Source: Desulfovibrio sp. TomC | Lineage (GTDB): Bacteria; Desulfobacterota; Desulfovibrionia; Desulfovibrionales; Desulfovibrionaceae | Direction of reading: 5' to 3' | Assembly (NCBI RefSeq): GCF_000801335.2 | Contig: NZ_JSEH01000004.1 | Span: 62,001 to 126,000, forward strand | Length of the DNA stretch: 64,000 nt | In this document: positions 1 to 64,000 of the stretch, piece after piece | Layout: each line of letters begins with the position of its first letter | Position numbering within the stretch: position 1 is the first letter of the stretch | Position numbers and translations under genes: made by a program | The notes under the pieces: model-generated | Told to the model about the DNA's origin: nothing | The model's database searches: none | What the model saw: the letters and a program-made list of their open reading frames with translations, nothing else

Positions 1-34
1 CGTCGACGATGAGCACGCGGGGGGCGGCGGTCAT
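1..34 (-). CDS. Response regulator, N-terminal fragment (runs off the window)
   Basis: Only eleven codons are visible. They read [11 protein letters not shown], the usual start of a receiver domain (hydrophobic first strand leading into the acidic pocket). The ATG overlaps the stop of the upstream sensor kinase as ATGA, and a CAGGAG ribosome site lies 7 bases before it, inside the kinase gene. This is therefore probably the kinase's cognate response regulator, translated by coupling. The output domain is outside the window, so the type of regulator is unknown. Confidence 0.75.
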   Translation of the reverse strand, partial: MTAAPRVLIVD

Positions 35-2448
35 GGGGTTTGCTCCTGGCAGGAACCAACGCAGGCGGGGAGGGCCAGGGTGAAGACCGCGCCGCCGTCG
101 TTGGCCACTTCAATGGTTCCGTGCATTTCGCGCATGAGGCCATAAGCCACGGCCAGCCCGAGACCCGAGCCGCGCCCGGCGTCCTTGGTGGTGAAAAACG
201 GGTCGAAGATGTGGGGCAGATCGGCTGGCGGGATGCCGGGACCGTTGTCGGCCACAGTGAGGATCAGGTGCTGGCAGTCGCCGGAGAGGGCGGCGGCCAG
301 GGTGATCCGGCCCGTACCCGGGGCAACGGCGTCCAGGGCGTTTAAAAGCAGGTTGGAGAGCACCTGTTCCAGGGCGGTGGCGTCGGCCTTGGCCAGCGGC
401 AGGTCGCCTGGGACGCTGACGGACAGGGACACGCGGCGGGCTTGGCTCTGGACTGCGAAGATGCGGGCCAGGCTTGCGATCAACGCGCCGAGGTCGCAGG
501 GGCCGGGGTTGGCCGGCCGGGGCCGGGCAAAGTCCAGCAGATCGCGCAGCACCTTCTTGGCCAGGGTGGCGTGGCGTTCGATGACGGCCAGATCGTCCAC
601 GGCCTGGGGATCAACCAGGCTTTGGCGCAAGAGCTCTGCGTAGCAGGCGATAACGCCAAGGGGGTTGTTGATCTCGTGGGCCAGCCCGGCCGCCAGTTTG
701 CCCACGGCCACAAGTTTTTCGGTTTGGCGCATCTGCTCAAGCATCCGGCGTTCGGCGGTATTTTCCCGGGCATAGACCACAAAGCGGCGCGACTGGCCGG
801 CGGGCGCAGCCAGGGGGTAGCGGGTGACGGCAAAGGAACGGCCGCCGTCGAGGCTGACGGTGGTGAAAACGGGTTCGTCGGCAACAGGCGATGACGGGGC
901 GTCGGAGCTTGGTTCGCCCAGCAATCTGGCCGGCAGGCGCGGCCTCTGACCAGGGAGGGGAGGCGTGTCGGCCAGGGCGCGGGCCAGTTCCCGGGCCGGT
1001 TCGTTGGCCAGGATGATGCCGCTGGCGCTGTCGATCAGGGCCAGCGGGTCGGAGATGCCGTCGAAGATGGAACCGAGCAGGACGTTTTGGGCCAAAAGTG
1101 AATTGATGGCGTCGAGGTTTTCCAGCGCAATGCCGAGCTGCTGGCCGATGGCCCGGTAGAGATCGGCGGCCTCGGGATCAGGACCGGGACCGTCCGCCGG
1201 GAAATAGAGGCGCAGGAGCCCACGGCTGACGTCGGTGGTGCGCACCGGTATAAGGGCCGCCTGATCGGTCAGGCGTAATTCGCCTTCGGCCACCAGTCTG
1301 CGCCAGTCCCCAGGGGGCGGGGGCGGGGTGACGCCCGCCGGCCAGACAATGGAACTGCCGTCGGAAAATTCGCACTCATAGGCGACGGTGTCGGCCCCGA
1401 ATCGGCCGGCAATGCGGGCCAGGGCCGCCGCCAGCAGCTCGGCCCTGGTCTGGGAAAGATTCAAAATATTCAAGAGTTCGACGAAAAGCGACACGTCCGA
1501 GCGGCGTTCGTCTGCTTCCCGGGCCAGATCCAGGGTTCGCTCGGCCACCTTGCGTTCCAGATTCTGGGCATGGTCTTCGATCTTCTCCCGGGCTTCCTTG
1601 AGGCGCGAGGCCAAGGCGTCGATGCCGGCGTAGATCTCCTCGATTTCCCCGGCGTCGGCGGTTTTTTCGGGGGTCTCACCGGCTTCTTTGGGGAAGTACC
1701 GGCGCAAAACCTCCGTTGCCCGGCGCAGGTTGACCACCACCAGCCGGTCGAAAAACACCTGCAGCGTCAGATAAAAAGCGCCCATGCCCAGAGCGAAAAG
1801 CGACAGGAAGCCGACGGTCTTGCCCTTGATCTGCCCCAGCGCTCCGCCCACAGGCATGGTCACCATGTCGAGCCCCACCAGTTCCCCCTCGTGCCGCCAA
1901 AACCCCCTGGTGTCGCCATAGCGCACAATGAGCGCCTTGGGGGCCTTGGCCGGGTCGCCGTGGCAGTGCAGGCACGAGTCCTCAAAGCGTACCGGCCGGG
2001 CCGCCATATAGACCTCTTCTCCGTCGCGCCGGGTGATTTCCTCCAGTCGGGCCAGATACGGATCGGCCGCAAAGCGCTCCATGGTCATGCGCTCGAAGGG
2101 ATCGGCCTCGTAATCGGGGTTGCGCGCGCCCACGGCCACCCGGCGGTAACGGAACTGGTCGTCGCGGCTGTTCAAGTCGCTCATGACCTTGCGGGTGACA
2201 AACGAGGTGGACATGGCCTCAAGCACGAAGTCGTCGGCAGGCAGCCGGTCGTACATGACCGGGCGCAGCACCTCGCGCACATAGGCCTGCATGGCCTCGA
2301 CCTGGGACAGCACCAGCGAGGCTTTGTGCTCGGTGTCGGTGACGAGCTGGTCGCGCAGATTCATGGAGATCACCACGGCGAAAAAGACGCCAAGGGCGAC
2401 CATGCTGACCGACAGCCCGACCATGAAACGGTGTTTGAGGGTTTTCAT
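31..2448 (-). CDS. Membrane sensor histidine kinase with a c-type haem sensor domain
   Basis: Predicted 805-residue inner-membrane kinase. Residues about 8-28 and 212-232 are membrane segments that bracket a periplasmic DUF3365/Tll0287-like sensor domain. This domain has a single CLHCH haem-attachment motif at 159-163. After it come a coiled linker (about 285-315), a GAF-like region (about 320-445), a PAS-like region (about 455-560), a HisKA domain with phospho-acceptor His591 in [10 protein letters not shown], and an HATPase domain (DNGPGIPP). I chose the ATG at 2448 because AGGAGC precedes it; the frame stays open further upstream. The gene overlaps the response regulator by 4 bases. A haem sensor suggests redox, NO or O2 sensing; the signal is inferred. 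Confidence 0.9.
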
Positions 2449-2513
2449 GTCTGCTCCTGTCCGGAGTTTGGGACGGCCGGGGAAAAAAGGCAATGCAGCC
2501 GCGCGGCGTCAGG

Positions 2514-2533
2514 CTGCCAACCGGAGTTGGCAG
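2514..2533. repeat. Short hairpin repeat, copy 1
   Basis: Inverted repeat CTGCCAAC-CGGA-GTTGGCAG with an 8 bp perfect stem and 4-base loop, in the upstream region of the sensor kinase. The same core recurs at 3524-3551. It may be a REP-like element or a small structured site; its function is unknown. Confidence 0.6.
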
Positions 2534-2645
2534 GGAATAGAAAAGTTGCGTTAATAATCGCAATACGGTAATAGATCACAATGGAGGATTCCCTGGCCTC
2601 GGTTTTGTGGAGGGGGGGCCTCCCCCAGGACAAAGGAGGAAACGG

Positions 2646-3068
2646 ATGAAAATTCTTGTGGCCCACGACGGATCGGCTCAGGCGGACAAGGCTCTTGATG
2701 TTGGCGTCGGCATCGCCGGCAAGAGTGGAGGATCGGTGGTTGTGGTCAATGTGGTCCCGGATCTGTGTCTGGCGAGCGAGGAAATTGGGATGGAGACCTG
2801 CGAATTGGTGTCCCGCTCGCTCACCGACGAGGCTGGCAAGACCATGGGCAAGGTCATGGCCCGTCTGGCCGAAAAAGGCGTTGACGCCGCACTGGTCATC
2901 AAGACCGGCCGCCCGGCTGACGCCATCCTCGAAGCCGCCGACGAGATGGCGGCCGATCTCATCGTCATCGGTTCCACCGGCAAGCATGGGGCGCTGCGGA
3001 TGCTCCTGGGCAGCGTGTCGTCCCGGGTGGCGGAGTATTCCACGCGCAGCGTGTTTATTGTGAAGTAG
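2646..3068 (+). CDS. Universal stress protein, UspA family
   Basis: A 140-residue single-domain cytoplasmic Usp. The N-terminal strand MKILVAHDGS and the C-terminal nucleotide motif (GSTGKHG followed by LLGSVS, the G-x2-G-x9-GS pattern) indicate an ATP-binding member. AAAGGAGG precedes the ATG at 2646. The gene is monocistronic, and the next gene on its strand is about 760 bases away. Usp proteins bind ATP or AMP and help cells survive growth arrest; the precise role is not shown by the sequence. Confidence 0.93.
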   Translation: MKILVAHDGSAQADKALDVGVGIAGKSGGSVVVVNVVPDLCLASEEIGMETCELVSRSLTDEAGKTMGKVMARLAEKGVDAALVIKTGRPADAILEAADEMAADLIVIGSTGKHGALRMLLGSVSSRVAEYSTRSVFIVK

Positions 3069-3825
3069 GGGGCGCGGGTATCCTTACAGACCAGGAAAGG
3101 TTTTGTAACACTGCAGGTTGGAAAAACCTGAAAGACGACTGGGACAGGAGCGCAGTGGAAGCTGGTTGCGTGGGGGACGGGTTTCCCGCACTCGGCGTCA
3201 TTGAACCCGCATAGGCCAGCTTCCACGACGTGTTGCGCCCAGCTCTTCGGTATTCTCCCAGACGTCCTTGAACCGTGCGACCCGGGTGTTGCCGCCGGCG
3301 TCAAATCCCAAGGTTCCTTTCGTCGTCGATGGCCTTGAAGGCCTTCGGCTCTCACAGGACAGACTCCCCGCCTATCCTCGGCCGCCAGGCCAAGGTGACC
3401 ACCTACAGCCCACCTTTTATGAGACCGACAGCCCGATCATGAGCCCTTCGGGAAAGGTTCCACCGCATCTCTTGACCGGAGAGCGGCGCGGTCGGGCAAC
3501 AACACACTGCAACCATGCGGCTTCAGTCTGCCAACCGGAGTTGGCAGACTGGCCGTGGTGTTTGTAAAATACCATTATAATTTAGTATGATAGGTTGTGC
3601 TGTCTTGTGGCCCCCACTTTGCAGAAGGGTAACGCCGGCCACGGCTTCGAAGGGGAAGTTGCAGCCGGCAGCGGACAGGAGGGGCCGTGACGGAACCGAC
3701 GACGACGGCGGGTTTCGTTGGCTCTCCGCGCAATGGGCGGGAGCTGGCTGCTTGGCCGGCGCAAGGCGCGTGTCTGCACAACAATGGTGATCCCCGTATC
3801 ATCGTAGAACAGAGGGAGGTATGGA
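3069..3825. other. Long intergenic region without a supported gene
   Basis: No open frame here looks like a real protein. The region contains complementary arms at 3155-3165 and 3216-3226 (GTGGAAGCTGG / CCAGCTTCCAC) enclosing a GNRA-type hairpin on the minus strand. It also holds the second CTGCCAAC hairpin at 3524-3551 and a TATAAT box at 3576-3581 without an obvious -35 partner. The last 240 bases are the leader of the following transporter gene. Confidence 0.6.
3524..3551. repeat. Short hairpin repeat, copy 2
   Basis: A 12 bp perfect stem (CAGTCTGCCAAC / GTTGGCAGACTG) around the loop CGGA. The inner 20 bases are identical to the hairpin at 2514-2533. It lies between the Usp gene and the YeiH-type gene, far from either reading frame. 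There is no T-run, so it is not a typical terminator. Confidence 0.65.
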
Positions 3826-5262
3826 ATGGCTGAAAAACGGTGGCTGACGGAGGACAAGCTCGCCCTGATACTCGGGTTGTTCTTGTTCCTGCTGTCCATG
3901 CTCAATTTCTCCGGCATCGATCTGCTCGGCTGGGGCATCAAGGTCAACGTCTGGACTTCTTTTAGCAAGGCGTTGGCAACGGCGACTGGCTCGTACAAAG
4001 ACCTCGGCGGCTGGGGCGCGCTCTTTGCGACATATGTCTTCATCACCGCCGTGTTGGCTATCGGCATACGGATGCTCGGCGGCAATGTGGGCAAATTTGT
4101 CGGCAGCTTCACTGTGGTGTTTTTTGTCAGCTACGCATGCTGGGTTCTGGGGCATTACGCGGTCATCGCCGCCACGCCGGACCAGACCGCCAAATTCGGC
4201 ATTCCCTGGTCCCTGGGGCTGACGGGCGAAGCCGGATTCATCATCGCCCTGCTGGCCGGCGTCTTTATCGGCAACTTCATGCCCGGCGTGGCCCAACAGC
4301 TCAAGGAAGCGCTTCGGCCTGAAATGTACGTCAAGATCGCCATCGTGGTCCTTGGCGCGGAACTGGGCGTCAAGTCCGTGGACGCCCTGGGGCTGGCTTC
4401 CTCGGTCATCTTCCGGGGCCTTTGCGCCATTGTCGAAGCCTATCTGATCTATTGGGCGCTGGTCTATTACGTGGCCCGCAAACACTTTAAATTCAGCCGC
4501 GAATGGGCCGCCCCCCTGGCCTCGGGCATCTCCATCTGCGGCGTGTCCGCGGCCATCGCCACCGGCGGGGCCATCCGCGCCCGGCCCATCGTGCCCATCA
4601 TGGTCTCCTCGCTGGTGGTGGTCTTTACCTGCGTGGAAATGCTCATTTTGCCGTTTGCCGCCCAGTGGGGCCTGTCCACCGAACCGCTGGTGGCCGGCGC
4701 CTGGATGGGGTTGGCCGTGAAATCCGACGGCGGGGCCATCGCCAGCGGCGTCATCACCGACGCCCTGATCCGGGCCAAGGCCCTGGCCGACTACGGCATC
4801 AACTACCAGGAAGGCTGGGTGACCATGACGGCCACCACGATCAAGATCTTTATTGACGTGTTCATCGGCATCTGGTCCTTCGTCCTGGCCGTTATCTGGT
4901 GCACCATGATCGAATGCAAGCCCGGGCAGCGCATGCGCTTCTCGGAAGTACTCGACCGTTTCCCGCGTTTTGTCCTGGGCTATGTGATCACCTTCCTGAT
5001 TATGCTCATCCTGTGCGCCAAGGGCGGCGACATGCTGAAGTTCGGCAAGGCGGCCATTGCCGGCACGGGCACCTTCCGGGGCATCTTTTTTATCCTGACC
5101 TTTTTTACCATCGGCGTGGTTTCCAATTTCAAGAAACTCTGGGAGGAAGGCATTGGCAGACTGGCCGCTGTGTACGTGGTGTGCCTGTTTGGCTTCATCA
5201 TCTGGATCGGGCTCTTTATCTCCTGGCTGTTCTTCCACGGCGTCAAGCCGCCACTCGTCTAG
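3826..5262 (+). CDS. YeiH / putative sulfate exporter family membrane protein
   Basis: A 478-residue integral membrane protein with about 10-12 hydrophobic segments. The central GISICGVSAAIATGGAI and the later GAWMGLAVKSDGGAIASG match the two glycine-rich signatures of the YeiH family (Pfam PF03601). Members are usually about 340 residues, so this protein has extra segments at both ends. GAGGGAGGT lies before the ATG. A 56-codon membrane protein follows after 17 bases and is probably cotranscribed, with a terminator after it. The substrate is not established; sulfate, sulfite or another anion is an inference from the family name. Confidence 0.85.
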   Translation: MAEKRWLTEDKLALILGLFLFLLSMLNFSGIDLLGWGIKVNVWTSFSKALATATGSYKDLGGWGALFATYVFITAVLAIGIRMLGGNVGKFVGSFTVVFFVSYACWVLGHYAVIAATPDQTAKFGIPWSLGLTGEAGFIIALLAGVFIGNFMPGVAQQLKEALRPEMYVKIAIVVLGAELGVKSVDALGLASSVIFRGLCAIVEAYLIYWALVYYVARKHFKFSREWAAPLASGISICGVSAAIATGGAIRARPIVPIMVSSLVVVFTCVEMLILPFAAQWGLSTEPLVAGAWMGLAVKSDGGAIASGVITDALIRAKALADYGINYQEGWVTMTATTIKIFIDVFIGIWSFVLAVIWCTMIECKPGQRMRFSEVLDRFPRFVLGYVITFLIMLILCAKGGDMLKFGKAAIAGTGTFRGIFFILTFFTIGVVSNFKKLWEEGIGRLAAVYVVCLFGFIIWIGLFISWLFFHGVKPPLV

Positions 5263-5279
5263 TTTATTAGGAGTATCAG

Positions 5280-5450
5280 ATGGAAATACCAAAAGAAGTC
5301 AATGTTGCCGCCGAAATGGAAAAGATGGAGTACGAGCCGCTCCAGCCTGTTGAGATAAAACTGATCCGCTGGAGCCTCGGACTTGGCACATCGCTTTTGG
5401 TGGTGCTCTACTTCGTCAGCGCCTTCTTCTTCCCGGGTGTGCACGGGTAG
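5280..5450 (+). CDS. Small single-span membrane protein
   Basis: A 56-residue protein with an acidic, charged N-terminal half (MEIPKEVNVAAEMEKMEYEP), one hydrophobic segment at about residues 33-52, and a short tail ending PGVHG. TTAGGAG is well placed before the ATG. It starts 17 bases after the YeiH-type gene and is followed by a strong terminator, so the two form a unit. It is probably a small subunit or stabiliser of that transporter; I do not recognise a family. Confidence 0.8.
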   Translation: MEIPKEVNVAAEMEKMEYEPLQPVEIKLIRWSLGLGTSLLVVLYFVSAFFFPGVHG

Positions 5451-5464
5451 GGGAGTGTAAACGC

Positions 5465-5520
5465 GAACAGGCGAGGGCGGCTTGAAGATCTGTCAACCGC
5501 CTTCGCCTGTTCTTTGTCTT
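5465..5520 (+). terminator. Rho-independent terminator of the YeiH-type operon
   Basis: GAACAGGCG...GGCGG pairs with CCGCC...CGCCTGTTC around a loop of about 16 bases, and the stem is followed by TTTGTCTTT. Confidence 0.85.
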
Positions 5521-5588
5521 TCAAGCCTTGGCCGCCGGCGGTTGCGTTTTGGGGCCGGCCGCGGTCAAGGAATCATGGCGAGGCGGAC

Positions 5589-5810
5589 ATGAATACCTAC
5601 ACAATTCGCTATATTTCCGGCCCGCAGCACGCGCTGCGCATTTCCGACGTGGCCCAGGTCGAGGGGGCTTCGCTGGCCGCCGTCCTGGCCGACAAGAGCC
5701 CCTGGCCCGTGGAAACGAACATGGAGCAGACCTGCGCCTGGGCCAAAAATCCCGGAACCAGCCTGTACCATGTTGAGGCTTGGGAGGCGCAACTGGTTGC
5801 CGCTTCCTGA
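5589..5810 (+). CDS. Hypothetical small protein
   Basis: A 73-residue soluble protein starting MNTYTIRYISGPQHALRI. It has no signal peptide or membrane segment and two tryptophan-containing stretches near the C-terminus (CAWAKN, VEAWEAQL). A weak GAGGCGG lies before the ATG. It stands alone between two terminator-like hairpins. I do not recognise the family; codon use matches neighbouring real genes. Confidence 0.65.
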   Translation: MNTYTIRYISGPQHALRISDVAQVEGASLAAVLADKSPWPVETNMEQTCAWAKNPGTSLYHVEAWEAQLVAAS

Positions 5811-5928
5811 CCGGCGGATGTCGGAGGACACGGCTTGGCGCGGTTGTGGCCTTGGCCGGCCGGCAGTCAAGCAGGGGCGGCCGGGGCAATGGCGGCGTAA
5901 GCGGTTTCGACCGTAAAGAAAGAACGGC

Positions 5929-5950
5929 GGGCGGTCCTTCGGGGCCGCCT
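5929..5950 (+). terminator. UUCG-capped hairpin, probable terminator
   Basis: A 9 bp stem (GGGCGGTCC / GGGCCGCCT, with wobble pairs) closed by a TTCG tetraloop and followed by GTTTG. It lies 118 bases after the small hypothetical gene. The rest of the gap up to 6184 holds nothing else I can support. Confidence 0.5.
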
Positions 5951-6184
5951 GTTTGCGTGCAAGGCTCCGGCTTGACGACCCATATCGGCCTGAGGCATGC
6001 TTTTAAAGCTGCAGTTGGTTGCCGGCTCCGGTTGCTGCCGCCGGCGGCAGCAACAGCGCCAGTGGCCGGGATTACAGTCCCTCCCGGCCAAACCTTGTCT
6101 TCACCAGCCCCGTTGCTTGCCAAACGACGGCAACGGCATTATCTGACTCCCTCCCTTCTTTAACCCTCGCCGGAAGCGCCCATC

Positions 6185-9100
6185 ATGTCGGAGCGAACAC
6201 CTCATATTTCCCTGCCCCTGGAACGTCTTGTGCCCCGGGTTCTCGACATCACTGCCGAGGAACTCGACACCTGGCCCGAAGACGCCAAGAATCTGGCCGT
6301 GGCCGTGGCTGCCGAACTCTTTTTGGTGCGGTCCAATCCCTTCATCAATGCCGCCGACGTCAAGGCTTCCGTGGAAAAGCGTTTGGCCGACGCCAACCCC
6401 AAGGCCTGGGGCACCTATCCCCGCACCATCAAAAAAGCCTATAAGGCCTTCTGGGATGTCTATGAGGCCGACAGCCGGTTCCGCGACAATCTGGTCGAGC
6501 GGCTGCGCCAGTTTTTGCCCGACGAGGACGTGGTCACCGCGCCCAATTCGCTGATCGAATGTTCCACCGACGCTACGGACCTGCGCATGGAGCTGCCGCT
6601 GTGCATGCTTCTGCCCGAGACCGAAGAGCACATCCGCCACATCCTGCGGCTGGCCAACGAACTCGAATTCGCCATCATCCCGCGCGGCGGCGGCTCGGGC
6701 CTGACCGGCGGGGCCATTCCGGCCCACCGCCGTTCGGCCATCCTCAGTCTGGCCAAGTTCAAAAAGATCCTGGACATCGACGTCGAAGCCAAGACCCTGT
6801 GCGCCCAGACCGGCGTCATAACGCTCACCGCCATCAAGGCGGCGGCGGCCAAGGGCCTGCTGTTTACCGTGGACCCGGCCTCCAAGGCGGCCTCGTCCCT
6901 TGGCGGCAACATCGCCGAGAACGCCGGCGGTCCCTTCGCCTTTGAATACGGCACCACGCTGGACAACATCATCAGCTACCGCATGGTCGAGGCCACGGGC
7001 GAGATCATCGAGGTGCGCCGGGTGGACCATCCGCGCCACAAGATCCAGCCCGAGGAAACGGCCGTTTTTGAGATTCTCGACGAGGACGGGGCCGTGCGCG
7101 ACGTGGTGACGCTGCCGGGCAACCAGATTCGCGGCGTCAACCTGGGCAAGGACGTCTCCAACAAGTTCCTTGGCGGCCTGCCTGGCGTGCAGAAGGAAGG
7201 CGTGGACGGCATCATCACCGAGGCCTGTTTCGCCCTCTATGCCATTCCCAAATATTCCCGCACGCTGTGCCTGGAGTTTTTCGGGCGGTCCATGAAAAAT
7301 GCCATGTGCGTCATCCGCGACGTGGTGGGACTGCGAAACCGCATCCGCGAGGAAGGCGATGCGGTCAAGATTTCGGCCCTGGAGGAGTTCAACTCCAAAT
7401 ACGTCAAGGCCATCAGCTACGCCAAAAAGTCCGCCCTCTACGAAGGCGACCCCATCTCGGTCCTGCTTTTGCAGCTCGATTCCGACGATGAGGACGCCAT
7501 GTTGCGAGCCGCCGCCGACATCGTGGACATCGTCGATCCCTACGACAACGTGGACGTGTTTGAGGCCAAGGACGCCAAAACCGCCGAATTGTACTGGGAA
7601 GACCGCCACAAACTCTCGGCCATCTCCCGGCGCACCTCGGGATTCAAGATCAATGAAGACGTGGTCATTCCGCTTTCCGTGGTCCCGGAATTCGCTGAAT
7701 TCTTGGAAGGACTCAATCTCAAGTGCATTGCCCGGGCCTACCGCACGGCCCTGCAAAACGCCGGCCGGCTGCCCGGCATTCCGGCTTCGGACGAATTTAT
7801 CGCCATGGAGCTGGAATTTTGCGACCGGGTGCTGCGCGACAAGATTTCCGCCCGCGACCTGTCCGACTCGGAAGTCGAAGTCCAGACGCACTACTTTTTC
7901 ACGGATCTGGGTTCGCGGTATCCGCGCCTCAAGGAACGTCTGACCGCCATCCACGCCGAGATGGCCGCCACCCGCATCGAGGTGGCCAGCCACATGCACG
8001 CGGGCGATGGCAACTGCCACGTCAATATCCCGGTCAATTCCAATGATCCCGAGATGATGCGGCAGGCCTGGGAGGCCGCTGAAGAGGTCTTCGAGACGGT
8101 CACCCGCCTTGGCGGCGCGGTCTCGGGCGAGCACGGCATCGGCATCACCAAGATCGCCTTCCTGGCCCAGGACAAGATCGATGCGCTAAAGGCCTACAAA
8201 AAGCGGGTGGACCCGAAAAACATCATCAACCCCGGCAAGTTGACCACCCGCGTCCTTGAGGTCGAGCCGTATACGTTTTCCTTTAACCGGCTCATCCGCG
8301 ACATCAAGAAGACGGCGTTGCCGGACAAGGACATTCTGATTTCGATCCTAAGCGGCATCCAGTTTTGCAACCGCTGCGGCAAATGCAAGCAGGTCTGCCC
8401 GATGTTCGCGCCCGAGCGCGGCATGCTCTACCATCCGCGCAACAAAAACATCAGCTTCGGCGCGCTGATCGAAGCCATCTACTATTCCCAGATCACCCAT
8501 GGCGAGCCGGACACGGCCCTTTTGGACAAGCTGCGCGGCATCACCGACCACTGCACCGCCTGCGGCAAGTGCACAGGCGTGTGTTCGGTCAAAATCGAGT
8601 CCGGCCAGGTGGCCTTGGGGCTGCGCAGCTTCCTGGATCAGCAGGATTGCGGCGGCCATCCCATCAAGCACAAGATTCTCAATTATCTGGTGGAGGACCC
8701 GGCCAAGCGCGTGCCCCAGGCGGCCAAGCTCATGGCCTACGGCCAGCAATTTCACAACAAGGTCATGCCGCTTCTGCCGAAATTCTGGCGCAACCGCATT
8801 GAAAATCCCGGTCTTCGCGGCCCCAATCCATCCCTTGGCCTGCGCAATCTGGCCGAGCGGCTCGACCTGGACAAAGGTTCGATTTTCATTCCCCAGGCCG
8901 GGCGCGAGGCCCCGGAAACGGTGCTTTATTTCCCGGGGTGCGGGGCATCGGTCTTTTCCAGCGTCATCGGCATGGCGGCCGTGCATCTGCTGCTTCGGGC
9001 CGAGGTGGCGGTGCTCATGCCGCACACCCATCTGTGCTGCGGCTATCCGCTGCTGGCCGCCGGCATGGGCGAGGCCTACCGCCAAAACCGCGAGCGCAAC

Positions 9101-9709
9101 CGGGCCGCGTTGGCGGCGCTCCTGGAAGAAGCCGACAAGCTGGGCCTGGCTCCGGCCTACAGCCTGACCAGCTGCGGCACCTGCCGGGAGTCCATTGAAG
9201 AGCATGAGCTTAAAACCCTGCGGCCAAACCTTGTCCACATGGACGTGACCCAGTTTTTGCTCGGCCGTCTGGATTTCCCGAAAAGCGAGGACGCCTCGCC
9301 CATCCTCTACCACGCCGCCTGCCACAGCGAATGGTCGGGCGTGCCCAAGACCAAGGCCGCCGACCTGTACCGGACCGCCCTGGCCGAGACCACTGGCCGT
9401 CCTGTCGTTCTTTCGCCCAATTGCTGCGGCGAATCCGGCATGGGGGCCATGACCACCCCGGCCATCTACAACCGGCTGCGCGACCGCAAGCGCGAGACCT
9501 TGGCCGAGAATCTGGCCGAGGCCTCGGAAGCCATGCCAATTCTGGTCGGCTGTCCGTCGTGCAAAATGGGCATCTCGCGTATCCTCTCGGAAATGCACGA
9601 TAAACATACGGTTATGCACACGCTGGAATATCTGGCCGAGGCGCTCGACGGTCCCAAGTGGAAGAAGCTCCTCTCCAAGAACGCCAAGGCCGCCCGGGTG
9701 CGCGGCTAG
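6185..9709 (+). CDS. FAD/Fe-S 2-hydroxyacid dehydrogenase (D-lactate/glycolate type), fused form
   Basis: A 1174-residue fusion. First comes a VAO/PCMH-type FAD-binding domain (RGGGSGLTGG near 165-175), then an FAD-oxidase C-terminal domain (HMHAGDGNCHVN near 600). Next are two 4Fe-4S motifs, CNRCGKCKQVCP from Cys728 and CTACGKCTGVC from Cys790. The last part is a pair of CCG cysteine-rich domains (CCGYP at 951, CCGES at 1080), as in GlpC/GlcF. These enzymes oxidise D-lactate, glycolate or a related 2-hydroxyacid and feed electrons to the membrane pool or a soluble carrier. The substrate cannot be fixed from sequence. There is no signal peptide, so the protein is cytoplasmic. ruvX follows after 6 bases. 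Confidence 0.9.
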   Translation: MSERTPHISLPLERLVPRVLDITAEELDTWPEDAKNLAVAVAAELFLVRSNPFINAADVKASVEKRLADANPKAWGTYPRTIKKAYKAFWDVYEADSRFRDNLVERLRQFLPDEDVVTAPNSLIECSTDATDLRMELPLCMLLPETEEHIRHILRLANELEFAIIPRGGGSGLTGGAIPAHRRSAILSLAKFKKILDIDVEAKTLCAQTGVITLTAIKAAAAKGLLFTVDPASKAASSLGGNIAENAGGPFAFEYGTTLDNIISYRMVEATGEIIEVRRVDHPRHKIQPEETAVFEILDEDGAVRDVVTLPGNQIRGVNLGKDVSNKFLGGLPGVQKEGVDGIITEACFALYAIPKYSRTLCLEFFGRSMKNAMCVIRDVVGLRNRIREEGDAVKISALEEFNSKYVKAISYAKKSALYEGDPISVLLLQLDSDDEDAMLRAAADIVDIVDPYDNVDVFEAKDAKTAELYWEDRHKLSAISRRTSGFKINEDVVIPLSVVPEFAEFLEGLNLKCIARAYRTALQNAGRLPGIPASDEFIAMELEFCDRVLRDKISARDLSDSEVEVQTHYFFTDLGSRYPRLKERLTAIHAEMAATRIEVASHMHAGDGNCHVNIPVNSNDPEMMRQAWEAAEEVFETVTRLGGAVSGEHGIGITKIAFLAQDKIDALKAYKKRVDPKNIINPGKLTTRVLEVEPYTFSFNRLIRDIKKTALPDKDILISILSGIQFCNRCGKCKQVCPMFAPERGMLYHPRNKNISFGALIEAIYYSQITHGEPDTALLDKLRGITDHCTACGKCTGVCSVKIESGQVALGLRSFLDQQDCGGHPIKHKILNYLVEDPAKRVPQAAKLMAYGQQFHNKVMPLLPKFWRNRIENPGLRGPNPSLGLRNLAERLDLDKGSIFIPQAGREAPETVLYFPGCGASVFSSVIGMAAVHLLLRAEVAVLMPHTHLCCGYPLLAAGMGEAYRQNRERNRAALAALLEEADKLGLAPAYSLTSCGTCRESIEEHELKTLRPNLVHMDVTQFLLGRLDFPKSEDASPILYHAACHSEWSGVPKTKAADLYRTALAETTGRPVVLSPNCCGESGMGAMTTPAIYNRLRDRKRETLAENLAEASEAMPILVGCPSCKMGISRILSEMHDKHTVMHTLEYLAEALDGPKWKKLLSKNAKAARVRG

Positions 9710-9715
9710 CGCTCC

Positions 9716-10147
9716 ATGGGAAAGATTCTCGCCATCGACTACGGACAGGCCCGGGTGGGAATCGCCGTCACCGACCCCGAAGGGACCGTTGTCTTTCCCC
9801 TGACCACCATTGCCTGGGACACCCGCGACGCCTTGTTTTGCCGCCTGCTTGCGGTTATCGAGGAACACAAGCCGGCGCGCATCGTCATCGGCTACCCGGC
9901 CCGGGCCGGCGGCGACGAGGGCTTAACCGGCCGGCAGGTGCGCAAATTTGCGGCGCGCCTGAGCCGACGCACCACGTTGCCCATCTGCTTCGCCAACGAG
10001 GCCCATTCCACCGAAGAGGCGGCTGAACGGCTGCGCGAGGCCGGCCATACCGGCCGGGAACTCCTCGCCCGGGTGGACGCCATGTCGGCGGCAGTCATCC
10101 TGGAACGCTACCTCCGCGGTGGGGAAATATGCTTCGATCCATCATAG
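9716..10147 (+). CDS. ruvX: RuvX/YqgF, pre-16S rRNA / Holliday-junction nuclease fold protein
   Basis: A 143-residue RNase H-fold protein. It has the family N-terminus ILAIDYGQARVGIAVTD with the catalytic Asp at residue 8, the FANEAHSTEEA motif near 95, and a distal Asp (RVDAMSAA). It starts 6 bases after the dehydrogenase and overlaps the start of mltG by 19 bases. The family is essential in many bacteria and trims the 5' end of 16S rRNA; the older resolvase name comes from structural similarity. Confidence 0.93.
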   Translation: MGKILAIDYGQARVGIAVTDPEGTVVFPLTTIAWDTRDALFCRLLAVIEEHKPARIVIGYPARAGGDEGLTGRQVRKFAARLSRRTTLPICFANEAHSTEEAAERLREAGHTGRELLARVDAMSAAVILERYLRGGEICFDPS

Positions 10148-11154
10148 CCGGCTTCCTGATTGTCCTTTGCATCCTTGGCGGCCTCGTTGGCTACCGCGCC
10201 TACGAATTTTTGTCCGTACCGCCCCAGACACCGGGCGAAACCAAAACCGTCTTCATCGAACCAGGCCAGTCCTTTGACGCCACCGCCGCCATGCTGGTGG
10301 CCGAAGGCGTGTTGCGCGACGCCGAGGGCTTTAAACTCCTGGCCAAGGTCACGGAGAAAAGCAGCCGCGTCAAAGCCGGCGAGTTCGAAGTTTCAACCGG
10401 CTGGACGCCCATGCGGCTGCTCGACTACCTGACCACGGCCAAGGGGGTGCAGCACAAGCTCTCCGCCCCGGAAGGCCGGACCATGCGCCAGATCGCCAAA
10501 GCGGCCGAAGAGGCCGGCCTATGCTCGGCCCAGGCCTTTTTACGGGCCGCCAGCGACCCGGAATTGCTCAAAAAATACAACATCCCGGCCGAAAACGCCG
10601 AAGGGTTCCTGTTTCCCAATACCTACCTCTTCACCCGCAAACGGGCCGACGACGGAACCTACGTGGTCGAGGCCATGCTCAAGGAATTCTGGAAACAGGC
10701 CGACGCCGTCTGGCCCGGCGACAAGCCCGCCGGCAAGGCGCTCCTCGCCTTCGTCACCATGGCATCCATCGTGGAAAAGGAGACCGGCGTCGATGCCGAG
10801 CGCCCGCGCGTGGCCGGGGTGTTTGCCAACCGCGTGGCCAAGGGCATGCTGCTCCAGACCGATCCCACCATCATCTACGGCCTGGGTGAGAAATATACCG
10901 GCAACATCACCCGCGCCCACCTCGAAGATCCTGCCAATCCCTACAATACCTATACCCGTCCCGGGCTGCCCCCCGGTCCCATCTGTTCGCCAGGACTCAA
11001 ATCCATGCAGGCCGTGGCCAATCCCGAAGTGCATGAGTTCTATTACTTCGTGGCCAACGGCGCAGGCGAACACATATTCAGCAAGACGCTCGACGAACAT
11101 AATAACGCTGTGAACAAGTTCCAGCGCAAGAAGAGTAAAGAGAAGAAAGAGTAA
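10129..11154 (+). CDS. mltG: MltG endolytic murein transglycosylase
   Basis: A 341-residue YceG-family protein. It has an N-terminal membrane anchor (about residues 4-24), a LysM-like region, and the catalytic segment MASIVEKETGVDAERP with the conserved Glu, followed by LLQTDPTIIYG and NTYTRPGLPPGPI. It cuts nascent glycan strands at the outer face of the inner membrane. The start lies inside ruvX (19-base overlap), which suggests coupling. The lysine-rich tail (KKSKEKKE) is followed directly by one of the dispersed GC palindromes. Confidence 0.95.
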   Translation: MLRSIIAGFLIVLCILGGLVGYRAYEFLSVPPQTPGETKTVFIEPGQSFDATAAMLVAEGVLRDAEGFKLLAKVTEKSSRVKAGEFEVSTGWTPMRLLDYLTTAKGVQHKLSAPEGRTMRQIAKAAEEAGLCSAQAFLRAASDPELLKKYNIPAENAEGFLFPNTYLFTRKRADDGTYVVEAMLKEFWKQADAVWPGDKPAGKALLAFVTMASIVEKETGVDAERPRVAGVFANRVAKGMLLQTDPTIIYGLGEKYTGNITRAHLEDPANPYNTYTRPGLPPGPICSPGLKSMQAVANPEVHEFYYFVANGAGEHIFSKTLDEHNNAVNKFQRKKSKEKKE

Positions 11155-11159
11155 GAGGA

Positions 11160-11215
11160 AGATGCCTCCGGCGGCCGGGGGGATCATCCCCCCGGACCCC
11201 TGCAATGGGGGAAGT
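11160..11215 (+). repeat. Dispersed GC palindrome repeat at the 3' end of mltG
   Basis: A conserved GATGCCTCCGGCGGCC block is followed by the palindrome CCGGGGGGATCATCCCCCCGG (21 bases at 11175-11195, described by its arms CCGGGGGGAT / ATCCCCCCGG). After this comes GACCCCTGC. Near-identical units occur at about 18139, 22081 and 27009. Its placement 6 bases after a stop codon suggests a transcription-terminating or mRNA-stabilising hairpin. Confidence 0.75.
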
Positions 11216-11283
11216 TTTCAAGGGGGATTGGCGCTGGTTGACAACCTGACGCCGGGCCGCCGGCAGCCGGGAAGGAGTGCGTC

Positions 11284-12195
11284 ATGGACACCGCTATCGC
11301 TCGGACGATTGCAGCCTGGATGGCCGATCCGGCCAACAATGCCCTGGCTCCGGGACTTGACGAACCCGCCTTTGACACGCCGCTGGTGGGCTGCGCCTCC
11401 GGGGCTGATCCACTGTTCGACTGGCTGCGCAACGACATCGGTCCGGACTTCTACTGGACCCCGGCCGAACCCCTGTCCCTGGCCTTTCCCGACCGGAAGA
11501 TTCGTCCCGAGGACGTGACCGTCATTGCCTGGGTGTTGCCCCAGACCGCGCGGACCCTGGAAGCCCACCGCCGCTGTCGGCTGCTGCCGAGCCTGCCCTG
11601 GTCCCAGGTGCGCCACTACGGCGAGATGATAAACGAAAATTTGCGCCGCTTCGTGGTCGAAACCCTGGTCGGGCAGGGCAGAGCGGCCGTGGCTCCGGTC
11701 CTGCTCCCCCAATGGGACCGGGCCACCTCGGCGCGGTACGGCTTTGCCTCGCGCTGGTCCGAACGCCACGCCGCCCATGTCTGCGGCCTGGGGACCTTTG
11801 GCCTGTCCGATGGGCTGATCACCCCGGCCGGCAAGGCCGTGCGGGTGGGCTCGGTGGTGGCCGAAATGGTCCTGCCGCCAACGCCCCGGCCCTATGCCCG
11901 CCACGACGCATGGTGCCTGCGGGCCGCCGGCGTGCCTTGCCGCTCCTGCATCAAGCGCTGCCCGGCCGGAGCCATCAGCGAAGCCGGCCATGACAAGCAA
12001 CTGTGCTACAACTATATTCGAAACGTCACCGCACCCTATGTCGCCCGGGAGCAGATGCCGGGCATCCCGGTCAACAGCTGCGGCCTGTGCCAGACCGGGA
12101 CGCCCTGTGAACACGGCATTCCCAAGCGGCCCAGGAACCGGCCCGCCGGGGAGACGGCAGGCGGGCAGGCCGGACAGGGCGAGGCCGCCGGATAG
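11284..12195 (+). CDS. QueG-like 4Fe-4S protein
   Basis: A 303-residue soluble protein. The C-terminal third has CRSCIKRCPAGAIS (first 4Fe-4S set, about 219-227) and a second set including CYNYI and CGLCQTGTPCEHGIP. This layout resembles the ferredoxin part of epoxyqueuosine reductase and reductive-dehalogenase relatives. The upstream half carries the basic/aromatic segment typical of that superfamily. AAGGAGTGCGTC precedes the ATG. The gene is monocistronic and ends at a bidirectional terminator shared with phoU. It lacks a clear cobalamin signature, so I call it QueG-like rather than queG. Confidence 0.75.
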   Translation: MDTAIARTIAAWMADPANNALAPGLDEPAFDTPLVGCASGADPLFDWLRNDIGPDFYWTPAEPLSLAFPDRKIRPEDVTVIAWVLPQTARTLEAHRRCRLLPSLPWSQVRHYGEMINENLRRFVVETLVGQGRAAVAPVLLPQWDRATSARYGFASRWSERHAAHVCGLGTFGLSDGLITPAGKAVRVGSVVAEMVLPPTPRPYARHDAWCLRAAGVPCRSCIKRCPAGAISEAGHDKQLCYNYIRNVTAPYVAREQMPGIPVNSCGLCQTGTPCEHGIPKRPRNRPAGETAGGQAGQGEAAG

Positions 12196-12217
12196 GCGGC
12201 GACCACAGCGGCAATGA

Positions 12218-12253
12218 AAAGAACCCGGGGCATCAAAGTGCGCCGGGTTCTTT
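12218..12253. terminator. Bidirectional terminator
   Basis: AAAGAACCCGG pairs with CCGGGTTCTTT (11 bp) around a 14-base loop. An A-rich side and a T-rich side serve both convergent genes (QueG-like on plus, phoU on minus). Confidence 0.85.
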
Positions 12254-12276
12254 CCGTTTGGGCAGACGGCGGCGGC

Positions 12277-12951
12277 TCAGGCCGGGCCGGGCAGCGGGGC
12301 GCACTTGTGCTTGTAGTCCACGGCGCGTCGGATGAAGATGGTCGATTCGGCAATGTTGGCGCACTGGTCGCAGACGCGCTTCAAGCTGTGGGCCACAAAG
12401 GACTGCTGCACGGCCCGCTCCACCGGCCGGGACTCCCGGATCATCTCCGTGGTCACTTCGCGGAAGATGCGCACGTTGAGTTCCAGGGCCGCGGCGTTTT
12501 GCTCGATGACCTTGAGCGCGCAGGCGTCGTCGAGGTCCATGTAGCAGGAGATGGAGGCGGCAAGCAGTTCCAGGGCCAGATCAGCCAGCTGGAGCAGATT
12601 GCTGTGGATGGGCTGGCGCGTTTCCGTGGTCAGCACCAGCACCCGCTCGGCGATGTTGACGGCCTCGTCGCCCAGACGTTCGATATTGACCAGCATCCGC
12701 ATGGAGCCGACGATAAAGCGCAGATCCTTGGCCACGGGATGGTGCAGGGCCAGGATTTTAAGGCTTTCCGAATCAACGCGACATTCGAACTCATTGATTT
12801 CCCGGTCCGCGTCGATGACTTCGCGGGCCAGGGCCGGGTCGTGTTCCTGGAGACTGACCACGGCCTTTTTTACGGCGTCCTGGGCCAGATGCATCATGTG
12901 CAACACATCCACCTTGAGCTTGTGGATGGCTTGATCGAGCGGGCTTTCCAA
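12277..12951 (-). CDS. phoU: Phosphate signalling protein PhoU
   Basis: A 224-residue all-helical protein with two PhoU repeats. The signatures are ALAREVIDADREINEFE in the first repeat, HPVAKDLRFIVGSMRMLV next, and the degenerate second repeat ending in AESTIFIRRAVDYKHK. PhoU dampens PhoR/PhoB signalling and controls the Pst phosphate transporter. No pst or pho genes are adjacent, so regulation by phosphate is inferred only from the family. Confidence 0.95.
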   Translation of the reverse strand: MESPLDQAIHKLKVDVLHMMHLAQDAVKKAVVSLQEHDPALAREVIDADREINEFECRVDSESLKILALHHPVAKDLRFIVGSMRMLVNIERLGDEAVNIAERVLVLTTETRQPIHSNLLQLADLALELLAASISCYMDLDDACALKVIEQNAAALELNVRIFREVTTEMIRESRPVERAVQQSFVAHSLKRVCDQCANIAESTIFIRRAVDYKHKCAPLPGPA

Positions 12952-13116
12952 AACGTGGCTCCTGGTTGGACGCGGGGGTGGGTGGTCGCCCGTCGTCGTC
13001 GTTGGCGATAACCCTTGTCACGAACGGTTTTCGGTTACACCCGAATGCCGGATGTGTGACAATTCGCACAAACTCTGTCAACCGCGCCCCTGGTCTGCCT
13101 GGCTGTGTCGGAGCCG

Positions 13117-14337
13117 TTACGAAAGAGTGTCGCGGTCGCGGACGCCGACCAGATAGAGGATGCTGTCCAGGCCCAGGGTGGAGATGGAGTGGCCGGCCCC
13201 TTTTTTGACCACCGGCTTGGCGTGGTAGGCGATGCCAAGGCCGGCGATGCCGAGCATGGGCAGGTCGTTGGCCCCGTCGCCCACGGCAATGACCTGCTCC
13301 AGGGACAGCCCTTCCTTTTCGGCAATCATCCGCAAGACCTCGGCCTTCTTGGCCGCATCCACGATCTCGCCCACAACGCCGCCGGTCAGCAGGCCGTTTG
13401 CGATTTCCAGCTCGTTGGCAAAGACGTAGTCAATGCCCAGGCGGTCCTTCAGGCGGTTGCCGAAGTAGGTGAACCCGCCGGAGATGATGGCGATTTTGTA
13501 GCCGAAGCGTTTGAGGTTGGTGATCAGCCGCTCGGCCCCGTCGTTTAAGGGGATGCGCTGGGCCACCTCGGCCAGGGTGGCGGCGGGCAGACCTTTTAAG
13601 AGGAGCAGCCGACGGCGCAGGCTTTCCTTGAAATCGATCTCGCCCCGCATGGCCGATTCGGTGATGGCCGAGACCTGCGCGCCGACGCCGGCCGCCTTGG
13701 CCAGTTCGTCAATGACTTCGGCGGCGATCAGCGTCGAGTCCATGTCAAAGGCGACCAGTCGCCGGTTGCGGCGAAAGGCGTTGTCTTCCTGGATGGCGAT
13801 ATCCACGCCCATGTCGGCGGAGATGGCCAGAAATTCGCTTTTCAGCGTGGTCAGGTCGGCCGGCGTGCCGCGCACGGAAAATTCCACGCAGGCCATGCGC
13901 GGGGCGTTGCTGCCGTCTAAGGAGGTGCGGCCGGACAGGCGGTTTATGATGTCGATATTGAGCCCGTTTTGGGCGATGACGCCGGTGACGGCGGCGATAT
14001 GCTCGGCGTTTAAGCTGCGGGCCAGCAGGGTGACGATGCGCCGTTGTTTGCCTTGGGCGTCCACCCAGTTCTCATAGTTGCCGGCATCGACCGGCGTGAA
14101 CGAGAGATTCACCCCAAGCTTGTGGGCGCAAAAGAGCAGATCCTTTAAAAACGGCGTGGACTCGGCCGTGGTCGGCACGCGCACGAGGATGCCAAGGGTC
14201 AGGCTGTCGTGGATGACGGACTGGCCGATGTCCAGGATATCGGCTTTGAATTTGGCCAGCTCGGCGGTGATGGCGGCGGTGAGGCCGGGCTTGTCGTCGC
14301 CGGACACGCGGATGAGGATGATTTCGGGCTGCTGCAT
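13117..14337 (-). CDS. serB: Phosphoserine phosphatase SerB with N-terminal ACT domains
   Basis: A 406-residue enzyme that hydrolyses O-phosphoserine, the last step of serine synthesis. Two tandem ACT-like regulatory domains (about 4-180) precede a HAD phosphatase. The HAD core has DMDSTLI with nucleophile Asp198 and acid Asp200, the SGGFTYF loop II, and GDGANDLPML near 370. I start at ATG 14337 (MQQPEIILIRV), where the ACT homology begins. The frame is open 200 codons further, but that extension overlaps the next gene and has no family content. The Shine-Dalgarno site is weak. Confidence 0.93.
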   Translation of the reverse strand: MQQPEIILIRVSGDDKPGLTAAITAELAKFKADILDIGQSVIHDSLTLGILVRVPTTAESTPFLKDLLFCAHKLGVNLSFTPVDAGNYENWVDAQGKQRRIVTLLARSLNAEHIAAVTGVIAQNGLNIDIINRLSGRTSLDGSNAPRMACVEFSVRGTPADLTTLKSEFLAISADMGVDIAIQEDNAFRRNRRLVAFDMDSTLIAAEVIDELAKAAGVGAQVSAITESAMRGEIDFKESLRRRLLLLKGLPAATLAEVAQRIPLNDGAERLITNLKRFGYKIAIISGGFTYFGNRLKDRLGIDYVFANELEIANGLLTGGVVGEIVDAAKKAEVLRMIAEKEGLSLEQVIAVGDGANDLPMLGIAGLGIAYHAKPVVKKGAGHSISTLGLDSILYLVGVRDRDTLS

Positions 14338-14486
14338 GGGGAGGCTATAGCGCCGGGCCGGCCCGGGGGCAAGATGGGGGCGCGTCCTCACCCTGGCCTT
14401 TGCATCTCTGGCCGCTGGCGCCGGCGAGCTGTCTTGTTGCCCCCGTTTGTTGTGGCCGCGAGCCGGAAATAGCCCGGCCAAGCGTT

Positions 14487-15785
14487 TCAGGGGTGCTTCG
14501 GGGCTGGCCGGTCGGCCTCGTATTCCCGCAATTTTTGGGCCACCACTGCCGCTGCCGCCCGGATGCCGGCCGGCCCCCAGTGGGTGTCGTCGCGCCAGAA
14601 AACATAGCCCCCTTCCGGCAGGAGACGGCCGGCTGCTTCGGTCAGGGCCGGCGTGAGGTCGTAGGCCGGGATGCCCCATTGGTCGAGATAGCGCTGCATG
14701 TCGGTGAATCCCGAGGCCGGCCGGGGCAGGGGCGGTTTGTCCGGGGCGTCGATGAAGTCGTAGTAGACCCGGTATTTGGCCGGGATGAAAAAGACCATGG
14801 CCACGCGGGAGAGGGCTTCGGGAGGTGGGGCGGAGAACGTGAAGCTGCAGTGGGCAAACAGCGCCGCATCGGTGTAGGGACCGTAGAAGCCGACGTCCTT
14901 TGCGCCAATGCGGTAGGTATCGGTTAGGTCGTAGGCGTTGCCGGAATATTTCTGCCACACCTGCAAAGACATGTTGATGATGGTCATGGGAAGCTCTATG
15001 GCGCCGTTGATGGCTTTGGCCAGGCGTATTTTCCAGGCGCTGTAAGGCGGAAGATCGGCTGTCTCAAATTTCTTGCGTTGCTTCGAACTGCACGACAAGT
15101 CATTTCCTTCGAAAACGAACAGGGCGAATCGGACCTCCTTGCTCTTTTCCTTGAGAAAACGATCGGCGTATTGCAGGTAGTCGTCCGGGTTCCCCGGGAA
15201 ACCGAGAGAATAGGTGTCCAGGCCGAATTCGGTGCGCAGGACATTGCCCAAAAGAGCGCTCTGGTCCGTCCCGGTCCCGGCGACAAAGGAATCACCGACC
15301 AGCGCCATGGATTGCCCGTGGTAGTCGCTGTCGTTGCGAAAGCCCAGGTCATCCGTGTGAAACGCCACATGGCGCGCTTCCCGGATGGATGCCGGAGCCA
15401 GGGGGTCCATGGCCAGGATGTCGCCAAAGCGCATGGTCATGGCGTCCTCGACATTGGGCGTGTAATGGCCAGGGCCGAAGTATTTGTCGTCCATGCGATA
15501 GGCCGTGGTGACGGCATCCGTCTTGGTCAGGAAACGGAGCATCCCTTCAGCCAGCCCGAGGGTGAGAAGGAGTGATATGAAAAAGAGAAACAGTTCTTTT
15601 GCATCAAGACGGTAGGCCAGGATGAGAAGGAGAGACAGGAAGAGAATATCAAGGCTGTAATGGAGCGTAAATGGTGCAATGATGCAGGCACAGCCAAAGA
15701 CACTTGCCGATTTATAAAGAATATTTTTGCAATTCATTTTCATGTTGAAGAGCCTGGTCATCCTCTTGGCAAGCAATAAGGGCAT
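14487..15785 (-). CDS. Membrane-anchored SGNH hydrolase, AlgJ/AlgX-like
   Basis: Up to 432 residues. Two or three hydrophobic segments lie in the first 85 residues, followed by a periplasmic SGNH-hydrolase-like domain. This has ALVGDSFVAGTG (block I with the nucleophile Ser), the FEGND segment (block III Asn) and a C-terminal DDTHWGPAG with the Asp-x-x-His dyad. This set resembles AlgJ/AlgX-type polysaccharide O-acetyltransferases. The start is uncertain: ATGs at 15785, 15761 and 15743 are all possible and none has a strong ribosome site. The upstream part is AT-richer than its neighbours, which may indicate transfer. The substrate polymer is unknown. Confidence 0.8.
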   Translation of the reverse strand: MPLLLAKRMTRLFNMKMNCKNILYKSASVFGCACIIAPFTLHYSLDILFLSLLLILAYRLDAKELFLFFISLLLTLGLAEGMLRFLTKTDAVTTAYRMDDKYFGPGHYTPNVEDAMTMRFGDILAMDPLAPASIREARHVAFHTDDLGFRNDSDYHGQSMALVGDSFVAGTGTDQSALLGNVLRTEFGLDTYSLGFPGNPDDYLQYADRFLKEKSKEVRFALFVFEGNDLSCSSKQRKKFETADLPPYSAWKIRLAKAINGAIELPMTIINMSLQVWQKYSGNAYDLTDTYRIGAKDVGFYGPYTDAALFAHCSFTFSAPPPEALSRVAMVFFIPAKYRVYYDFIDAPDKPPLPRPASGFTDMQRYLDQWGIPAYDLTPALTEAAGRLLPEGGYVFWRDDTHWGPAGIRAAAAVVAQKLREYEADRPAPKHP

Positions 15786-16037
15786 TGGGCCTATAGCCCT
15801 TTACCGCTGTCCTTGCAAGACTGTGGCCGATGCGGGTGTCGGGAGGGGGAGGCTTTGCGTGGAGGGCGGGGAGCCGGCCTTGTGTCGCTGACGATTTCCC
15901 TTTCCCCGGTTGGCGATTTCGGGTATCTTTGACGACGAGACGCTAGCAAACGCCCCTCTCCGTCTCCCTTACCGATTTCCCGCGCCCGGGCCGGCTACGT
16001 CCGGTCTGGAGGCTCAAACAGCTTATCTGGAGGACAA

Positions 16038-16280
16038 GTGGCCAAAAACGCTTATACTTTTGCAAAGCGGTCCAAGGAATTGGCAAAGAAAAAGAAGAAA
16101 GAAGAAAAGCTCGTGCGCAAGAATCAGCGCGGCGATGTCGAAGAAGGCCCGGTCTACGACGAGGCCACCGGGCAAATCATCTATCCCCAGGCTGCCGACG
16201 CTGAAAATGCCGTCGAAGGCGCAGCCGATGGGGACGCCGAAGCGCCGGCCAAATCCCCGGACGCAGTCGACCGCCCGTAA
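16038..16280 (+). CDS. Small charged protein with a basic N-terminus
   Basis: An 80-residue soluble protein. The first 30 residues are strongly basic (RSKELAKKKKKEEKLVRKNQ) and probably helical; the last 30 are acidic and rich in Ala, Glu and Asp. The start is GTG at 16038 with TGGAGGA 5 bases upstream, a good match. Proteins of this shape occur in many delta-proteobacteria and often bind nucleic acid or ribosomes, but I do not recognise a characterised family. The gene is monocistronic. Confidence 0.7.
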   Translation: MAKNAYTFAKRSKELAKKKKKEEKLVRKNQRGDVEEGPVYDEATGQIIYPQAADAENAVEGAADGDAEAPAKSPDAVDRP

Positions 16281-16450
16281 ATTCCGTCCCGCGCCAACGG
16301 GCCAAGGGCCGCTGGTCAGACCAGTGCGCCGTAGCCGGCGCATCCCCCATTGGCGTCACGCAGACAGTTCGGACGCGGTCAGGCCGAGCAGGCCGCTTCC
16401 CCCGGGCAAACGCCCCCCCGACAGTAGACGGGGGGAGCGTCCCTGCCCTG

Positions 16451-16627
16451 TTACGGCAGCAGAAACGACGGCGTTTTCTGCCGGAAACTGCGAAAATCCT
16501 GCCGCCCCTGAATCTGGGTCAGACAGTCGTCGCTGTCACGGTTATACAGCCGCGCCAGTTCCCCGTTGCCGACCGGGGCGCAGGCTGCGGCCAAGAGCGT
16601 GAGCAGTGCTACGGCAAATCGAAGCAT
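16451..16627 (-). CDS. Small putative lipoprotein
   Basis: A 58-residue protein with a signal segment MLRFAVALLTLLAAACAP; the lipobox cysteine is residue 16, giving a mature part of about 42 residues with a further cysteine (DDCLTQIQG). GGGAG lies before the ATG at 16627. It faces the charged small gene convergently and has the dispersed repeat at 16708 upstream. The function is unknown. Confidence 0.7.
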   Translation of the reverse strand: MLRFAVALLTLLAAACAPVGNGELARLYNRDSDDCLTQIQGRQDFRSFRQKTPSFLLP

Positions 16628-16707
16628 AGTCGTCTCCCTGGCCGATTTTGCCGGCCGCTCCGCATATTGCAGCATTCATGCCCAATGTTTCCCCCTGGCG
16701 CCGGGGA

Positions 16708-16865
16708 CCTGGGGGATCCCCCCGGCCGCCGGAGGCCTCTTCCCGTCTTTTCCTGCGCAACTTCCGCGCCCTGACTTGGCCCGGCGCATCGTCAAATCAG
16801 ACAAACCCAGGCGGGTTTCCAAAGGGCAGTGCCCTTTGGCCGCCGGAGGCATCTTCTGCCTTGCT
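16708..16865. repeat. Composite dispersed repeat (long form)
   Basis: It starts with a GGGGGATCCCCCC palindrome plus the CCGCCGGAGGC module. A block of about 100 bases follows, then GGGTTTCCAAAGGGCA-TGCCCTTTGG, and a second CCGCCGGAGGC module. The middle and right parts recur inverted at 36650-36760, with a 27-base exact match at 16741-16767 versus 36733-36759. It sits between the small lipoprotein gene and the class V aminotransferase. Confidence 0.75.
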
Positions 16866-16933
16866 GCCGACGCATTGCAGCCCCCGCTCTTTTTCCGTAT
16901 GATTCCCCGCTTACCGCAACAGGGAGCAGTCAT

Positions 16934-18067
16934 ATGGCCAATGCGCCGTTTCCGGAAATCACGCTTTTTATCACCGGCCCGACCTATGTCCGGCCCGAAG
17001 TGCGCGCTGCCGGGGCCTGGCCCGAATACGGGCACCGCGACGCCGAGAATGCCAAGCGTTTCGAATCCATTTTCCATAATCTCGGCGTCATTGCCGATCT
17101 GCCCGCCGACTACCGCACCATCCTGTTTCTGGGATCGGGGTCCACGGCCATGGAGGCGTCCATCCGGTCGCTGGTGGCTGCGGACGAGACTGTGCTCCAC
17201 GCCACGGTCGGGGCCTTTGGCGACCTGTGGCACAAGATGTCGGTGGCCAACGGCAAAAAGACCGTGCATCTGGCTTTCGAGCCGGGCCGGCCGGTCGATC
17301 CGGCCGCGCTGGAGGCGGCCATGGCCGAGCACAAGCCGGCGGTGGTGGCCATCACCCACAACGAGACGTCAACCGGCCTTGCCAACGACGTGCCGGCCCT
17401 GTGCAAAATCATCAAGGCCCACGGAGCCTTGGCCCTGGTCGATGGGGTGAGCATCTTTGGCGGCGCGCCGTGCCCCATTGCCGCCTCGGGCTGTGATTTT
17501 TACGCCACGGCCACCCAGAAGTCCCTGGGCCTGCACGCCGGCTTCGGCATCGGCTTTGTCAGTCCGGCCGCCATCGAAAAAGCCCGCCATGTCGCCTGCC
17601 GGGGCCATGCCACCGATATTTTGAGCCATCTGGGCCGGGCCGAGAAATTCCAGACCCAGTCCACGCCAAACGGGGCGTTGGGCAACCAGATGTATCTGCA
17701 ACTGCGCTATATCGTGGAAGAAGAGGGGCTGGCCGCGCGGTACGCCCGACACGAGGCCATGCGGGACATGGCCGTGGCCTTTGTGAAGAGACTGCCGGGC
17801 TATGAACTCTTTGCCGCCGAGGGGTTCCGTTCGCCCACGGTCACGGCCGTGGCGGTGGCCCCGGGCATGACGGCGGCCGATCTGCGGGCCGTCAAGGAGG
17901 CCCTGCGTCCCCGGGGCTACCTGTTTGATCCCGGCTATGCCAAGCTCAACGAAGACCTCGAAGCCGCCGGTAAGCGCCCGATTTTCCGCATCGGCCACAT
18001 GGGCGACATCACCCCGGCCATGCTGGAAGCGTATCTGAAGGATCTGGGCGAGGTGCTGGTCCGCTAA
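16934..18067 (+). CDS. Class V aminotransferase (alanine-glyoxylate / serine-pyruvate type)
   Basis: A 377-residue PLP enzyme of fold type I. Landmarks are the N-terminal FITGPTYVRPEV, the phosphate-binding LGSGSTAMEAS (67-77), the PLP-ring Asp170 in ALVDGVSIFG, and the Schiff-base Lys196 in TATQKSLGLHAG. Family members move the amino group of alanine, serine or phosphoserine onto glyoxylate, pyruvate or hydroxypyruvate. AGGGAGCAG precedes the ATG. The gene is monocistronic, with dispersed repeats on both sides. A role in serine or glycine metabolism would fit the nearby serB, but that is inference. Confidence 0.9.
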   Translation: MANAPFPEITLFITGPTYVRPEVRAAGAWPEYGHRDAENAKRFESIFHNLGVIADLPADYRTILFLGSGSTAMEASIRSLVAADETVLHATVGAFGDLWHKMSVANGKKTVHLAFEPGRPVDPAALEAAMAEHKPAVVAITHNETSTGLANDVPALCKIIKAHGALALVDGVSIFGGAPCPIAASGCDFYATATQKSLGLHAGFGIGFVSPAAIEKARHVACRGHATDILSHLGRAEKFQTQSTPNGALGNQMYLQLRYIVEEEGLAARYARHEAMRDMAVAFVKRLPGYELFAAEGFRSPTVTAVAVAPGMTAADLRAVKEALRPRGYLFDPGYAKLNEDLEAAGKRPIFRIGHMGDITPAMLEAYLKDLGEVLVR

Positions 18068-18138
18068 CAGGCCCTGGCGTCCGTCGGCCGGCTTGTCTCC
18101 GGTCGTCAGGAACCCATGGAACCCTTTTTCCCGGTGCA

Positions 18139-18180
18139 GGGGTCCGGGGGGATCATCCCCCCGGCCGCCGGAGGCATCTT
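18139..18180 (-). repeat. Dispersed GC palindrome repeat
   Basis: GGGGTCC, then a G6-ATCAT-C6 palindrome, then GGCCGCCGGAGGCATCTT. It lies between the convergent aminotransferase gene and the TtuA-like gene. Read on the minus strand it matches the orientation of the mltG copy, and a run of A residues on the plus strand (18181-18188) gives T residues before the palindrome on the minus strand. Confidence 0.75.
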
Positions 18181-18192
18181 TAAAAAAGAAAC

Positions 18193-19113
18193 CTACCGCG
18201 CTTCACCCTTTCTTTTCGCCACCAGCTCCCGCACCCGGCACACACCGCACACTTCCCCGGACGACGGAAAGCCGCACTGGGCGCAGGCATAGAGCGTATC
18301 CTGGCCCTCGCCCCGGGACGCACCCGCGAAATGGGGCCGGCCCTGGGTCAAAAACGCCTCGTAAAAGGCTGTTTTCTGGCCCGGGCTGCGGTCTTCGAGG
18401 TCGGCAAAGAGTTTTTTGTGGCCGGTGAAGCTGGCTCCGCCGCTGTAGGGGCAGGCGGCCTTCCAGTGGTTGATCCCTTTTAAAAAGCAGTAGGCCGCCG
18501 TCTCGAACTCCGTCACGCGGTACAGCGGCTTGATCTTGCGCACAAAGCGGCCCTCGCCCGGCAGGGTCGGACCCTGGGTGCCCAGATACTTGGCGTCCCA
18601 GCGCAGGGTGTTGGCGAAAAGCCGGGCCACCTCGTCGTCGAGATTGTGCCCGGTGGCCAGGGCGGCATAGCCGTTTTCATAGGCAAACCGGTTGAAGTAG
18701 TGGCGCTTGATCTTGCCGCACACGGCGCAGATGGGCCGGTGGACTGCATCCTTGACGTCGGGAATGGCCAGGCCGACCTCGGCCGTGCGCAGCACATGCA
18801 GCCGGAAGCCGTTATCCCGACAATACGACTCGGTGCGCTCACACACCGGATCGGACGAATCCGGGATGCCCAGATGTACATGCAGCCCGTCCACGTCGTG
18901 GCCGAGGTCGGAGAGCACCCGCATAAGGGCCAGTGAATCCTTGCCCCCGGACACCGCCACCAGCACCTTCTCGCCGGGTTTGATCATGGCGTAGCGCCGG
19001 ATGGCCGTTTCCACCTGCCGCTGGAAAAAAACCTCGAAACAGGTCGGGCAAAACCCGGCATGGTGGCTTGGCAGCTTCACCGCCGCCAGTTCGCCGCAGC
19101 GCTTGCACTTCAT
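18193..19113 (-). CDS. ttuA: TtuA/Ncs6-type tRNA thiolase (PP-loop ATPase)
   Basis: A 306-residue protein. The N-terminal zinc finger is MKCKRCGELA...FCPTCFE, followed by the PP-loop VAVSGGKDSLAL that adenylates the target uridine. A central CAVCGK and later CPYSG bind the Fe-S cluster or persulfide, and the C-terminal zinc finger is CAQCGFPSSGEVCGVC. This is the TIGR00269 architecture, distinct from TtcA. It thiolates tRNA (2-thiouridine at position 54 or 34). A ThiS-like sulfur carrier gene lies upstream on the same strand, the normal partner, separated by 270 bases with a dispersed repeat. Confidence 0.88.
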   Translation of the reverse strand: MKCKRCGELAAVKLPSHHAGFCPTCFEVFFQRQVETAIRRYAMIKPGEKVLVAVSGGKDSLALMRVLSDLGHDVDGLHVHLGIPDSSDPVCERTESYCRDNGFRLHVLRTAEVGLAIPDVKDAVHRPICAVCGKIKRHYFNRFAYENGYAALATGHNLDDEVARLFANTLRWDAKYLGTQGPTLPGEGRFVRKIKPLYRVTEFETAAYCFLKGINHWKAACPYSGGASFTGHKKLFADLEDRSPGQKTAFYEAFLTQGRPHFAGASRGEGQDTLYACAQCGFPSSGEVCGVCRVRELVAKRKGEAR

Positions 19114-19311
19114 ACTGTCAGTTTGTCCTTACTTGGAATATCGGATGTGTCCGAATGTCCGGTCAGTCCCGCCGTCCGTCCCGTCCGGGCATCGTGTCCC
19201 TGCAATCTATCCGTGTCAGCGTCCCTGACTCGTCGCCATGGTCCCTGGTCGAGCGCATGTTCAACGTGCGCACAACTGACTGGGGGAACTTCCCCTTGAC
19301 ACTTTCCCCTT

Positions 19312-19365
19312 GTCAGGGAGGGTCCGGGAGGGGGTTACCCCCTCCCGGCCGCCGGAGGCATCCCC
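19312..19365 (-). repeat. Dispersed GC palindrome repeat, variant
   Basis: GTCCGGGAGGGGGT-TACCCCCTCCCGGCCGCCGGAGGCATCC. The palindrome arms (CCGGGAGGGGGT / ACCCCCTCCCGG) differ from those of the other copies in sequence yet pair perfectly. It lies between the ThiS-like gene and ttuA, so it separates two genes expected to work together. Confidence 0.75.
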
Positions 19366-19387
19366 TTCCGCAACGACAGATATCCGG

Positions 19388-19585
19388 TTAACCCCGGGAG
19401 ACGACCCGGCGCACGGTGATCTCGTCGCCGGGCCGCAGGTGGCGGTCCGGGGTGAGCAGTTCGCCGTCGCGGATGATCAGGGCATCATTGACCCGAAGGT
19501 TAAGATTGTGGAGCAATTGGAGCACGGTCTTGAGTTTTGGGTAGATGACGGGCGGATTTTTGCCGTCGATAGTTACGGTTATCAT
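19388..19585 (-). CDS. ThiS/MoaD-like sulfur carrier, atypical C-terminus
   Basis: A 65-residue beta-grasp protein: MITVTIDGKN start, TVLQLLHNLNL helix, ALIIRDGELLTPDRHLRPGDEI core. It is the expected TtuB-type partner of the neighbouring TtuA-like enzyme. The family normally ends in Gly-Gly, which is adenylated and thiocarboxylated; here the last residues are VVSRG followed directly by TAA. Either this protein works differently, or the Gly-to-Arg change is a mutation or sequencing error. Confidence 0.8.
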   Translation of the reverse strand: MITVTIDGKNPPVIYPKLKTVLQLLHNLNLRVNDALIIRDGELLTPDRHLRPGDEITVRRVVSRG

Positions 19586-19730
19586 AGGCCGGCTGTGTAG
19601 CCCGGCCGGCTTTGGGAATCAAGCCGGGCCAGGGATGAAAACGGTTGACCGTAGAACGGGTTTTGCGCATAAGATTGAATTGTTCGACAGCCCTCCTGTC
19701 GATTTGTGCCGCATTGCAAGGAGTTTATCT

Positions 19731-20108
19731 ATGAGCGGGAAGATCTTGGTCGTCGATGACGAGAAGCATATCCGGATGCTCTATCAAGAGGAACTGGAAG
19801 GCGAAGGCTACCAGGTGGTTGTGTCGGACGGAGAGGACGCCATCCTGCCGCTTTTGGAGGAGGTATCGCCCGATGTGGTTGTCCTGGACATCAAACTCGG
19901 CGGAAATCGCTCGGGACTTGATCTGCTCCAGGAAATTCGCGGCAAGGATCAGGCCATCCCGGTCATCCTCAGCACCGCCTACGACAGCTTTCAACACGAT
20001 CTCAAGTCCATTGCCGCTGACTACTACGTGGTCAAGTCCGTGGATCTTGGCGAACTCAAGTCCAAAGTGGCGCAAGCCATGGCCAAGGCGACGGCCAGCG
20101 CGTCCTAG
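19731..20108 (+). CDS. Single-domain response regulator
   Basis: A 125-residue receiver with no output domain. It has the acidic pair in ILVVDDEKHIRM, phospho-acceptor Asp52 in VVVLDIKLGG, the switch Ser/Thr in VILSTAYDSF and Lys in YYVVKSVDL. GCAAGGAG lies before the ATG at 19731. Stand-alone receivers act in phosphorelays or in chemotaxis-like signalling; no kinase is adjacent. Confidence 0.92.
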   Translation: MSGKILVVDDEKHIRMLYQEELEGEGYQVVVSDGEDAILPLLEEVSPDVVVLDIKLGGNRSGLDLLQEIRGKDQAIPVILSTAYDSFQHDLKSIAADYYVVKSVDLGELKSKVAQAMAKATASAS

Positions 20109-20332
20109 GCCGGGCAACCCGTTACGCTTTCGCCAGGGAATGGGAGCCCATGAATTGAACTTCCAGGCGGCCCATGTCCCACTGTCCCGCATGGCGGGCA
20201 GCCGTCTGACGCAGCCGGGGCCGGCCGGGCCGATACCTGCCGGCCGGGCCCCGACATCGCCCATGTCCGGACCCTTGCACAGCACGGCTTAGTCCTTGCC
20301 CCGGCCGGGCGTTCGTGCTAGCCGCCATCTCC

Positions 20333-20977
20333 ATGTTTCCAGATATTGCACGCGCTATTCAGGAGATCGCACTGCTGCTCGTGCCCGTGCTCATGGGCGT
20401 CACCTTTCACGAGGTGGCCCACGGCTACGTGGCCAACTGGCTGGGCGATCCCACCCCCAAAATGGCCGGTCGACTGACTTTTAATCCCATCAAACACCTC
20501 GACGCCATCGGCGCGTTGGCCTTTCTGCTCACCCGCATGATCGGCTGGGCCAAACCCGTGCCCATCAATCCGCGCTACTTCCGCGACCCGGCCCGGGGCA
20601 TGATGCTCGTGGCCCTGGCCGGACCGGCCATGAACGTCCTTTTGGCCGTCGGCTTCGCCCTGGTCATCCGCCTTGTGGAATATGCCGCCATGGGTGTCAT
20701 GCCAGGCACAACCGCCTACAGTATCCTCGAACCGCTCCTGTACATCTGCGCCGCCGGCGTCCAGGTCAATCTGGCCCTGGCCTTTTTCAATATGCTCCCC
20801 GTGCCGCCCCTGGACGGCAGCAACGTGCTGGCCGCCTTCCTGCCGCCCCAGCTCGCCGACCGCTACATGGAGCTTGGCCGGTGGGGCTTTTTCCTGCTGC
20901 TGCTTCTGGCCGTAACCGGCATCCTCGGCCGGCTTATCCTGCCGGTCGTCAGCTACTTTACCCATCTGTTGCTGTAG
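20333..20977 (+). CDS. Site-2 protease family membrane protein (M50)
   Basis: A 214-residue protein with about five membrane segments and no PDZ domain. The metal site is TFHEVAHGYVANWLGDPTP (HExxH), with the third ligand in MLPVPPLDGSNVL (NxxPxxxLDG). GRLTFNPIKHLDAIG is the family linker. I start at ATG 20333; a GTG at 20315 is also in frame and neither has a good ribosome site. trpS follows 57 bases later, a linkage I recall from other Desulfovibrio genomes. The substrate is unknown. Confidence 0.9.
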   Translation: MFPDIARAIQEIALLLVPVLMGVTFHEVAHGYVANWLGDPTPKMAGRLTFNPIKHLDAIGALAFLLTRMIGWAKPVPINPRYFRDPARGMMLVALAGPAMNVLLAVGFALVIRLVEYAAMGVMPGTTAYSILEPLLYICAAGVQVNLALAFFNMLPVPPLDGSNVLAAFLPPQLADRYMELGRWGFFLLLLLAVTGILGRLILPVVSYFTHLLL

Positions 20978-21033
20978 GTCGCGGCCTGCGCGCCGCTTTT
21001 TCATCCCCCCGACGACCCAATGGAATATCGATC

Positions 21034-22041
21034 ATGAGCGAAAATGCCCCCAAGGAAAACAGACGGATCGTCTCCGGTATGCGCCCCACCGGAGCCTTGC
21101 ACCTCGGCCACTACTTCGGCGTGCTCAAAAACTGGATCGACCTGCAAGACAGCCACGAATGCTACTTCTTCGTGGCCGACTGGCATGCGCTGACCACCGA
21201 ATACGCCGATCCCAAACGCATCAAAGGCTTTGTGCCCGATCTGGTCAAAGATTGGGTGGCCGGCGGACTCGATCCGCAAAAGTGCGTGATTTTCCAGCAG
21301 TCCCAGGTCAAGGAACACGCCGAGCTGCACCTGCTCCTGTCCATGACCACCCCCGTGCCCTGGCTGGAACGCTGCCCCACCTATAAGGACCAGCTCCAGG
21401 AATTGGCCGCCAAGGAACTCAATACCTACGGCTTCCTTGGCTATCCCGTGCTCATGGCCTCGGATATCCTCCTCTACAAGGCAGGCTTCGTGCCCGTCGG
21501 CCTCGACCAGCTGCCCCACCTGGAGTTGACCCGGGAAATTGCCCGTCGGGCCAATAATCTCTACGGCAACTTCTTCGTCGAACCCCAGGCCTTGCTCACT
21601 CCGGATTCGAAACTGCCCGGTCTCGACGGCCGCAAAATGAGCAAAAGCTACGGCAACGCCATCGGTCTGTCCGAAGAGCCCAATGCCATGAAGAAAAAAG
21701 TCATGAGCATGCTCACCTGCGAAAAACGCGCCCGGCTGACCGACCCCGGCGATCCCAAGGAATGCAACCTCTTTCCCTACCACGAGCTGCTCACCGACGC
21801 CGCCCGGTTGCCCGAAATCATCGACGGTTGCACCCACGCCACCTGGGGCTGCGGCGACTGCAAAAAGCTGCTCGTCGAATCCATGAACGCTTTCCTCGAA
21901 CCCATCCGCGATCGCCGCAAAGCCTTCGATAAAGACCCCAACCTCGTCTGGGATATCCTGGCAGCCGGCAATACCGTGGCCCGCGCCCGGGCAAGCCGCA
22001 ATCTGGATGCGCTGAAAAAGAAACTCAATTTTGTTTTTTGA
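21034..22041 (+). CDS. trpS: Tryptophanyl-tRNA synthetase
   Basis: A 335-residue class I synthetase with MRPTGALHLGHYFGVL (HIGH-type motif GALHLGHY), DRKMSKSYGNAI (KMSKS) and the tryptophan pocket segment. It charges tRNA-Trp. The ATG at 21034 follows the site-2 protease by 57 bases. The 3' end leads within 40 bases into the large multi-hairpin element at 22081. Confidence 0.97.
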   Translation: MSENAPKENRRIVSGMRPTGALHLGHYFGVLKNWIDLQDSHECYFFVADWHALTTEYADPKRIKGFVPDLVKDWVAGGLDPQKCVIFQQSQVKEHAELHLLLSMTTPVPWLERCPTYKDQLQELAAKELNTYGFLGYPVLMASDILLYKAGFVPVGLDQLPHLELTREIARRANNLYGNFFVEPQALLTPDSKLPGLDGRKMSKSYGNAIGLSEEPNAMKKKVMSMLTCEKRARLTDPGDPKECNLFPYHELLTDAARLPEIIDGCTHATWGCGDCKKLLVESMNAFLEPIRDRRKAFDKDPNLVWDILAAGNTVARARASRNLDALKKKLNFVF

Positions 22042-22200
22042 GTGGAGCGGGGTGAAGTGAAGTGAGGAAGAGGGAAGGCAGAAGATGCCTCCGGCGGCCG
22101 GGGGGATGATCCCCCCGGACCCCTCGATAGGGGGCCGGGATATTGGGAAGCGGGTGGGGGCGTCGTCTGCGGCGGGAGCCGGAGGCGGAGCGAAGAAAAT

Positions 22201-22271
22201 CGGGTCTGGATTTCGGGCGCTGGGTCCGACGCGGAAGCCGCGCCAGACCCAGCGCCCGAAATCCAGACCCG
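22201..22271. repeat. Hairpin H1 of element copy 1
   Basis: A 26 bp perfect stem (22201-22226 with 22246-22271). The 19-base loop contains a nested GCGG-AAG-CCGC mini-hairpin. In copy 2 the arm bases differ but still pair. Confidence 0.85.
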
Positions 22272-22280
22272 AACTCGCCA

Positions 22281-22334
22281 GCGGCCTTTGGCCGTTTGCG
22301 CAAGCAAAGCCTTGCGCAAACGGCCAAGGGCCGC
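22281..22334. repeat. Hairpin H2 of element copy 1
   Basis: A 24-position stem (22281-22304 with 22311-22334) with one G-T wobble and loop CAAAGC, followed by ATTTTG. It has the shape of a strong terminator for trpS transcription. Confidence 0.85.
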
Positions 22335-22515
22335 ATTTTGTTGGCGAAAGAGCAACCAGACAGGGTGAAGCCAAAGCAGGAGCCCAGCGACCTTAGGTAT
22401 TCTGGACTGGAATGAAAGTTGTTTCATGACGTCCATCAACAGTCTTGTTTCTTTGCCTGACCGGGTGGACCCAAAAGCACCAACGCCCTTGTCTTCCTGC
22501 CTTTCCGGGCGAACC

Positions 22516-22588
22516 GGTTGGTTGCAATTGGGGCCGCCGTGCTCCCCGCGCTTCGCGGGGAGCACGGCGGCCCCAATTGCAACCAACC
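22516..22588. repeat. Hairpin H3 of element copy 1
   Basis: A 35 bp perfect stem (22516-22550 with 22554-22588) around the loop CTT. This is far longer than any transcription terminator needs. It is the longest perfect inverted repeat I found in the window. Confidence 0.9.
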
Positions 22589-22799
22589 ATGCGGCACAGC
22601 CGCCAAGCGCCTCCGCGCCTCACAGTCCTCCCAGACTGCCGCGTTCGCAACAGCTCCTTATCCAGACCGCGCCATGCGCCCCATCCAGGGGGTCCGGGGG
22701 GGATGATCCCCCCCGGTGGGTCCAGGGCAACGCCCTGGCAGGTCCAGGACAGCGTCCCGGCGGGGTCCGGGGCAGCGCCCCGGCTCTTCATTCCCGTCC

Positions 22800-25244
22800 T
22801 CATCGCTGCGTCTCCACGCGCTTGATGTTCCCTTCGCCGTCAACCCGGACAGTGACTGCGCCGTTGCGGTTGGTGGCGTAGGTGGCGCAACCGAGGCGGG
22901 CCAGGGCGTCGAAGACTTTACCGGACGGGTAGGGGCCGGAGTCGCCGGCGCTGGCGATGGCTACTTTGGGAGCGACGGCGGCGTAGAACCGCTTGGCGAA
23001 GCTTGATGATGAGCCGTGGTGGGGGACGACGAGGATATCGGCCTGGAGGGTGTGTCCTTGGGCGGCGAGTTTTCGCAGCACGCGGGTTTCGGCATCGCCG
23101 GGGAACAGCGCCAGGCCGTGGCCGTTTTGGGTCAGGCGCAGGATGAGGGAGCCGTTGTTGGTGTTGCGGTCGTCGTCCGGGCCGGGGTGGAGGACTTCGA
23201 TGGCGAGGCCGTCTCCGAGGTCGACGGCGTCGCCGGCGGCCAGGGAGTGTTGGGGGATGGCCCGTTTGGCGAGGGCGGCAGCGATGGGGGCGGCCAGATC
23301 GCCTTCGGGGGTGCCGCCGTTGTCGTACCAGGCGTCGACGGTAAAGCGGGTGAGCAGGGAGACGAAGCCTTTGACGTGGTCGCTGTGGGGGTGGCTGGCG
23401 AAGGCCAGGTCGATATGCGGCGGGCGTCCGTCGGTGAGGCTTGCGCCGACAACGGCCCGGCCCACGTCGAAGCTGCCGAACAGGCCGCCGGCGTCGATGA
23501 GCAGGCGGCGGCCGCCGGGGATGGCGACAGCCACGGACTGCCCCTGGCCCACGTCGAAGACGGTGACGCTGACGTCTGGCTGGCTGTCTTCAATGCAGTG
23601 CAGGGCGGTTGGCGCAAGAAGCAGGAGGAGGCTTGCGGCCAGGCCTGCCCTGGGCAGGGCGCGGCCGGCGGCGGCCAGGGCCAGGATGGCGAGCAGGCCG
23701 TAGCAGCCGATGATTTGGGGCCAGGTGGGGCGAAGGACGGCGTGGGAGACGAGGAGCCCTTGGGCGTCGAAGGCGGCCAGGGCGCGCATGAGCCAGGCGC
23801 AGCAGTCGGCTCCGGCGGTAAGGAGCAGGGAGGCAGCCGGTTCCAGGCCCGGCACGGCGGCCAGGGCTGCGCCGCCAAGGACGAGCGGCATGACCACGCC
23901 CCCGAGGATCGGCAGCCACAGGAGGTTGATCCAGGGATTGAAGGGCCAGTCGCCAAAGAGCCGGGCGAGGAGCGGCAGGACGGCGGCTTCGGCCGTGATG
24001 CTGGTCCACAGGACGCCAAGCGTCCAGAGGAGGGCGGTGCGCGGCAGGCCCGAGCCGGGGATGCGCCGGGTAAGCCGGACAAAGGGCGGCCAGAAGACAG
24101 CGATGCCGGCCACGGCCAGGGCGGAGAGTTGCAGGCTGGCGCTGAAAACGGCCAGGGGCGAGACGATCAAAAAGACGGCCAGGGCCAGGAACAGGCCGTC
24201 AAAGAGGGCCTTGTCGCGGCGAAGGAGCAGCATAAGCCCGAAGGCGGCGAACATGAGGCCGGCTCGCACGAGCGAAGGCGAGGCCCCGCCGATCCAGCAG
24301 TAGGCGACAACGAGGGGCGCGGACACGAGGACAATGAGCAGAGGGCGGGGAAGACGCAGGTAGACGCCCGGGGTGATCCTGCCGAGGCCAAGGACCAGGG
24401 CCGTAGCCAGGGCGACCACATAGCCGACGTTCATGCCGGACAGGGCCAGGGTATGGGCCAGGGATGCCCGGCGCACCAGATCGAGGTCGTCCTCGGTGAA
24501 ACCGGATTTGTCGTCGAAGAGCAGGGCCGGCACCATGGCCCGTCCGGCCTTGGCGGCCTCGTCGAGGCTGGGCGCGTCAGGGGGCAGGGCCAGGGCGGCG
24601 GCGATACGGGCGCGAAGGGCCTGTCGCCAGGTGGCCAGGACATTGTGCCCCTGGGACAATCGCGTGACCTGGGCGCGGTCGCCTCGGGCGAAGGTACGGA
24701 AGAAGACGCCGTCCAGGCGACGCAGGAAGGCGAAATCGGTGGCGCCGGGATTGGCAAAGCCGCTGGTTGGGCGCATTCGGCCGGTGACGGCCAGGACATC
24801 GCCGGGCACGGGATCAAAGACCGGGTGGTCGATGGTGACGGCCAGCCGGCCGGGCAGGGGAGTCTCCTGGCACTCGCCCCCGGTCAGACGCACCGCTTCG
24901 AGTAAAACGGCCTGTCGGTTGCCGGGGCGGGGATCGACCTCAATGACCCGGCCCGTGGCGGTGACGGGTTGGACCTTGGCCAGACAGGCCGGCGTCGTAT
25001 CCGGGGGCGTGGGCATGGCCAGAAAACCGGCTCCAAGGCCCAGGGCAAAGGCGAGGAGAAAGGCGGCCAGACGCGGGGTGCCGGCCATGGGGCGCGGGAA
25101 CAGGAGCAGCAGGAATAAAGCGCACAAGGCCGGCAGGAAAAAAGCCACGGCCAAAATGCCGGCGGCATAGGCCAGCAGGCAGGGTTGCCAGGGGAGCAGG
25201 GGCGGCATTCCCCTGGGCGTGGGACGCGGCACTGATGCTTGCAC
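22800..25244 (-). CDS. comEC: ComEC/Rec2 DNA-uptake channel
   Basis: An 814-residue inner-membrane protein with three parts: an N-terminal soluble domain (DUF4131, about 70-190), the multi-span Competence domain containing HTLALSGMNVGYVVALA (about 260-520), and a C-terminal metallo-beta-lactamase domain with SHPHSDHVKG (HxHxDH) and VVPHHGSSSSF. It should transport single-stranded DNA into the cytoplasm. All three domains are present and the length is normal. It lies convergent to trpS across the multi-hairpin element. The start at 25244 puts a short leader before the first membrane span and could be shifted slightly. Confidence 0.95.
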   Translation of the reverse strand: MQASVPRPTPRGMPPLLPWQPCLLAYAAGILAVAFFLPALCALFLLLLFPRPMAGTPRLAAFLLAFALGLGAGFLAMPTPPDTTPACLAKVQPVTATGRVIEVDPRPGNRQAVLLEAVRLTGGECQETPLPGRLAVTIDHPVFDPVPGDVLAVTGRMRPTSGFANPGATDFAFLRRLDGVFFRTFARGDRAQVTRLSQGHNVLATWRQALRARIAAALALPPDAPSLDEAAKAGRAMVPALLFDDKSGFTEDDLDLVRRASLAHTLALSGMNVGYVVALATALVLGLGRITPGVYLRLPRPLLIVLVSAPLVVAYCWIGGASPSLVRAGLMFAAFGLMLLLRRDKALFDGLFLALAVFLIVSPLAVFSASLQLSALAVAGIAVFWPPFVRLTRRIPGSGLPRTALLWTLGVLWTSITAEAAVLPLLARLFGDWPFNPWINLLWLPILGGVVMPLVLGGAALAAVPGLEPAASLLLTAGADCCAWLMRALAAFDAQGLLVSHAVLRPTWPQIIGCYGLLAILALAAAGRALPRAGLAASLLLLLAPTALHCIEDSQPDVSVTVFDVGQGQSVAVAIPGGRRLLIDAGGLFGSFDVGRAVVGASLTDGRPPHIDLAFASHPHSDHVKGFVSLLTRFTVDAWYDNGGTPEGDLAAPIAAALAKRAIPQHSLAAGDAVDLGDGLAIEVLHPGPDDDRNTNNGSLILRLTQNGHGLALFPGDAETRVLRKLAAQGHTLQADILVVPHHGSSSSFAKRFYAAVAPKVAIASAGDSGPYPSGKVFDALARLGCATYATNRNGAVTVRVDGEGNIKRVETQR

Positions 25245-25410
25245 AGAACTGTCCGTTTTCCGTCACGAAACCTGTGGGGAGTTGTAGGAAGCTTGGCCAA
25301 TCGAGGCAAGCATGGCGTGACCTGGGCTGGCTGCTTGTCACCGCTTCCGCTTGGGGGTAAAGCTGCTAACGAATCCCGGTACCCGCACATCGGTGCACAA
25401 AGGAGCAGGC

Positions 25411-25752
25411 ATGGTCCGTCACATCATTTTAGTTTGCATACTCGCTTGTATCGGCCTTACGGGCTGCGCCAAGATCAAACCCATCATGATCCCCCAGGAA
25501 TTTGAAGCGGATTGTCGCCGCAATGCTTACGGGGCCGATGCCGCCTGCGCCGCCAAGGTCTGCGAGGTGTACCAAGCCGTTGTCACCGATTATTATGAGG
25601 ATATGGAAGGGTGCTATGCCGCCTGCAAGGATCGGGCAGTCTCCCTGGAGGCCGGCGCGGGCAACCAGTGCCAGGCGAAAATCACAGCGGCCAAGAATAC
25701 CTGCCGCGATTTCTGCAACCGCAAATTCTATCGCTGCAACTGCGCGAAATAA
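25411..25752 (+). CDS. Cysteine-rich small lipoprotein
   Basis: A 113-residue protein with the signal peptide MVRHIILVCILACIGLTGC and a lipobox cysteine at 19. The mature part contains about ten further cysteines in spaced pairs (CAAKVC, CYAAC, CRDFC, CNC), suggesting a disulfide-rich or metal-binding envelope protein. AAAGGAG precedes the ATG. It resembles the lipoprotein at 38906 in length and in a Tyr-x(7)-Cys-x(3)-Cys pattern. The function is unknown. Confidence 0.8.
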   Translation: MVRHIILVCILACIGLTGCAKIKPIMIPQEFEADCRRNAYGADAACAAKVCEVYQAVVTDYYEDMEGCYAACKDRAVSLEAGAGNQCQAKITAAKNTCRDFCNRKFYRCNCAK

Positions 25753-25806
25753 CGGATCCCCACGTCGTCCCGGGACGACGACAACAGCATCGACAAGGAG
25801 TACCCC

Positions 25807-26394
25807 ATGGCGGTCAAAAGAATTCTCATGCTTGTTGGTGATTACGTTGAAGACTACGAAGTGATGGTCCCCTACCAGATGCTGGTCATGGTCGGCCATG
25901 CCGTCTCGACGGTGTGTCCGGGCAAGAAAGCCGGCGAAACCGTGCGCACTGCGGTCCACGATTTCGAAGGCGACCAGACCTACAGTGAAAAACCCGGCCA
26001 TAATTTTGGACTCAACACCGACTTCGACGTCATTGACCCGGCCAACTTCGACGCCCTGGTCATTCCCGGCGGACGCGCCCCGGAATATATCCGCTTAAAT
26101 CCCCGCGTCATCGAAATCGTCAAGCATTTCGGAGCGGCCAAAAAACCCATCGCCGCAGTCTGCCACGGCCAGCAGGTACTTGTTGCCGCTGACGTTATCG
26201 CCGGTTGCCAGTGCATGGCCTACCCCGCGGTACAGCCCGATATCGAACGCGCCGGAGCGACCTACGTCGCTCCCAACGACACCTTCACCAACGCCGTCAC
26301 CTGCGGCAACATCGTAACGGCCCCGGCCTGGCCCGCCCACCCGCAATGGATGCGCCAGTTCCTGGAGCTTCTTGGCAGCAAAATCGAAGCCTAA
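25807..26394 (+). CDS. DJ-1/PfpI family protein
   Basis: A 195-residue cytoplasmic protein of the class I glutamine-amidotransferase-like fold. The nucleophile elbow is Cys119-His120 in AAVCHGQQVL, and an upstream acidic residue lies in GDYVEDYEV. Members act as glyoxalase-III/deglycase-like enzymes, chaperones or proteases; sequence alone does not decide. CAAGGAG precedes the ATG. The gene is 54 bases after the Cys-rich lipoprotein and may share its transcript. A terminator follows. Confidence 0.92.
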   Translation: MAVKRILMLVGDYVEDYEVMVPYQMLVMVGHAVSTVCPGKKAGETVRTAVHDFEGDQTYSEKPGHNFGLNTDFDVIDPANFDALVIPGGRAPEYIRLNPRVIEIVKHFGAAKKPIAAVCHGQQVLVAADVIAGCQCMAYPAVQPDIERAGATYVAPNDTFTNAVTCGNIVTAPAWPAHPQWMRQFLELLGSKIEA

Positions 26395-26440
26395 AGGCGG
26401 CGTTGCCGAGACGGTGAACGCCGTCTTTGGCGCAGCATGC

Positions 26441-26486
26441 CGGGGAGGAGGCGGATTTGCCGAATCCTCCCCGACACCCCCCCCTT
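26441..26486 (+). terminator. Terminator after the DJ-1 family gene
   Basis: CGGGGAGGA pairs with TCCTCCCCG around an inner CGG-x-CCG stem; a C-run and TTTTTT follow. Confidence 0.7.
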
Positions 26487-26570
26487 TTTTCCCCGGCCCA
26501 ACGATGGTATAGCCCTTGGCGATGACCGGCCCGGCAGCGGCCCGACCGCCCGCCGGCGCAATGAGGCGCT

Positions 26571-26990
26571 ATGATTGACACGACCAAGTTTGAACGAGTG
26601 CGGCAAATTATAGGCGATTTCGCCGTGAATAAAGGGAAAGTGCTCCTGCTCGTTTCCTTTCTGCTCTTTATCGTCGCAGCCTACTATGTCATGGATTTCA
26701 TCACCGAAGACAGCCTGGCGGTAAAATACAAAAAGACCACCGCCCTGGTCGAAGAAGTCCAGGAAACCAAGAATGTTCTCACCATCGTCACCAGCCAGGG
26801 CTTTTTCGTCGTCGATCCTGGCTTGCGCTCGGATAAATTCAAAAATATTGGCGACTTTTTCCGCAAGGTCAAAGAAGATGGGTCCCCCGTGCGCATCGAC
26901 TACAAAGACGTTGGCAACGACAAGGTTATTGAAAATGTTTTCTATCGGGCCGAGTCCAATAAATTCGGCAAGATAGGGTCGCTTAAGTAG
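26571..26990 (+). CDS. Hypothetical single-span membrane protein
   Basis: A 139-residue protein with a short cytoplasmic N-terminus, one membrane span at about 24-44 (LLLVSFLLFIVAAYYVMDFI), and a periplasmic domain of about 95 residues with charged beta-like segments (VLTIVTSQGFFVVDPGL). No cysteines or catalytic motifs are visible. Codon use is less GC-rich than its neighbours. It ends 18 bases before copy 2 of the large element. I do not recognise the family. Confidence 0.75.
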   Translation: MIDTTKFERVRQIIGDFAVNKGKVLLLVSFLLFIVAAYYVMDFITEDSLAVKYKKTTALVEEVQETKNVLTIVTSQGFFVVDPGLRSDKFKNIGDFFRKVKEDGSPVRIDYKDVGNDKVIENVFYRAESNKFGKIGSLK

Positions 26991-27128
26991 CCGTTGCCGG
27001 CAAAGGCGGAAGATGCCTCCGGCGGCCGGGGGGATGATCCCCCCGGACCCCTCGTTGGGGGGATTTGGCAAGTGGGTTGTAGGTGCCGGCGGTGACGGGA
27101 GTCGGAGGCGGAGCGAAGCGAAGAGAAT

Positions 27129-27199
27129 CGGGTCTGGCTTTCGGGTGCCGGGTCCGACGCGGAAGCCGCGCCAGCCCCGGCGCCCGAAAGCCAGACCCG
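27129..27199. repeat. Hairpin H1 of element copy 2
   Basis: A 24-position stem (27129-27152 with 27176-27199) with one G-T wobble. The loop has the same GCGG-AAG-CCGC core as copy 1. The A-T pair in the GGATTTC arm of copy 1 is a C-G pair here. Confidence 0.85.
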
Positions 27200-27208
27200 A
27201 ACTCGCCA

Positions 27209-27262
27209 GCGGCCCTGGGGCTTTTGCGCAACCAAAGCCTTGCGCAAAAGCCCCAGGGCCGC
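27209..27262. repeat. Hairpin H2 of element copy 2
   Basis: A 23 bp perfect stem (27209-27231 with 27240-27262) followed by ATTTTTTG. The middle of each arm (CTGGGGCTTTT) is different from copy 1 (TTTGGCCGTTT), with matching changes on the other arm. It is a strong intrinsic-terminator shape for the upstream gene. Confidence 0.85.
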
Positions 27263-27321
27263 ATTTTTTGAGTCAGCGTCTACGCTTTCAACAGGGTTGG
27301 TTTTTTTCTTCCGGGCGAACC

Positions 27322-27393
27322 GGTTGGTCGCAATTGGGCCGCCGTGCTCCCCGCGCTTCGCGGGGAGTGTCGGCGGCCCAATTGCGACCAACC
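27322..27393. repeat. Hairpin H3 of element copy 2
   Basis: Outer stem of 23 bp (27322-27344 with 27371-27393) and inner stem of 9 bp (27347-27355 with 27359-27367), separated by a small internal loop that is fully paired in copy 1. It has the same CTT apex as copy 1. Confidence 0.85.
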
Positions 27394-27611
27394 ATGCGGC
27401 ACAGCCGCCAAGCGTTTCCGCGCCCCACAGTCCTCCCAGACTGCCGCGTCCGCAACGGTCCCTTACCCCGGCCGCGCCCTGCGCCCCCATCCAGGGGGTC
27501 CGGGGGGGATGATCACCCCCGGTGGGTCCAGGGCAACGCCCTGGCAGGTCCAGGACAGCGTCCTGGCGGGGTCCGGGGCAGCGCCCCGGCTGCGTCCCGG
27601 CTCTTGCTCCC

Positions 27612-29048
27612 CTAAAAGAACATATCGCGGCGGCCGGCTTCGATGTCGTGCAGGCGTTCGATGGTCAGGTCGCGGATACCGTCTTTGGGGATGGTTTCCA
27701 GGGCTTCCTGGATGCGTTTTTCGCCCAGGGCTTTGGTTTCGGGGTCGGCGTAGTCGATCAGGTATTCCTTGAAGGTGAGCAGGGCGTTTGGCAGGCAGAC
27801 ATTTTGGATGGTGCCGTCTTTGGCCAGGCTCATGAAGCGGTCGCCGGTGCGGCCCTGGCGGTAGCAGGCGGTGCAGTAGCTGGGGATAAAACCGCGCTCA
27901 CACAGCATGCGGATGATTTCGTTGGGGGAGCGCTGGTCGCTGGGCTCGAACTGTTGGCCGTTATTGGTGTTGCTGGTGCCTTCGTGTTCCTCGTGGACTT
28001 TCTGGTAGCCGCCAACGCCGGTGCAGGAGCCGGCGCTGATCTGGGAGATGCCGCAGTCGATGAGCTCGTCGCGAAAATCCGAGTCTTCGCGGGTGGAGAG
28101 GATCATGCCGGTGTAAGGCACGGCTAGCCGGATGATGGCGATGATTTTTTTAAACGCCTCGTCCGGGACGAGATAGGGGAAGGTGTCGAGGTTGACGGCA
28201 CCGGCCGGGCGCATCCGGGGGACGGAGATGGTGTGTGGTCCGACGCCAAAGGTTTTTTCCAGGTGCTCGGCGTGCAGGAACATGGCGACGGTTTCGTATT
28301 TCCAGTCATAGAGGCCGTAGAGCACGCCGATGCCGACGTCGTCGATGCCGGCTTTCATGGCCCGGTCCATGGCGGTGGTGTGCCAGTTGTAGTCGTGTTT
28401 GGGGCCGGTCGGGTGCAGGGCGGCGTATTGGGGCCGGTTGTAGGTCTCCTGGAACAGGATATAGGTGCCGATTTCGGCGTCCTTGAGCTTCTTATAATCT
28501 TCGATAGTGGTGGCGGCGATATTGATATTGACGCGGCGGATGGAGCCGTTGCCGTCTTTGATGCTGTAGATGGCTTTGATGGCGTCGGTGACGTATTCGA
28601 TGGGACAGTTGAGCGGGTCTTCGCCGGCTTCCACGGCCAGGCGTTTGTGGCCGAGTGATTCGAGGATTTCCACTTCGCGCTTGATTTCGTCGGTGGTCAG
28701 ACGTTTGCGGAGCTGTTCCTTGTTGCTGCGTTTGTAGCCGCAGTAGACACAGTTGTTGATGCAGTGGCTGGAGATGTAAAGCGGCGCGAAAAGGACGATG
28801 CGTTTGCCGTAGATGGCTTCCTTGACCTTTTTGGCGGCGGCGAACATGGCGTCTAGAAGTTGCGGGTCCTTGACTTCGAGGAGCACGGCCACTTCTTCGG
28901 CGGACAGGCCTTTGTAGTCCAGGGCCTTGTTGATGATGCCGGCGACGGCCTGGGGATCGGAGGCCATGGTTTTGGCGGCGGCAAGCGCGGCGTGAATACG
29001 GTTGTCGTCGATGAACGCATCGGTTGTGCGCTGGGATTCGTCAATCAT
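27612..29048 (-). CDS. hydG: [FeFe]-hydrogenase H-cluster radical SAM maturase HydG
   Basis: A 478-residue radical SAM enzyme. The SAM-cluster motif is CINNCVYC (Cys96, Cys100, Cys103). The C-terminal auxiliary-cluster motif CTACYRQGRTG plus a further Cys in TIQNVCLPN near 395-420 distinguishes HydG from the related ThiH. HydG splits tyrosine to make the CO and cyanide ligands of the [FeFe] active site. It overlaps the TM1266-type gene by 8 bases and so is translated with it. No hydE, hydF or hydrogenase structural gene is in the window. Confidence 0.95.
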   Translation of the reverse strand: MIDESQRTTDAFIDDNRIHAALAAAKTMASDPQAVAGIINKALDYKGLSAEEVAVLLEVKDPQLLDAMFAAAKKVKEAIYGKRIVLFAPLYISSHCINNCVYCGYKRSNKEQLRKRLTTDEIKREVEILESLGHKRLAVEAGEDPLNCPIEYVTDAIKAIYSIKDGNGSIRRVNINIAATTIEDYKKLKDAEIGTYILFQETYNRPQYAALHPTGPKHDYNWHTTAMDRAMKAGIDDVGIGVLYGLYDWKYETVAMFLHAEHLEKTFGVGPHTISVPRMRPAGAVNLDTFPYLVPDEAFKKIIAIIRLAVPYTGMILSTREDSDFRDELIDCGISQISAGSCTGVGGYQKVHEEHEGTSNTNNGQQFEPSDQRSPNEIIRMLCERGFIPSYCTACYRQGRTGDRFMSLAKDGTIQNVCLPNALLTFKEYLIDYADPETKALGEKRIQEALETIPKDGIRDLTIERLHDIEAGRRDMFF

Positions 29049-29316
29049 GGTCGTCCTCCTTGCGAAGGGTTTTGCTGGTCAGGGCGGACTTGACGGTCAC
29101 GCCGGGGATGTTCCCGAGTCTGCCTGTAAGAGAACCGATCTCATCGGTTGTGCCCTCGATAATGAGCGACACCACGCCCACTTGGTATTCCGGCCGGGGG
29201 ATGCCCATGCGGCCGAGTACGATGTGCCCGTGGTCGCTGATGACGGCGTTGACCTTGTCGGAGACGTGTCTGGGATCGTCGATGACGATGCCGACCACGC
29301 CAAGGCGTCTGTTCAT
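29041..29316 (-). CDS. TM1266-type iron-only hydrogenase system regulator
   Basis: A 91-residue ACT-like protein (MNRRLGVVGIVIDDP start, VVSLIIEGTTDEIGSLTGRL core) of the family found next to hydE/hydF/hydG. It is thought to be a small ligand-binding regulator; the ligand is unknown. It overlaps hydG by 8 bases. Its ATG overlaps the stop of a 26-codon leader ORF (ATGA), with AAAGGAAA before it. Confidence 0.88.
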   Translation of the reverse strand: MNRRLGVVGIVIDDPRHVSDKVNAVISDHGHIVLGRMGIPRPEYQVGVVSLIIEGTTDEIGSLTGRLGNIPGVTVKSALTSKTLRKEDDHD

Positions 29317-29393
29317 GGGTGTTTCCTTTGGGCAATAAAAAACGTCTTGGTTTCCCGGCGGGAAAACAAGACGTGGTGGTGCAGCTTTGGCAT
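29313..29393 (-). CDS. Putative 26-residue leader peptide upstream of the hydG unit
   Basis: A short frame starting MPKLHHHVLFSRR and ending QRKHP. It covers the whole terminator hairpin (29337-29374) and ends in TGA overlapping the next ATG. Three consecutive His codons precede the hairpin. GAGG lies 8 bases upstream. Translation would open the hairpin, so it may control read-through. It is not experimentally known to me; the frame could be chance, but its exact fit argues otherwise. Confidence 0.45.
   Translation of the reverse strand: MPKLHHHVLFSRRETKTFFIAQRKHP
29337..29374 (-). terminator. Intrinsic terminator in the 5' leader of the hydG unit (attenuator)
   Basis: On the minus strand ACGTCTTGTTTTCCC pairs with GGGAAACCAAGACGT (15 positions, one mismatch, GCC loop), followed by TTTTT. 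It ends about 20 bases before the first regulator codon, so unregulated RNA polymerase would stop before the genes. Confidence 0.8.
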
Positions 29394-29495
29394 GGCATCA
29401 TCCTCGGCGCAGGGACGGCCCCTTGCCAGCAGATTGCGGTATGATTTTGTGCCTTCACGTCAGGACCGGGACGATCCCACCGTGGCAGCGCCTTG

Positions 29496-29524
29496 ACTAT
29501 GCGCGGGTTTTTCGCAATTGGCAA
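29496..29524 (-). promoter_or_regulatory. Candidate sigma-70 promoter for the hydG unit
   Basis: TTGCCA, 17-base spacer, CATAGT on the minus strand. Transcription would begin near 29488 and give a leader of about 170 bases with several G/C stems before the attenuator. Confidence 0.4.
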
Positions 29525-29754
29525 GTGCTACTAATTATTTTTTCGTAATACTTCTATTTCTGACCAAAACGCTTCCAATGGGGGGGTGGCGTTCCGGCAC
29601 AGTGGTTGCGACGGGGGAAGGTGCGGGTCAGGTGGACGGGCGGAGTGCGTTAAAAATCTGTTGCTTCGTCGCAAAAACGGGTTGGAATGGTTGATCGGTG
29701 CATTGTTTTTGTTCGCTGGAAGTGCTAGAAGAAGTCGTTCTGCTGTGTCTTAAA

Positions 29755-31890
29755 ATGGAAGACGGAACAGATATATTCATGAATTATACATACACTAACG
29801 ATAATAAAAATTCTGTACAGCCCGCCATCCCGGAAAGTCTGGATGATGCCTTGGCGTATATCGGTGTGCTTGAAGCCAGGCTTGCCGATCAATCCAAAAC
29901 AAAAGATGCAGTGGCCGTGACAAGAGACGGTCTGCTCTTTTTATTGAATTGCGTCAGTGATGCGCTCTTTTTTATTGATCCGGCTGATGGACGCATCCGA
30001 GAAGTCAGTCAGGCGGCCTGCAGTCTCATGGGGCATCCACGCGAGAGACTTGTCGGGCGCTGGCATACGGAGTTGCATCCTGAAGAAGAGCGGGACTTGT
30101 GCCTGGCCCAGTTTTATGAGTGCGTCCGCGCTGCCCGGGAGGGGAACCCCTGCCGGTCACTGCCGGTCACGGTGTTGCGGGCCGACGGCAGTCGCATCAC
30201 CTGTCGGGTAGTGGTCATGATGGTGGCTTTTGAAGGCGAACGTCTGGCCTGCTGCGTGTTCAACAGCCCGGCCATCCACGGACTGATGGGCAGCGGGCTG
30301 CAGGAGAGCGAGGCCTATTTCGCCCAGTCCCTGCCCCACACCGGGGACGGGGCCTGGAGTTGGAACCTGGACACCGGGAACGTGTACCTGTCGCGACAGT
30401 GGCGGGAGCTCTTGGGCTATGGGGCCGACGATGCCCCCAGTACGTCCGAGGCCTGCAACGATCTGCTGCATCCCGATGATCGCGAGGCGGTGCTTGGTGT
30501 TATTGCTGACTGCGCCAGGGGTGTTGTGCCTTCGTTTTCCCTGGAATACCGGCTGCGTCGCCAGGATGGCTCCTATTGCTGGGTGCATGGCCGGGGGGCG
30601 TCGGTGCGCGACGCGGCCGGGCGGGTGACACTCCTGGCCGGAGCCACGACGGACATCACCGGGCGCAAGGAGGCCGAGCTGGCCCTGGCCGAGGCCCGGG
30701 ACGCCGCCATGGCCGCCAACCGGGCCAAGAGCGAGTTCGTGGCCAGCATGAGCCATGAAATCCGCACCCCCATGAACATCATCCTCGGCATGGCCGAGAT
30801 GCTGACCGAAACGCCGATTTCCCCGGTACAGCGGCACTATCTCAATGCCATCCAAAGTTCGGGGCGGATGCTGTCCTCGCTGCTTGGCGACATCCTGGAT
30901 TTTTCCCAGATCGAGGCCAACCGCCTGACGCTTTGCAGCCAGCCATTTGCTCCGGCGGCCCTTGTTCGTGACGTCTGCGGCCTCATGCGCATCCCGGCTG
31001 GGAACAAGGGCCTGGAACTGGTTGTGGAACTGGCTCCGGAGCTGCCGACGAGCCTAAACAACGATCCGGACCGGGTGCGCCAGGTGCTGGTCAATCTCCT
31101 GTGGAACGCGGTCAAGTTCACGACCGTCGGCCGGATTACCGTTGCGGCGGGGGTGTGGGCTGATGCCGCCGGCCGGGAATGGGTGCGGTTTTGTGTGCGC
31201 GATACCGGGGCGGGCATTGCCCCGGAGGCGTTTGAGCGGATTTTTGTCCCGTTTACCCAGGCCGACAGTACGGTCCACTCACGCCATGCCGGCACCGGTC
31301 TCGGGCTGTCCATCAGCAAACGGCTGGTCGAGCTGATGGGGGGGGCGATCCGGGTGGAGAGTGTCCTGGGGGCAGGTTCATGTTTCTCCTTCGTATTGCC
31401 GGCGCAAGCGGTCGGCAGTCAAAACGTGCCGCTGCCGGAGAATGGGAACGGAGGGGTACAGCCGGAGACGACCATGGCAACAGCACGATCCAACAGGAAC
31501 TGGCGACTGCTTCTGGTGGAAGATTCCGAATCAAACCAGGAACTCATCAAGCTTTTTTTGGAAAGCGAACCTGTGGAGATCGTCTGGGCCAGAAACGGCT
31601 GGGAAGCGGTGGCTGCCGTCAGTGAGGCCGAGACCTCCTTTGACGTCATCCTCATGGATGTGGAGATGCCGGTGATGGACGGGATTGAGGCAACCCGGTC
31701 GATTCGCAGCCTGGAGGGCCAACGGCAACAGGCCCCGACGCCCATCGTGCTCCTGACCGCCCACGCGGTCTATGAGTTCGAGGCCAAGGGGCAGCAGGCC
31801 GGCTGCAATGGTTTTTTGACCAAGCCCATCCGCAAGGCGCATCTGCTTGATCATCTGCGAGGCCTGCTGGGTCCCGGTGCGTCGGACTGA
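29755..31890 (+). CDS. Hybrid sensor histidine kinase with two PAS domains and a receiver
   Basis: About 711 residues, cytoplasmic, no membrane span. Two PAS domains come first; the second has the PAC segment [16 protein letters not shown]. HisKA follows with the phospho-His in [15 protein letters not shown], then HATPase ([26 protein letters not shown]), then a C-terminal receiver with Asp in [13 protein letters not shown]. The start is uncertain: ATG 29755 or 29779, or GTG 29698, and none has a strong ribosome site. The first codons are AT-rich. It is divergent from the hydG unit and ends at a bidirectional terminator. The signal and partner are unknown. Confidence 0.9.
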
Positions 31891-31914
31891 CCAGGGCGGC
31901 CGGGACAGCACAGG

Positions 31915-31950
31915 AAAACGGCCGGGACACTGCCATGTCCCGGCCGTTTT
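31915..31950. terminator. Bidirectional terminator
   Basis: A perfect 15 bp stem (AAAACGGCCGGGACA / TGTCCCGGCCGTTTT) with a 6-base loop and A/T tails on both sides, between the convergent hybrid kinase and CstA genes. Confidence 0.92.
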
Positions 31951-31970
31951 GCGTGCCAAGGCCCGGCCGG

Positions 31971-33782
31971 TTATTCCGGCACCACCTCCAGCACCGGTTC
32001 GCCGTAGGTGTCGGGAACCGTGCCCTTGATGGCGAGCAGGCTCATCCAACGGCGCAGCGTGCCGACGATGACGATGGCAATGAGCACCAGGACGATGACC
32101 GCCAGGGTGGCCAGCAGGTAGAGCCCCTTGGGCAGGTAATTGTTGACGATTTGCAGGTAGCCGGCCCAGACGGTGATGACGACCATGGCCAGTCCCGGCA
32201 CGGCCGTCATCCAGGCGTAGCGGGCCTTGCCCATGCGGATGATCATGGTGGTGCCGATTAAAAGGCCCACGGCGGCCAGCAACTGGTTGGACATGCCAAA
32301 CAGCGGCCAGATGGTGGAGATGTCGCCGGTGTAGACCAGATAGCCCCACATGAAGGTGAAGATGGCCGAGGTCGAGAGGATGCCGGGCATCCAGTGCTTC
32401 TCCTGGAACTTGGGGATCACCTGGCCGATCATCTCCTGGAGGAAGAACCGGCCCACCCGGGTGCCCGTGTCCACGGCCGTCAGGATAAAGACGGCCTCGA
32501 ACATGATGGCGAAGTGGTACCAGTAATCCATCAGATGGCTCATGATGGGCACGGAGGAGAAGATGTGGGCCATACCGACGGCCAGGGACACGGCTCCGCC
32601 CGGGCGGCCGGTGATATTCTCGCCCACAGCCTGGGACAGTCTGGCCAGATCGACGGTGGTCATGCCGAGCGTGGCGAACACCTCGGGCTTGGTGTTAATG
32701 GCGAAGTAGTCGGCCGGCATCAGCACGCAGGCGGCAATAAGCGCCATGATGGCCACAAAGCCTTCCATGAGCATGGCCCCGAAGCCGACAAACAGCAGAT
32801 TGCGCTCATTGTCGAGCATCTTGGGCGTGGTGCCTGTGCCGATGATGGCGTGGAAGCCCGAAAGCGCGCCGCAGGCGATGGTGATAAACAGGAAGGGAAA
32901 GACCGCGCCGGGGATGATGGGGCCGCCGCCATGGGCGAACTTGGTCAGGGCCGGCATTTGCAGATCCGGATGGACCCAGAAGATGCCGATGGCCAGCATG
33001 GCGATGGTGCCGATCTTCAAATACGTCGAAAGATAGTCGCGCGGACACAGGAGCAGCCACACCGGCAGCACCGAGGCCACGAAACCGTAGATCGGCAGGG
33101 TGAGGGCAATGGCCGGACGCGGCATGGTGAACAGCGGCCCCCAGGTGGGGCTGGCGGCCACGTGCGGTCCGATCAGGATGGCCACGGCGAGAAGCCCCAC
33201 GCCAATGAGCGATGCGCCCAACACGTCGCCGTCGCGCCACTTGTGGAGATACACGCCCATAATGAGCGCGATGGGGATGGTGGCAAAGACGGTAAACGTG
33301 CCCCAGGCGCTGTCGTGCATGGCGTTGACCACGGCAATGGACAGGCCGGCCAGGGTCAGGACGAGGATGAACAACACGGCCACGCCGGCCACGCGCCCGG
33401 TGTGCTTGTCGATTTCCTGGGTGGCGATGTAGGCCAGGGACCGGCCCTTGTGGCGCACCGAGGCGAAAAGGACCACCGTGTCGTGGACGCAGCCGGCCAT
33501 GACGCAGCCGACGAGAATCCAAAGCGCCCCCGGCATATAGCCGAACTGGGCGGCCAAGACCGGTCCGAGCAGGGGGCCGGCGGCGGCAATGGCCGCGAAA
33601 TGGTGGCCGAAAAGGACATACTTGTCGGTCTTCACATAATCGTGCCCGTCCGCCATCTTCACCGCCGGGGTCAGGCGCGCTTCGCTGGCGCCCAGCACCT
33701 TTTGGGTGAAAAAGAGTCCGTAAAAACGGTAGCCGATGGCGAAGATGCACAGGGCGGCGAAGACCAGGGTCAGGGCATTCAT
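31971..33782 (-). CDS. cstA: CstA/BtsT-type carbon (pyruvate/peptide) transporter
   Basis: A 603-residue inner-membrane protein with many spans and the family signatures YVLFGHHFAAIAAAGPLLGP, SLAYIATQEI and SGFHAIIGTGTTPK. E. coli CstA and BtsT are about 700 residues, so this is the shorter form. The ATG at 33782 has GGGAGGCTGGC before it. It is the last gene of a likely lytTR-lytS-cstA unit. In enterobacteria the BtsSR and YpdAB LytS/LytTR systems respond to pyruvate and switch on such transporters. Pyruvate uptake or release is therefore the leading guess, and would fit a lactate-oxidising sulfate reducer. Confidence 0.92.
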   Translation of the reverse strand: MNALTLVFAALCIFAIGYRFYGLFFTQKVLGASEARLTPAVKMADGHDYVKTDKYVLFGHHFAAIAAAGPLLGPVLAAQFGYMPGALWILVGCVMAGCVHDTVVLFASVRHKGRSLAYIATQEIDKHTGRVAGVAVLFILVLTLAGLSIAVVNAMHDSAWGTFTVFATIPIALIMGVYLHKWRDGDVLGASLIGVGLLAVAILIGPHVAASPTWGPLFTMPRPAIALTLPIYGFVASVLPVWLLLCPRDYLSTYLKIGTIAMLAIGIFWVHPDLQMPALTKFAHGGGPIIPGAVFPFLFITIACGALSGFHAIIGTGTTPKMLDNERNLLFVGFGAMLMEGFVAIMALIAACVLMPADYFAINTKPEVFATLGMTTVDLARLSQAVGENITGRPGGAVSLAVGMAHIFSSVPIMSHLMDYWYHFAIMFEAVFILTAVDTGTRVGRFFLQEMIGQVIPKFQEKHWMPGILSTSAIFTFMWGYLVYTGDISTIWPLFGMSNQLLAAVGLLIGTTMIIRMGKARYAWMTAVPGLAMVVITVWAGYLQIVNNYLPKGLYLLATLAVIVLVLIAIVIVGTLRRWMSLLAIKGTVPDTYGEPVLEVVPE

Positions 33783-33916
33783 GCCAGCCTCCCGTGTTTG
33801 GGGTCCCGGCAGTCCGGGACGCCTGTTATCGATGTTGGCCCTGCTGTGGCACGGGAGGACGGCCGCGACAAGACGGCTGGCGTCAAAGGGATAATCGCGG
33901 GGCTGAAACGGCGTTT

Positions 33917-35812
33917 TTACGACGTGGATGCCGCCGCGGTCCGGGCTTCCCGGGCAGTCTGGGTGGGTTGCGTCGCCTGGACCGGCTGGGCCGCCTGGGC
34001 CGTTTCGGTCGCTTGGGCCGGCCGGCTGGTCCGGGAGGGCTGGATCATCTGGGTAGGCCGGGCTGCATCGGCGGCCTGCCCGGGCTGGGGCGGAGCGGCC
34101 GGGGGCACGCGAAAGGCGATGCGCACGCCCTGGCCCGGGGCGCTGTCGATGTGCATGGCATAGTCCTGGCCAAACAGCTGCACCAGCCGCTGGTTGGAAT
34201 TGCGTGCGCCAACACCCTCGCACAGGGATTCCGGGGCGGTCGGCGACAGGATACAGCCGGTGGTTTCCTGGTCCATGCCCAGGCCGTCGTCTGCCACCAC
34301 CACCTCCAGGTGCCCGTCACTGCAACGGGCCGTCACGCACACCTGTCCGCCCTCGGGCCGGGCTTGCAGGCCGTGGCGCACGCTGTTTTCCACCAAGGGC
34401 TGGATGAGCAGCGGCGGGATCAGCCAGTCCTCGCAGCCCGGCTCCACGTCGATAACGCTCACGATGCGCTCGCCGAACCGGGCCTGTTCGATGGCCAGAT
34501 AGGAACGGACCTGTTCCATTTCTTCCGACAAACGCACAAGCCCCCGGGAACTGTCCAGGTTGCGGCGCATGTAGCGGGCCAGATCAAGGAGCAGTTCCCG
34601 GGCCTGCCCTGGGGCGGTGCGGCAAAAGGACGCGATGGTATTGAGCGAATTAAACAGGAAATGCGGGTTGATCTGGGCTTGCAGGCGGCGGATTTCGGCA
34701 TGGGCCAGGAGCTGGTTTTTGATGCCGATGTCTTCCAGTTCGAGCTGGGTGGAAAAGAGGTCGGCCAGGCCCTTGGCCAGCTCAAAAAGCGGCTGATCGA
34801 GCGGCCGGGCCTTGGTGCCGTAGAGTTTGAGGCAGCCGCGAATGGCCACCCCCTTGCGCAGCGGCACGATAATGGCCTCGCGCAGCGGACAATCGGTTTT
34901 GGCGCAGCCGATGCTTTCGCGGTCACGCAAAAAAAGCGCCATGCCGCTTTCAAAGGAGCGCCGCGTGGCCAGGGTGCGCCAGGGCGCGCCGGACAGGTGG
35001 TGGTCTTCCCCGGCTCCGACATGGGCCAGGATGGTGCGGTCGCCGGTGATGGCCACGGCGGCCACGCCGGTTTCGGCCTGGATGATGGCCGCAGTGGCCC
35101 GGGCCGACTCCGGGGTCAGGCCGCCTCGCAGATGGGGCACGGTCTGGCTGGCGATGGACAGGATGCGCCGGGCTTCGGTCGAGTCCTGGTGTTCGCGCAG
35201 ATTGCGTTGCAACCGCAGCGCCCGCACGAAGATGGCCGCGCCCATGGCGTTTATGACGATCATGGGCGCGCCGATGACCTGGACCAGGGCCAGGGCCTCG
35301 TCAAAGGGCCGCGACAGGGCCAGCACCAGCCCCATGTGGACGGTCTCGCCGACCAGGCCCAGGGCCATGGCCACGCCCCAATCAAGGGATTGGCCCGGGA
35401 AGCGTCGGGCGATAAGCCCGGCCACGGTCCCTTCCAGGAAGGTGGCCAGGGCGCAGGGCAGGGCGCTGAACCCGGCGATGTCGATGAGATAGCGGTGGCC
35501 GCCGGCAATGAGTCCGGCCCCGATGCCGACCACCGGACCGCCGAACAGCCCGGCCGTAATGACGCCCATGGCTCGCAGGTTGGCGTAGGAATGAAAGACC
35601 GAGTTGCCGGTATAGGTGCCAAGAATGCCGAAGACGCCAAAGAGGATGGTGACGGCCACCGTGGTCCAGATCGGGCGCTTTTGCCCCAGGCCCATGCGCT
35701 CGAACGGGGCCATGGTCATGATGGCGAAGCCGCCGGCCAAAAGCAGCCCGAACCGTTGGGACAGGTGGAGAAACAGTCCCGGCACCTCGGGAACGAGGAT
35801 ATCCAGATGCAT
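33917..35812 (-). CDS. LytS-type membrane sensor histidine kinase
   Basis: A 631-residue kinase. The N-terminal 5TM-5TMR_LYT membrane domain spans about 1-185, followed by a GAF-like domain (about 215-345) that includes a cysteine pair (CAKTDC), a His_kinase domain with NPHFLFNSLNTI starting at 382, and an HATPase domain (ENSVRHGLQA, VADDGLGMD). The last 60 residues are a low-complexity Pro/Ala/Gln/Thr tail not seen in typical LytS. GGAGG lies before the ATG, 8 bases after the response regulator stop. It probably senses pyruvate or a related metabolite for cstA control. Confidence 0.92.
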   Translation of the reverse strand: MHLDILVPEVPGLFLHLSQRFGLLLAGGFAIMTMAPFERMGLGQKRPIWTTVAVTILFGVFGILGTYTGNSVFHSYANLRAMGVITAGLFGGPVVGIGAGLIAGGHRYLIDIAGFSALPCALATFLEGTVAGLIARRFPGQSLDWGVAMALGLVGETVHMGLVLALSRPFDEALALVQVIGAPMIVINAMGAAIFVRALRLQRNLREHQDSTEARRILSIASQTVPHLRGGLTPESARATAAIIQAETGVAAVAITGDRTILAHVGAGEDHHLSGAPWRTLATRRSFESGMALFLRDRESIGCAKTDCPLREAIIVPLRKGVAIRGCLKLYGTKARPLDQPLFELAKGLADLFSTQLELEDIGIKNQLLAHAEIRRLQAQINPHFLFNSLNTIASFCRTAPGQARELLLDLARYMRRNLDSSRGLVRLSEEMEQVRSYLAIEQARFGERIVSVIDVEPGCEDWLIPPLLIQPLVENSVRHGLQARPEGGQVCVTARCSDGHLEVVVADDGLGMDQETTGCILSPTAPESLCEGVGARNSNQRLVQLFGQDYAMHIDSAPGQGVRIAFRVPPAAPPQPGQAADAARPTQMIQPSRTSRPAQATETAQAAQPVQATQPTQTAREARTAAASTS

Positions 35813-35820
35813 GCGGCCTC

Positions 35821-36588
35821 CTACAGTCCGAGGCGTTCCTTGAATTCGCGCACCCGGTTGCGACTGACCGTCACCTCGGTGCGGGCCGGATCGTTCATAA
35901 CGAGCAGATATTTGCCGCCGACCCAGGGCGAAAGTTCGGCAATGCGTTCCAGGTTGACCAGCACGGCCCGGTTGGCCCGGAAAAAGGGCTGGCCGGCGAG
36001 GCGCTCCTCGGCTTTGGTCAAGGTCGGCAGGCCATGGCAGGGATAGCGGCCGTGGTCGGTCAGCGCCCCCACATCGCGGTCGTCGGCCTCAAGGAGCACC
36101 ACCTCGCCGGCCGGGAGCAGGGCGATGCGGCCCTGGCGCTCCACGGCAAGGCGGGCCAGCGCCCCGCCCCGGCCAAGGCCGGCCAGGAGCGACCCCAGGG
36201 CGTCGGTCAGGCCGCTTCGCCCTTCGGCCAGCCGCCGGCGGACCCGGGCCAGGCTGACGGCCAGGCGTTCGGCCGACACGGGTTTGAGCAGGTAATCCAC
36301 GGCGTTTTGTTCAAAAGCGGCAATGGCATACTGGTCAAAGGCGGTGACGAAAATGAACAGGGGCACATGGGGCAGGCCGGCCGCCTCGGCCAGCACGTCG
36401 AAACCGTCGCGGCCGGGCATCCGGATGTCGAGAAAAACGAGGTCCGGGCGGGACACGGCAATGGCGGCCAGGGCCGCGTCGGCTCCGTCGGCCTCGCCGA
36501 CTTCAATGTCGGGATGCTGGCCAAGCAGATAGGCCAGCTCGTCGCGGGCCGGTTTCTCGTCGTCAACGATGAGAGCTCGGATAAGCAT
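35821..36588 (-). CDS. LytTR-family response regulator
   Basis: A 255-residue protein: receiver domain (ALIVDDEKPARDELAYLL, phospho-Asp in LVFLDIRMPGRDG) and a C-terminal LytTR DNA-binding domain with FFRANRAVLVNLERI. The start ATG is at 36588, where the receiver begins; the frame is open upstream through a dispersed repeat. lytS follows 8 bases after the stop, then cstA. It should bind direct repeats upstream of its targets; the 134-base gap before cstA is the obvious place to look. Confidence 0.93.
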   Translation of the reverse strand: MLIRALIVDDEKPARDELAYLLGQHPDIEVGEADGADAALAAIAVSRPDLVFLDIRMPGRDGFDVLAEAAGLPHVPLFIFVTAFDQYAIAAFEQNAVDYLLKPVSAERLAVSLARVRRRLAEGRSGLTDALGSLLAGLGRGGALARLAVERQGRIALLPAGEVVLLEADDRDVGALTDHGRYPCHGLPTLTKAEERLAGQPFFRANRAVLVNLERIAELSPWVGGKYLLVMNDPARTEVTVSRNRVREFKERLGL

Positions 36589-36649
36589 GCCAAAGCCTAG
36601 CGCCGGGCCGCTTTCCTGTCCAGGGGGCAGAGTGGGGAAGAGAAAGAGG

Positions 36650-36760
36650 GCCTCCGGCGGCCAAAGGGCAGTGCCCTTTGGAAACCCGCCTGGGGGAGTT
36701 TTCTTTGACAGGGTTCGCGGCCAAGTCGATGGGCGGAAGTTGCGCAGGAAAAGACGGGAT
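36650..36760. repeat. Composite dispersed repeat (long form), inverted copy
   Basis: Reads CCTCCGGCGGCCAAAGGGCA-TGCCCTTTGGAAACCCGCC and continues to CGCAGGAAAAGACGGGA. It is the reverse complement relative of 16741-16865. It lies upstream of the LytTR gene. It differs from the G-run/C-run units by using an AAAGGGCA/TGCCCTTT palindrome. Confidence 0.75.
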
Positions 36761-36851
36761 GCGGCCGGGCCGTGAACTGCTGTTTGCGTGCAACGGGACG
36801 CACCTTTGCTCTGGGCAGGCGTCACCCCCCATGCCTTTCAGGTGGGATTCC

Positions 36852-36890
36852 TAAGGGGTCATCCCTTTGGCCGCCGGAGGCCTCTTCTGC
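36852..36890. repeat. Dispersed repeat module, truncated
   Basis: AAGGGGTCATCCCTTTGGCCGCCGGAGGCCTCTTCTGCC: one palindrome (AAGGG-x-CCCTT) with the conserved CCGCCGGAGGC module, directly at the 3' end of the CDF gene on the minus strand. Confidence 0.65.
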
Positions 36891-36892
36891 CT

Positions 36893-37909
36893 TCAATCAC
36901 CGCGCAGCGGGGTGCAGGCGGTGTCCGGGGACCACAGCGGCGAGACCTCGGACGTATGGCTGCGCAGATCGCAGGGGTCGGCGTCGCAGGCCGGGCAGCA
37001 GTCTTCGGCGCAGGGATCGGCGTGGATCATGACGTCGGCTTCGGGACCGAGATGGTCGCGCAGGAGTTTCTCAAGGGCTTCCACCTGTTCGTGGGCCACG
37101 GCCAGGGTCATGTCCCGGGGCAGGATGAGGTGCAGGTCGATGTGCACGGAGCGGCCGGACTTGAAGGCCCGCAGCCGGTGGACGTTGATCCAGGCGGGAT
37201 GGCGATTGTCTCGCAACAGGTCGCAGATGCCGGCCAAAAGGGCCGGATCGGATTCGTTCATGAAGCCGGCCACGGACTGGCGAATAAGCCCGATGCCGGT
37301 CCAGGCGATGTTGGCTCCGACCAGACAGGCGATGGTGCCGTCGAGCCACAGCCAGCCGGTCAGCATGACCAGCGCCAGGGCGAGGAGCACCCCGCCCGAA
37401 GTCCAGACGTCGGTAAGCACATGCCGGCCGTCAGCGACCAGGGTCAGGGAGCCGGACCGGCGGCCCTGGCGCAACAGGAGCAGCCCCAGCCACAGGTTGA
37501 CGCCGCTGGCCGCGACCAGAAGCAGGATGCCTGCGCCGAGGTTGGGAAGCGCTTGGGGATGGAGGATCTTATCCCAGGATTCCCAGATGATGGCGGCAGA
37601 GGCCAGCAGGATGAGCAGTCCCTCGATGCCGGCGGCGTAGTATTCGACGTTGCCGTGGCCATACGGGTGGCGCTTGTCCGGCGGCGCTGCGGCAACCGTC
37701 ACGCTAAAGACGGCGAAGGCCGCCGCCACGACGTTGATAATGGATTCCATGGCGTCGGACAGGATGGCGGCCGAGCCGGTGAGCAACCATGCCAGCATTT
37801 TGATGGCAAGCAGGCCGATGGCCACAGCCAGGGAGAGTCGGGCTGCCCGGATTTCGGGCGAGACGGCCGTGCGGGAAAAGAGTTCCATGGGCATTGGTAC
37901 TAGCGTCAT
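36893..37909 (-). CDS. Cation diffusion facilitator (CDF) metal exporter with Cys-rich tail
   Basis: About 338 residues with six membrane spans (about 20-215), metal-site motifs LSDAMESIINVVA and HPYGHGNVEYYAAG in the first half and DGRHVLTDVWTSGG in the second, and a cytoplasmic CDF dimerisation domain (VHIDLHLILP). The C-terminus carries five cysteines in CAEDCCPACDADPC plus a His, an extra likely metal-binding tail. The family exports Zn, Fe, Co, Cd or Mn. The start may be ATG 37909, 37894 or 37888. Confidence 0.9.
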   Translation of the reverse strand: MTLVPMPMELFSRTAVSPEIRAARLSLAVAIGLLAIKMLAWLLTGSAAILSDAMESIINVVAAAFAVFSVTVAAAPPDKRHPYGHGNVEYYAAGIEGLLILLASAAIIWESWDKILHPQALPNLGAGILLLVAASGVNLWLGLLLLRQGRRSGSLTLVADGRHVLTDVWTSGGVLLALALVMLTGWLWLDGTIACLVGANIAWTGIGLIRQSVAGFMNESDPALLAGICDLLRDNRHPAWINVHRLRAFKSGRSVHIDLHLILPRDMTLAVAHEQVEALEKLLRDHLGPEADVMIHADPCAEDCCPACDADPCDLRSHTSEVSPLWSPDTACTPLRGD

Positions 37910-37992
37910 GGTTTGGCCTTGTCTACACGGCCATTCGCCTCCAGCCGCGTCCAACCCTTGACGGCAACCGCCCCAATGGACACAAGGAGCGG

Positions 37993-38784
37993 ATGCCAGC
38001 AGCCATCAATCCCGCTCTGTTTCCCTATGCGTTTCCGGCCGCCGCGGCCGTACTCGGGCTCTTTCTCGGCAGCTTTTATTCGGTGTGCGTCTCGCGCGGC
38101 ATCGAAGAAACCTCCATTGTTTCGCCGCCCTCGCACTGCCCGGCCTGCGGCCACAGGCTGCGGCCCTGGGAACTGATCCCGCTTGTCAGCTGGCTGGCCC
38201 TGGGCGGGCGATGCTCGAGCTGCCGCCAGCGCATATCCATGCTCTATCCGCTCATTGAACTGACGTCGGCCCTGGTGGCCGCCCTGCTCGCGGCCCGCTT
38301 CGGCCCGACGTGGTGGTTCGTCGGCCATCTGGCCCTGGGCGGGCTTTTCATCGTGGCCTCGGGCATTGATTTTCAGGTCTATCTGCTGCCCAATTATCTG
38401 ACCTATCCGGCTGCGGTCCTGGGCATTGCCCTGGGTGCGCTGGACCCGGCCATCGGCCCGGTCCTGGCTGGCGTGGGGGCGGTTGTCGGATGTGGCGTGT
38501 TCTGGCTCCTGGCTGCCGCCTACCGCACGGCCAAGGGCGTGGACGGCCTGGGCGGCGGCGACGTCAAGCTCATGCTGGCCATCGGCGGCGCGGTCGGGGG
38601 CCTTGGGCTGCCGTATGCAGTGCTGCTCGGCAGTCTGGCCGCTTTGCTTGCCAGCCCTTTCTATATTTTCGGCCGGGGCCGGGGCCGCCAGATGCCCATT
38701 CCCTTCGGGCCGTTTTTGTGTTTTGGCGGCATGGTGCAGATCCTTTACGGACATGCGATTTTTGCCCTGCTGGCCGGTCGTTGA
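37993..38784 (+). CDS. pilD: Type IV prepilin peptidase (A24)
   Basis: A 263-residue membrane protein. It has an N-terminal methylase-type domain with the zinc pair HCPACGHRLRP and CSSCRQRIS, then the aspartyl-protease membrane domain with active-site Asp in ASGIDFQVYLLPN and GLGGGDVKLML. It cleaves and methylates type IV pilins or type II secretion pseudopilins. AAGGAGCGG precedes the ATG. No pilus genes are adjacent. It is divergent from the CDF gene. Confidence 0.93.
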   Translation: MPAAINPALFPYAFPAAAAVLGLFLGSFYSVCVSRGIEETSIVSPPSHCPACGHRLRPWELIPLVSWLALGGRCSSCRQRISMLYPLIELTSALVAALLAARFGPTWWFVGHLALGGLFIVASGIDFQVYLLPNYLTYPAAVLGIALGALDPAIGPVLAGVGAVVGCGVFWLLAAAYRTAKGVDGLGGGDVKLMLAIGGAVGGLGLPYAVLLGSLAALLASPFYIFGRGRGRQMPIPFGPFLCFGGMVQILYGHAIFALLAGR

Positions 38785-38905
38785 TTTCATAAATCTGCAC
38801 CCGGGACGCCGGGCCGCAAAGGCCGGGCTGGCGTCCCTTGGCGGGCTCATGGTACACGGGACCATGCCTGTCGCGTGCATCCCACGCCACACCCCGGAGG
38901 TCGCC

Positions 38906-39241
38906 ATGCCGCGTCGCATCGCCTGCCTGACAGCGCTCCTGGCTTTTTGCCTGCTGGCTGCTTGCACCCCCCAGAAACCCTATTCGGATTCGATGTTCTA
39001 CGGCAACTGCATCTTCCCGTTTGGCCCCGACCCCTGTGATTCGGACATGGACATCTGCCAGGCCTTCCGGGAGGTGTTCATCTCGACCTATCCGGATGCA
39101 GTGAGCTGCCGGACTGCCTGCAACAAGGTCTTTGTGCAGCAGGGCAACATCTACCTTGGCCGCAATTGTTTTTACATGATCGATCATGGCGGCAACCTCT
39201 GCGCCCAGCAGTGCGACCGGCTGTATCCAAAGCAAAAATGA
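38906..39241 (+). CDS. Cysteine-rich small lipoprotein
   Basis: A 111-residue protein with signal peptide MPRRIACLTALLAFCLLAAC and lipobox cysteine at 20. The mature part has about ten cysteines (CIFPFGPDPC, ICQAF, SCRTAC, NCFYM, LCAQQC). CGGAGG lies before the ATG. Length and part of the Cys spacing (FREVFISTYPDAVSCRTAC) parallel the lipoprotein at 25411, so the two may be distant paralogues. It stands alone between the peptidase and the lipid transporter; function unknown. Confidence 0.78.
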   Translation: MPRRIACLTALLAFCLLAACTPQKPYSDSMFYGNCIFPFGPDPCDSDMDICQAFREVFISTYPDAVSCRTACNKVFVQQGNIYLGRNCFYMIDHGGNLCAQQCDRLYPKQK

Positions 39242-39347
39242 CGCTTGGCAAGAGGGCCGGGCAGGGGCATTGTGCCGCTGATCCGGCCCGACGCCGGCAG
39301 ACCAGCCAGGAAACCGGAAATCCCATGCCCCAAGGTCCCATACGTTC

Positions 39348-40502
39348 ATGACCCGCCCAGCTCAAACGCCCAGGGCCGATGCTCCCACGCGCGCCATTGC
39401 CGTGGCCGACGGCGTCGTCACCCTGACCTTCGCCGGCTCCTGGCGCATGGACCGGACCCTGCCCGGCATCGAGCCGGTGGTCCAGGCCCTGGCCGTCTCT
39501 CCGGTCCCCAAGGCCCTGGCCTTCGCCAGTTCCGGGGTGACCGGCTGGGACAGCCTGTTTCTCACCCAGTGCCGGGCCATCCTGGCCCTGGCCCACGAGC
39601 GGGGCGTGCCCGCCGATCTGGCCGGACTGCCCGACGGCGTGACCAGCCTGCTGGCCCTGGCCGAGAAAGTGCCCGAACGCCAGGGCGCCGCCCGCAAATC
39701 CGTCCACAGTCCCTTTCTCGACCGTATGGCCGACATTGGCCTAGGCGCGGTCCAGGCCGTCCGCAATCTTCTGGACTTCATGGGCGACATCACCCTGGCC
39801 GGGGTGGCCCTGGCCCGGGGCAAGGCCGTTTTCCAGCGTTCCCAGCTGGTCACGCTCATGTACCAGGCCAGCATCGACGCCCTGGGCATCGTCTCGCTCA
39901 TAAGCTTCCTGGTGGGTCTCATCCTGGCCTTTGTCGGGGCCATTCAGCTGAGCCAGTTCGGGGCGCAAATCTACGTTTCCACCATCGTCGGCATCGCCAT
40001 GGTCCGGGTCATGGGAGCGATCATGACCGGCATCATCATGGCCGGACGCACCGGAGCGGCCTATGCTGCCGAACTCGGCACCATGCAGGTCAACGAAGAG
40101 ATCGACGCGCTTAAAACCTTCGGTTTTTCGCCGACCCAGTTCCTGGTGCTGCCGCGGCTGATCGCCCTGGTCATCATGATGCCGCTGTTGTGCATCTACG
40201 CCGATCTCATGGGCGTCATGGGCGGTTTCGTGGTCGGGGTGTTCATGCTCAAGATCAACCCCATCCAATACCTGACCCATACCTGGCAGTCCGTGCCCCT
40301 GGCCAACTTCTGGATCGGACTGGTCCACAGCACGGTGTTCGGCGTCCTGGTGGCCATGGCCGGCTGCTACCGGGGAATACGCTGCGGCCGAAGCGCCCTT
40401 GGCGTGGGACAGGCCGCCACCTCGGCCGTGGTGACCGGCATTTTGGCCATCGTCATCGCCACGGCCATCCTCACCGTGGCCTGCAACATCATCGGCGTGT
40501 GA
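39348..40502 (+). CDS. mlaE: MlaE-family lipid ABC transporter permease with N-terminal STAS domain
   Basis: A 384-residue protein. The first about 105 residues form a STAS-like domain (VTLTFAGSWRMD, ALAFASSGVTGWDS). The permease follows, with five spans and the family signatures GRTGAAYAAELGTMQVNEEI and GMAHSTVFG-like HSTVFGVLVA. In E. coli the STAS part is a separate protein (MlaB), so here it is fused. First gene of a permease-ATPase-MCE-lipoprotein unit that moves phospholipid between the membranes. The start at 39348 lacks a strong ribosome site. Confidence 0.92.
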   Translation: MTRPAQTPRADAPTRAIAVADGVVTLTFAGSWRMDRTLPGIEPVVQALAVSPVPKALAFASSGVTGWDSLFLTQCRAILALAHERGVPADLAGLPDGVTSLLALAEKVPERQGAARKSVHSPFLDRMADIGLGAVQAVRNLLDFMGDITLAGVALARGKAVFQRSQLVTLMYQASIDALGIVSLISFLVGLILAFVGAIQLSQFGAQIYVSTIVGIAMVRVMGAIMTGIIMAGRTGAAYAAELGTMQVNEEIDALKTFGFSPTQFLVLPRLIALVIMMPLLCIYADLMGVMGGFVVGVFMLKINPIQYLTHTWQSVPLANFWIGLVHSTVFGVLVAMAGCYRGIRCGRSALGVGQAATSAVVTGILAIVIATAILTVACNIIGV

Positions 40503-40509
40503 GGCCTTT

Positions 40510-41310
40510 GTGAACACTGCCCCAAAAATTGCCGACACCGCCGCGCCGCTTGCTCCTGCCAGCGCTCCCCCGGCGATAGAAGTCCAGCACCTGACGATCG
40601 CCTACGGGGATTTCGTCATCATGCGCGACCTCAATTTCACCGTGCGCCAGGGGGATGTCTTTATCATCATGGGCGGCAGCGGCTGCGGCAAGTCCACGCT
40701 CTTGCGCGTGCTGATCGGACTCAAGGAGCCGGCTGCCGGCAAGGTCGTCTACCGGGAAGGCAGCCTGTGGGACGCCACGACGGAAACCCGCGCCGCCATT
40801 TCCCGGCGCACCGGCATTCTCTACCAATCCGGGGCGCTTTTCAGCTCCATGACCCTGGCTGAGAACATCTCCCTGCCCCTGTCCCAGTACACCGCCCTGA
40901 CCCGCCGCCAGATCCGGGAAGTGGTCTCGCTCAAGCTTGCGCTGGTGGGACTGGCCGGGTTCGAGGACTTCTATCCCTCGGAAATAAGCGGCGGCATGTG
41001 CAAGCGGGCCGGACTGGCCAGGGCCATGGCCCTGGACCCGGACATCCTTTTTTTCGACGAACCCTCGGCCGGACTTGACCCGGTCAGCGCGCATCTTCTG
41101 GACGAACTGATCCTGGAGCTGCGTGAAAGCCTCAAGGCCACCTTTGTGGTCGTTACCCACGAATTGGCCAGTATTTTTGCCATCGGCAACAACTCCGTCT
41201 ACCTTGACGTCGAGACGCGGACCATGACCGCCAGCGGCGATCCCAACACGCTGCTGGCCGAATCCACCGATCCCAAGCTTCGCCGGTTCCTCACCCGGGG
41301 AAAAGAATAG
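40510..41310 (+). CDS. mlaF: MlaF-family ABC transporter ATPase
   Basis: A 266-residue ATPase with Walker A GGSGCGKST, signature SGGMCKRAGLARAMA, Walker B DILFFDEPSAGLDP and the switch His in VVTHELAS. The start is GTG at 40510, 7 bases after the permease stop, with GAGG overlapping that stop. It powers the MlaE permease. Confidence 0.95.
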   Translation: MNTAPKIADTAAPLAPASAPPAIEVQHLTIAYGDFVIMRDLNFTVRQGDVFIIMGGSGCGKSTLLRVLIGLKEPAAGKVVYREGSLWDATTETRAAISRRTGILYQSGALFSSMTLAENISLPLSQYTALTRRQIREVVSLKLALVGLAGFEDFYPSEISGGMCKRAGLARAMALDPDILFFDEPSAGLDPVSAHLLDELILELRESLKATFVVVTHELASIFAIGNNSVYLDVETRTMTASGDPNTLLAESTDPKLRRFLTRGKE

Positions 41311-41327
41311 GAAAAGGACCTACCACC

Positions 41328-42341
41328 ATGAGCGGCAAAGCCAACAAGACCATGATCGGGCTTTTCGTGCTGGGAGCTTTGGCTCTGGCCCTGGGGGGCA
41401 TCGTCGCCCTGGGCTCGGGGTTGCTTTTCACCAAGAAATTTTCCTGCATCATGTATTTCCCCAATTCCGTTTCGGGGCTGGAAATCGGTGCGCCGCTGTT
41501 GTTCCGGGGCGTGCCCATCGGCTCGGTCAAGGACATCAGCATCGAGGCCGACGCCAGCCGGCTGCACTTCTTTATCCCGGTGGTGGTGGAAATCCTCGGC
41601 AACAAAATCAAGCTGGCCCCGAGCGAAAGCGGGAAAAAAGGCGCTGAGACATTGGTCCAGGCCCGCAAGGAAACCCCCGGCGACCTGCTGACCCAGCTTA
41701 TCGAGAAAGGGCTGCGCGCCCAGCTCGTCACCCAGAGTTTTGTCACCGGCCAGTTGGCCGTCTCCCTCGACCTCATGCCCGATACCCCGGTCCGTCTGGT
41801 CGGCGGCGCGCCTTTGCCCGAGATTCCCACCGTGCCCTCGACCTTTGAAAAACTGACCGAGACCATCAAGCAACTGCCGCTCCAGGAACTGGTCAACCGC
41901 CTGATTGGTGCGGTCACCGGCATCGAAACCCTGGTCAATTCCCCTGAATTGACCAAGATGCCCAGTAAAATCGATACCGTACTCACCAACGGCAACGATT
42001 TGATGCTCGAACTGCGCAGCAAGGTCGGGCCGCTGACCAAGAACCTCGACGAGGCGGTCAACAGCTTCACCGAGCTGGCCAAGCATCTCGACCACCGTAC
42101 CGACGGCCTGAGCGCCTCGGCCAAGACCGCCATGGACTCCTTTGACGCCACGCTCAAGGAAAGTCGGGCCGCCATCGGCAAGTTCCAGAAAATCGTCAAC
42201 AGCGATTCACCGACCGTCACCGACCTCAACCGGGCGTTGGGAGAGATTGCCAATGCCGCCCGGTCCATCCGCGAACTGGCCAATTTCCTTGAGCGCCACC
42301 CCGAGGCGCTCATCCAGGGCAAGGGAGGCCCTCATAAATGA
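41328..42341 (+). CDS. mlaD: MlaD/MCE-domain substrate-binding protein
   Basis: A 337-residue protein with one N-terminal anchor (about 8-30), a MCE domain (about 36-120, FPNSVSGLEIGAPLLFRGV) and a long helical C-terminal region that could form a needle-like or shaft structure. It should carry lipid across the periplasm. It ends in ATGA overlap with the next gene. Confidence 0.93.
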   Translation: MSGKANKTMIGLFVLGALALALGGIVALGSGLLFTKKFSCIMYFPNSVSGLEIGAPLLFRGVPIGSVKDISIEADASRLHFFIPVVVEILGNKIKLAPSESGKKGAETLVQARKETPGDLLTQLIEKGLRAQLVTQSFVTGQLAVSLDLMPDTPVRLVGGAPLPEIPTVPSTFEKLTETIKQLPLQELVNRLIGAVTGIETLVNSPELTKMPSKIDTVLTNGNDLMLELRSKVGPLTKNLDEAVNSFTELAKHLDHRTDGLSASAKTAMDSFDATLKESRAAIGKFQKIVNSDSPTVTDLNRALGEIANAARSIRELANFLERHPEALIQGKGGPHK

Positions 42342-42937
42342 TCAGCAAACCCCGATCACTCGTCCTCCTGCTGGCCGGCGCGGCCTGCTGCCTGCCGCTT
42401 CTGGCCGGTTGCGGCAAATCCGCGCCCACCCACTTCTATTCCCTGAGCACGGCTGCGCCCAAGACCGACAAGACGCCCGACGGCCCGTGCGTGGCCGTGG
42501 GCATCGGCCCGGTGGACTTCCCGGCCTACCTGGACCGGTCCCAGATCGTCACCCGCATCGGGGAAAACCAGATGCATCTGGCCGAGTTCGAACAGTGGAT
42601 CGAAGTGCCCCATGACAATTTCCAGCGCGCCCTGACGGAAAATCTCAATCGGCTTATCTGCGCCAAGCCGCTGTATACCTACCCCTGGCCCGTCGGCGGC
42701 CATCCCGACCGGCAGGTCGTGATCCAGGTGGCGCGCTTCGACGGGACCCTTGGCCAGGAGGTCAAGCTCGGCGTCAGCTGGTCGATTCTCGATGCGGACA
42801 ACAAGGTGCTCGAGTGGCGCACCGCCGAATACCGCGAAACCGCCCAAGGACCGGACTATGCCGCCCTGGCCGCCGCCCAGAGCCGGCTGGTCGAACAGTT
42901 CGCCAAGGATGTGGCCGCCACCCTCGGCGCGAAATAG
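42338..42937 (+). CDS. PqiC/YmbA-type transport-associated lipoprotein
   Basis: A 199-residue outer-membrane lipoprotein: signal peptide with lipobox LLAGC, then the ABC-type auxiliary domain (HFYSLSTAAP, VGIGPVDFPAYLDRSQIVTR, FEQWIEVPHDNFQRAL). It overlaps the MCE gene by 4 bases. By analogy with PqiC it caps the MCE system at the outer membrane. Confidence 0.92.
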   Translation: MISKPRSLVLLLAGAACCLPLLAGCGKSAPTHFYSLSTAAPKTDKTPDGPCVAVGIGPVDFPAYLDRSQIVTRIGENQMHLAEFEQWIEVPHDNFQRALTENLNRLICAKPLYTYPWPVGGHPDRQVVIQVARFDGTLGQEVKLGVSWSILDADNKVLEWRTAEYRETAQGPDYAALAAAQSRLVEQFAKDVAATLGAK

Positions 42938-42952
42938 CCGCGCGTGGCCCGT

Positions 42953-42987
42953 CGGGGTCAGGAGAGGCAGCGCCGCTCCTGACCCCG
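42953..42987. terminator. Hairpin between convergent genes, probable terminator
   Basis: A 12 bp perfect stem (CGGGGTCAGGAG / CTCCTGACCCCG) with an 11-base loop, between the lipid-transport operon and rsgA. It has no clear T-run on either side. Confidence 0.6.
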
Positions 42988-43018
42988 CCGGCACGGCGAA
43001 GCCGCAGGGCGTGGTTTT

Positions 43019-44074
43019 TCAGCCCGCCATCCGTTTCTTTGTCGATTTCATGAACCTGCCGAAGGCCTTGTCCTTTTTCCGTTTGTCCAGGGCGGTCAGG
43101 GCCGCGTAGGCAGACTCCTTCTTGAGCTTTTGATAATTGGCAAAACGCTCTTCAGCCAGTTCCCCCCGTTCCCTTGCGGCTCTGACGGCACAGCCGGGTT
43201 CGCGCCCATGGCTGCAGTCGGCAAAGCGGCAAGAGGCGGCAAGGGCGGCAATGTCCTCGAAACCGCCATCGAGCGCCTCGGTTGCGTCGAGCAAGCCGAG
43301 TTCCCGCATCCCCGGGGTGTCAATCATCATCGCGCCCTGGCTCAACACGACGAGTTGCCGGCGCGTGGTCGTGTGAATGCCTTCGCCGGTGCTGCTGACG
43401 GTCTTTGTTTCAAAGGCTTCCCGACCCATGAGACGGTTGATGAGCGTGGTCTTCCCTACGCCCGACGAGCCCAGGAGACCGTATGTCTTTCCCGGGACGA
43501 GGGTTTGGCGCAGCGCCTCGCAGCCGGCTCCGGTGACGTTGCTGAGCGCAATCACCCGGGCTTTGGTCACGGAACCAAGGACGGCGATTTTATGCTCCAA
43601 GGCTTCCTGGCTGATCAGGTCAGTCTTGGTGAGGACGATAACCGGGGCAACGCCTCCTTCGGCCGCCATGACCAGATAGCGCTCCAATCGGCTTGGATTG
43701 AAGTCAAAATGGCATGACTGAACAAGGAAGGCGGTATCAATGTTGGCGGCGATCATCTGGATGGCGGCGGTTTCGCCGGGGGATTTGCGCCGCAGGAGCG
43801 TCTTTCGGGGGAACACCTGGTTGATGCGGGCTGCGGCAGCATTGTTGTAATACGCGACCGTCACCCAGTCGCCGACGCAGGGCAGTCCGCTTGGGTCTTG
43901 TACGGTAAAGGCGAATTTGCCGGAAAGCTCGGCCGGGATCTCCCGTGTTGCATCGTTGATGCGATAAGCTCCGCGGTCTACGGCGCAGATGCGGGCAACA
44001 CCGCAATCAGGCTGGATTGGCCCGTTGACGTGGGCCTGGAACCATTGGTCGAAACCGAGATCGTGTAATTCCAT
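43019..44074 (-). CDS. rsgA: Ribosome small-subunit GTPase RsgA
   Basis: A 351-residue circularly permuted GTPase: N-terminal OB fold (about 35-105), G4 motif VLTKTDL before G1 GLLGSSGVGKTTL, G3 in DTPGMRELGL, and the C-terminal zinc knuckle with CRFADCSHGREPGC. It checks 30S subunit maturation. A lysine-rich tail ends the protein. It is monocistronic and convergent to the lipid transporter. Confidence 0.95.
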   Translation of the reverse strand: MELHDLGFDQWFQAHVNGPIQPDCGVARICAVDRGAYRINDATREIPAELSGKFAFTVQDPSGLPCVGDWVTVAYYNNAAAARINQVFPRKTLLRRKSPGETAAIQMIAANIDTAFLVQSCHFDFNPSRLERYLVMAAEGGVAPVIVLTKTDLISQEALEHKIAVLGSVTKARVIALSNVTGAGCEALRQTLVPGKTYGLLGSSGVGKTTLINRLMGREAFETKTVSSTGEGIHTTTRRQLVVLSQGAMMIDTPGMRELGLLDATEALDGGFEDIAALAASCRFADCSHGREPGCAVRAARERGELAEERFANYQKLKKESAYAALTALDKRKKDKAFGRFMKSTKKRMAG

Positions 44075-44621
44075 GGGAGTACTCGCTCAGGGGCACGCTA
44101 TTGCGGCAGGATGCCCCTGTGTATCGGCTGGTAGAGTGATCAAAGGGCGTGTCGGCCGCCATGTCCGAATGGCGTCGCTCCTCGGGCGTGGCGGCGTCCG
44201 CTGGCGGCCCGGCATGGACGAGTGTCAAGACCCGTCCCAGGCAACGCATGCGGTCAGCCCTCGTCTGGGAAAACGCCAAGGGAGTGGTTGCCGGAGGAGA
44301 GCAAAGAAAGACCGGCCCGAAGAAATCGGGCAGGCACGGTACGGGCGGAATCGATCGCCCCAAGGCGGGCGAGGCCCCCTTCAGGGAAGGAGGTTCAGGG
44401 CTTGGGGGCGCTTACCGGCCGCGGCTCTCGCCGGCAACCAGGGCAACAAGATCCAGTGTGGCGGTGTTCAAAAGAACTCCTCCAAAAAGGCGATTGGATG
44501 CGTGGTCCATACGAAAGCGGTGGCCAGACGTCAAGGACATCGGACCACCCGCGCCGTCTGCTGTTGACCCGCATGGGGGAAAAAGCCCCGGCCGCCGGCC
44601 TTCTCCCGTTCCCTCGCCTGT
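44075..44621. other. Intergenic region without a supported gene
   Basis: This lies between rsgA (start at 44074) and the end of hynD. Open frames exist on the plus strand, but none has a ribosome site, domain or coding-like composition. The hynD-side end carries a G/C hairpin with a T-run (44578-44606). The part next to rsgA should contain its promoter; I see no clear boxes. Confidence 0.5.
44578..44606 (-). terminator. Terminator of the hyn operon
   Basis: On the minus strand AAGGCCGGCGGCCGGGGC is followed by TTTTTCCCCC, 16 bases after the hynD stop. The stem (GGCC-x-GGCC type) has several alternative pairings. Confidence 0.5.
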
Positions 44622-45116
44622 TCAGACTTTGGGCGTTGCAGTGCCACCGGCATCGGCCAGTTCCTGAAGGGCGACGTCGAGCATGGCGGGAAGGCGCGCT
44701 GCCACTGTGGGGGAGAGCTCGACGCACATGTTTTTGAAATCAAAAGGCTCCATGCCGATGACCACGGTCTCGGGCCGTTTGCCGATCAGTTCGCAGTAGA
44801 TCAGGGTATCGACGAGGTCGGACTGGTGCATGGAGTCTTTGAAGGCCAGGGACTTGCGCAGATCGTCGCCGGTTAGGCGGTAGACGGTGCCCGGGACGTC
44901 GCCGCCGAGCACGGCGTCAAGGACGATGCAGTAATCGGAGTCCATGAGCGGCTGCATGAGGCGCATTCCCAGGTTGCCGCCGTCCATGAGGGTGACGTTG
45001 TCTGAGAAATCGTAGTGTTCGATCAGGTGTTCCACGGCGCGCACACCGACGCCTTCATCGGTGTAGAGGATGTTGCCGACGCCGAGGATGAGAATTTTTT
45101 GCGGTTCACCGGACAT
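44622..45116 (-). CDS. hynD: [NiFe]-hydrogenase maturation endopeptidase
   Basis: A 164-residue HyaD/HybD-family protease. ILGVGNILYTDEGVGVRAVE carries the conserved Glu, and VLDAVLGGDVPG carries the Asp that with a His (MHQSDL) binds the nickel of the precursor. It cuts the large subunit after the C-terminal His once nickel is in place. AAGGAG precedes the ATG at 45116. A terminator hairpin separates it from hynA. Confidence 0.93.
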   Translation of the reverse strand: MSGEPQKILILGVGNILYTDEGVGVRAVEHLIEHYDFSDNVTLMDGGNLGMRLMQPLMDSDYCIVLDAVLGGDVPGTVYRLTGDDLRKSLAFKDSMHQSDLVDTLIYCELIGKRPETVVIGMEPFDFKNMCVELSPTVAARLPAMLDVALQELADAGGTATPKV

Positions 45117-45128
45117 GGGCACTCCTTG

Positions 45129-45162
45129 AAAAAGGGAGAACCCGGCCGAGGCCGGGTTCTCC
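45129..45162 (-). terminator. Intrinsic terminator between hynA and hynD
   Basis: A 12 bp perfect stem (GGAGAACCCGGC / GCCGGGTTCTCC, loop CGAG in plus orientation), followed on the minus strand by CTTTTT. The T-run ends 12 bases before the hynD start, next to its ribosome site. Confidence 0.85.
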
Positions 45163-45184
45163 AACGATAGCGTTTGGAAGCGGG

Positions 45185-46879
45185 CTAGACAACCTTGAAC
45201 TTGAGGACTTCATTGGTCTCAGGCTCGATGATGTGCACGCCGCAGGCGATGCAGGGATCGAAGGCATGGACCGTGCGCAGGATTTCGACCGGGCGCTTGG
45301 GATCGGCGATCGGGGTGCCGATGAGGGCTTCCTCGACCGGGCTCTTGTCGCCGGCGGAGCCACGGGGTCCGAGGTTCCAGGTGGAGGGAACGACCAACTG
45401 GAAGTTGTCGATCTTTTTGTCTTTGATACGGATCCAGTGGGACAGGGCGCCGCGGGGGGCGTCCGCCAGGCCGACGCCTTTGGACTCGCCGGGCATTTCC
45501 CACTTGCCGCACAGGGTGTTGTCCTTGGCCGAGCTGTCGGCGAATTCCTTGATCCAGGTTTCCATCTTGCTGGCGACGATGGCCGTCTCAATGCCGCGGG
45601 CGGCGGTGCGGCCGAGCGTCGAGTGCAGGGCGGTGGCCGGGATGGAGAGCTTGCCGAGGATCATGTCAATGATCTTCTTGAACTCCGGCTGTCCCTTGGC
45701 ATAGGCCAGGAAGCAACGGGCCAGAGGACCGACTTCCATGGCTTTGCCCTTGTAGCGGGGGGCCTTCATCCAGGAATAGTGATCCTTGTCGTCGAGCTTG
45801 GTGTAGCTGGGATCGGTAACGCCGTCGTAGGGATGCAGGCCGTCGGCCCCGGGCTTGTACCAGGAGTATTTGACGTCTTCGTAGATGGCCCCGAGGTCGA
45901 CCTTGTCCACCTTGCCGAGGTCCCGGTTCATGATGACGCCGGACGGGAAGAAGGAGGATTCCATGTGCTTTTCGGGGGAGCTTTCGTCGGTGGCGAACTC
46001 GCCGAAGGCCATGTAGTTGGTGCAGCCGCCGATGCCGCCCCAATCCTTGTAGAAGCCGGCCACGGCCAGCAGATCCGGGATGTAGACGTCATTGACGAAC
46101 TTGCAGACTTCCTGGGTCAGGGCCAGGTAGTTGGCCAGGGGTTCCTTGGTCATGGCATTGTAGTTGGAGCAGCCGCCGACCACGGTGAACTGGGTGTGGG
46201 GGTTTTTGCCGCCAAGAATGGCCATGGCGCTGGCCGCCTTGACCTGGAGGTGGAGGGCTTCCAGGTAGTGGGCGGTGGCGATAAGATCGACCTCGGGCGG
46301 CAGGTAGTAGGCTTTGTGGCCGCCGAGGAAGTAAGCGTTGGTGAAGATGCCGAGCTGTCCGGTCTCGACGAAGGCTTTGAGGCGATCCTGCACGGCCTTG
46401 AGCGAGGCGGCGGAGTTGCCGGGCCGGGCCGGGGCGATGGTTTCGGCCAGTTTGGCGGCCTTGGCCGGGTCGGCCTTGAGGGCGTTGGTCACGTCCACCC
46501 AGTCCAGGGCATGGAGGTGATAGAAGTGGACGATGTGGTCATGGAGGTACTGGGAGGCCATGACCAGGTTGCGCATCATCCGGGCGTTGCCGGGGATGTT
46601 GACCTTGACGGCGTCATCCACGCAGCGGGTGGAGGCCAGGGCGTGGACGTAGGTGCAAACGCCGCAGGCGCGCTGGGTGAAATGCTGGGCATCGCGGGGA
46701 TCGCGGCCCTTCAGGATGATTTCGAGGCCGCGGAAGAGCTGCGAGGAGCTCCAGGCGTCTTTGACTTTTCCATTTTCAACTTCGACCATGATCCGCAGGT
46801 GACCTTCGATGCGGGTAATGGGATCGACCACGAGGGGGCCGGTGAAGGTCGATTGCGGCGTGGGTTTGCTCTCAGCCAT
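45185..46879 (-). CDS. hynA: Periplasmic [NiFe] hydrogenase large subunit
   Basis: A 564-residue subunit holding the Ni-Fe site. The ligands are Cys72/Cys75 (RACGVC) and Cys543/Cys546 (DPCIACGVH). Processing should occur after His549, removing a 15-residue tail. All four ligands are cysteine, so this is not the NiFeSe type. It has no signal peptide of its own and is exported with HynB. The sequence is close to the D. fructosivorans enzyme from memory. It starts 72 bases after hynB. Confidence 0.98.
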   Translation of the reverse strand: MAESKPTPQSTFTGPLVVDPITRIEGHLRIMVEVENGKVKDAWSSSQLFRGLEIILKGRDPRDAQHFTQRACGVCTYVHALASTRCVDDAVKVNIPGNARMMRNLVMASQYLHDHIVHFYHLHALDWVDVTNALKADPAKAAKLAETIAPARPGNSAASLKAVQDRLKAFVETGQLGIFTNAYFLGGHKAYYLPPEVDLIATAHYLEALHLQVKAASAMAILGGKNPHTQFTVVGGCSNYNAMTKEPLANYLALTQEVCKFVNDVYIPDLLAVAGFYKDWGGIGGCTNYMAFGEFATDESSPEKHMESSFFPSGVIMNRDLGKVDKVDLGAIYEDVKYSWYKPGADGLHPYDGVTDPSYTKLDDKDHYSWMKAPRYKGKAMEVGPLARCFLAYAKGQPEFKKIIDMILGKLSIPATALHSTLGRTAARGIETAIVASKMETWIKEFADSSAKDNTLCGKWEMPGESKGVGLADAPRGALSHWIRIKDKKIDNFQLVVPSTWNLGPRGSAGDKSPVEEALIGTPIADPKRPVEILRTVHAFDPCIACGVHIIEPETNEVLKFKVV

Positions 46880-46951
46880 ATGCTTCCTCCGTCACGAAAC
46901 GTTGCTGCTTGGTAAAATGCCCAGGGAACGATCTTCTGCGAGGCTGGGCGT

Positions 46952-47896
46952 CTAGCCCTGCTCGTAGAAGGGGGTCATGGTGTCCCAGAAGTCCGGCTCA
47001 CTGCATCCGATGCAGGGGTGGCCGGCTCCGACGGGCCAGTTGACCTGGTTAAACAGCACTTTCGGACAGTTGTTGTAGGTCACCGGGCCTTTGCAGCCCA
47101 GTTCGTACAGGCAGTAGCCCTTTTTGGCTTCTTCGGAATCGAAGGAAGGAGCGAATTCGGAATTTTCGAAATGCTTGAGGCGCTGACAGTTGTCATGGAC
47201 GAGCTCGCCGAAGAAGATTTTCGGCCGGCCGTTGGAGTCGAGTTCGGGGATGCCCTTTTCCAGGACATGGACCACGGCTCCGACGAAGTTGATGGGGTTT
47301 GGCGGGCAACCGGCGATGTTGATGGTGGTCAGTCCGGTGGCTTCGCTGACGCTGATGGCCTTGCTTGGGTTGGGCTTGGCTTTCTGGATGCCGCCGTAGC
47401 ACGAGCAGGTGCCGATGCAGATGACGCCCTTGGCCTTGGGAGCCAGTTTCTTGGTGGTTTCCAGCATGGGGTGCCCGGAGACCATGCCCCAGTTGCCGCC
47501 GTCGATGGTGGGAAGTCCGCCTTCGACAACCAGATAGTAGCCATCGGGGGAAGAAATGGCTTTGTGCAGGGCATCCTCGGCGGCGTCGCCGGCGGCGGCC
47601 ATGATCGTCTCCTGGTAGTCCAGGGAGATGGTGTCGAGGATGAGCGAATCGATAAAGGGTTTGATGGTACGGAGAGCCGCTTCAGTGCAGCCGGTGCACT
47701 CGGCGTTGTGCAGCCAGACCACCGACGGACGGTGTTTGGCTGTCAGCGCCTGGGCCACTTTGGGTGCAAACGCCGGGCCCATGCCCATGGCTGCAGCCAC
47801 AGTGGCGCAGAATTTCATGAAGTCGCGGCGGGAGACGCCGTTTTGCTCAAGCCGTTTTTCCGCATCATCCCTGCCAAGACCCACGGAAAAGTTCAT
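46952..47896 (-). CDS. hynB: Periplasmic [NiFe] hydrogenase small subunit
   Basis: A 314-residue subunit. It has a twin-arginine signal peptide (VSRRDFMKF, residues 21-29; cleavage near residue 50), then the cysteine sets for the proximal (ECTGC...CIGTCS...GCPPNP), medial (CPKVLFN region) and distal (H...C) Fe-S clusters. It passes electrons from HynA to periplasmic cytochrome c3. AAGGAGGAC lies before the ATG. First gene of hynB-hynA-hynD. Confidence 0.98.
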
Positions 47897-48208
47897 AAAC
47901 GTCCTCCTTGGTTTTACGAAGGGTCACGACCCCGACGTCCATTGGAAGCGTCCGAGCCGTGTTGCATCAATCCCTCGCTTCGGCACGCGCCGGGCGCTAC
48001 GGCTTCAGCCGTGGCGCAGTTTGGCCTATCGGCATATGCCTATGCCGCTGCCCGAGTTGGTGTTCCCTTTTGCAGTTCATCACGAAATGGGCATGACGTC
48101 AATGGGGAATGGTGAATTTTTCACGTGATTCAGCGGTGTTACGACACAAGCGGCCCGGAAGAAGTTCTGGATACTAATTTAAAAATAGTATGCACGTGGC
48201 AACCGCAT
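47897..48208. promoter_or_regulatory. hyn operon upstream region
   Basis: No gene is seen here. It holds an 11-position stem at 47994-48017 (GCGCTACGGCT / AGCCGTGGCGC) and a 7 bp stem at 48030-48047 (CGGCATA / TATGCCG), both probably in the hynB leader. An inverted repeat GTGAA-TTT-TTCAC lies at 48112-48124. A TTGACG box with a poor -10 (TGAACT) lies between them on the minus strand. The true promoter is not clear. Confidence 0.4.
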
Positions 48209-48248
48209 GACAAAACAACCACGGGTTTGCGCCTCAGCGCGCAACCCG
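48209..48248 (-). terminator. Terminator overlapping the end of the M15 peptidase gene
   Basis: On the minus strand CGGGTTGCGC pairs with GCGCAAACCCG (one bulge), followed by TGGTTGTTTTG. The stem includes the stop codon. Confidence 0.7.
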
Positions 48249-49097
48249 AAGCAGGCCGCCGATATCGGCCAGAGGAAGATTCTCCCCGCGGCCCAACCGG
48301 GCCAGCAGCACGAGCTCGGGGCGGTATTCGAAGTGCATGAGGTCAAACTCCGACCACTTGCCGCCCCAGATGAACCCCTCCGCTTCGAAGGCCGCAACCG
48401 CGGCGGCCGGGAAGGCCTGGCGCGTCGGCAGCAGGTTGGTTCCGCGCGGCAGATTGCGCCAATACGGGTTGCCCTTGGGGCTCACATCCACGGCAGCGGC
48501 AAAGGAATGGACGGAGAGGCGATGTGTGCCGGCGATGACCCGCCAGACCACGCCGCCTGAGGCCGGGAGCAGATAGCGGCGCAAGGAGGGATCGGCAGCC
48601 ACCAGCCGGGCAAGGCTTTTTTCCGCCCGGCCAAACGCATCGGCCGCGCCAAAACGGGTGTTGAAGGCCATGGTCTGGCCGAGAAAGGAAACCGGGCGGC
48701 AGTTGGCCGTAACGGCGGCCTTGTCGTGGCCGTAGAGGGCCAGGAAAAACGGTTCGACCCGGCATCGGCCCGGGGAAAAGCCCAGGGCCGGTTCGGCCGT
48801 GACCGGACCGAGGGGATAGGGCTGGGCCAGCATGTCTTTGATGTCCGGGGCGTTTAAGCGTTCCTCCGGGGATTTGCTGCGTCCGTCGTCGTAGGGCAGG
48901 CGTGTGCCGTCGGCCAGGATGACGACGGCCTGTCCGGCGGCGTTGACTTCGATGGCGGTCATGAGGCCCGGATAGGCGGTGGCCAGGACGGCCAGATCGC
49001 GCCGTGCGCCTGGAGCAAGCGTCTGGGCCGGGGCCGGGGCCGCCAGGGAGACGAGCAGGGCGCACAGACAGAGGATGCGCGGCAGTCGGATGGACAT
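48234..49097 (-). CDS. Periplasmic M15-family peptidase (D,D/L,D-carboxypeptidase-like)
   Basis: A 287-residue protein with a Sec signal peptide (MSIRLPRILCLCALLVSLAA, cleavage after APAQA-like AQ near 26). The catalytic domain is C-terminal: HSFAAAVDVSP supplies His and Asp, and SEFDLMHFEYRPEL the last His, the M15C (peptidase_M15_4) zinc pattern. It should trim peptidoglycan stem peptides. GGAAAGGAG precedes the ATG at 49097. It is monocistronic. Confidence 0.85.
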   Translation of the reverse strand: MSIRLPRILCLCALLVSLAAPAPAQTLAPGARRDLAVLATAYPGLMTAIEVNAAGQAVVILADGTRLPYDDGRSKSPEERLNAPDIKDMLAQPYPLGPVTAEPALGFSPGRCRVEPFFLALYGHDKAAVTANCRPVSFLGQTMAFNTRFGAADAFGRAEKSLARLVAADPSLRRYLLPASGGVVWRVIAGTHRLSVHSFAAAVDVSPKGNPYWRNLPRGTNLLPTRQAFPAAAVAAFEAEGFIWGGKWSEFDLMHFEYRPELVLLARLGRGENLPLADIGGLLRVAR

Positions 49098-49365
49098 GGG
49101 GACTCCTTTCCAAAGGTGTTGGGCTGGCATACGGCCACTGTCCGGCAAAGGGAAGGGGGGAGGGACGGACAGGCCGGCCACGCCGCTTGGCCGGATGGCG
49201 GCCGGGGCGCGGTCGTCTCTTGGCTTGTCTGGCAATGACGGCAGAGGTCGGGGGGAATCGCAGGCGCGTGCCGCGTCCGCAAAAAAAGGACGATTTTTAT
49301 GGGAAAGGCATGAATTCAAACTGTTGCTGTTGGGCCAACCGAAACGGAAAGGCCCCAAGGCAACA

Positions 49366-49923
49366 CTACCGGCAAAAGAGCGACAGCAGCCAGCGGACCC
49401 GGCTGCACAGGCGCTTTTCCCGGGGCAAGGCGGCTTCGGGGCAGTCGAGAAGCTCCGGGCGCAGGCGCAGGATGGAGCGTACGGCCAGTTCGGCCCCGTA
49501 GCCGGTGAGCGCTGCGCACTGGGTCATGTGGGCGCTTGGGTCCGCTTTCACGTGTTTGGTCAGCACCCGGCAACACGAGGACTTGTGGCGGTCGGTGAAG
49601 GCCTCGTGGATGGCGGCCGATTCCTGGCGCACGGCGGCCCGGGCGGCGGCGTGGTCGCCCCGGGAGCAGACAATGCCGACTCCGGCGCAGGCCCCGGCCA
49701 CGGCCCCGCACAGACAGCCCCGGTCGCCCAGCCCGGCCGTGAGTCCGGCCGCCATGCCAACGGCCTGATCTTCGGTGACCGGCTGGCCAAAGGTCTCGTT
49801 TATGGCCACTAAGATGGCCTCGGCGCACAGGAGCTTTCGGTGGGAAAAAAGGCTGGCCGCCTTCTCGCCCACGGCCAGGGCCAGGGCGTCGAGGCGGGCA
49901 GTATCGGAAAAGGGGGCGTTCAT
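49366..49923 (-). CDS. C_GCAxxG_C_C family protein
   Basis: A 185-residue protein with the family core CLCGAVAGACAGVG preceded by AGLGDRG and followed by cysteines in SSCCRVL and TQCAALTG. This family of predicted redox- or metal-binding proteins often sits near electron-transfer genes. AGGAGACC precedes the ATG at 49923. The mature function is not established. It may be cotranscribed with nothing else; a dispersed palindrome lies upstream. Confidence 0.8.
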   Translation of the reverse strand: MNAPFSDTARLDALALAVGEKAASLFSHRKLLCAEAILVAINETFGQPVTEDQAVGMAAGLTAGLGDRGCLCGAVAGACAGVGIVCSRGDHAAARAAVRQESAAIHEAFTDRHKSSCCRVLTKHVKADPSAHMTQCAALTGYGAELAVRSILRLRPELLDCPEAALPREKRLCSRVRWLLSLFCR

Positions 49924-49993
49924 GCCGGGTCTCCTATCCCTCCTGGACCGTGCCGGCAAGGACCAGTCCCCTGGCCGGGGCGGATTCCCCGGA

Positions 49994-50063
49994 GTGCTTG
50001 CCCTTGCCGGGGGCCGGGGGGGATGATCCCCCCCGGCGGGGCTCGGGGCAGCGCCCCGATCTT
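49994..50063 (-). repeat. Dispersed GC palindrome repeat with GGGGCAGCGCCCC stem
   Basis: GCCTTGCCGGGGGCC, then a G7-ATGAT-C8 palindrome, GGCGGGGCTC and GGGGCAGCGCCCC. This matches the right end of the large element (22680-22787, 27490-27590). It directly follows the rhodanese gene stop on the minus strand. Confidence 0.75.
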
Positions 50064-50064
50064 C

Positions 50065-50580
50065 CTATTTTACGGCTTCCACGGGCAGGTTGGCGCCCTT
50101 CCAGGCAAAGATGCCGCCGGAGTAGCGCACGACGTTTTTGTAGCCGAGCTTTTGGGCCCACACCGCGCCGTTGTGGCTGCGGGTGCATTTGACGAAGCCG
50201 CAGTAGACCACAATGGTTTTGTCTTTGTCCGGGCCAAGCAGCTTCAGGTAATCGGCTTCAGACTTGCCGTCGGTTTCCTTGGCGTCCCAGGCGGCCATGT
50301 CCGGGATGGGGAAGACGAAGTTCACCGCGCCGGGCACGTGCTCTTTTTTATAGCTGTCTTCAAAGGGCATGGTGTCGACGATGACCATGGGCTTTTTCTC
50401 GTCCATCCATTGCTTGAGTTCCTCGGTGGTCACCAGGGCGTAGCCGGCCTTTTGGGTGTCGCGCACGAGCTTGACGGCTTCTTTCTCTTTGGCGGTCTCG
50501 TCCTCGAATTTGTCGGCCAGGGCCGGGGCGGCCAGGGCAATGACGGTCAAAAGGGCCAGGATCAGTTTGACGGTGCGCAT
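50065..50580 (-). CDS. Periplasmic rhodanese-like protein
   Basis: A 171-residue protein with a Sec signal peptide (cleavage after ALA near 22) and one rhodanese domain (PMVIVDTMPFEDSYKKEHVPGA). The active-site loop VVYCGFVKCTRSHNG carries two cysteines. Such proteins handle sulfane sulfur in the envelope. Its start lies 19 bases inside the preceding DoxX-like gene, so they form a unit. Confidence 0.9.
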   Translation of the reverse strand: MRTVKLILALLTVIALAAPALADKFEDETAKEKEAVKLVRDTQKAGYALVTTEELKQWMDEKKPMVIVDTMPFEDSYKKEHVPGAVNFVFPIPDMAAWDAKETDGKSEADYLKLLGPDKDKTIVVYCGFVKCTRSHNGAVWAQKLGYKNVVRYSGGIFAWKGANLPVEAVK

Positions 50581-51062
50581 GGACACTCCTTGGACGTTGG
50601 GGGTTTCGGGGAGGCGAGGCGGGAGCGCTGCCGTCGCCGGATGAAAAGATAGGCCACGCCGGCAAGCATTGCCGCGTCGCGCCACAGCGTCGGCCACAGA
50701 CCGTGGTACACTTGGCCTTCGACATCGCCCGGGCCGTAGCAGCCGCAGTCGATGTCCAGGCCCTGGCGGATGGCGTTTGCAACGACGCCGATAAAAAGGA
50801 ACAGCAGGCTGCCGACGATGGCCAGTCCGCCCGGGGCGTCGCACAGGAGCAGCCCGCCGCCGATGATTTCCAGGACAGGCAAGAGGGCGGCAACGGGTTT
50901 GACGCTGTCGGTCGGCAAGACGCCAAAGGCCTTGATGGTCAGGACAAAGGCGTGGACATCAGCGAGTTTGAGGAGGCCGGCCGCGATGAACGCGACGGCC
51001 AGGGCGGCGCGGACGGCCCGGGAAAGCCAGACCGAGGCAAGGAAGGTGGCGAGGTATTGCAT
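50562..51062 (-). CDS. DoxX/MauE-type membrane protein
   Basis: A 166-residue protein with four membrane spans and DIDCGCYG between spans two and three or three and four. This CxC-like site is typical of the MauE branch, which helps disulfide or thiol chemistry in the periplasm. It is coupled to the rhodanese gene (19-base overlap). Together they suggest an envelope sulfur-relay pair. Confidence 0.85.
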   Translation of the reverse strand: MQYLATFLASVWLSRAVRAALAVAFIAAGLLKLADVHAFVLTIKAFGVLPTDSVKPVAALLPVLEIIGGGLLLCDAPGGLAIVGSLLFLFIGVVANAIRQGLDIDCGCYGPGDVEGQVYHGLWPTLWRDAAMLAGVAYLFIRRRQRSRLASPKPPTSKECPCAPSN

Positions 51063-51177
51063 GCTGGTTGTGGGCCGCTTCGTAGAGGAAGCGACCCTAC
51101 AACCCTAGCATGGCTCAAATAATCTGACAAATCAGGAAGTTAAATCGTTTTACCGGAGAGCTATTGACAAAACCGAT

Positions 51178-52152
51178 TCAGGGGGCGGCTGGCGTCGGGG
51201 CTGCCGGCCCGGGCGCAGTCTGAGGCTTGCCCGCCGCTTCGGGATCGGCCGGAGCCGGAGGGGCGGCGTCCTTTTTGATCGGGATCCGCAACACCGTGCC
51301 CGGACGCACATTGTCCGGGTCAATGTCGGGATTGGCGGCAATGACGTCGCGGGTGCGCGCGCCATTGGCATTGGCCACCTTGGACAGCACCTCGCCCTCT
51401 TTGACGGTGTATTCGATATACTCGCCGGGCTGCAGCGGCGGGGCGGGTTTGCGGGCCGGTTTGGCGGTCTGGCCGGGCAGGTTGATGCTGGCCCCGGCCT
51501 TGAGGTTCTTGTCGGTCAGGCCCGGGTTGGCCGCCAGCAGATCGGCTTCGGAGACGCCGTGCGTTTTGGCGATGCGCTCAATGCTGTCCCCTTTTTTGAC
51601 CGGATAAGTGGCCGGCTTCCCGGTGGCCGGGGCGGCGGCGATGCCCTGGGCCTTGGCCGAGGCCTCGGTGATGGGGGCGTAGAAGTAGAAGATCCGGCCG
51701 GTGGGGGTGTCCTTGTCCTGGCGATGGCCGATGAAAAGCGCGCCCGGCCAGTTCCAGGTGGCGACGGAGTAGGCGTGCCCGGCGGCATCGGTCTTCTGGC
51801 GCACGGCGTCCGGGGGGCCGTATTTGGCTTCCAGGCTTTGCTGCAGGGCCTCGGCCGCCCCCTGGCCCTGGTAGCCTATCTCGGCGTGGTAGAATTTGTC
51901 CTTGAAAAAGGAGTAGGTGACGTTTTTCAGGGAAATGCCGCCCAGTTCTTTTTTCTCGCCGGTCCGTTCATAATGAATGATGTCCCCGTCGCGGTCGATG
52001 CCGGCCAGGTCCGGCAGGGAGGCTTTGGGCGCACCCCAGGGGACGCCCCGGAAATCGGCGGGCTGCTTTTGAGGATCGGCGGCCCGGGCCGGGGACAAGG
52101 CCAGGGCCAGGGCCAGGGGGGCCAGGAGGGCGGAAAGAAGTCGCATACGCAT
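51178..52152 (-). CDS. Periplasmic protein with two LysM domains
   Basis: A 324-residue protein: Sec signal peptide (ends ARA near 25), an N-terminal domain of about 130 residues (FRGVPWGAPKASLPDL, FFKDKFYHAEIGYQG) of a type common in delta-proteobacteria, LysM 1 (YPVKKGDSIERIAKTHGV), LysM 2 (YTVKEGEVLSKVANANGA), and a Pro/Ala-rich tail. It probably binds peptidoglycan. GGAGG precedes the start; ATG 52152 is preferred over TTG 52158. It follows motB on the same strand by 53 bases. Confidence 0.88.
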   Translation of the reverse strand: MRMRLLSALLAPLALALALSPARAADPQKQPADFRGVPWGAPKASLPDLAGIDRDGDIIHYERTGEKKELGGISLKNVTYSFFKDKFYHAEIGYQGQGAAEALQQSLEAKYGPPDAVRQKTDAAGHAYSVATWNWPGALFIGHRQDKDTPTGRIFYFYAPITEASAKAQGIAAAPATGKPATYPVKKGDSIERIAKTHGVSEADLLAANPGLTDKNLKAGASINLPGQTAKPARKPAPPLQPGEYIEYTVKEGEVLSKVANANGARTRDVIAANPDIDPDNVRPGTVLRIPIKKDAAPPAPADPEAAGKPQTAPGPAAPTPAAP

Positions 52153-52205
52153 AGACAATCGGTCCTCCGTGTGAAGTGGCGGGCAATCTACGCCAGAGCC
52201 CGGGG

Positions 52206-52955
52206 TCAGTACAGCACTTGTGCGTTGGTCACATCGGGACGGTGGAAGTAGAATTCCACCCGGCGGTTGGCCGAGACCGCTTCCGGGGAAAATTCCGGCA
52301 CGAGTGGGCGCGAATCGCCGTAGGCCACGGCCCGGATGCGGTTCGACTGGATGCCGCCCATGGCGATGATGGCCCGGGCCGCCGCAGCGGCCCGGGCTCC
52401 GGACAGCTCCCAGTTGGAGGGATACAGGCCCTTGACCGCCTCGGCTGCATCGGCGTGGCCCCGGATGACCAGGGCAACATTGTAGGTTTTGAGCACGTCC
52501 ACCACGTCGGCCAGCAGGCGTTTGGCCCCTTCGGTCAGTTCGGCCGACCCCGGGGTAAAGAGCATGCCGTTTTGCAGGCGAAGAAGTACCCCGACGTCGT
52601 CGGAACTGACCCCGCTGCTGCTTTTCAGGTACGGGTCCTCGGTAATGATTTTTTTAAACCGCACGGCAATGGCGTAGCGCATGGCATCGTCGCGATTCAG
52701 CGCCGCCGTGTGCTGGCGTTCATTGGCGTCGGGAGAAAAAAGCGCCCCCTGGGCCGGTTTCGGTTCGCCCTGAAAGTACTGCTCCAGCTGCTTGAGGGTG
52801 GCCGGCGGGGTCATATTGATGATCCACATGAGCAGGAAAAAGGCCATCATGGCCGTGACGAAATCGGCGTAGGCCACCTTCCAGCTCGATCCATGGGCCT
52901 GGGGGAAGCCGGGGAGCTTGGGCGGCTTTCGCGGGGCGGGTTTGTGGCCGGACAT
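52206..52955 (-). CDS. motB: Flagellar stator protein MotB
   Basis: A 249-residue protein. One membrane span at about 28-50 carries the proton-path Asp31 in YADFVTAMMAFFLLMW, and the C-terminal OmpA-like peptidoglycan-binding domain has RGHADAAEA and LSGARAAAAARAI. It follows motA after 6 bases. Together they form the torque-generating proton channel. Confidence 0.96.
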   Translation of the reverse strand: MSGHKPAPRKPPKLPGFPQAHGSSWKVAYADFVTAMMAFFLLMWIINMTPPATLKQLEQYFQGEPKPAQGALFSPDANERQHTAALNRDDAMRYAIAVRFKKIITEDPYLKSSSGVSSDDVGVLLRLQNGMLFTPGSAELTEGAKRLLADVVDVLKTYNVALVIRGHADAAEAVKGLYPSNWELSGARAAAAARAIIAMGGIQSNRIRAVAYGDSRPLVPEFSPEAVSANRRVEFYFHRPDVTNAQVLY

Positions 52956-52961
52956 GGCGGC

Positions 52962-53807
52962 CTAGCCCCGCAACTGGGATTCGAGTTCGGTAAAATCCGG
53001 CCGCAAGGCCTCGGGCACGGCCCGGCGGCCGTATTCAACGGCAATGAGCGGCGTGGCCCCCCGGGCCGCCCCGGCAATCACCGCCCGGATGACCGAGAAA
53101 TAGGTCTGGCGCTCCATGGCCTGGTTTTCCAGGTTCGTGGCCAGCGGCCCGACAAAGCCATAGCACAGGAGCACGCCGAGAAAGGTGCCGACCAGGGCCG
53201 CACCAATGCTGTGGCCAAGGACTTCCGGCGGCTGGCTGATCTTGCCCATGGTCAACACCACGCCAAGGACGGCGGCCACGATGCCAAGGCCGGGCAGGGA
53301 TTCGGCCACCTTGCCGAGATTGTGGCCGGGACTGGCGGCCTGCTGGTGGATGGCCGCCATGTCGAGGTCCATAAGCTGCTCAAGTTCCTGGGCGTCGCCG
53401 GTGACCAGGAACACGCGCATGGTATCGCAGATAAAGGCCAGGGCCGCCTTGTCGCGCGACAGACGCTTGGCCTGGGAAAAGACCGAACTGGACTCGGGGT
53501 GCTCGATGTCGCTCTCGATGCTCATCAGCCCCTCGCGTCGGGATTTGCCCAAAAGCCGCGACAGGCAGGTCAGCGCTTCCAGATAGTCCTCCCGGCCGAT
53601 GTGGGCCGGGACAATGGCCCGGGGCAAACCCAGCACGATGAGCGACAGGGAATTGCGGGTGGAGCTTATGAGCATGGCTCCGATGGCTGCGCCGAAAATG
53701 ATGATCAGTTCAGCCGGCTGCAACAGCACGGCAAAGATGCCGCCTTCCATCAGATAGCCCAGGCATACTGAAGCGATGACGACAATGAAGCCGACAATGA
53801 CAATCAT
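52962..53807 (-). CDS. motA: Flagellar stator protein MotA
   Basis: A 281-residue protein with four spans and the cytoplasmic loop typical of MotA; late segment GNFLGVLLCYGFVGPL-type sequence (LVGTFLGVLLCYGFVGPLA). The ATG at 53807 overlaps the stop of the PilZ-like gene (ATGA). Confidence 0.96.
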   Translation of the reverse strand: MIVIVGFIVVIASVCLGYLMEGGIFAVLLQPAELIIIFGAAIGAMLISSTRNSLSLIVLGLPRAIVPAHIGREDYLEALTCLSRLLGKSRREGLMSIESDIEHPESSSVFSQAKRLSRDKAALAFICDTMRVFLVTGDAQELEQLMDLDMAAIHQQAASPGHNLGKVAESLPGLGIVAAVLGVVLTMGKISQPPEVLGHSIGAALVGTFLGVLLCYGFVGPLATNLENQAMERQTYFSVIRAVIAGAARGATPLIAVEYGRRAVPEALRPDFTELESQLRG

Positions 53808-54397
53808 GGGGGGCTGTCCTGTCCCTGTGCCGGGAGTGGCCCGGACACGCAAGGCTCGTCGAGGAGCCGGTCGAGGTTGAGTCCCGGGGCCGGGTCATGG
53901 TCGGGGCGAAGTTCGCCCCGCACCACGGCATCAATCCAGCTGGCCAGCCCCGGAGCGCCGAAGCGGCTGACGTCGACAAATTCCAGGGCTTTGTCAAAGG
54001 GCGAGCCGCGCCCCAGGCGCAGGAAACGCAGGCCGGCTTGCAGACGGCCGTCGCTTCGGGTGAGACGGGCCGTGGCCGCGTGGAAAAAAAGCGACAGCAA
54101 TTCGCCCTCGGTCTGGGGGCGGTATTCGCGCAGGCGCAGGTAGAGGAAAAAGGCCGGGGCAGAGGCCAGGGCTTCGAGGGCGGCAGTCGGGGCGTCGAGG
54201 GTCAGGCCGATGCCCAGGACAGAGATGTCGGCGACCGTCAGCCGGCAGCCGCTGCGCCGCGACGCGGCGGGACGGCCAAGCTCGGCAATGGGCAGGCGGG
54301 CCGGGGCTGCCGCAGGAGCCGGCCACAGCGCGAATTCCAAGACCGCGTCCCCAGGCGGATGCACCCGTTTTTCGGCTCGGCGTTCTACTGCGTCCAT
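53804..54397 (-). CDS. PilZ-domain-like protein upstream of motAB
   Basis: A 197-residue soluble protein. AEKRVHPP near the N-terminus and CRLTVADISVLGIGLTL resemble the RxxxR and DxSxxG c-di-GMP-binding motifs of PilZ, though the first is weak. It overlaps motA by 4 bases. A c-di-GMP brake on the stator is the natural hypothesis. Confidence 0.7.
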   Translation of the reverse strand: MDAVERRAEKRVHPPGDAVLEFALWPAPAAAPARLPIAELGRPAASRRSGCRLTVADISVLGIGLTLDAPTAALEALASAPAFFLYLRLREYRPQTEGELLSLFFHAATARLTRSDGRLQAGLRFLRLGRGSPFDKALEFVDVSRFGAPGLASWIDAVVRGELRPDHDPAPGLNLDRLLDEPCVSGPLPAQGQDSPP

Positions 54398-54435
54398 GGC
54401 CCCTCCCTGACAACGTCCTTGTGCCGCGCAGGTCC

Positions 54436-54469
54436 GGGAAAGTCAAAGTGGTCTCCCTTTGACTTTCCC
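54436..54469 (+). promoter_or_regulatory. Long hairpin in the metX leader / divergent promoter region
   Basis: A 13 bp perfect stem (GGGAAAGTCAAAG / CTTTGACTTTCCC) with an 8-base loop, 35 bases before metX and 38 bases from the divergent PilZ-like start. No T-run follows. It could be an operator for a dimeric regulator or an RNA element. Confidence 0.5.
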
Positions 54470-54503
54470 GTCCGGGCTGGTAGGAAACGACCAAGAGGAT
54501 GCC

Positions 54504-55700
54504 ATGAGCGAATACGTCGAACAGTCTCCCTCTGGAACCAGTGTTGGGCAGGTGACCAAGCAGTTTTTCACCGTGGCCGAGGCCGACAATCCGCTGGCGG
54601 TGGAGTCCGGGCGCAGCCTTGGTCCCGTGACCCTGGCCTATGAGACCTATGGGACCTTGAACGAGCAGGCCACCAACGCCGTGCTGGTGCTCCACGCCCT
54701 GACCGGCGACTCCCACGCCGCCGGCTATTACGACAAGGCTGACGCCAAGCCCGGCTGGTGGGACCTCATGATCGGTCCGGGCAAGCCCATCGACACCGAC
54801 CGCTATTTTGTCATCAGCTCCAACGTCATCGGCGGCTGCATGGGGTCCACCGGCCCGGCCAGCACCGACCCGGCCACCGGCAAACCCTATGGCCCGACCT
54901 TTCCGGTCATCACCATCGGCGACATGGTGCGCGCCCAGAAGCGCTTGGTCCGGTTCTTGGGCATTTCGCAGCTCTTGTGCGCCATCGGCGGTTCCATGGG
55001 CGGGATGCAGGTGCTCGAATGGGCGGTGCGCTATCCGGACATGGTGCGCTCGGCCGTGCCGCTGGCCACCACCACCAAGCATTCGGCCCTGGCCATCGCC
55101 TTTAACGAGGTGGCCCGGCAGGCCATCATGGCCGATCCGGCCTGGAACGGCGGCCACTACTACGACGGGGCGGCCCAGCCGGTCCACGGTCTGGCCGTGG
55201 CCCGCATGATCGGGCACATCACCTATCTGTCCGACGAGGCCATGCGCCAGAAGTTCGACCGCCGCCTCCAGGACCGTTGTGAAATTTCCTTTGCCTTTGA
55301 TGAGGCCGATTTCCAGGTGGAGTCGTACCTGCGCTACCAGGGCCAGAAGTTCGTGGACCGGTTCGACGCCAATTCCTTTCTCTATGTGACCAAGGCGGCG
55401 GACTATTTTCATCTGGAGTCCAGCCACGGCTGCGGCTCGGCCGTGGCGGCCTTTGCCAAGGCCAAGTGCCGCTTTCTGGTGGCGTCGTTTTCCTCGGACT
55501 GGCTCTATCCCACCTACCAGTCCCGGGCCATGGTCCAGGCCATGAAAAAAAACGGCCTGGACGTGAGCTTTGTGGAGCTTGAGGCCAAATGGGGGCACGA
55601 CGCCTTCCTGCTGCCAAACACCCGGCTTTCCGGCATGATTGCCCGGTTTCTCGACCGGGCGGCCGGGGACGCCCGCAAGGAGGACGCCCGTGCGCTATGA
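54504..55700 (+). CDS. metX: Homoserine O-acyltransferase MetX
   Basis: A 398-residue alpha/beta hydrolase. The nucleophile is Ser164 in AIGGSMGGMQVLEWA; the later Asp (FSSDWLYP) and His (KWGHDAFLLP) complete the triad. It activates homoserine for methionine synthesis; acetyl or succinyl specificity cannot be read off safely. AAGAGG precedes the ATG. metW starts inside its last codons. Confidence 0.95.
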   Translation: MSEYVEQSPSGTSVGQVTKQFFTVAEADNPLAVESGRSLGPVTLAYETYGTLNEQATNAVLVLHALTGDSHAAGYYDKADAKPGWWDLMIGPGKPIDTDRYFVISSNVIGGCMGSTGPASTDPATGKPYGPTFPVITIGDMVRAQKRLVRFLGISQLLCAIGGSMGGMQVLEWAVRYPDMVRSAVPLATTTKHSALAIAFNEVARQAIMADPAWNGGHYYDGAAQPVHGLAVARMIGHITYLSDEAMRQKFDRRLQDRCEISFAFDEADFQVESYLRYQGQKFVDRFDANSFLYVTKAADYFHLESSHGCGSAVAAFAKAKCRFLVASFSSDWLYPTYQSRAMVQAMKKNGLDVSFVELEAKWGHDAFLLPNTRLSGMIARFLDRAAGDARKEDARAL

Positions 55701-56301
55701 TCTGTCCATGATCGCCTCGTGGATCGAACCCGGAACCCGGGTCCTGGATCTCGGCTGCGGGGCCGGGGATCTGCTCCACATCCTTTCGGTGGATAAAAAC
55801 GTGCGCGGCACCGGCATCGAACGCGAAGAAGAGAAAGTCACCCGGGGCATTGAAAAGGGGCTGTCAATTCTCCACGGGGACATCATCGAGGAAGTGGCCG
55901 ACTACCCGGACGGGCATTTCGACTACGTCATCCTGTCCCAGACGCTGCAACAGGTGTTTGAGCCGGCCGTGCTCATCCGCGAGATGCTTCGGGTCGGCCA
56001 GTGCGGCATCGTGAGCTTTCCCAATTTCGCCTACTACCGCATTCGGGGGCAGCTGCTTTTTCGGGGCCGCGCTCCAGTGTCGCGGGAGCTTCCCTACGAG
56101 TGGTACGACACGCCCAACATCCGGGTGATCACCATTCGGGATTTCCGGCGTTTTTGCCGCAAGGAAGGGTTTGCCATCGCCAGGGAGACGGCGGTCAGCA
56201 CGCCGCATCATCACGAGCAGGGCATGGTGGTGACTTTTCTGCCCAATCTCCTCGCTTCCTACGGCATGTTCATGCTGACCCGAAAGGGGGCGACGGCCTA
56301 G
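55690..56301 (+). CDS. metW: Methionine biosynthesis protein MetW
   Basis: A 203-residue SAM-methyltransferase-fold protein: VLDLGCGAGDLL motif I, then the MetW-specific GIERE and QTLQQVFEPAVLIREMLRVG segments. It starts at GTG 55690 with AAGGAGG before it and overlaps metX by 11 bases. MetX-MetW pairing is widespread, and MetW is thought to assist MetX. Confidence 0.93.
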   Translation: MRYDLSMIASWIEPGTRVLDLGCGAGDLLHILSVDKNVRGTGIEREEEKVTRGIEKGLSILHGDIIEEVADYPDGHFDYVILSQTLQQVFEPAVLIREMLRVGQCGIVSFPNFAYYRIRGQLLFRGRAPVSRELPYEWYDTPNIRVITIRDFRRFCRKEGFAIARETAVSTPHHHEQGMVVTFLPNLLASYGMFMLTRKGATA

Positions 56302-56506
56302 GCGGCTTTTTTCAGGCACGGTGCAGGCGCGTCAACCATCCCGTCGGGTCACAGCAGTCAGGCGACGGATGCGTTGCGGTCTTTGTCCGGGGGCCGGTTG
56401 GCGATTGCACCAATCCGACGTCTTGCGCTCAAGCGGGAACAGGCCTATGCCCGCCCTTTGCTCCGCAGTCGTCCAACTGGCGGCCGGAGCCAAGGAGGCG
56501 TCACGG

Positions 56507-57688
56507 ATGCACCAATCCCCTGTCGACAGCAGCGCGCTGCTGGAAATTACCGTTCGGCCGGACGTCGTTTTCGTCTCCGGCCAGGGTTCCTGGCTCACCG
56601 ACAGCCAGGGCAAGGTCTATCTGGACTTCATCCAGGGTTGGGCCGTCAACAGCCTGGGCCATGCCCCGGCCGTCCTGGCCCGGGCCATCGCCGAACAGGC
56701 CCAGCGCCTGATCACCCCCAGCCCCGCCTACTACTCCGACAAGCTGCTGGAATTTGCCGGACGTCTCGTCGCCGCAACACCTGTTGACAAGGTCTTTTTC
56801 ACCAACAGCGGGGCCGAGGCCGTTGAGGGGGCCGTCAAGCTGGCCCGGAAATGGGGGCAGGTCCACAAAAACGGCGCTTACGAGATCATCACCTTCCGCA
56901 ATGCCTTTCACGGTCGGACGCTGACCTGCATGGCCGCTTCGGGCAAGGCCGGCTGGGACGCGCTTTTTGAACCGAAGACACCGGGGTTCCCCAAGGCGGT
57001 CTATAACGATCTGGAATCCGTCGCCCGTCTGGTCACCGACCGGACAGTGGCCGTCATGCTGGAACCGGTCCAGGGCGAAGGCGGCGTTATTCCGGCGGAC
57101 GACGATTTTTTGCGGGAGCTTCGCCGGTTCACCCAGGAGCGCGGCCTGCTGCTGATCTTAGACGAGGTCCAATCCGGCATGGGACGCACGGGGAAACTGT
57201 TTGGCCACCAACACGCCGGCATCGTTCCCGACATCCTGACCATGGGCAAGGGCATCGGCGGCGGCTTCCCCCTGGCGGCCATGGGCTGCCGGGCCGAGGT
57301 GTCCTGTTTTGCGCCCGGGGAGCAGGGCGGTACCTACAACGGCAATGCCCTGGCCTGCGCCGCCGGGCTGGCCGTTTTGGAGACGTTGCTTGCACCGGGT
57401 TTTCTGGACGCCGTGGAAGCGGCCGGGACGTATCTGCGCGAGCGTCTTGACCCGGTGGCCCAGGGCCTGGGCTACGGCCGGGTGCGCGGGCGTGGTCTGC
57501 TGCTGGCCCTGGCTCTGGGCTGCGACCGGGCGGCGGCCGTGGTGGAAGGGTGCCGGGAGCGGGGACTTCTGGTCAACAACACCCGGCCCGACGCCATCCG
57601 GCTGACCCCGGCGCTGACCGTCAGCCAGACGGAGATCGACCAGTGTGTGGCCATTCTGGGCGAAGCGCTGGCGGCGGCGGCCGGCTGA
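56507..57688 (+). CDS. argD: Acetylornithine-type class III aminotransferase
   Basis: A 393-residue PLP enzyme. FFTNSGAEAVEGAVKLARK, the PLP Asp in LLILDEVQSGMGRTG and Schiff-base Lys248 in TMGKGIGGGFPLAAM are the class III motifs. Length and sequence fit ArgD (N-acetylornithine to glutamate semialdehyde, arginine pathway), which may also serve lysine synthesis. AAGGAGG precedes the ATG. It ends before a strong terminator. Confidence 0.88.
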   Translation: MHQSPVDSSALLEITVRPDVVFVSGQGSWLTDSQGKVYLDFIQGWAVNSLGHAPAVLARAIAEQAQRLITPSPAYYSDKLLEFAGRLVAATPVDKVFFTNSGAEAVEGAVKLARKWGQVHKNGAYEIITFRNAFHGRTLTCMAASGKAGWDALFEPKTPGFPKAVYNDLESVARLVTDRTVAVMLEPVQGEGGVIPADDDFLRELRRFTQERGLLLILDEVQSGMGRTGKLFGHQHAGIVPDILTMGKGIGGGFPLAAMGCRAEVSCFAPGEQGGTYNGNALACAAGLAVLETLLAPGFLDAVEAAGTYLRERLDPVAQGLGYGRVRGRGLLLALALGCDRAAAVVEGCRERGLLVNNTRPDAIRLTPALTVSQTEIDQCVAILGEALAAAAG

Positions 57689-57772
57689 CACCCGAGCTCG
57701 CCGAAAGCCCAACGCCCTCGCGGCGTCCGGTCAGGCCGGACGTCTCCGCCCGCGACCGCCCATGCAGACGCA

Positions 57773-57809
57773 AACGCGCCCCGATGCCGCCAAGGCATCG
57801 GGGCGCGTT
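57773..57809. terminator. Bidirectional terminator between argD and fdhE
   Basis: A 16 bp perfect stem (AACGCGCCCCGATGCC / GGCATCGGGGCGCGTT) with loop GCCAA, between convergent genes; tails are short (CGCGTTT, and CGTTTG on the other strand). Confidence 0.88.
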
Positions 57810-57831
57810 CGCGTTTGGCTGCAGACAGGGG

Positions 57832-58740
57832 CTATTCGTCGCCGAGCTGGTTCCAGGGCCTGGGACAGATCGGCTCGTAGCCGCGTTCCCGGGCGGCGGC
57901 GTCGAGGTGGGCCAGGGAGGCCGGGGCCGCGTCGACGTCAAAGGCCGCGTCGACGTCCACCCGGTTGGTCACCACCAGATAGCGCCGGCAGGTGGAACAG
58001 GCATGGATGCGTTCGCGCTCGCGCCCTTCCGGCACGAACAGGTCAAGTTTGTCGTGTTCGCCTTCGCCGCACGCCGGGCACACCAGCCTGGGAAAACGCC
58101 ACAGGTGGCCGCACAGCGAACAGTGGAGCATGAGCCGGCCGGCCTTGGCGATGAGAAACTCCGACGGCTCGGTCTGTTCCTTCAAAAGCCCCAGGTCCGG
58201 GGACGAGCCGCACACCGGGCAGTGGTTCTTGCGCCACAAGGCGTCGTCGGCCAGGGCGGCCAGCCGGGGCGCTTCACTGTGCAGCACGGTCGCCAGCGTC
58301 TCCTGGGTCAGAAAGAAGAGTGTTTGGGCGCTGAGGCCGAGTTCTTCGGCCAACCCCTCGAAATCAGCCGGCTGGTCGTTGAAAAATCCTGTAACCAGTG
58401 GCCCGGCCAGACGCGGGCTCTGGGCCAGCCCCTGGGCCAGGAGGGCTGACTCCCGGGCCAGGGCCGGGAAGATGCCGCCGATGCCCGGCAGCAGGGTCTG
58501 GGCGGCGGCCAGGAAACCGGGCGTCAGGGCCGCTGGCTCGGTCGTGCCCAAAAGCGTCTCCCCGGCGGCGAATCGGTCGGGATCATAGGCCACGTCGAAA
58601 AGTCCCTGGGGCAGGTCGGCGGCTACCTGCCGCCGCAATTGGGCCAGGGCGGCAAAGGGCGCGGCAATGGCCGCGGCCTCGGCCGGCGGCGGCACTTCCG
58701 GGAGATCCGGCTGGGGGGTGGTCGGGAAACGCATGCGCAT
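57832..58740 (-). CDS. fdhE: Formate dehydrogenase accessory protein FdhE
   Basis: A 302-residue protein with the family's four CxxC motifs: CPVCGSSPDLG, CSLCGHLWRF, CPACGEGEHD and CSTCRRYL, which bind iron or zinc. FdhE is needed for active formate dehydrogenase. Last gene of fdhA-fdhB-fdhE, with a large hairpin in the 110-base gap before it. Confidence 0.93.
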   Translation of the reverse strand: MRMRFPTTPQPDLPEVPPPAEAAAIAAPFAALAQLRRQVAADLPQGLFDVAYDPDRFAAGETLLGTTEPAALTPGFLAAAQTLLPGIGGIFPALARESALLAQGLAQSPRLAGPLVTGFFNDQPADFEGLAEELGLSAQTLFFLTQETLATVLHSEAPRLAALADDALWRKNHCPVCGSSPDLGLLKEQTEPSEFLIAKAGRLMLHCSLCGHLWRFPRLVCPACGEGEHDKLDLFVPEGRERERIHACSTCRRYLVVTNRVDVDAAFDVDAAPASLAHLDAAARERGYEPICPRPWNQLGDE

Positions 58741-58785
58741 GGGGGTGTCCTTGGAAAAGGGAAAACAAGGCCAAACAGAAAAGGA

Positions 58786-58829
58786 GGACCGACCCGGGCG
58801 CCACTGGCAGATGGCGCACGGGTTGGTCC
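58786..58829 (-). terminator. Hairpin between fdhB and fdhE, possible attenuator
   Basis: An 18-position stem (58786-58803 with 58812-58829) with two mismatches on the minus strand, followed by TCCTTTTCTG. It would reduce read-through into fdhE. Confidence 0.65.
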
Positions 58830-58850
58830 TTGGGAACGCGAATCGTCGGC

Positions 58851-59585
58851 CTAGCCGCGAAGCCTTGTGACCGGCCGGGTCAGCATGGCCAGGAAGGCCT
58901 GGCGCGACATGGGACCGGGGACCTGGCGCTCTTTGCGTTCGGCATACTCATAGTAGAGGTTGCGCGGTTCGGTGATGAGATAGATGACGCTTAAGTACTC
59001 CTCGTCGAGGAGTTGGGCCTCGGGATGCGTCTTCTTGACTTTTTCCAGGCTCCGGTGGGCCAGGGCCAACATGTCGGCCCGCTCGCCGATGTTCATGGAG
59101 CCGGTGCAGCAGGTTTTGACGCAGGCCGGCTTCATGCCGGCGCGCTGGCGGTCGATGCACCAGTCGCATTTGCTGAGCATTCCCGTGGCTTCGCTGCGCA
59201 CCGGGATGGCGTAGGGGCACACATCGCGCACTTCCCGGGCCTGGTCGATGGTCAGCTGTTTGGTCTTGTCGGTATAGAGCACGGCTCCGGTGGCCTCATC
59301 CTGGATGATGGCCCCGGGGACGTAGGCATCGGCCGCGTCCTTGCAGGGCGGGACGATGCAATGCCGGCACTGGTCCGGGAAAAAAAGCCATTTGATCTTG
59401 CCGTCGATCTTGTGCTCGTTAAAACGCACGATCTTGTAGTTATACGGCGTGAAATCCGGCGGATTCTGGTGTGTTCCGCGTTGCAGCGTGGGCACGGCTT
59501 GATGCTCGTGCCATTCCTTGCAGGCCACCTGGCAGCCGCGGCAGGCCGTGCAACGTGATGTATCAATGAAAAACGCCTTGGGCAT
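58851..59585 (-). CDS. fdhB: Formate dehydrogenase Fe-S (beta) subunit
   Basis: A 244-residue protein with sixteen cysteines for four 4Fe-4S clusters: CTACRGCQVAC (Cys12-22), CRHCIVPPC, CPYAIPV and CDWCIDRQRAGMKPAC. It has no signal peptide and no C-terminal membrane helix, so it should travel with FdhA to the periplasm and stay soluble, like the D. gigas two-subunit enzyme. GAAGGGGA precedes the ATG. Confidence 0.95.
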   Translation of the reverse strand: MPKAFFIDTSRCTACRGCQVACKEWHEHQAVPTLQRGTHQNPPDFTPYNYKIVRFNEHKIDGKIKWLFFPDQCRHCIVPPCKDAADAYVPGAIIQDEATGAVLYTDKTKQLTIDQAREVRDVCPYAIPVRSEATGMLSKCDWCIDRQRAGMKPACVKTCCTGSMNIGERADMLALAHRSLEKVKKTHPEAQLLDEEYLSVIYLITEPRNLYYEYAERKERQVPGPMSRQAFLAMLTRPVTRLRG

Positions 59586-59607
59586 GGCGGATTCCCCTTC
59601 TTATAGT

Positions 59608-59636
59608 GCGGCCGGGACCTGGACGGTCCCGGCCGC
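59608..59636 (-). other. Intercistronic hairpin between fdhA and fdhB
   Basis: A 12 bp perfect stem (GCGGCCGGGACC / GGTCCCGGCCGC) with 5-base loop and no T-run. It is likely to affect mRNA processing or stability rather than to terminate. Confidence 0.65.
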
Positions 59637-59644
59637 AATGGTCG

Positions 59645-62600
59645 TTAGCGTTGCAGCTCCGTCACCTTGTCGGCCTTGCGCAGATTGCACAGGCAGGCCT
59701 TGTACTCGGGAATACGCGTGTTGGGGTCGGCCACCGAAACCGTCAGGCGGTTGGTGGCGTCGCCACAGCCCGGCGTGGTCCAGCCGAAGCAAAACGGCAT
59801 CCCGATAAGATGAAGGGTCTTTCCCTGCACCAGAAGCGGCGTCATGCGCACCGTGACCATGGCCACGGCCTCGACCTTGCCCCGCAGGGTCTCGATGATG
59901 ACCACGTCACCATTCTTGACGCCTTTGTCCTTGGCCAGCTCCTGGCTGATCTCCACATAGAGCTGGGGTTCGGCTTCGAGCAGGGCCGGGGTGTTGCGCG
60001 TGTCGCCGCCGCCGCACCAATGCTCGGTGAGGCTGTAGGTGGTGAGCACGATGGGGAAGCGCGGATCGCCGTTTTTCGCCAGGGCGTCGATGTCGCTTTC
60101 CGCCACCTTCATGCAGGGATTGCTCATCTGCTTGGAGAAGGGGTTGACGGTAATGGGCGTTTCCGCCGGTTCGTAGTGTTCCGGGAAGGGTCCGTCCACG
60201 CGGCCGGGGCCAAAGAGCTGGCCATGGCCCTCGGTGTGCATGATAAACGGATACACGCCCTTGGGATCGGCCATCGGGGGCGCCGGTCCGTCCGGCACGT
60301 CGCCGACCCATTTGCCTTCTTCCCAGGCAATGACGGTCTTGGCCGGGTTGTAAGGCTTGCCGTTCACGTCTACCGAGGCCCGGTTGTAGATGATGCGCCG
60401 GTTGACCGGCCAGGCCCAGGAGTAGTTCGGGAACAGGCCGATTTTGGCCTGCATCGGCGTCTGGTTGTGGTCGCGGCGCTTGGTCAGGTTGCCGGCCGCG
60501 CCGTAGCTGCCGGCGTAGACCCAGCACAGGCTGGAGGTTGCGCCGTCAGCCGTCAGCATGGGGAAGGCCGGAACCTGATCGCCCTTTTTGTATTGCTTGT
60601 CGCCCACGGTGACGTCGCGGGTGAACTGGCCGTTGATCTTCTTGGCCATGAGGTCCGCATCGTATTGGTCGTACCACTCAATGTTGGCGATGGGGGCCGG
60701 GAAGGCGCCGCCGTCCTTGGCATACAGCGCGCGTACGCGCTTCATGATCTCGACGACCATCCAGCCCATGGGCTTGGACACGCCCATCGGCTCGTAGCCT
60801 TTGTAGTGCCACATGTGCCAACGGCCGGAGTTGGAGGTGGTGCCGTCCTTTTCGCCGCGCTGGCACGACGGCAGCAGGAACACCTCGGTCTTGACGTTTT
60901 TGGTGTCAAAACCTGGCTGCCGCCAGAAGGCGGCCGTTTCCGTTTCGTGGGCCTCGCCGACGACCAGCCAGTCGAGGTTGGTCAGGGCTTTTCTGATTTT
61001 GTGGGTGTTGGGCATGGACATGGCCGGGTTGTGGCCGTAGATGAACCCGCCCTTGATCTTGCCCTTGTACATCTTGTCGAACATGAACAGGCTGGCGTAC
61101 TCGACATTCGGCTCGATTTTCGGCAGCCAGCCGTAGCCGTACTCGTTTTCCGCCGTGGCTGCGTCGCCAAACCAGCCCTTGAGCAGGCTGACCACGTACT
61201 TGGGCCGGTTTTGCCACCAGTTGACGCTTTTGGGGTCCTTGGTCACCGGCGTATTGGCCTTCAAGTACTCGGCCAGGGTCGGCCAGGCCGGGATCGGGGC
61301 CGGATGGTAGCCGGGCAGCGAATCATAGAGCAGGGCGTGGTCGGTGGAGCCCTGGACGTTGGGTTCGCCGCGCATGGCGTTGATGCCGCCGCCAGCCACG
61401 CCGACGTTGCCGAGTAAGAGCTGGATCATGGCGGCGAGGCGAATGTTCTGCACGCCAACCGTGTGCTGGGTCCAACCCAGGGCGTACATCATGGTGGCGA
61501 CTTTGGTCGGCTTGCCCGTGGCGCCGACGGCGTCCCACACCTTGAGCAGGTTTTCCTTGGACACGCCGGTGATGGAAGACACCGTGTCGATGTCGTAACG
61601 CGAATAGTGCTTTTTGAGCTGCTGGTAGACGCAGCGCGGGTGCTGCAAGGTCTTGTCGCGCACGACCAGGCCGTTTTCGTCCTTGTCAAAGGTCCAGGAC
61701 TTGCGGTCATAGGTCTTGGTGCCCGCGTCAAAACCCGAGAACAGGCCGTCTTTGAAGGTAAATCCTTCGGAGACGATAAACGAGGCGTTGGTGTACTCGG
61801 TGACGTATTCCTTGAAGTACAGTTCCTTTTCCAGAATGTACTTGAGCAGGCCGCCGAGAAAGGCGATGTCCGTGCCGGAACGAAGGGGCACGTGGAAATC
61901 GCTGCGGGCCGAGGTGCGCGAGAACTTCGGGTCCACGTGAATGACCGTGGCTCCGGCGTCTTTGGCCGCAAGCACCCATTTAAACGAGATAGGGTGATGT
62001 TCTGCCGCGTTACTGCCCATGATGAGCACCACGTCGGCGTTCTTGATATCAATCCAATGCTGGGTCATCGCGCCGCGTCCGAACGACTCTGCCAGAGCCG
62101 GTACAGTGGGCGAGTGTCAGATCCGGGCCTGGTGGTCCATGTGGACGACACCCAGGCTTCTCAGCATTTGGTGCGTGACGGCGCACTCTTCGTTGTCCAT
62201 CTGGGACGTGCCGAGGTGGAAGATCGATTCCACCCGGTTAACCGTCTGGCCCTTGTCGTTTTTCTCAATGAAGTCGCGGTCCCGGGTTTCCTTGACGCGG
62301 TGGGCGATGCGGTCCAGGACGAAGTCCCAGTCTTTTTCTTCCCACTTGTCGCTGCCCGGAGCCCGGTACTTGGGCTTCAAGATCCGGTGGTGGCTCACAT
62401 GCATGGAGTGGAAGGCCGCACCCTTGGGGCAAAGCGCCCCTTCGCTGACCGGATAGTCCGGATCGCCTTCCGAACTGATAAATTTTCCATCCTTGACGAA
62501 CATGAGGATGCTGCACCCGCACGAACAAAACGGGCAGGTTGATTGGAATTCTTTGGCCCCTTCAATCCGCAGCGTCGTCGCATACGCCGCTGCCGGACGG

Positions 62601-62683
62601 GGATCGAGGCCCAGGTCTTTGAGCCCCAGGCAGGCCACTCCGGCCCCCGTCAGTTTCATAAATCCGCGTCGCGATATGCCCAT
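59645..62683 (-). CDS. fdhA: Selenocysteine formate dehydrogenase catalytic (alpha) subunit
   Basis: A 1012-residue molybdenum/tungsten bis-MGD enzyme that oxidises formate. Twin-arginine signal (ISRRGFMKL). The 4Fe-4S ligands are Cys50, Cys53, Cys57 and Cys85. Residue 189 is encoded by TGA (62119-62117) in QARI-U-HSPTVPALAES, the exact position of the Mo/W-bound selenocysteine in FdnG/FdhA proteins. The frame continues without a break to 59645, so an automatic caller would wrongly split the gene. AAGGAGG precedes the ATG. fdhB follows after 59 bases. Confidence 0.97.
62084..62119 (-). promoter_or_regulatory. UGA selenocysteine codon with bacterial SECIS hairpin
   Basis: UGA is followed 10 bases later by CUG-UA-CC-GGCUCU-GG-CAG: two short stems, a bulged UA, and an apical loop starting GG. 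This is the layout SelB recognises in fdnG/fdhF messages (bulged U, loop GGUCU in E. coli). selA, selB and selC are not in the window. Confidence 0.85.
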
Positions 62684-63033
62684 ACGGCCTCCTTGGAATG
62701 TTCCCCGGCAATGGCGGTAATCCGCCTAGTGTCCCACGATTTATGTCAAAACAGGCACACGATTGTGATAAAAAAGCGGACGCCGACCGGTCAAACCAAT
62801 CCCAATTGCGTAAGATTTGGCACAAACGATCACGATTTTATCAGGAAAGCTGATGCAGTAGAGCGTAAACAGGCCGTTGAATTGAGCTAAGCTATTTTAA
62901 ATACATCGAAAAAAGTTCTTCAGTGAGAGGTCCGGCCGTCCGGAAACAGGGTTTGTCTTCAGACGCACACGGCTTTATGCTTGGCGTGAACGCGACACGG
63001 CACGGCGGTGCCGCACGGATTGGGAGGTGCTTG
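62684..63033. promoter_or_regulatory. Divergent fdhA / fdhE-like upstream region
   Basis: No gene is supported. The 120 bases next to fdhA contain AT-rich patches and two related blocks (GGCACACGATTGTGATAAA at 62752-62770 and GGCACAAACGATCACG at 62819-62834) that could be regulator sites. No confident promoter boxes were found. Confidence 0.4.
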
Positions 63034-63915
63034 ATGACCGGGCCGGCGCAAACGGATCTGACCGTGGTGGACGAGATGGAACGGCTGCGGCGGGAGCGGC
63101 CCCATGCCCGGGCGTTTCTCGACCCTTTTCTCGGGGTGCTGCTGGCGCGCGGGCCATTGGTCTCGGCTCTGGCCCTGGCGGCGGCTGCCGGGCCGGCGCC
63201 GCGCCCTGATCCCATCCGTCTCGGACAAGGGGCCTGTCTGGAGCCTCGGGACGAATTCCCCTTGGATCGTCTGGCCTTGCAGCGTTCGTTTGAAACCCTG
63301 CACACGGTCCTGGCCGCCTCCTTCCGCGATGCCCGTTCAGACCTGCTCAATCTGGGCCAGGCCGCCTGCCAGGAGCCGGAACTGCTCTACGAGGCCGTCT
63401 CCCACATGCTGGCCGACCGGCGGGCCGCCCTGGTCGGGCTCGGGCACTCCTGCGGCGTCGACCCGCGCGTGCTCGGGTTTTGGTGCGTGCAACTGGTAAC
63501 GCCGCTAGCCATGGCCCGGGGGCGGCTGCTTGGGCCGCTTTTGGCGCAAGCCGCCTGGAATCGCGGCTATTGCCCGGTCTGCGGCTCCTGGCCGGGATTT
63601 GCCGTGCGTGGCGGCACGGGTCTGATCATGCACTGTTCCTTTTGCGCCGCCGCGTGGCGCTTTACCCGCCGGGAGTGCCCCTACTGCGAAGCGCCCGGTC
63701 CTTCGGGACAGGTCTACGTCGTGCCGGGCCATGACGCCGAGCGGGTGACGGTGTGCCGGCGCTGCAATCATTTTCTGGGCGAGTTGACCGACGCCGCCCT
63801 GCCTGGCCTTTCTCCAGAGATTGCCGCCCTGGTCCTGGCTCCCATAGAACTGCTGGCCCGGCAGCACGGCCATGTGCCGGCCACCATGGACTGGCGGCAG
63901 ATGGTCTGGGCCTGA
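63034..63915 (+). CDS. Second FdhE-like protein
   Basis: A 293-residue protein of the FdhE family with CPVCGSWPGFAV, CSFCAAAWRF, CPYCEAPGPS and CRRCNHF: all eight ligand cysteines are present. The N-terminal half is poorly related to the other copy at 57832. GGGAGGTG precedes ATG 63034; a GTG at 62923 and an ATG at 62977 are in frame but unsupported. It is divergent from fdhA. It may serve another formate dehydrogenase or a different step. Confidence 0.88.
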   Translation: MTGPAQTDLTVVDEMERLRRERPHARAFLDPFLGVLLARGPLVSALALAAAAGPAPRPDPIRLGQGACLEPRDEFPLDRLALQRSFETLHTVLAASFRDARSDLLNLGQAACQEPELLYEAVSHMLADRRAALVGLGHSCGVDPRVLGFWCVQLVTPLAMARGRLLGPLLAQAAWNRGYCPVCGSWPGFAVRGGTGLIMHCSFCAAAWRFTRRECPYCEAPGPSGQVYVVPGHDAERVTVCRRCNHFLGELTDAALPGLSPEIAALVLAPIELLARQHGHVPATMDWRQMVWA

Positions 63916-64000
63916 CTGCGGCCTGGAGCTGCCCTGTCGGCGCCTTGCCAGGGGAACGGACAGTACAGGGGAAGACAAGACCGAATTTTTTTTCTACAGT

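Follow-up and report, generated by a model that had tools for sequence, protein, structure and literature searches.

The two large hairpin clusters in the 64 kb window, which is the whole stretch of Desulfovibrio sp. TomC DNA that was analysed, belong to a dispersed mosaic Solidesulfovibrio repeat family. Each cluster is probably a two-way element resembling an intrinsic terminator, positioned at the 3' ends of two convergent genes, with hairpin arms that are apparently matched by template switching. Judged from sequence comparison, H2 with its T-tract on the plus strand would end the transcript of the left gene, and H1 with its T-tract on the minus strand would end that of the right gene, while H3 and the small terminal palindromes would be accessory parts. 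The stem bases beside the T-tracts, the linker and the loops would be held by selection. Template switching inside each hairpin (quasipalindrome correction) would copy one arm onto the other, and the arm sequence would then drift about as fast as flanking DNA while complementarity persists.

Layout of the two window copies and their repeat family

An earlier note on this DNA had placed two diverged copies of a three-hairpin element at 22081-22790 and 27009-27607, and the coordinates, the order of the parts and the quoted paired changes were all reproduced when both copies were re-checked. In a hairpin scan of the window (own score of at least 17), six of the seven hairpins found belong to these copies. 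Each copy does lie between convergent genes. Copy 1 occupies a gap of 758 bp between trpS (tryptophanyl-tRNA synthetase; 20881-22041, plus strand, taken as the longest ORF, with a coding-caller start at 21031) and a comEC-like gene (22800-25244, minus strand). Copy 2 occupies a gap of 621 bp between the gene of a 139-aa protein that has no Pfam or NCBIfam match (26571-26990, plus strand) and hydG (FeFe hydrogenase maturase; 27612-29048, minus strand). The remaining five convergent gaps called in the window measure 80-143 bp.

Copy 1 starts with a left terminal module (22087-22134, plus strand) made of GCCTCCGGCGG, the palindrome CCGGGGGG-ATGAT-CCCCCCGG (22098-22118) and then CCCCT-CGAT-AGGGG. 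H1 (22200-22272) has 27 contiguous pairs, two A-C mismatches, an inner stem and an AAG loop; the T-rich tail leaving it is TTTTCTTC (22192-22199, minus strand), and the conserved linker ACTCGCCA (22273-22280, plus strand) joins it to H2. H2 (22281-22334) has 24-base arms with one mismatch and a loop with a CAAAGCC core, and the T-rich tail leaving it is ATTTTGTT (22335-22342, plus strand). H3 (22516-22588), a perfect palindrome with 35-bp arms, is preceded by the flank GGGCGAACC (22507-22515, plus strand), which is still present in an own-genome copy without H3 (L034). A small hairpin, GCGGC-ACA-GCCGC (22591-22603), lies 3' of H3, and the right terminal module (22679-22783, plus strand) consists of CCCCATCCAGGGG, a terminal palindrome and then tandem small palindromes.

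Copy 2 repeats this order, with a left terminal module (27015-27062, plus strand), the T-rich tail TTCTCTTC (27120-27127, minus strand) leaving H1 (27128-27200), the same linker (27201-27208, plus strand), H2 with perfect 23-bp arms (27209-27262) and the T-rich tail ATTTTTTG leaving it (27263-27270, plus strand). Its H3 (27322-27393) has a 23-bp outer stem and a GTG/TGTC asymmetry, and its right terminal module spans 27485-27589 on the plus strand. The terminal modules are small palindromes in inverted orientation at the two ends, that is, terminal inverted repeats as in a MITE.

The own genome holds 11 full H1-H2 copies, and about 20 further places in it match the copy-1 query over its first 45-63 bases only. 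Strong copies are present in six of the 14 genus genomes, own included, and a diverged relative occurs in others. No match was found at E 1e-6, a strict filter, in 394 other genomes of the phylum; weak matches in other genera (G033, E 9e-4; G051, E 0.004) were not counted as members. A match to the H2 pattern in a Hydromonas MAG (L152) was rejected after its sequence was inspected and no such hairpin was seen. The named collection covers the family incompletely, as loci of G005 and G008 fit a slightly longer form of the pattern and yet no such record was among the matches listed. No description of this repeat family was found in the literature searched.

Convergent location and outward T-rich tails

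Among the 61 elements with both neighbours callable (65 elements, four of them without a gene called on one side), 52 lie between convergent genes, nine between co-directional genes and none between divergent genes; this count includes one small palindrome admitted by a motif rule (L047), and the orthologues in it are not independent. As background, seven of the 51 adjacent gene pairs in the window are convergent. The eight bases after H2 on the plus strand contain a mean of 4.25 T, with at least four T in 37 of 48 distinct copies, and those after H1 on the minus strand also contain a mean of 4.25 T, with at least four in 38 of 48; orthologues are not independent here either, and the tails are partly selected for, because the copy-finding model R1, built from the own-genome copies, includes the tail columns. 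Control 8-mers 16-24 bases away have a mean of 1.28 T on the H2 side (47 copies) and 0.79 on the H1 side, and the inner sides of the window-copy hairpins have 1 and 2 T of eight. The double-ended terminator cassette, one option of the earlier note, is supported by the convergent location and by the T-rich tails on the outward sides of H1 and H2.

Downstream of the left gene, the first terminator-like site found on the plus strand is H2 in each window copy. A consensus terminator scan gave four plus-strand sites in copy 1, two of them beyond H2, versus 1.2 in shuffles, and one in copy 2 versus 1.0 in shuffles; on the minus strand it gave none in either copy, H1 falling outside its loop limit. 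The H2 T-tract is weak in many copies of the S. magneticus group (e.g., CGCATGG), and a terminator would need far shorter stems than the 23-36 bp present here. H3 is left out of the terminator proposal because neither window copy has a T-rich tail at it. Like bidirectional intrinsic terminators, the cassette sits at a convergent site and has a GC-rich stem followed by a T-rich tail in each direction. It differs from them in using two back-to-back hairpins, one per direction, with such long stems, and in belonging to a repeat family that also carries additional hairpins and palindromes at its ends.

Against the terminator reading, neutral repeats also survive best in convergent gaps. The pneumococcal repeats BOX, RUP and SPRITE are over-represented there, a distribution proposed to mark parasitic elements (PMC3049150). 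The family could likewise be a set of functionless palindrome clusters at convergent ends that template switching and recombination create and maintain, the conservation of linker and loops coming from exchange between copies. Such exchange is likely, G008 lacks the comEC element, and the arms diverge about as fast as the flank and the loops somewhat faster (close-pair divergence of 4.6% of sites in stems, 5.1% in distant flank and 8.4% in loops, from a first orthologue count that took in poorly aligned hairpins). We nevertheless consider this explanation quite unlikely, as the T-rich tails lie on the outward sides, the sites are retained across species, and the linker and H2 loop are conserved in copies with strongly diverged arms. 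Over 43 full rows, mean pairwise identity is 91% in the linker and 95% in the H2 loop versus 63-67% in the arms. In the seven copies whose H2 has shrunk to a short stub, the GC-rich base is kept in all seven and ATTT in six.

Coupled changes in the hairpin arms

Paired changes are the standard proof of a functional RNA fold. Standard pairs make up 98.6% of paired cells in the 48 distinct copies versus 71.9% in shuffles. Copies 1 and 2 both have near-perfect H1, H2 and H3, and their differences are mostly paired. The H2 arm reads TTTGGCCGTTT in one and CTGGGGCTTTT in the other, with the opposite arm altered to match; an A-T to C-G change in H1, a T-A to C-G change in H3 and the GGGG/GGG run of H3 were likewise verified in both copies. 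Pairing is imperfect in H1 of copy 2, which has one G-T and one T-C as unpaired differences, and two A-C mismatches close to the H1 loop are common to both copies. In H3 of copy 1, a multi-base change from TGTC to CAC perfects the palindrome, and this perfect form is found in copy 1 alone, the other seven aligned copies being different.

A structured non-coding RNA, with its fold selected pair by pair, was another option of the earlier note, and the very strong covariation and the greater identity of linker and H2 loop over the arms are in its favour. The mismatches near the H1 loop are also mostly A-C (37, with 5 G-T and 11 other), a mismatch that would read as G-U in a minus-strand transcript. 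However, the outer stems of H1, H2 and H3 are almost without G-U on either strand (G-T in 13 of 2,304 pairs), double changes are rich in transversions, and counterpart loci differ by the presence or absence of entire hairpins. The family is found in one genus, and a comparison with Rfam up to E 1 gave 13 matches, none of which reached the gathering score of its family and 11 of which were to microRNA models. A stand-alone RNA is not needed to explain the covariation, and we regard such an RNA as quite unlikely. A coding role was also rejected, as none of the three ORFs across the elements has an NCBIfam or Pfam match.

In the orthologous hairpins of G005 and G008 (20 loci, 32 hairpins, both flanks matched), 19 of 873 pairs were altered in both arms and 23 in a single arm. 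Single changes are as common as double ones between these orthologues, and the refuting sign named in the earlier note, unpaired arm changes in other copies, is therefore seen in part, but paired changes are still far above chance. The doubles comprise 16 transversions and three transitions, and the singles seven and 16 (Fisher p 0.0007). Hairpins with more than three gapped pairs or less than 85% pairing in the second genome were dropped from the orthologue count, the pairing filter removing six hairpins over all sets. Two loci (L125-L138 and L130-L132), which have one flank matched and are possibly not orthologous, were left out of the 20-locus set; with them added, transversions and transitions stand at 20:6 in doubles and 7:19 in singles, and the contrast is unchanged in direction. 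Over the pooled close genome sets the ratios are 28:13 in doubles versus 18:30 in singles (p 0.006), while the G000-G013 set is opposite in trend, with transversions in two of eight doubles.

A route through G-U would yield transition doubles, and the doubles are mostly transversions, which points to DNA copying between the arms. Template switching in DNA is apparently the main process that keeps the arms matched. Quasipalindrome correction, reportedly treated by van Noort in 2003, had been put forward for this DNA beforehand, and it gains support from the transversion-rich doubles, the perfected H3 of copy 1 and one loop inversion. In that orthologue the loop is inverted from AAG to CTT and all 32 arm pairs are identical; 11 of 80 palindromes have loops that changed in some other way. 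The template-switch hairpins of a study on rRNA likewise show compensatory changes of several bases, inverted loops and perfected stems (PMC8794818). Transition types account for 61.0% of the instantaneous compensatory changes there and for three of 19 doubles here, and the evidence here is drawn from a single family of dispersed bacterial repeats.

Recombination with other copies of the same genome may account for some of the double changes. Copies of one genome can resemble each other more closely than they do their orthologues: over H1-H2, L107 and L108 of G006 are identical, and their G000 orthologues are at 79-81%. There is about an even chance that covariation of RNA-proof strength was produced here mainly by template switching. 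Selection would then be limited to the T-tracts, linker, loops and stem bases of a two-way terminator, and everything else in each long stem would be freely rewritten, both arms together.

Dispersal and relation to known repeats

The dispersed copies, the inverted terminal palindromes and the mosaic composition also suit a non-autonomous mobile element (MITE or REP/BIME type) that is moved by a transposase in trans, with convergent gaps merely the places that tolerate it. The close likeness of L107 and L108 fits this too, and repeats interpreted as parasitic are known to favour convergent gaps (PMC3049150). Among the 11 full own-genome copies, both flanks were found at an element locus elsewhere for five, one side for three and neither for three, the last being without a flank counterpart among the fetched loci. 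For 63 of 90 fetched loci, however, both flanks were found at one element locus of another genome, the comparison covering fetched loci only. One clean empty site was examined, at comEC in G008, and it is most easily explained as the derived state, the element being kept in G005 and G007. Its junction fuses the two terminal palindromes and has no target duplication, which at this single site fits a deletion between these palindromes best.

Y1 transposase matches occur at fifteen loci in eight of the 14 genus genomes, but G007 (89% complete), a genome with many copies, has none. None of the nine Y1 loci checked out of the fifteen has a small terminal palindrome or an H3 flank; a linker-like 10-mer occurs at three of the nine, and the exact one (L199) lies in hairpin-free sequence. 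A REP with RAYT is not supported, as the repeats do not flank the nine Y1 loci checked. No match was found in phages, in plasmids with the H1-H2 query or in viral contigs with the exact H2 pattern. With retained flanks, an empty site best read as a deletion and no transposase found beside the element, the mobile option of the earlier note is less well supported, and we consider it unlikely.

REP and BIME elements of the GTAG and CGTC families resemble the family as dispersed palindromes lying mostly between convergent or co-directional genes; published REP stems measure 5-13 bp and bear one of these two tags (PMC3733652). Here the stems are 23-36 bp, copy 1 lacks GTAG/CTAC and has CGTC/GACG at four scattered places, and no RAYT association was found; an assignment as a short tagged palindrome of the REP/BIME kind was rejected. 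BOX is similarly a modular composite repeat with optional modules that is over-represented between convergent genes (PMC3049150). In this comparison of layout and location, BOX copies are mostly upstream of a gene (70 versus 16 convergent), in contrast to the Solidesulfovibrio family, which was not found between divergent genes.

On the two-way terminator reading, the cassette offers a design of two hairpins that could be tested as a shield of convergent genes against read-through. The family is also a replicated data set in which the rate of template switching could be set against point mutation and in which it could be seen how often covariation statistics mislead. If the arms are indeed rewritten in this way, the family would offer a natural assay of bacterial template switching and would caution users of covariation tests.

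Layout and distribution of the element family

Both copies of the element in the window, copy 1 (22081-22790) and copy 2 (27009-27607), have the same composite order, running from a small terminal palindrome module through a spacer and the long hairpins H1 and H2, which an 8-base linker separates, to a second spacer, H3 with a small hairpin after it, and a right module whose small palindromes lie in the inverted orientation. Each lies between convergent genes: trpS and comEC flank copy 1, and an unknown gene of 139 aa and hydG flank copy 2. The paired arm changes between them, cited in the earlier note, were all found in the sequence. A hairpin search of the whole window returned seven strong hairpins, six of them within the two copies; the sole other one (57768-57814), inside a 143-bp convergent gap, is by its look an ordinary terminator. 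The other seven aligned copies carry a GTG/TGTC asymmetry in H3; in copy 1 it has changed into a perfect palindrome, although the orthologue of this H3 in genome G013 retains the asymmetry. At 22679-22783, at 27485-27589 and at the fetched locus L168, small palindromes whose arms vary are arrayed in tandem with an ACCC-like spacer, and their unit number at the comEC locus differs among G005, G007 and G008. A different hairpin, which has a short loop and CTGGGGGAGGGAACCCCTTTT-like arms, is repeated next to shorter elements (L043 1806-1852, L045 1789-1835, L047 2684-2730, L231 1457-1508 and others) and seems to be one more module of the element kit.

A DNA search of the TomC genome, which spans 5.07 Mb in 84 contigs, returned 81 pieces, of which many are terminal modules. 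R1, a covariance model of H1-linker-H2 built from 10 TomC copies, detected 11 full-length copies there (E < 1e-30), plus shorter or reverse-strand matches. Over 59 genomes, TomC included, R1 matched 15 at 0.01, comprising 13 of the 14 members of the genus Solidesulfovibrio and two weak ones outside it; matches with E < 1e-20 were found in six of the 14 (G000, G005, G006, G007, G008 and G013). A related layout occurs in other members of the genus (loci L189, L190 and L191), with different arms, a stub H2 and GGGCGCCAGCG or a similar sequence as the linker. In a named genome collection the H2 pattern was found in 18 stretches, which belong to S. aerotolerans DSM 16695, Desulfovibrio sp. DV, S. 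magneticus UBA7700 and, at a single place put down to chance, a Hydromonas MAG. In a phylum sample of 395 genomes (E 1e-6), where seven candidates were scored per genome and weak relatives may escape, TomC alone matched. The element is a real repeat family, found in one genus only among the genomes searched here.

Paired arms and their changes between orthologues

The structure alignment takes in 50 matches at E up to 1e-20, 48 of them distinct, from 51 author-chosen sources, and was fitted to the model, a step that favours pairing. Standard pairs make up 98.6% of its cells, against 71.9% in shuffles, and 45 of 51 pairs have changed on both sides (547 such cells). Shifting the partners by one column lowers pairing to 44-50%. 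Across the 43 full rows, almost no variation is seen in the GCG/CGC bases of the H2 stem, in the greater part of the linker or in the CAAAGCC core of the loop, and the arms have 63-67% mean identity. When outer stems were counted without the ten pairs beside the loop, using a hairpin finder that favours well-paired stems, non-standard or mismatched pairs numbered 18/1,328 in H1 (a class taking in a few other hairpins), 2/536 in H2 and 4/440 in H3, with 13 G-T pairs among all 2,304.

Over 25 locus pairs (22 of them G005-G008 and three with G007), 4.6% of sites differ in stems, 6.3% in nearby intergenic DNA, 5.1% in distant flanks and 8.4% in loops. The strict set is made up of the 20 G005-G008 loci whose flanks match on both sides, with 873 pairs in 32 hairpins. 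It contains 19 pairs that changed on both sides and are still Watson-Crick, and 23 single-sided changes; by our arithmetic, independent change would yield about one such double. Among the doubles there are 16 transversions to 3 transitions, among the singles 7 to 16 (Fisher p 0.0007); the remaining aligned DNA of the 22-locus set holds 1,401 transversions and 1,933 transitions. Adding two one-sided loci gives 20:6 for doubles and 7:19 for singles. Since compensation through G-U would predict transition doubles, this spectrum points to arm-to-arm copying. Transversions account for 6 of 7 doubles in the G007 pairs, 12 of 18 in G000-G006 and 9 of 12 in G000 versus G005/G008; G000-G013, however, opposes the trend with 2 of 8. 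Between the orthologous H1 hairpins of L210 and L225 the loop is inverted (AAG/CTT) and the arms are identical over 32 pairs. The 80 palindromes of the G005-G008 set include this kind of three-base inversion once, three ambiguous one-base cases, 11 other changes, 55 unchanged loops and 10 not comparable; no loop inversion was found in the G007 (20 palindromes) or G000-G013 (21 palindromes) sets. The evidence for a DNA origin is the strongest part of the case, and it points to the heavy covariation arising at the DNA level.

Site sharing, probable exchange, loss and gain

Of the fetched loci, 90 have a hairpin core. In 63 of these both flanks match those of a single fetched locus in another genome, in 17 one flank does and in 10 neither (5, 3 and 3 for the 11 full TomC copies). 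The matching was limited to fetched loci, so that "neither" does not equal an empty site. The G006 copies at both window loci have identical H1-H2, and their G000 orthologues are 79-81% alike; L033 is 70% like its G006 counterpart and 93% like a paralogue. As copies within a genome can be closer than orthologues, recombination between copies probably also transfers both arms together, already matched, which may explain some of the double changes.

At the comEC locus the element is present in G005 and G007, and G008 has a single terminal palindrome with a junction consistent with recombination between the element's two ends. At four counterpart loci shown, one of which matches on a single flank, one genome has H3 with its surroundings and the other lacks them; for H1 this is so at one locus. 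The TomC copy L034 lacks H3, its flanks otherwise cleanly joined. Elements may coincide with breakpoints in gene order: for each of L033, L110, L115, L136 and L238, the left and right flanks correspond to separate element loci in other species, and likewise the neighbours of copy 1, trpS and comEC, adjoin different elements in G005. In two species (L211 1436-4819 in G005; L226 1474-4849 in G008) a nifU/nifS-like gene pair, judged by eye from ORF translations, is flanked by a two-hairpin variant of the element in nearly identical, inverted copies.

Gene context and terminator-like features

Genes were called on both sides of 61 of 65 elements by our own codon-usage caller, with orthologues counted separately and L047 merely a small palindrome; 52 of these gaps are convergent, nine co-directional and none divergent, and convergent pairs are 7 of the 51 neighbouring gene pairs in the window. 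Neutral tolerance of repeats in convergent gaps (PMC3049150) is a serious alternative to a terminator role. The outward tails of the H1-H2 pair, read on the strand leaving the hairpin, average 4.25 T in 8 on each side over 48 copies (controls 1.28 and 0.79), and the inner sides toward the linker have 1/8 and 2/8 in the window copies. The seven stub-H2 copies all keep the GC-rich base, and six keep ATTT. A consensus terminator scan flagged H2 as terminator-like in both window copies and gave no site on their minus strand, where the interrupted stem and the loop of H1 are beyond what the scan allows. The anatomy is that of a predicted terminator for each of two converging transcripts. The element is best read, from its sequence, as a two-way terminator, a variant of kinds already known, whose long arms would be kept matched by template switching.
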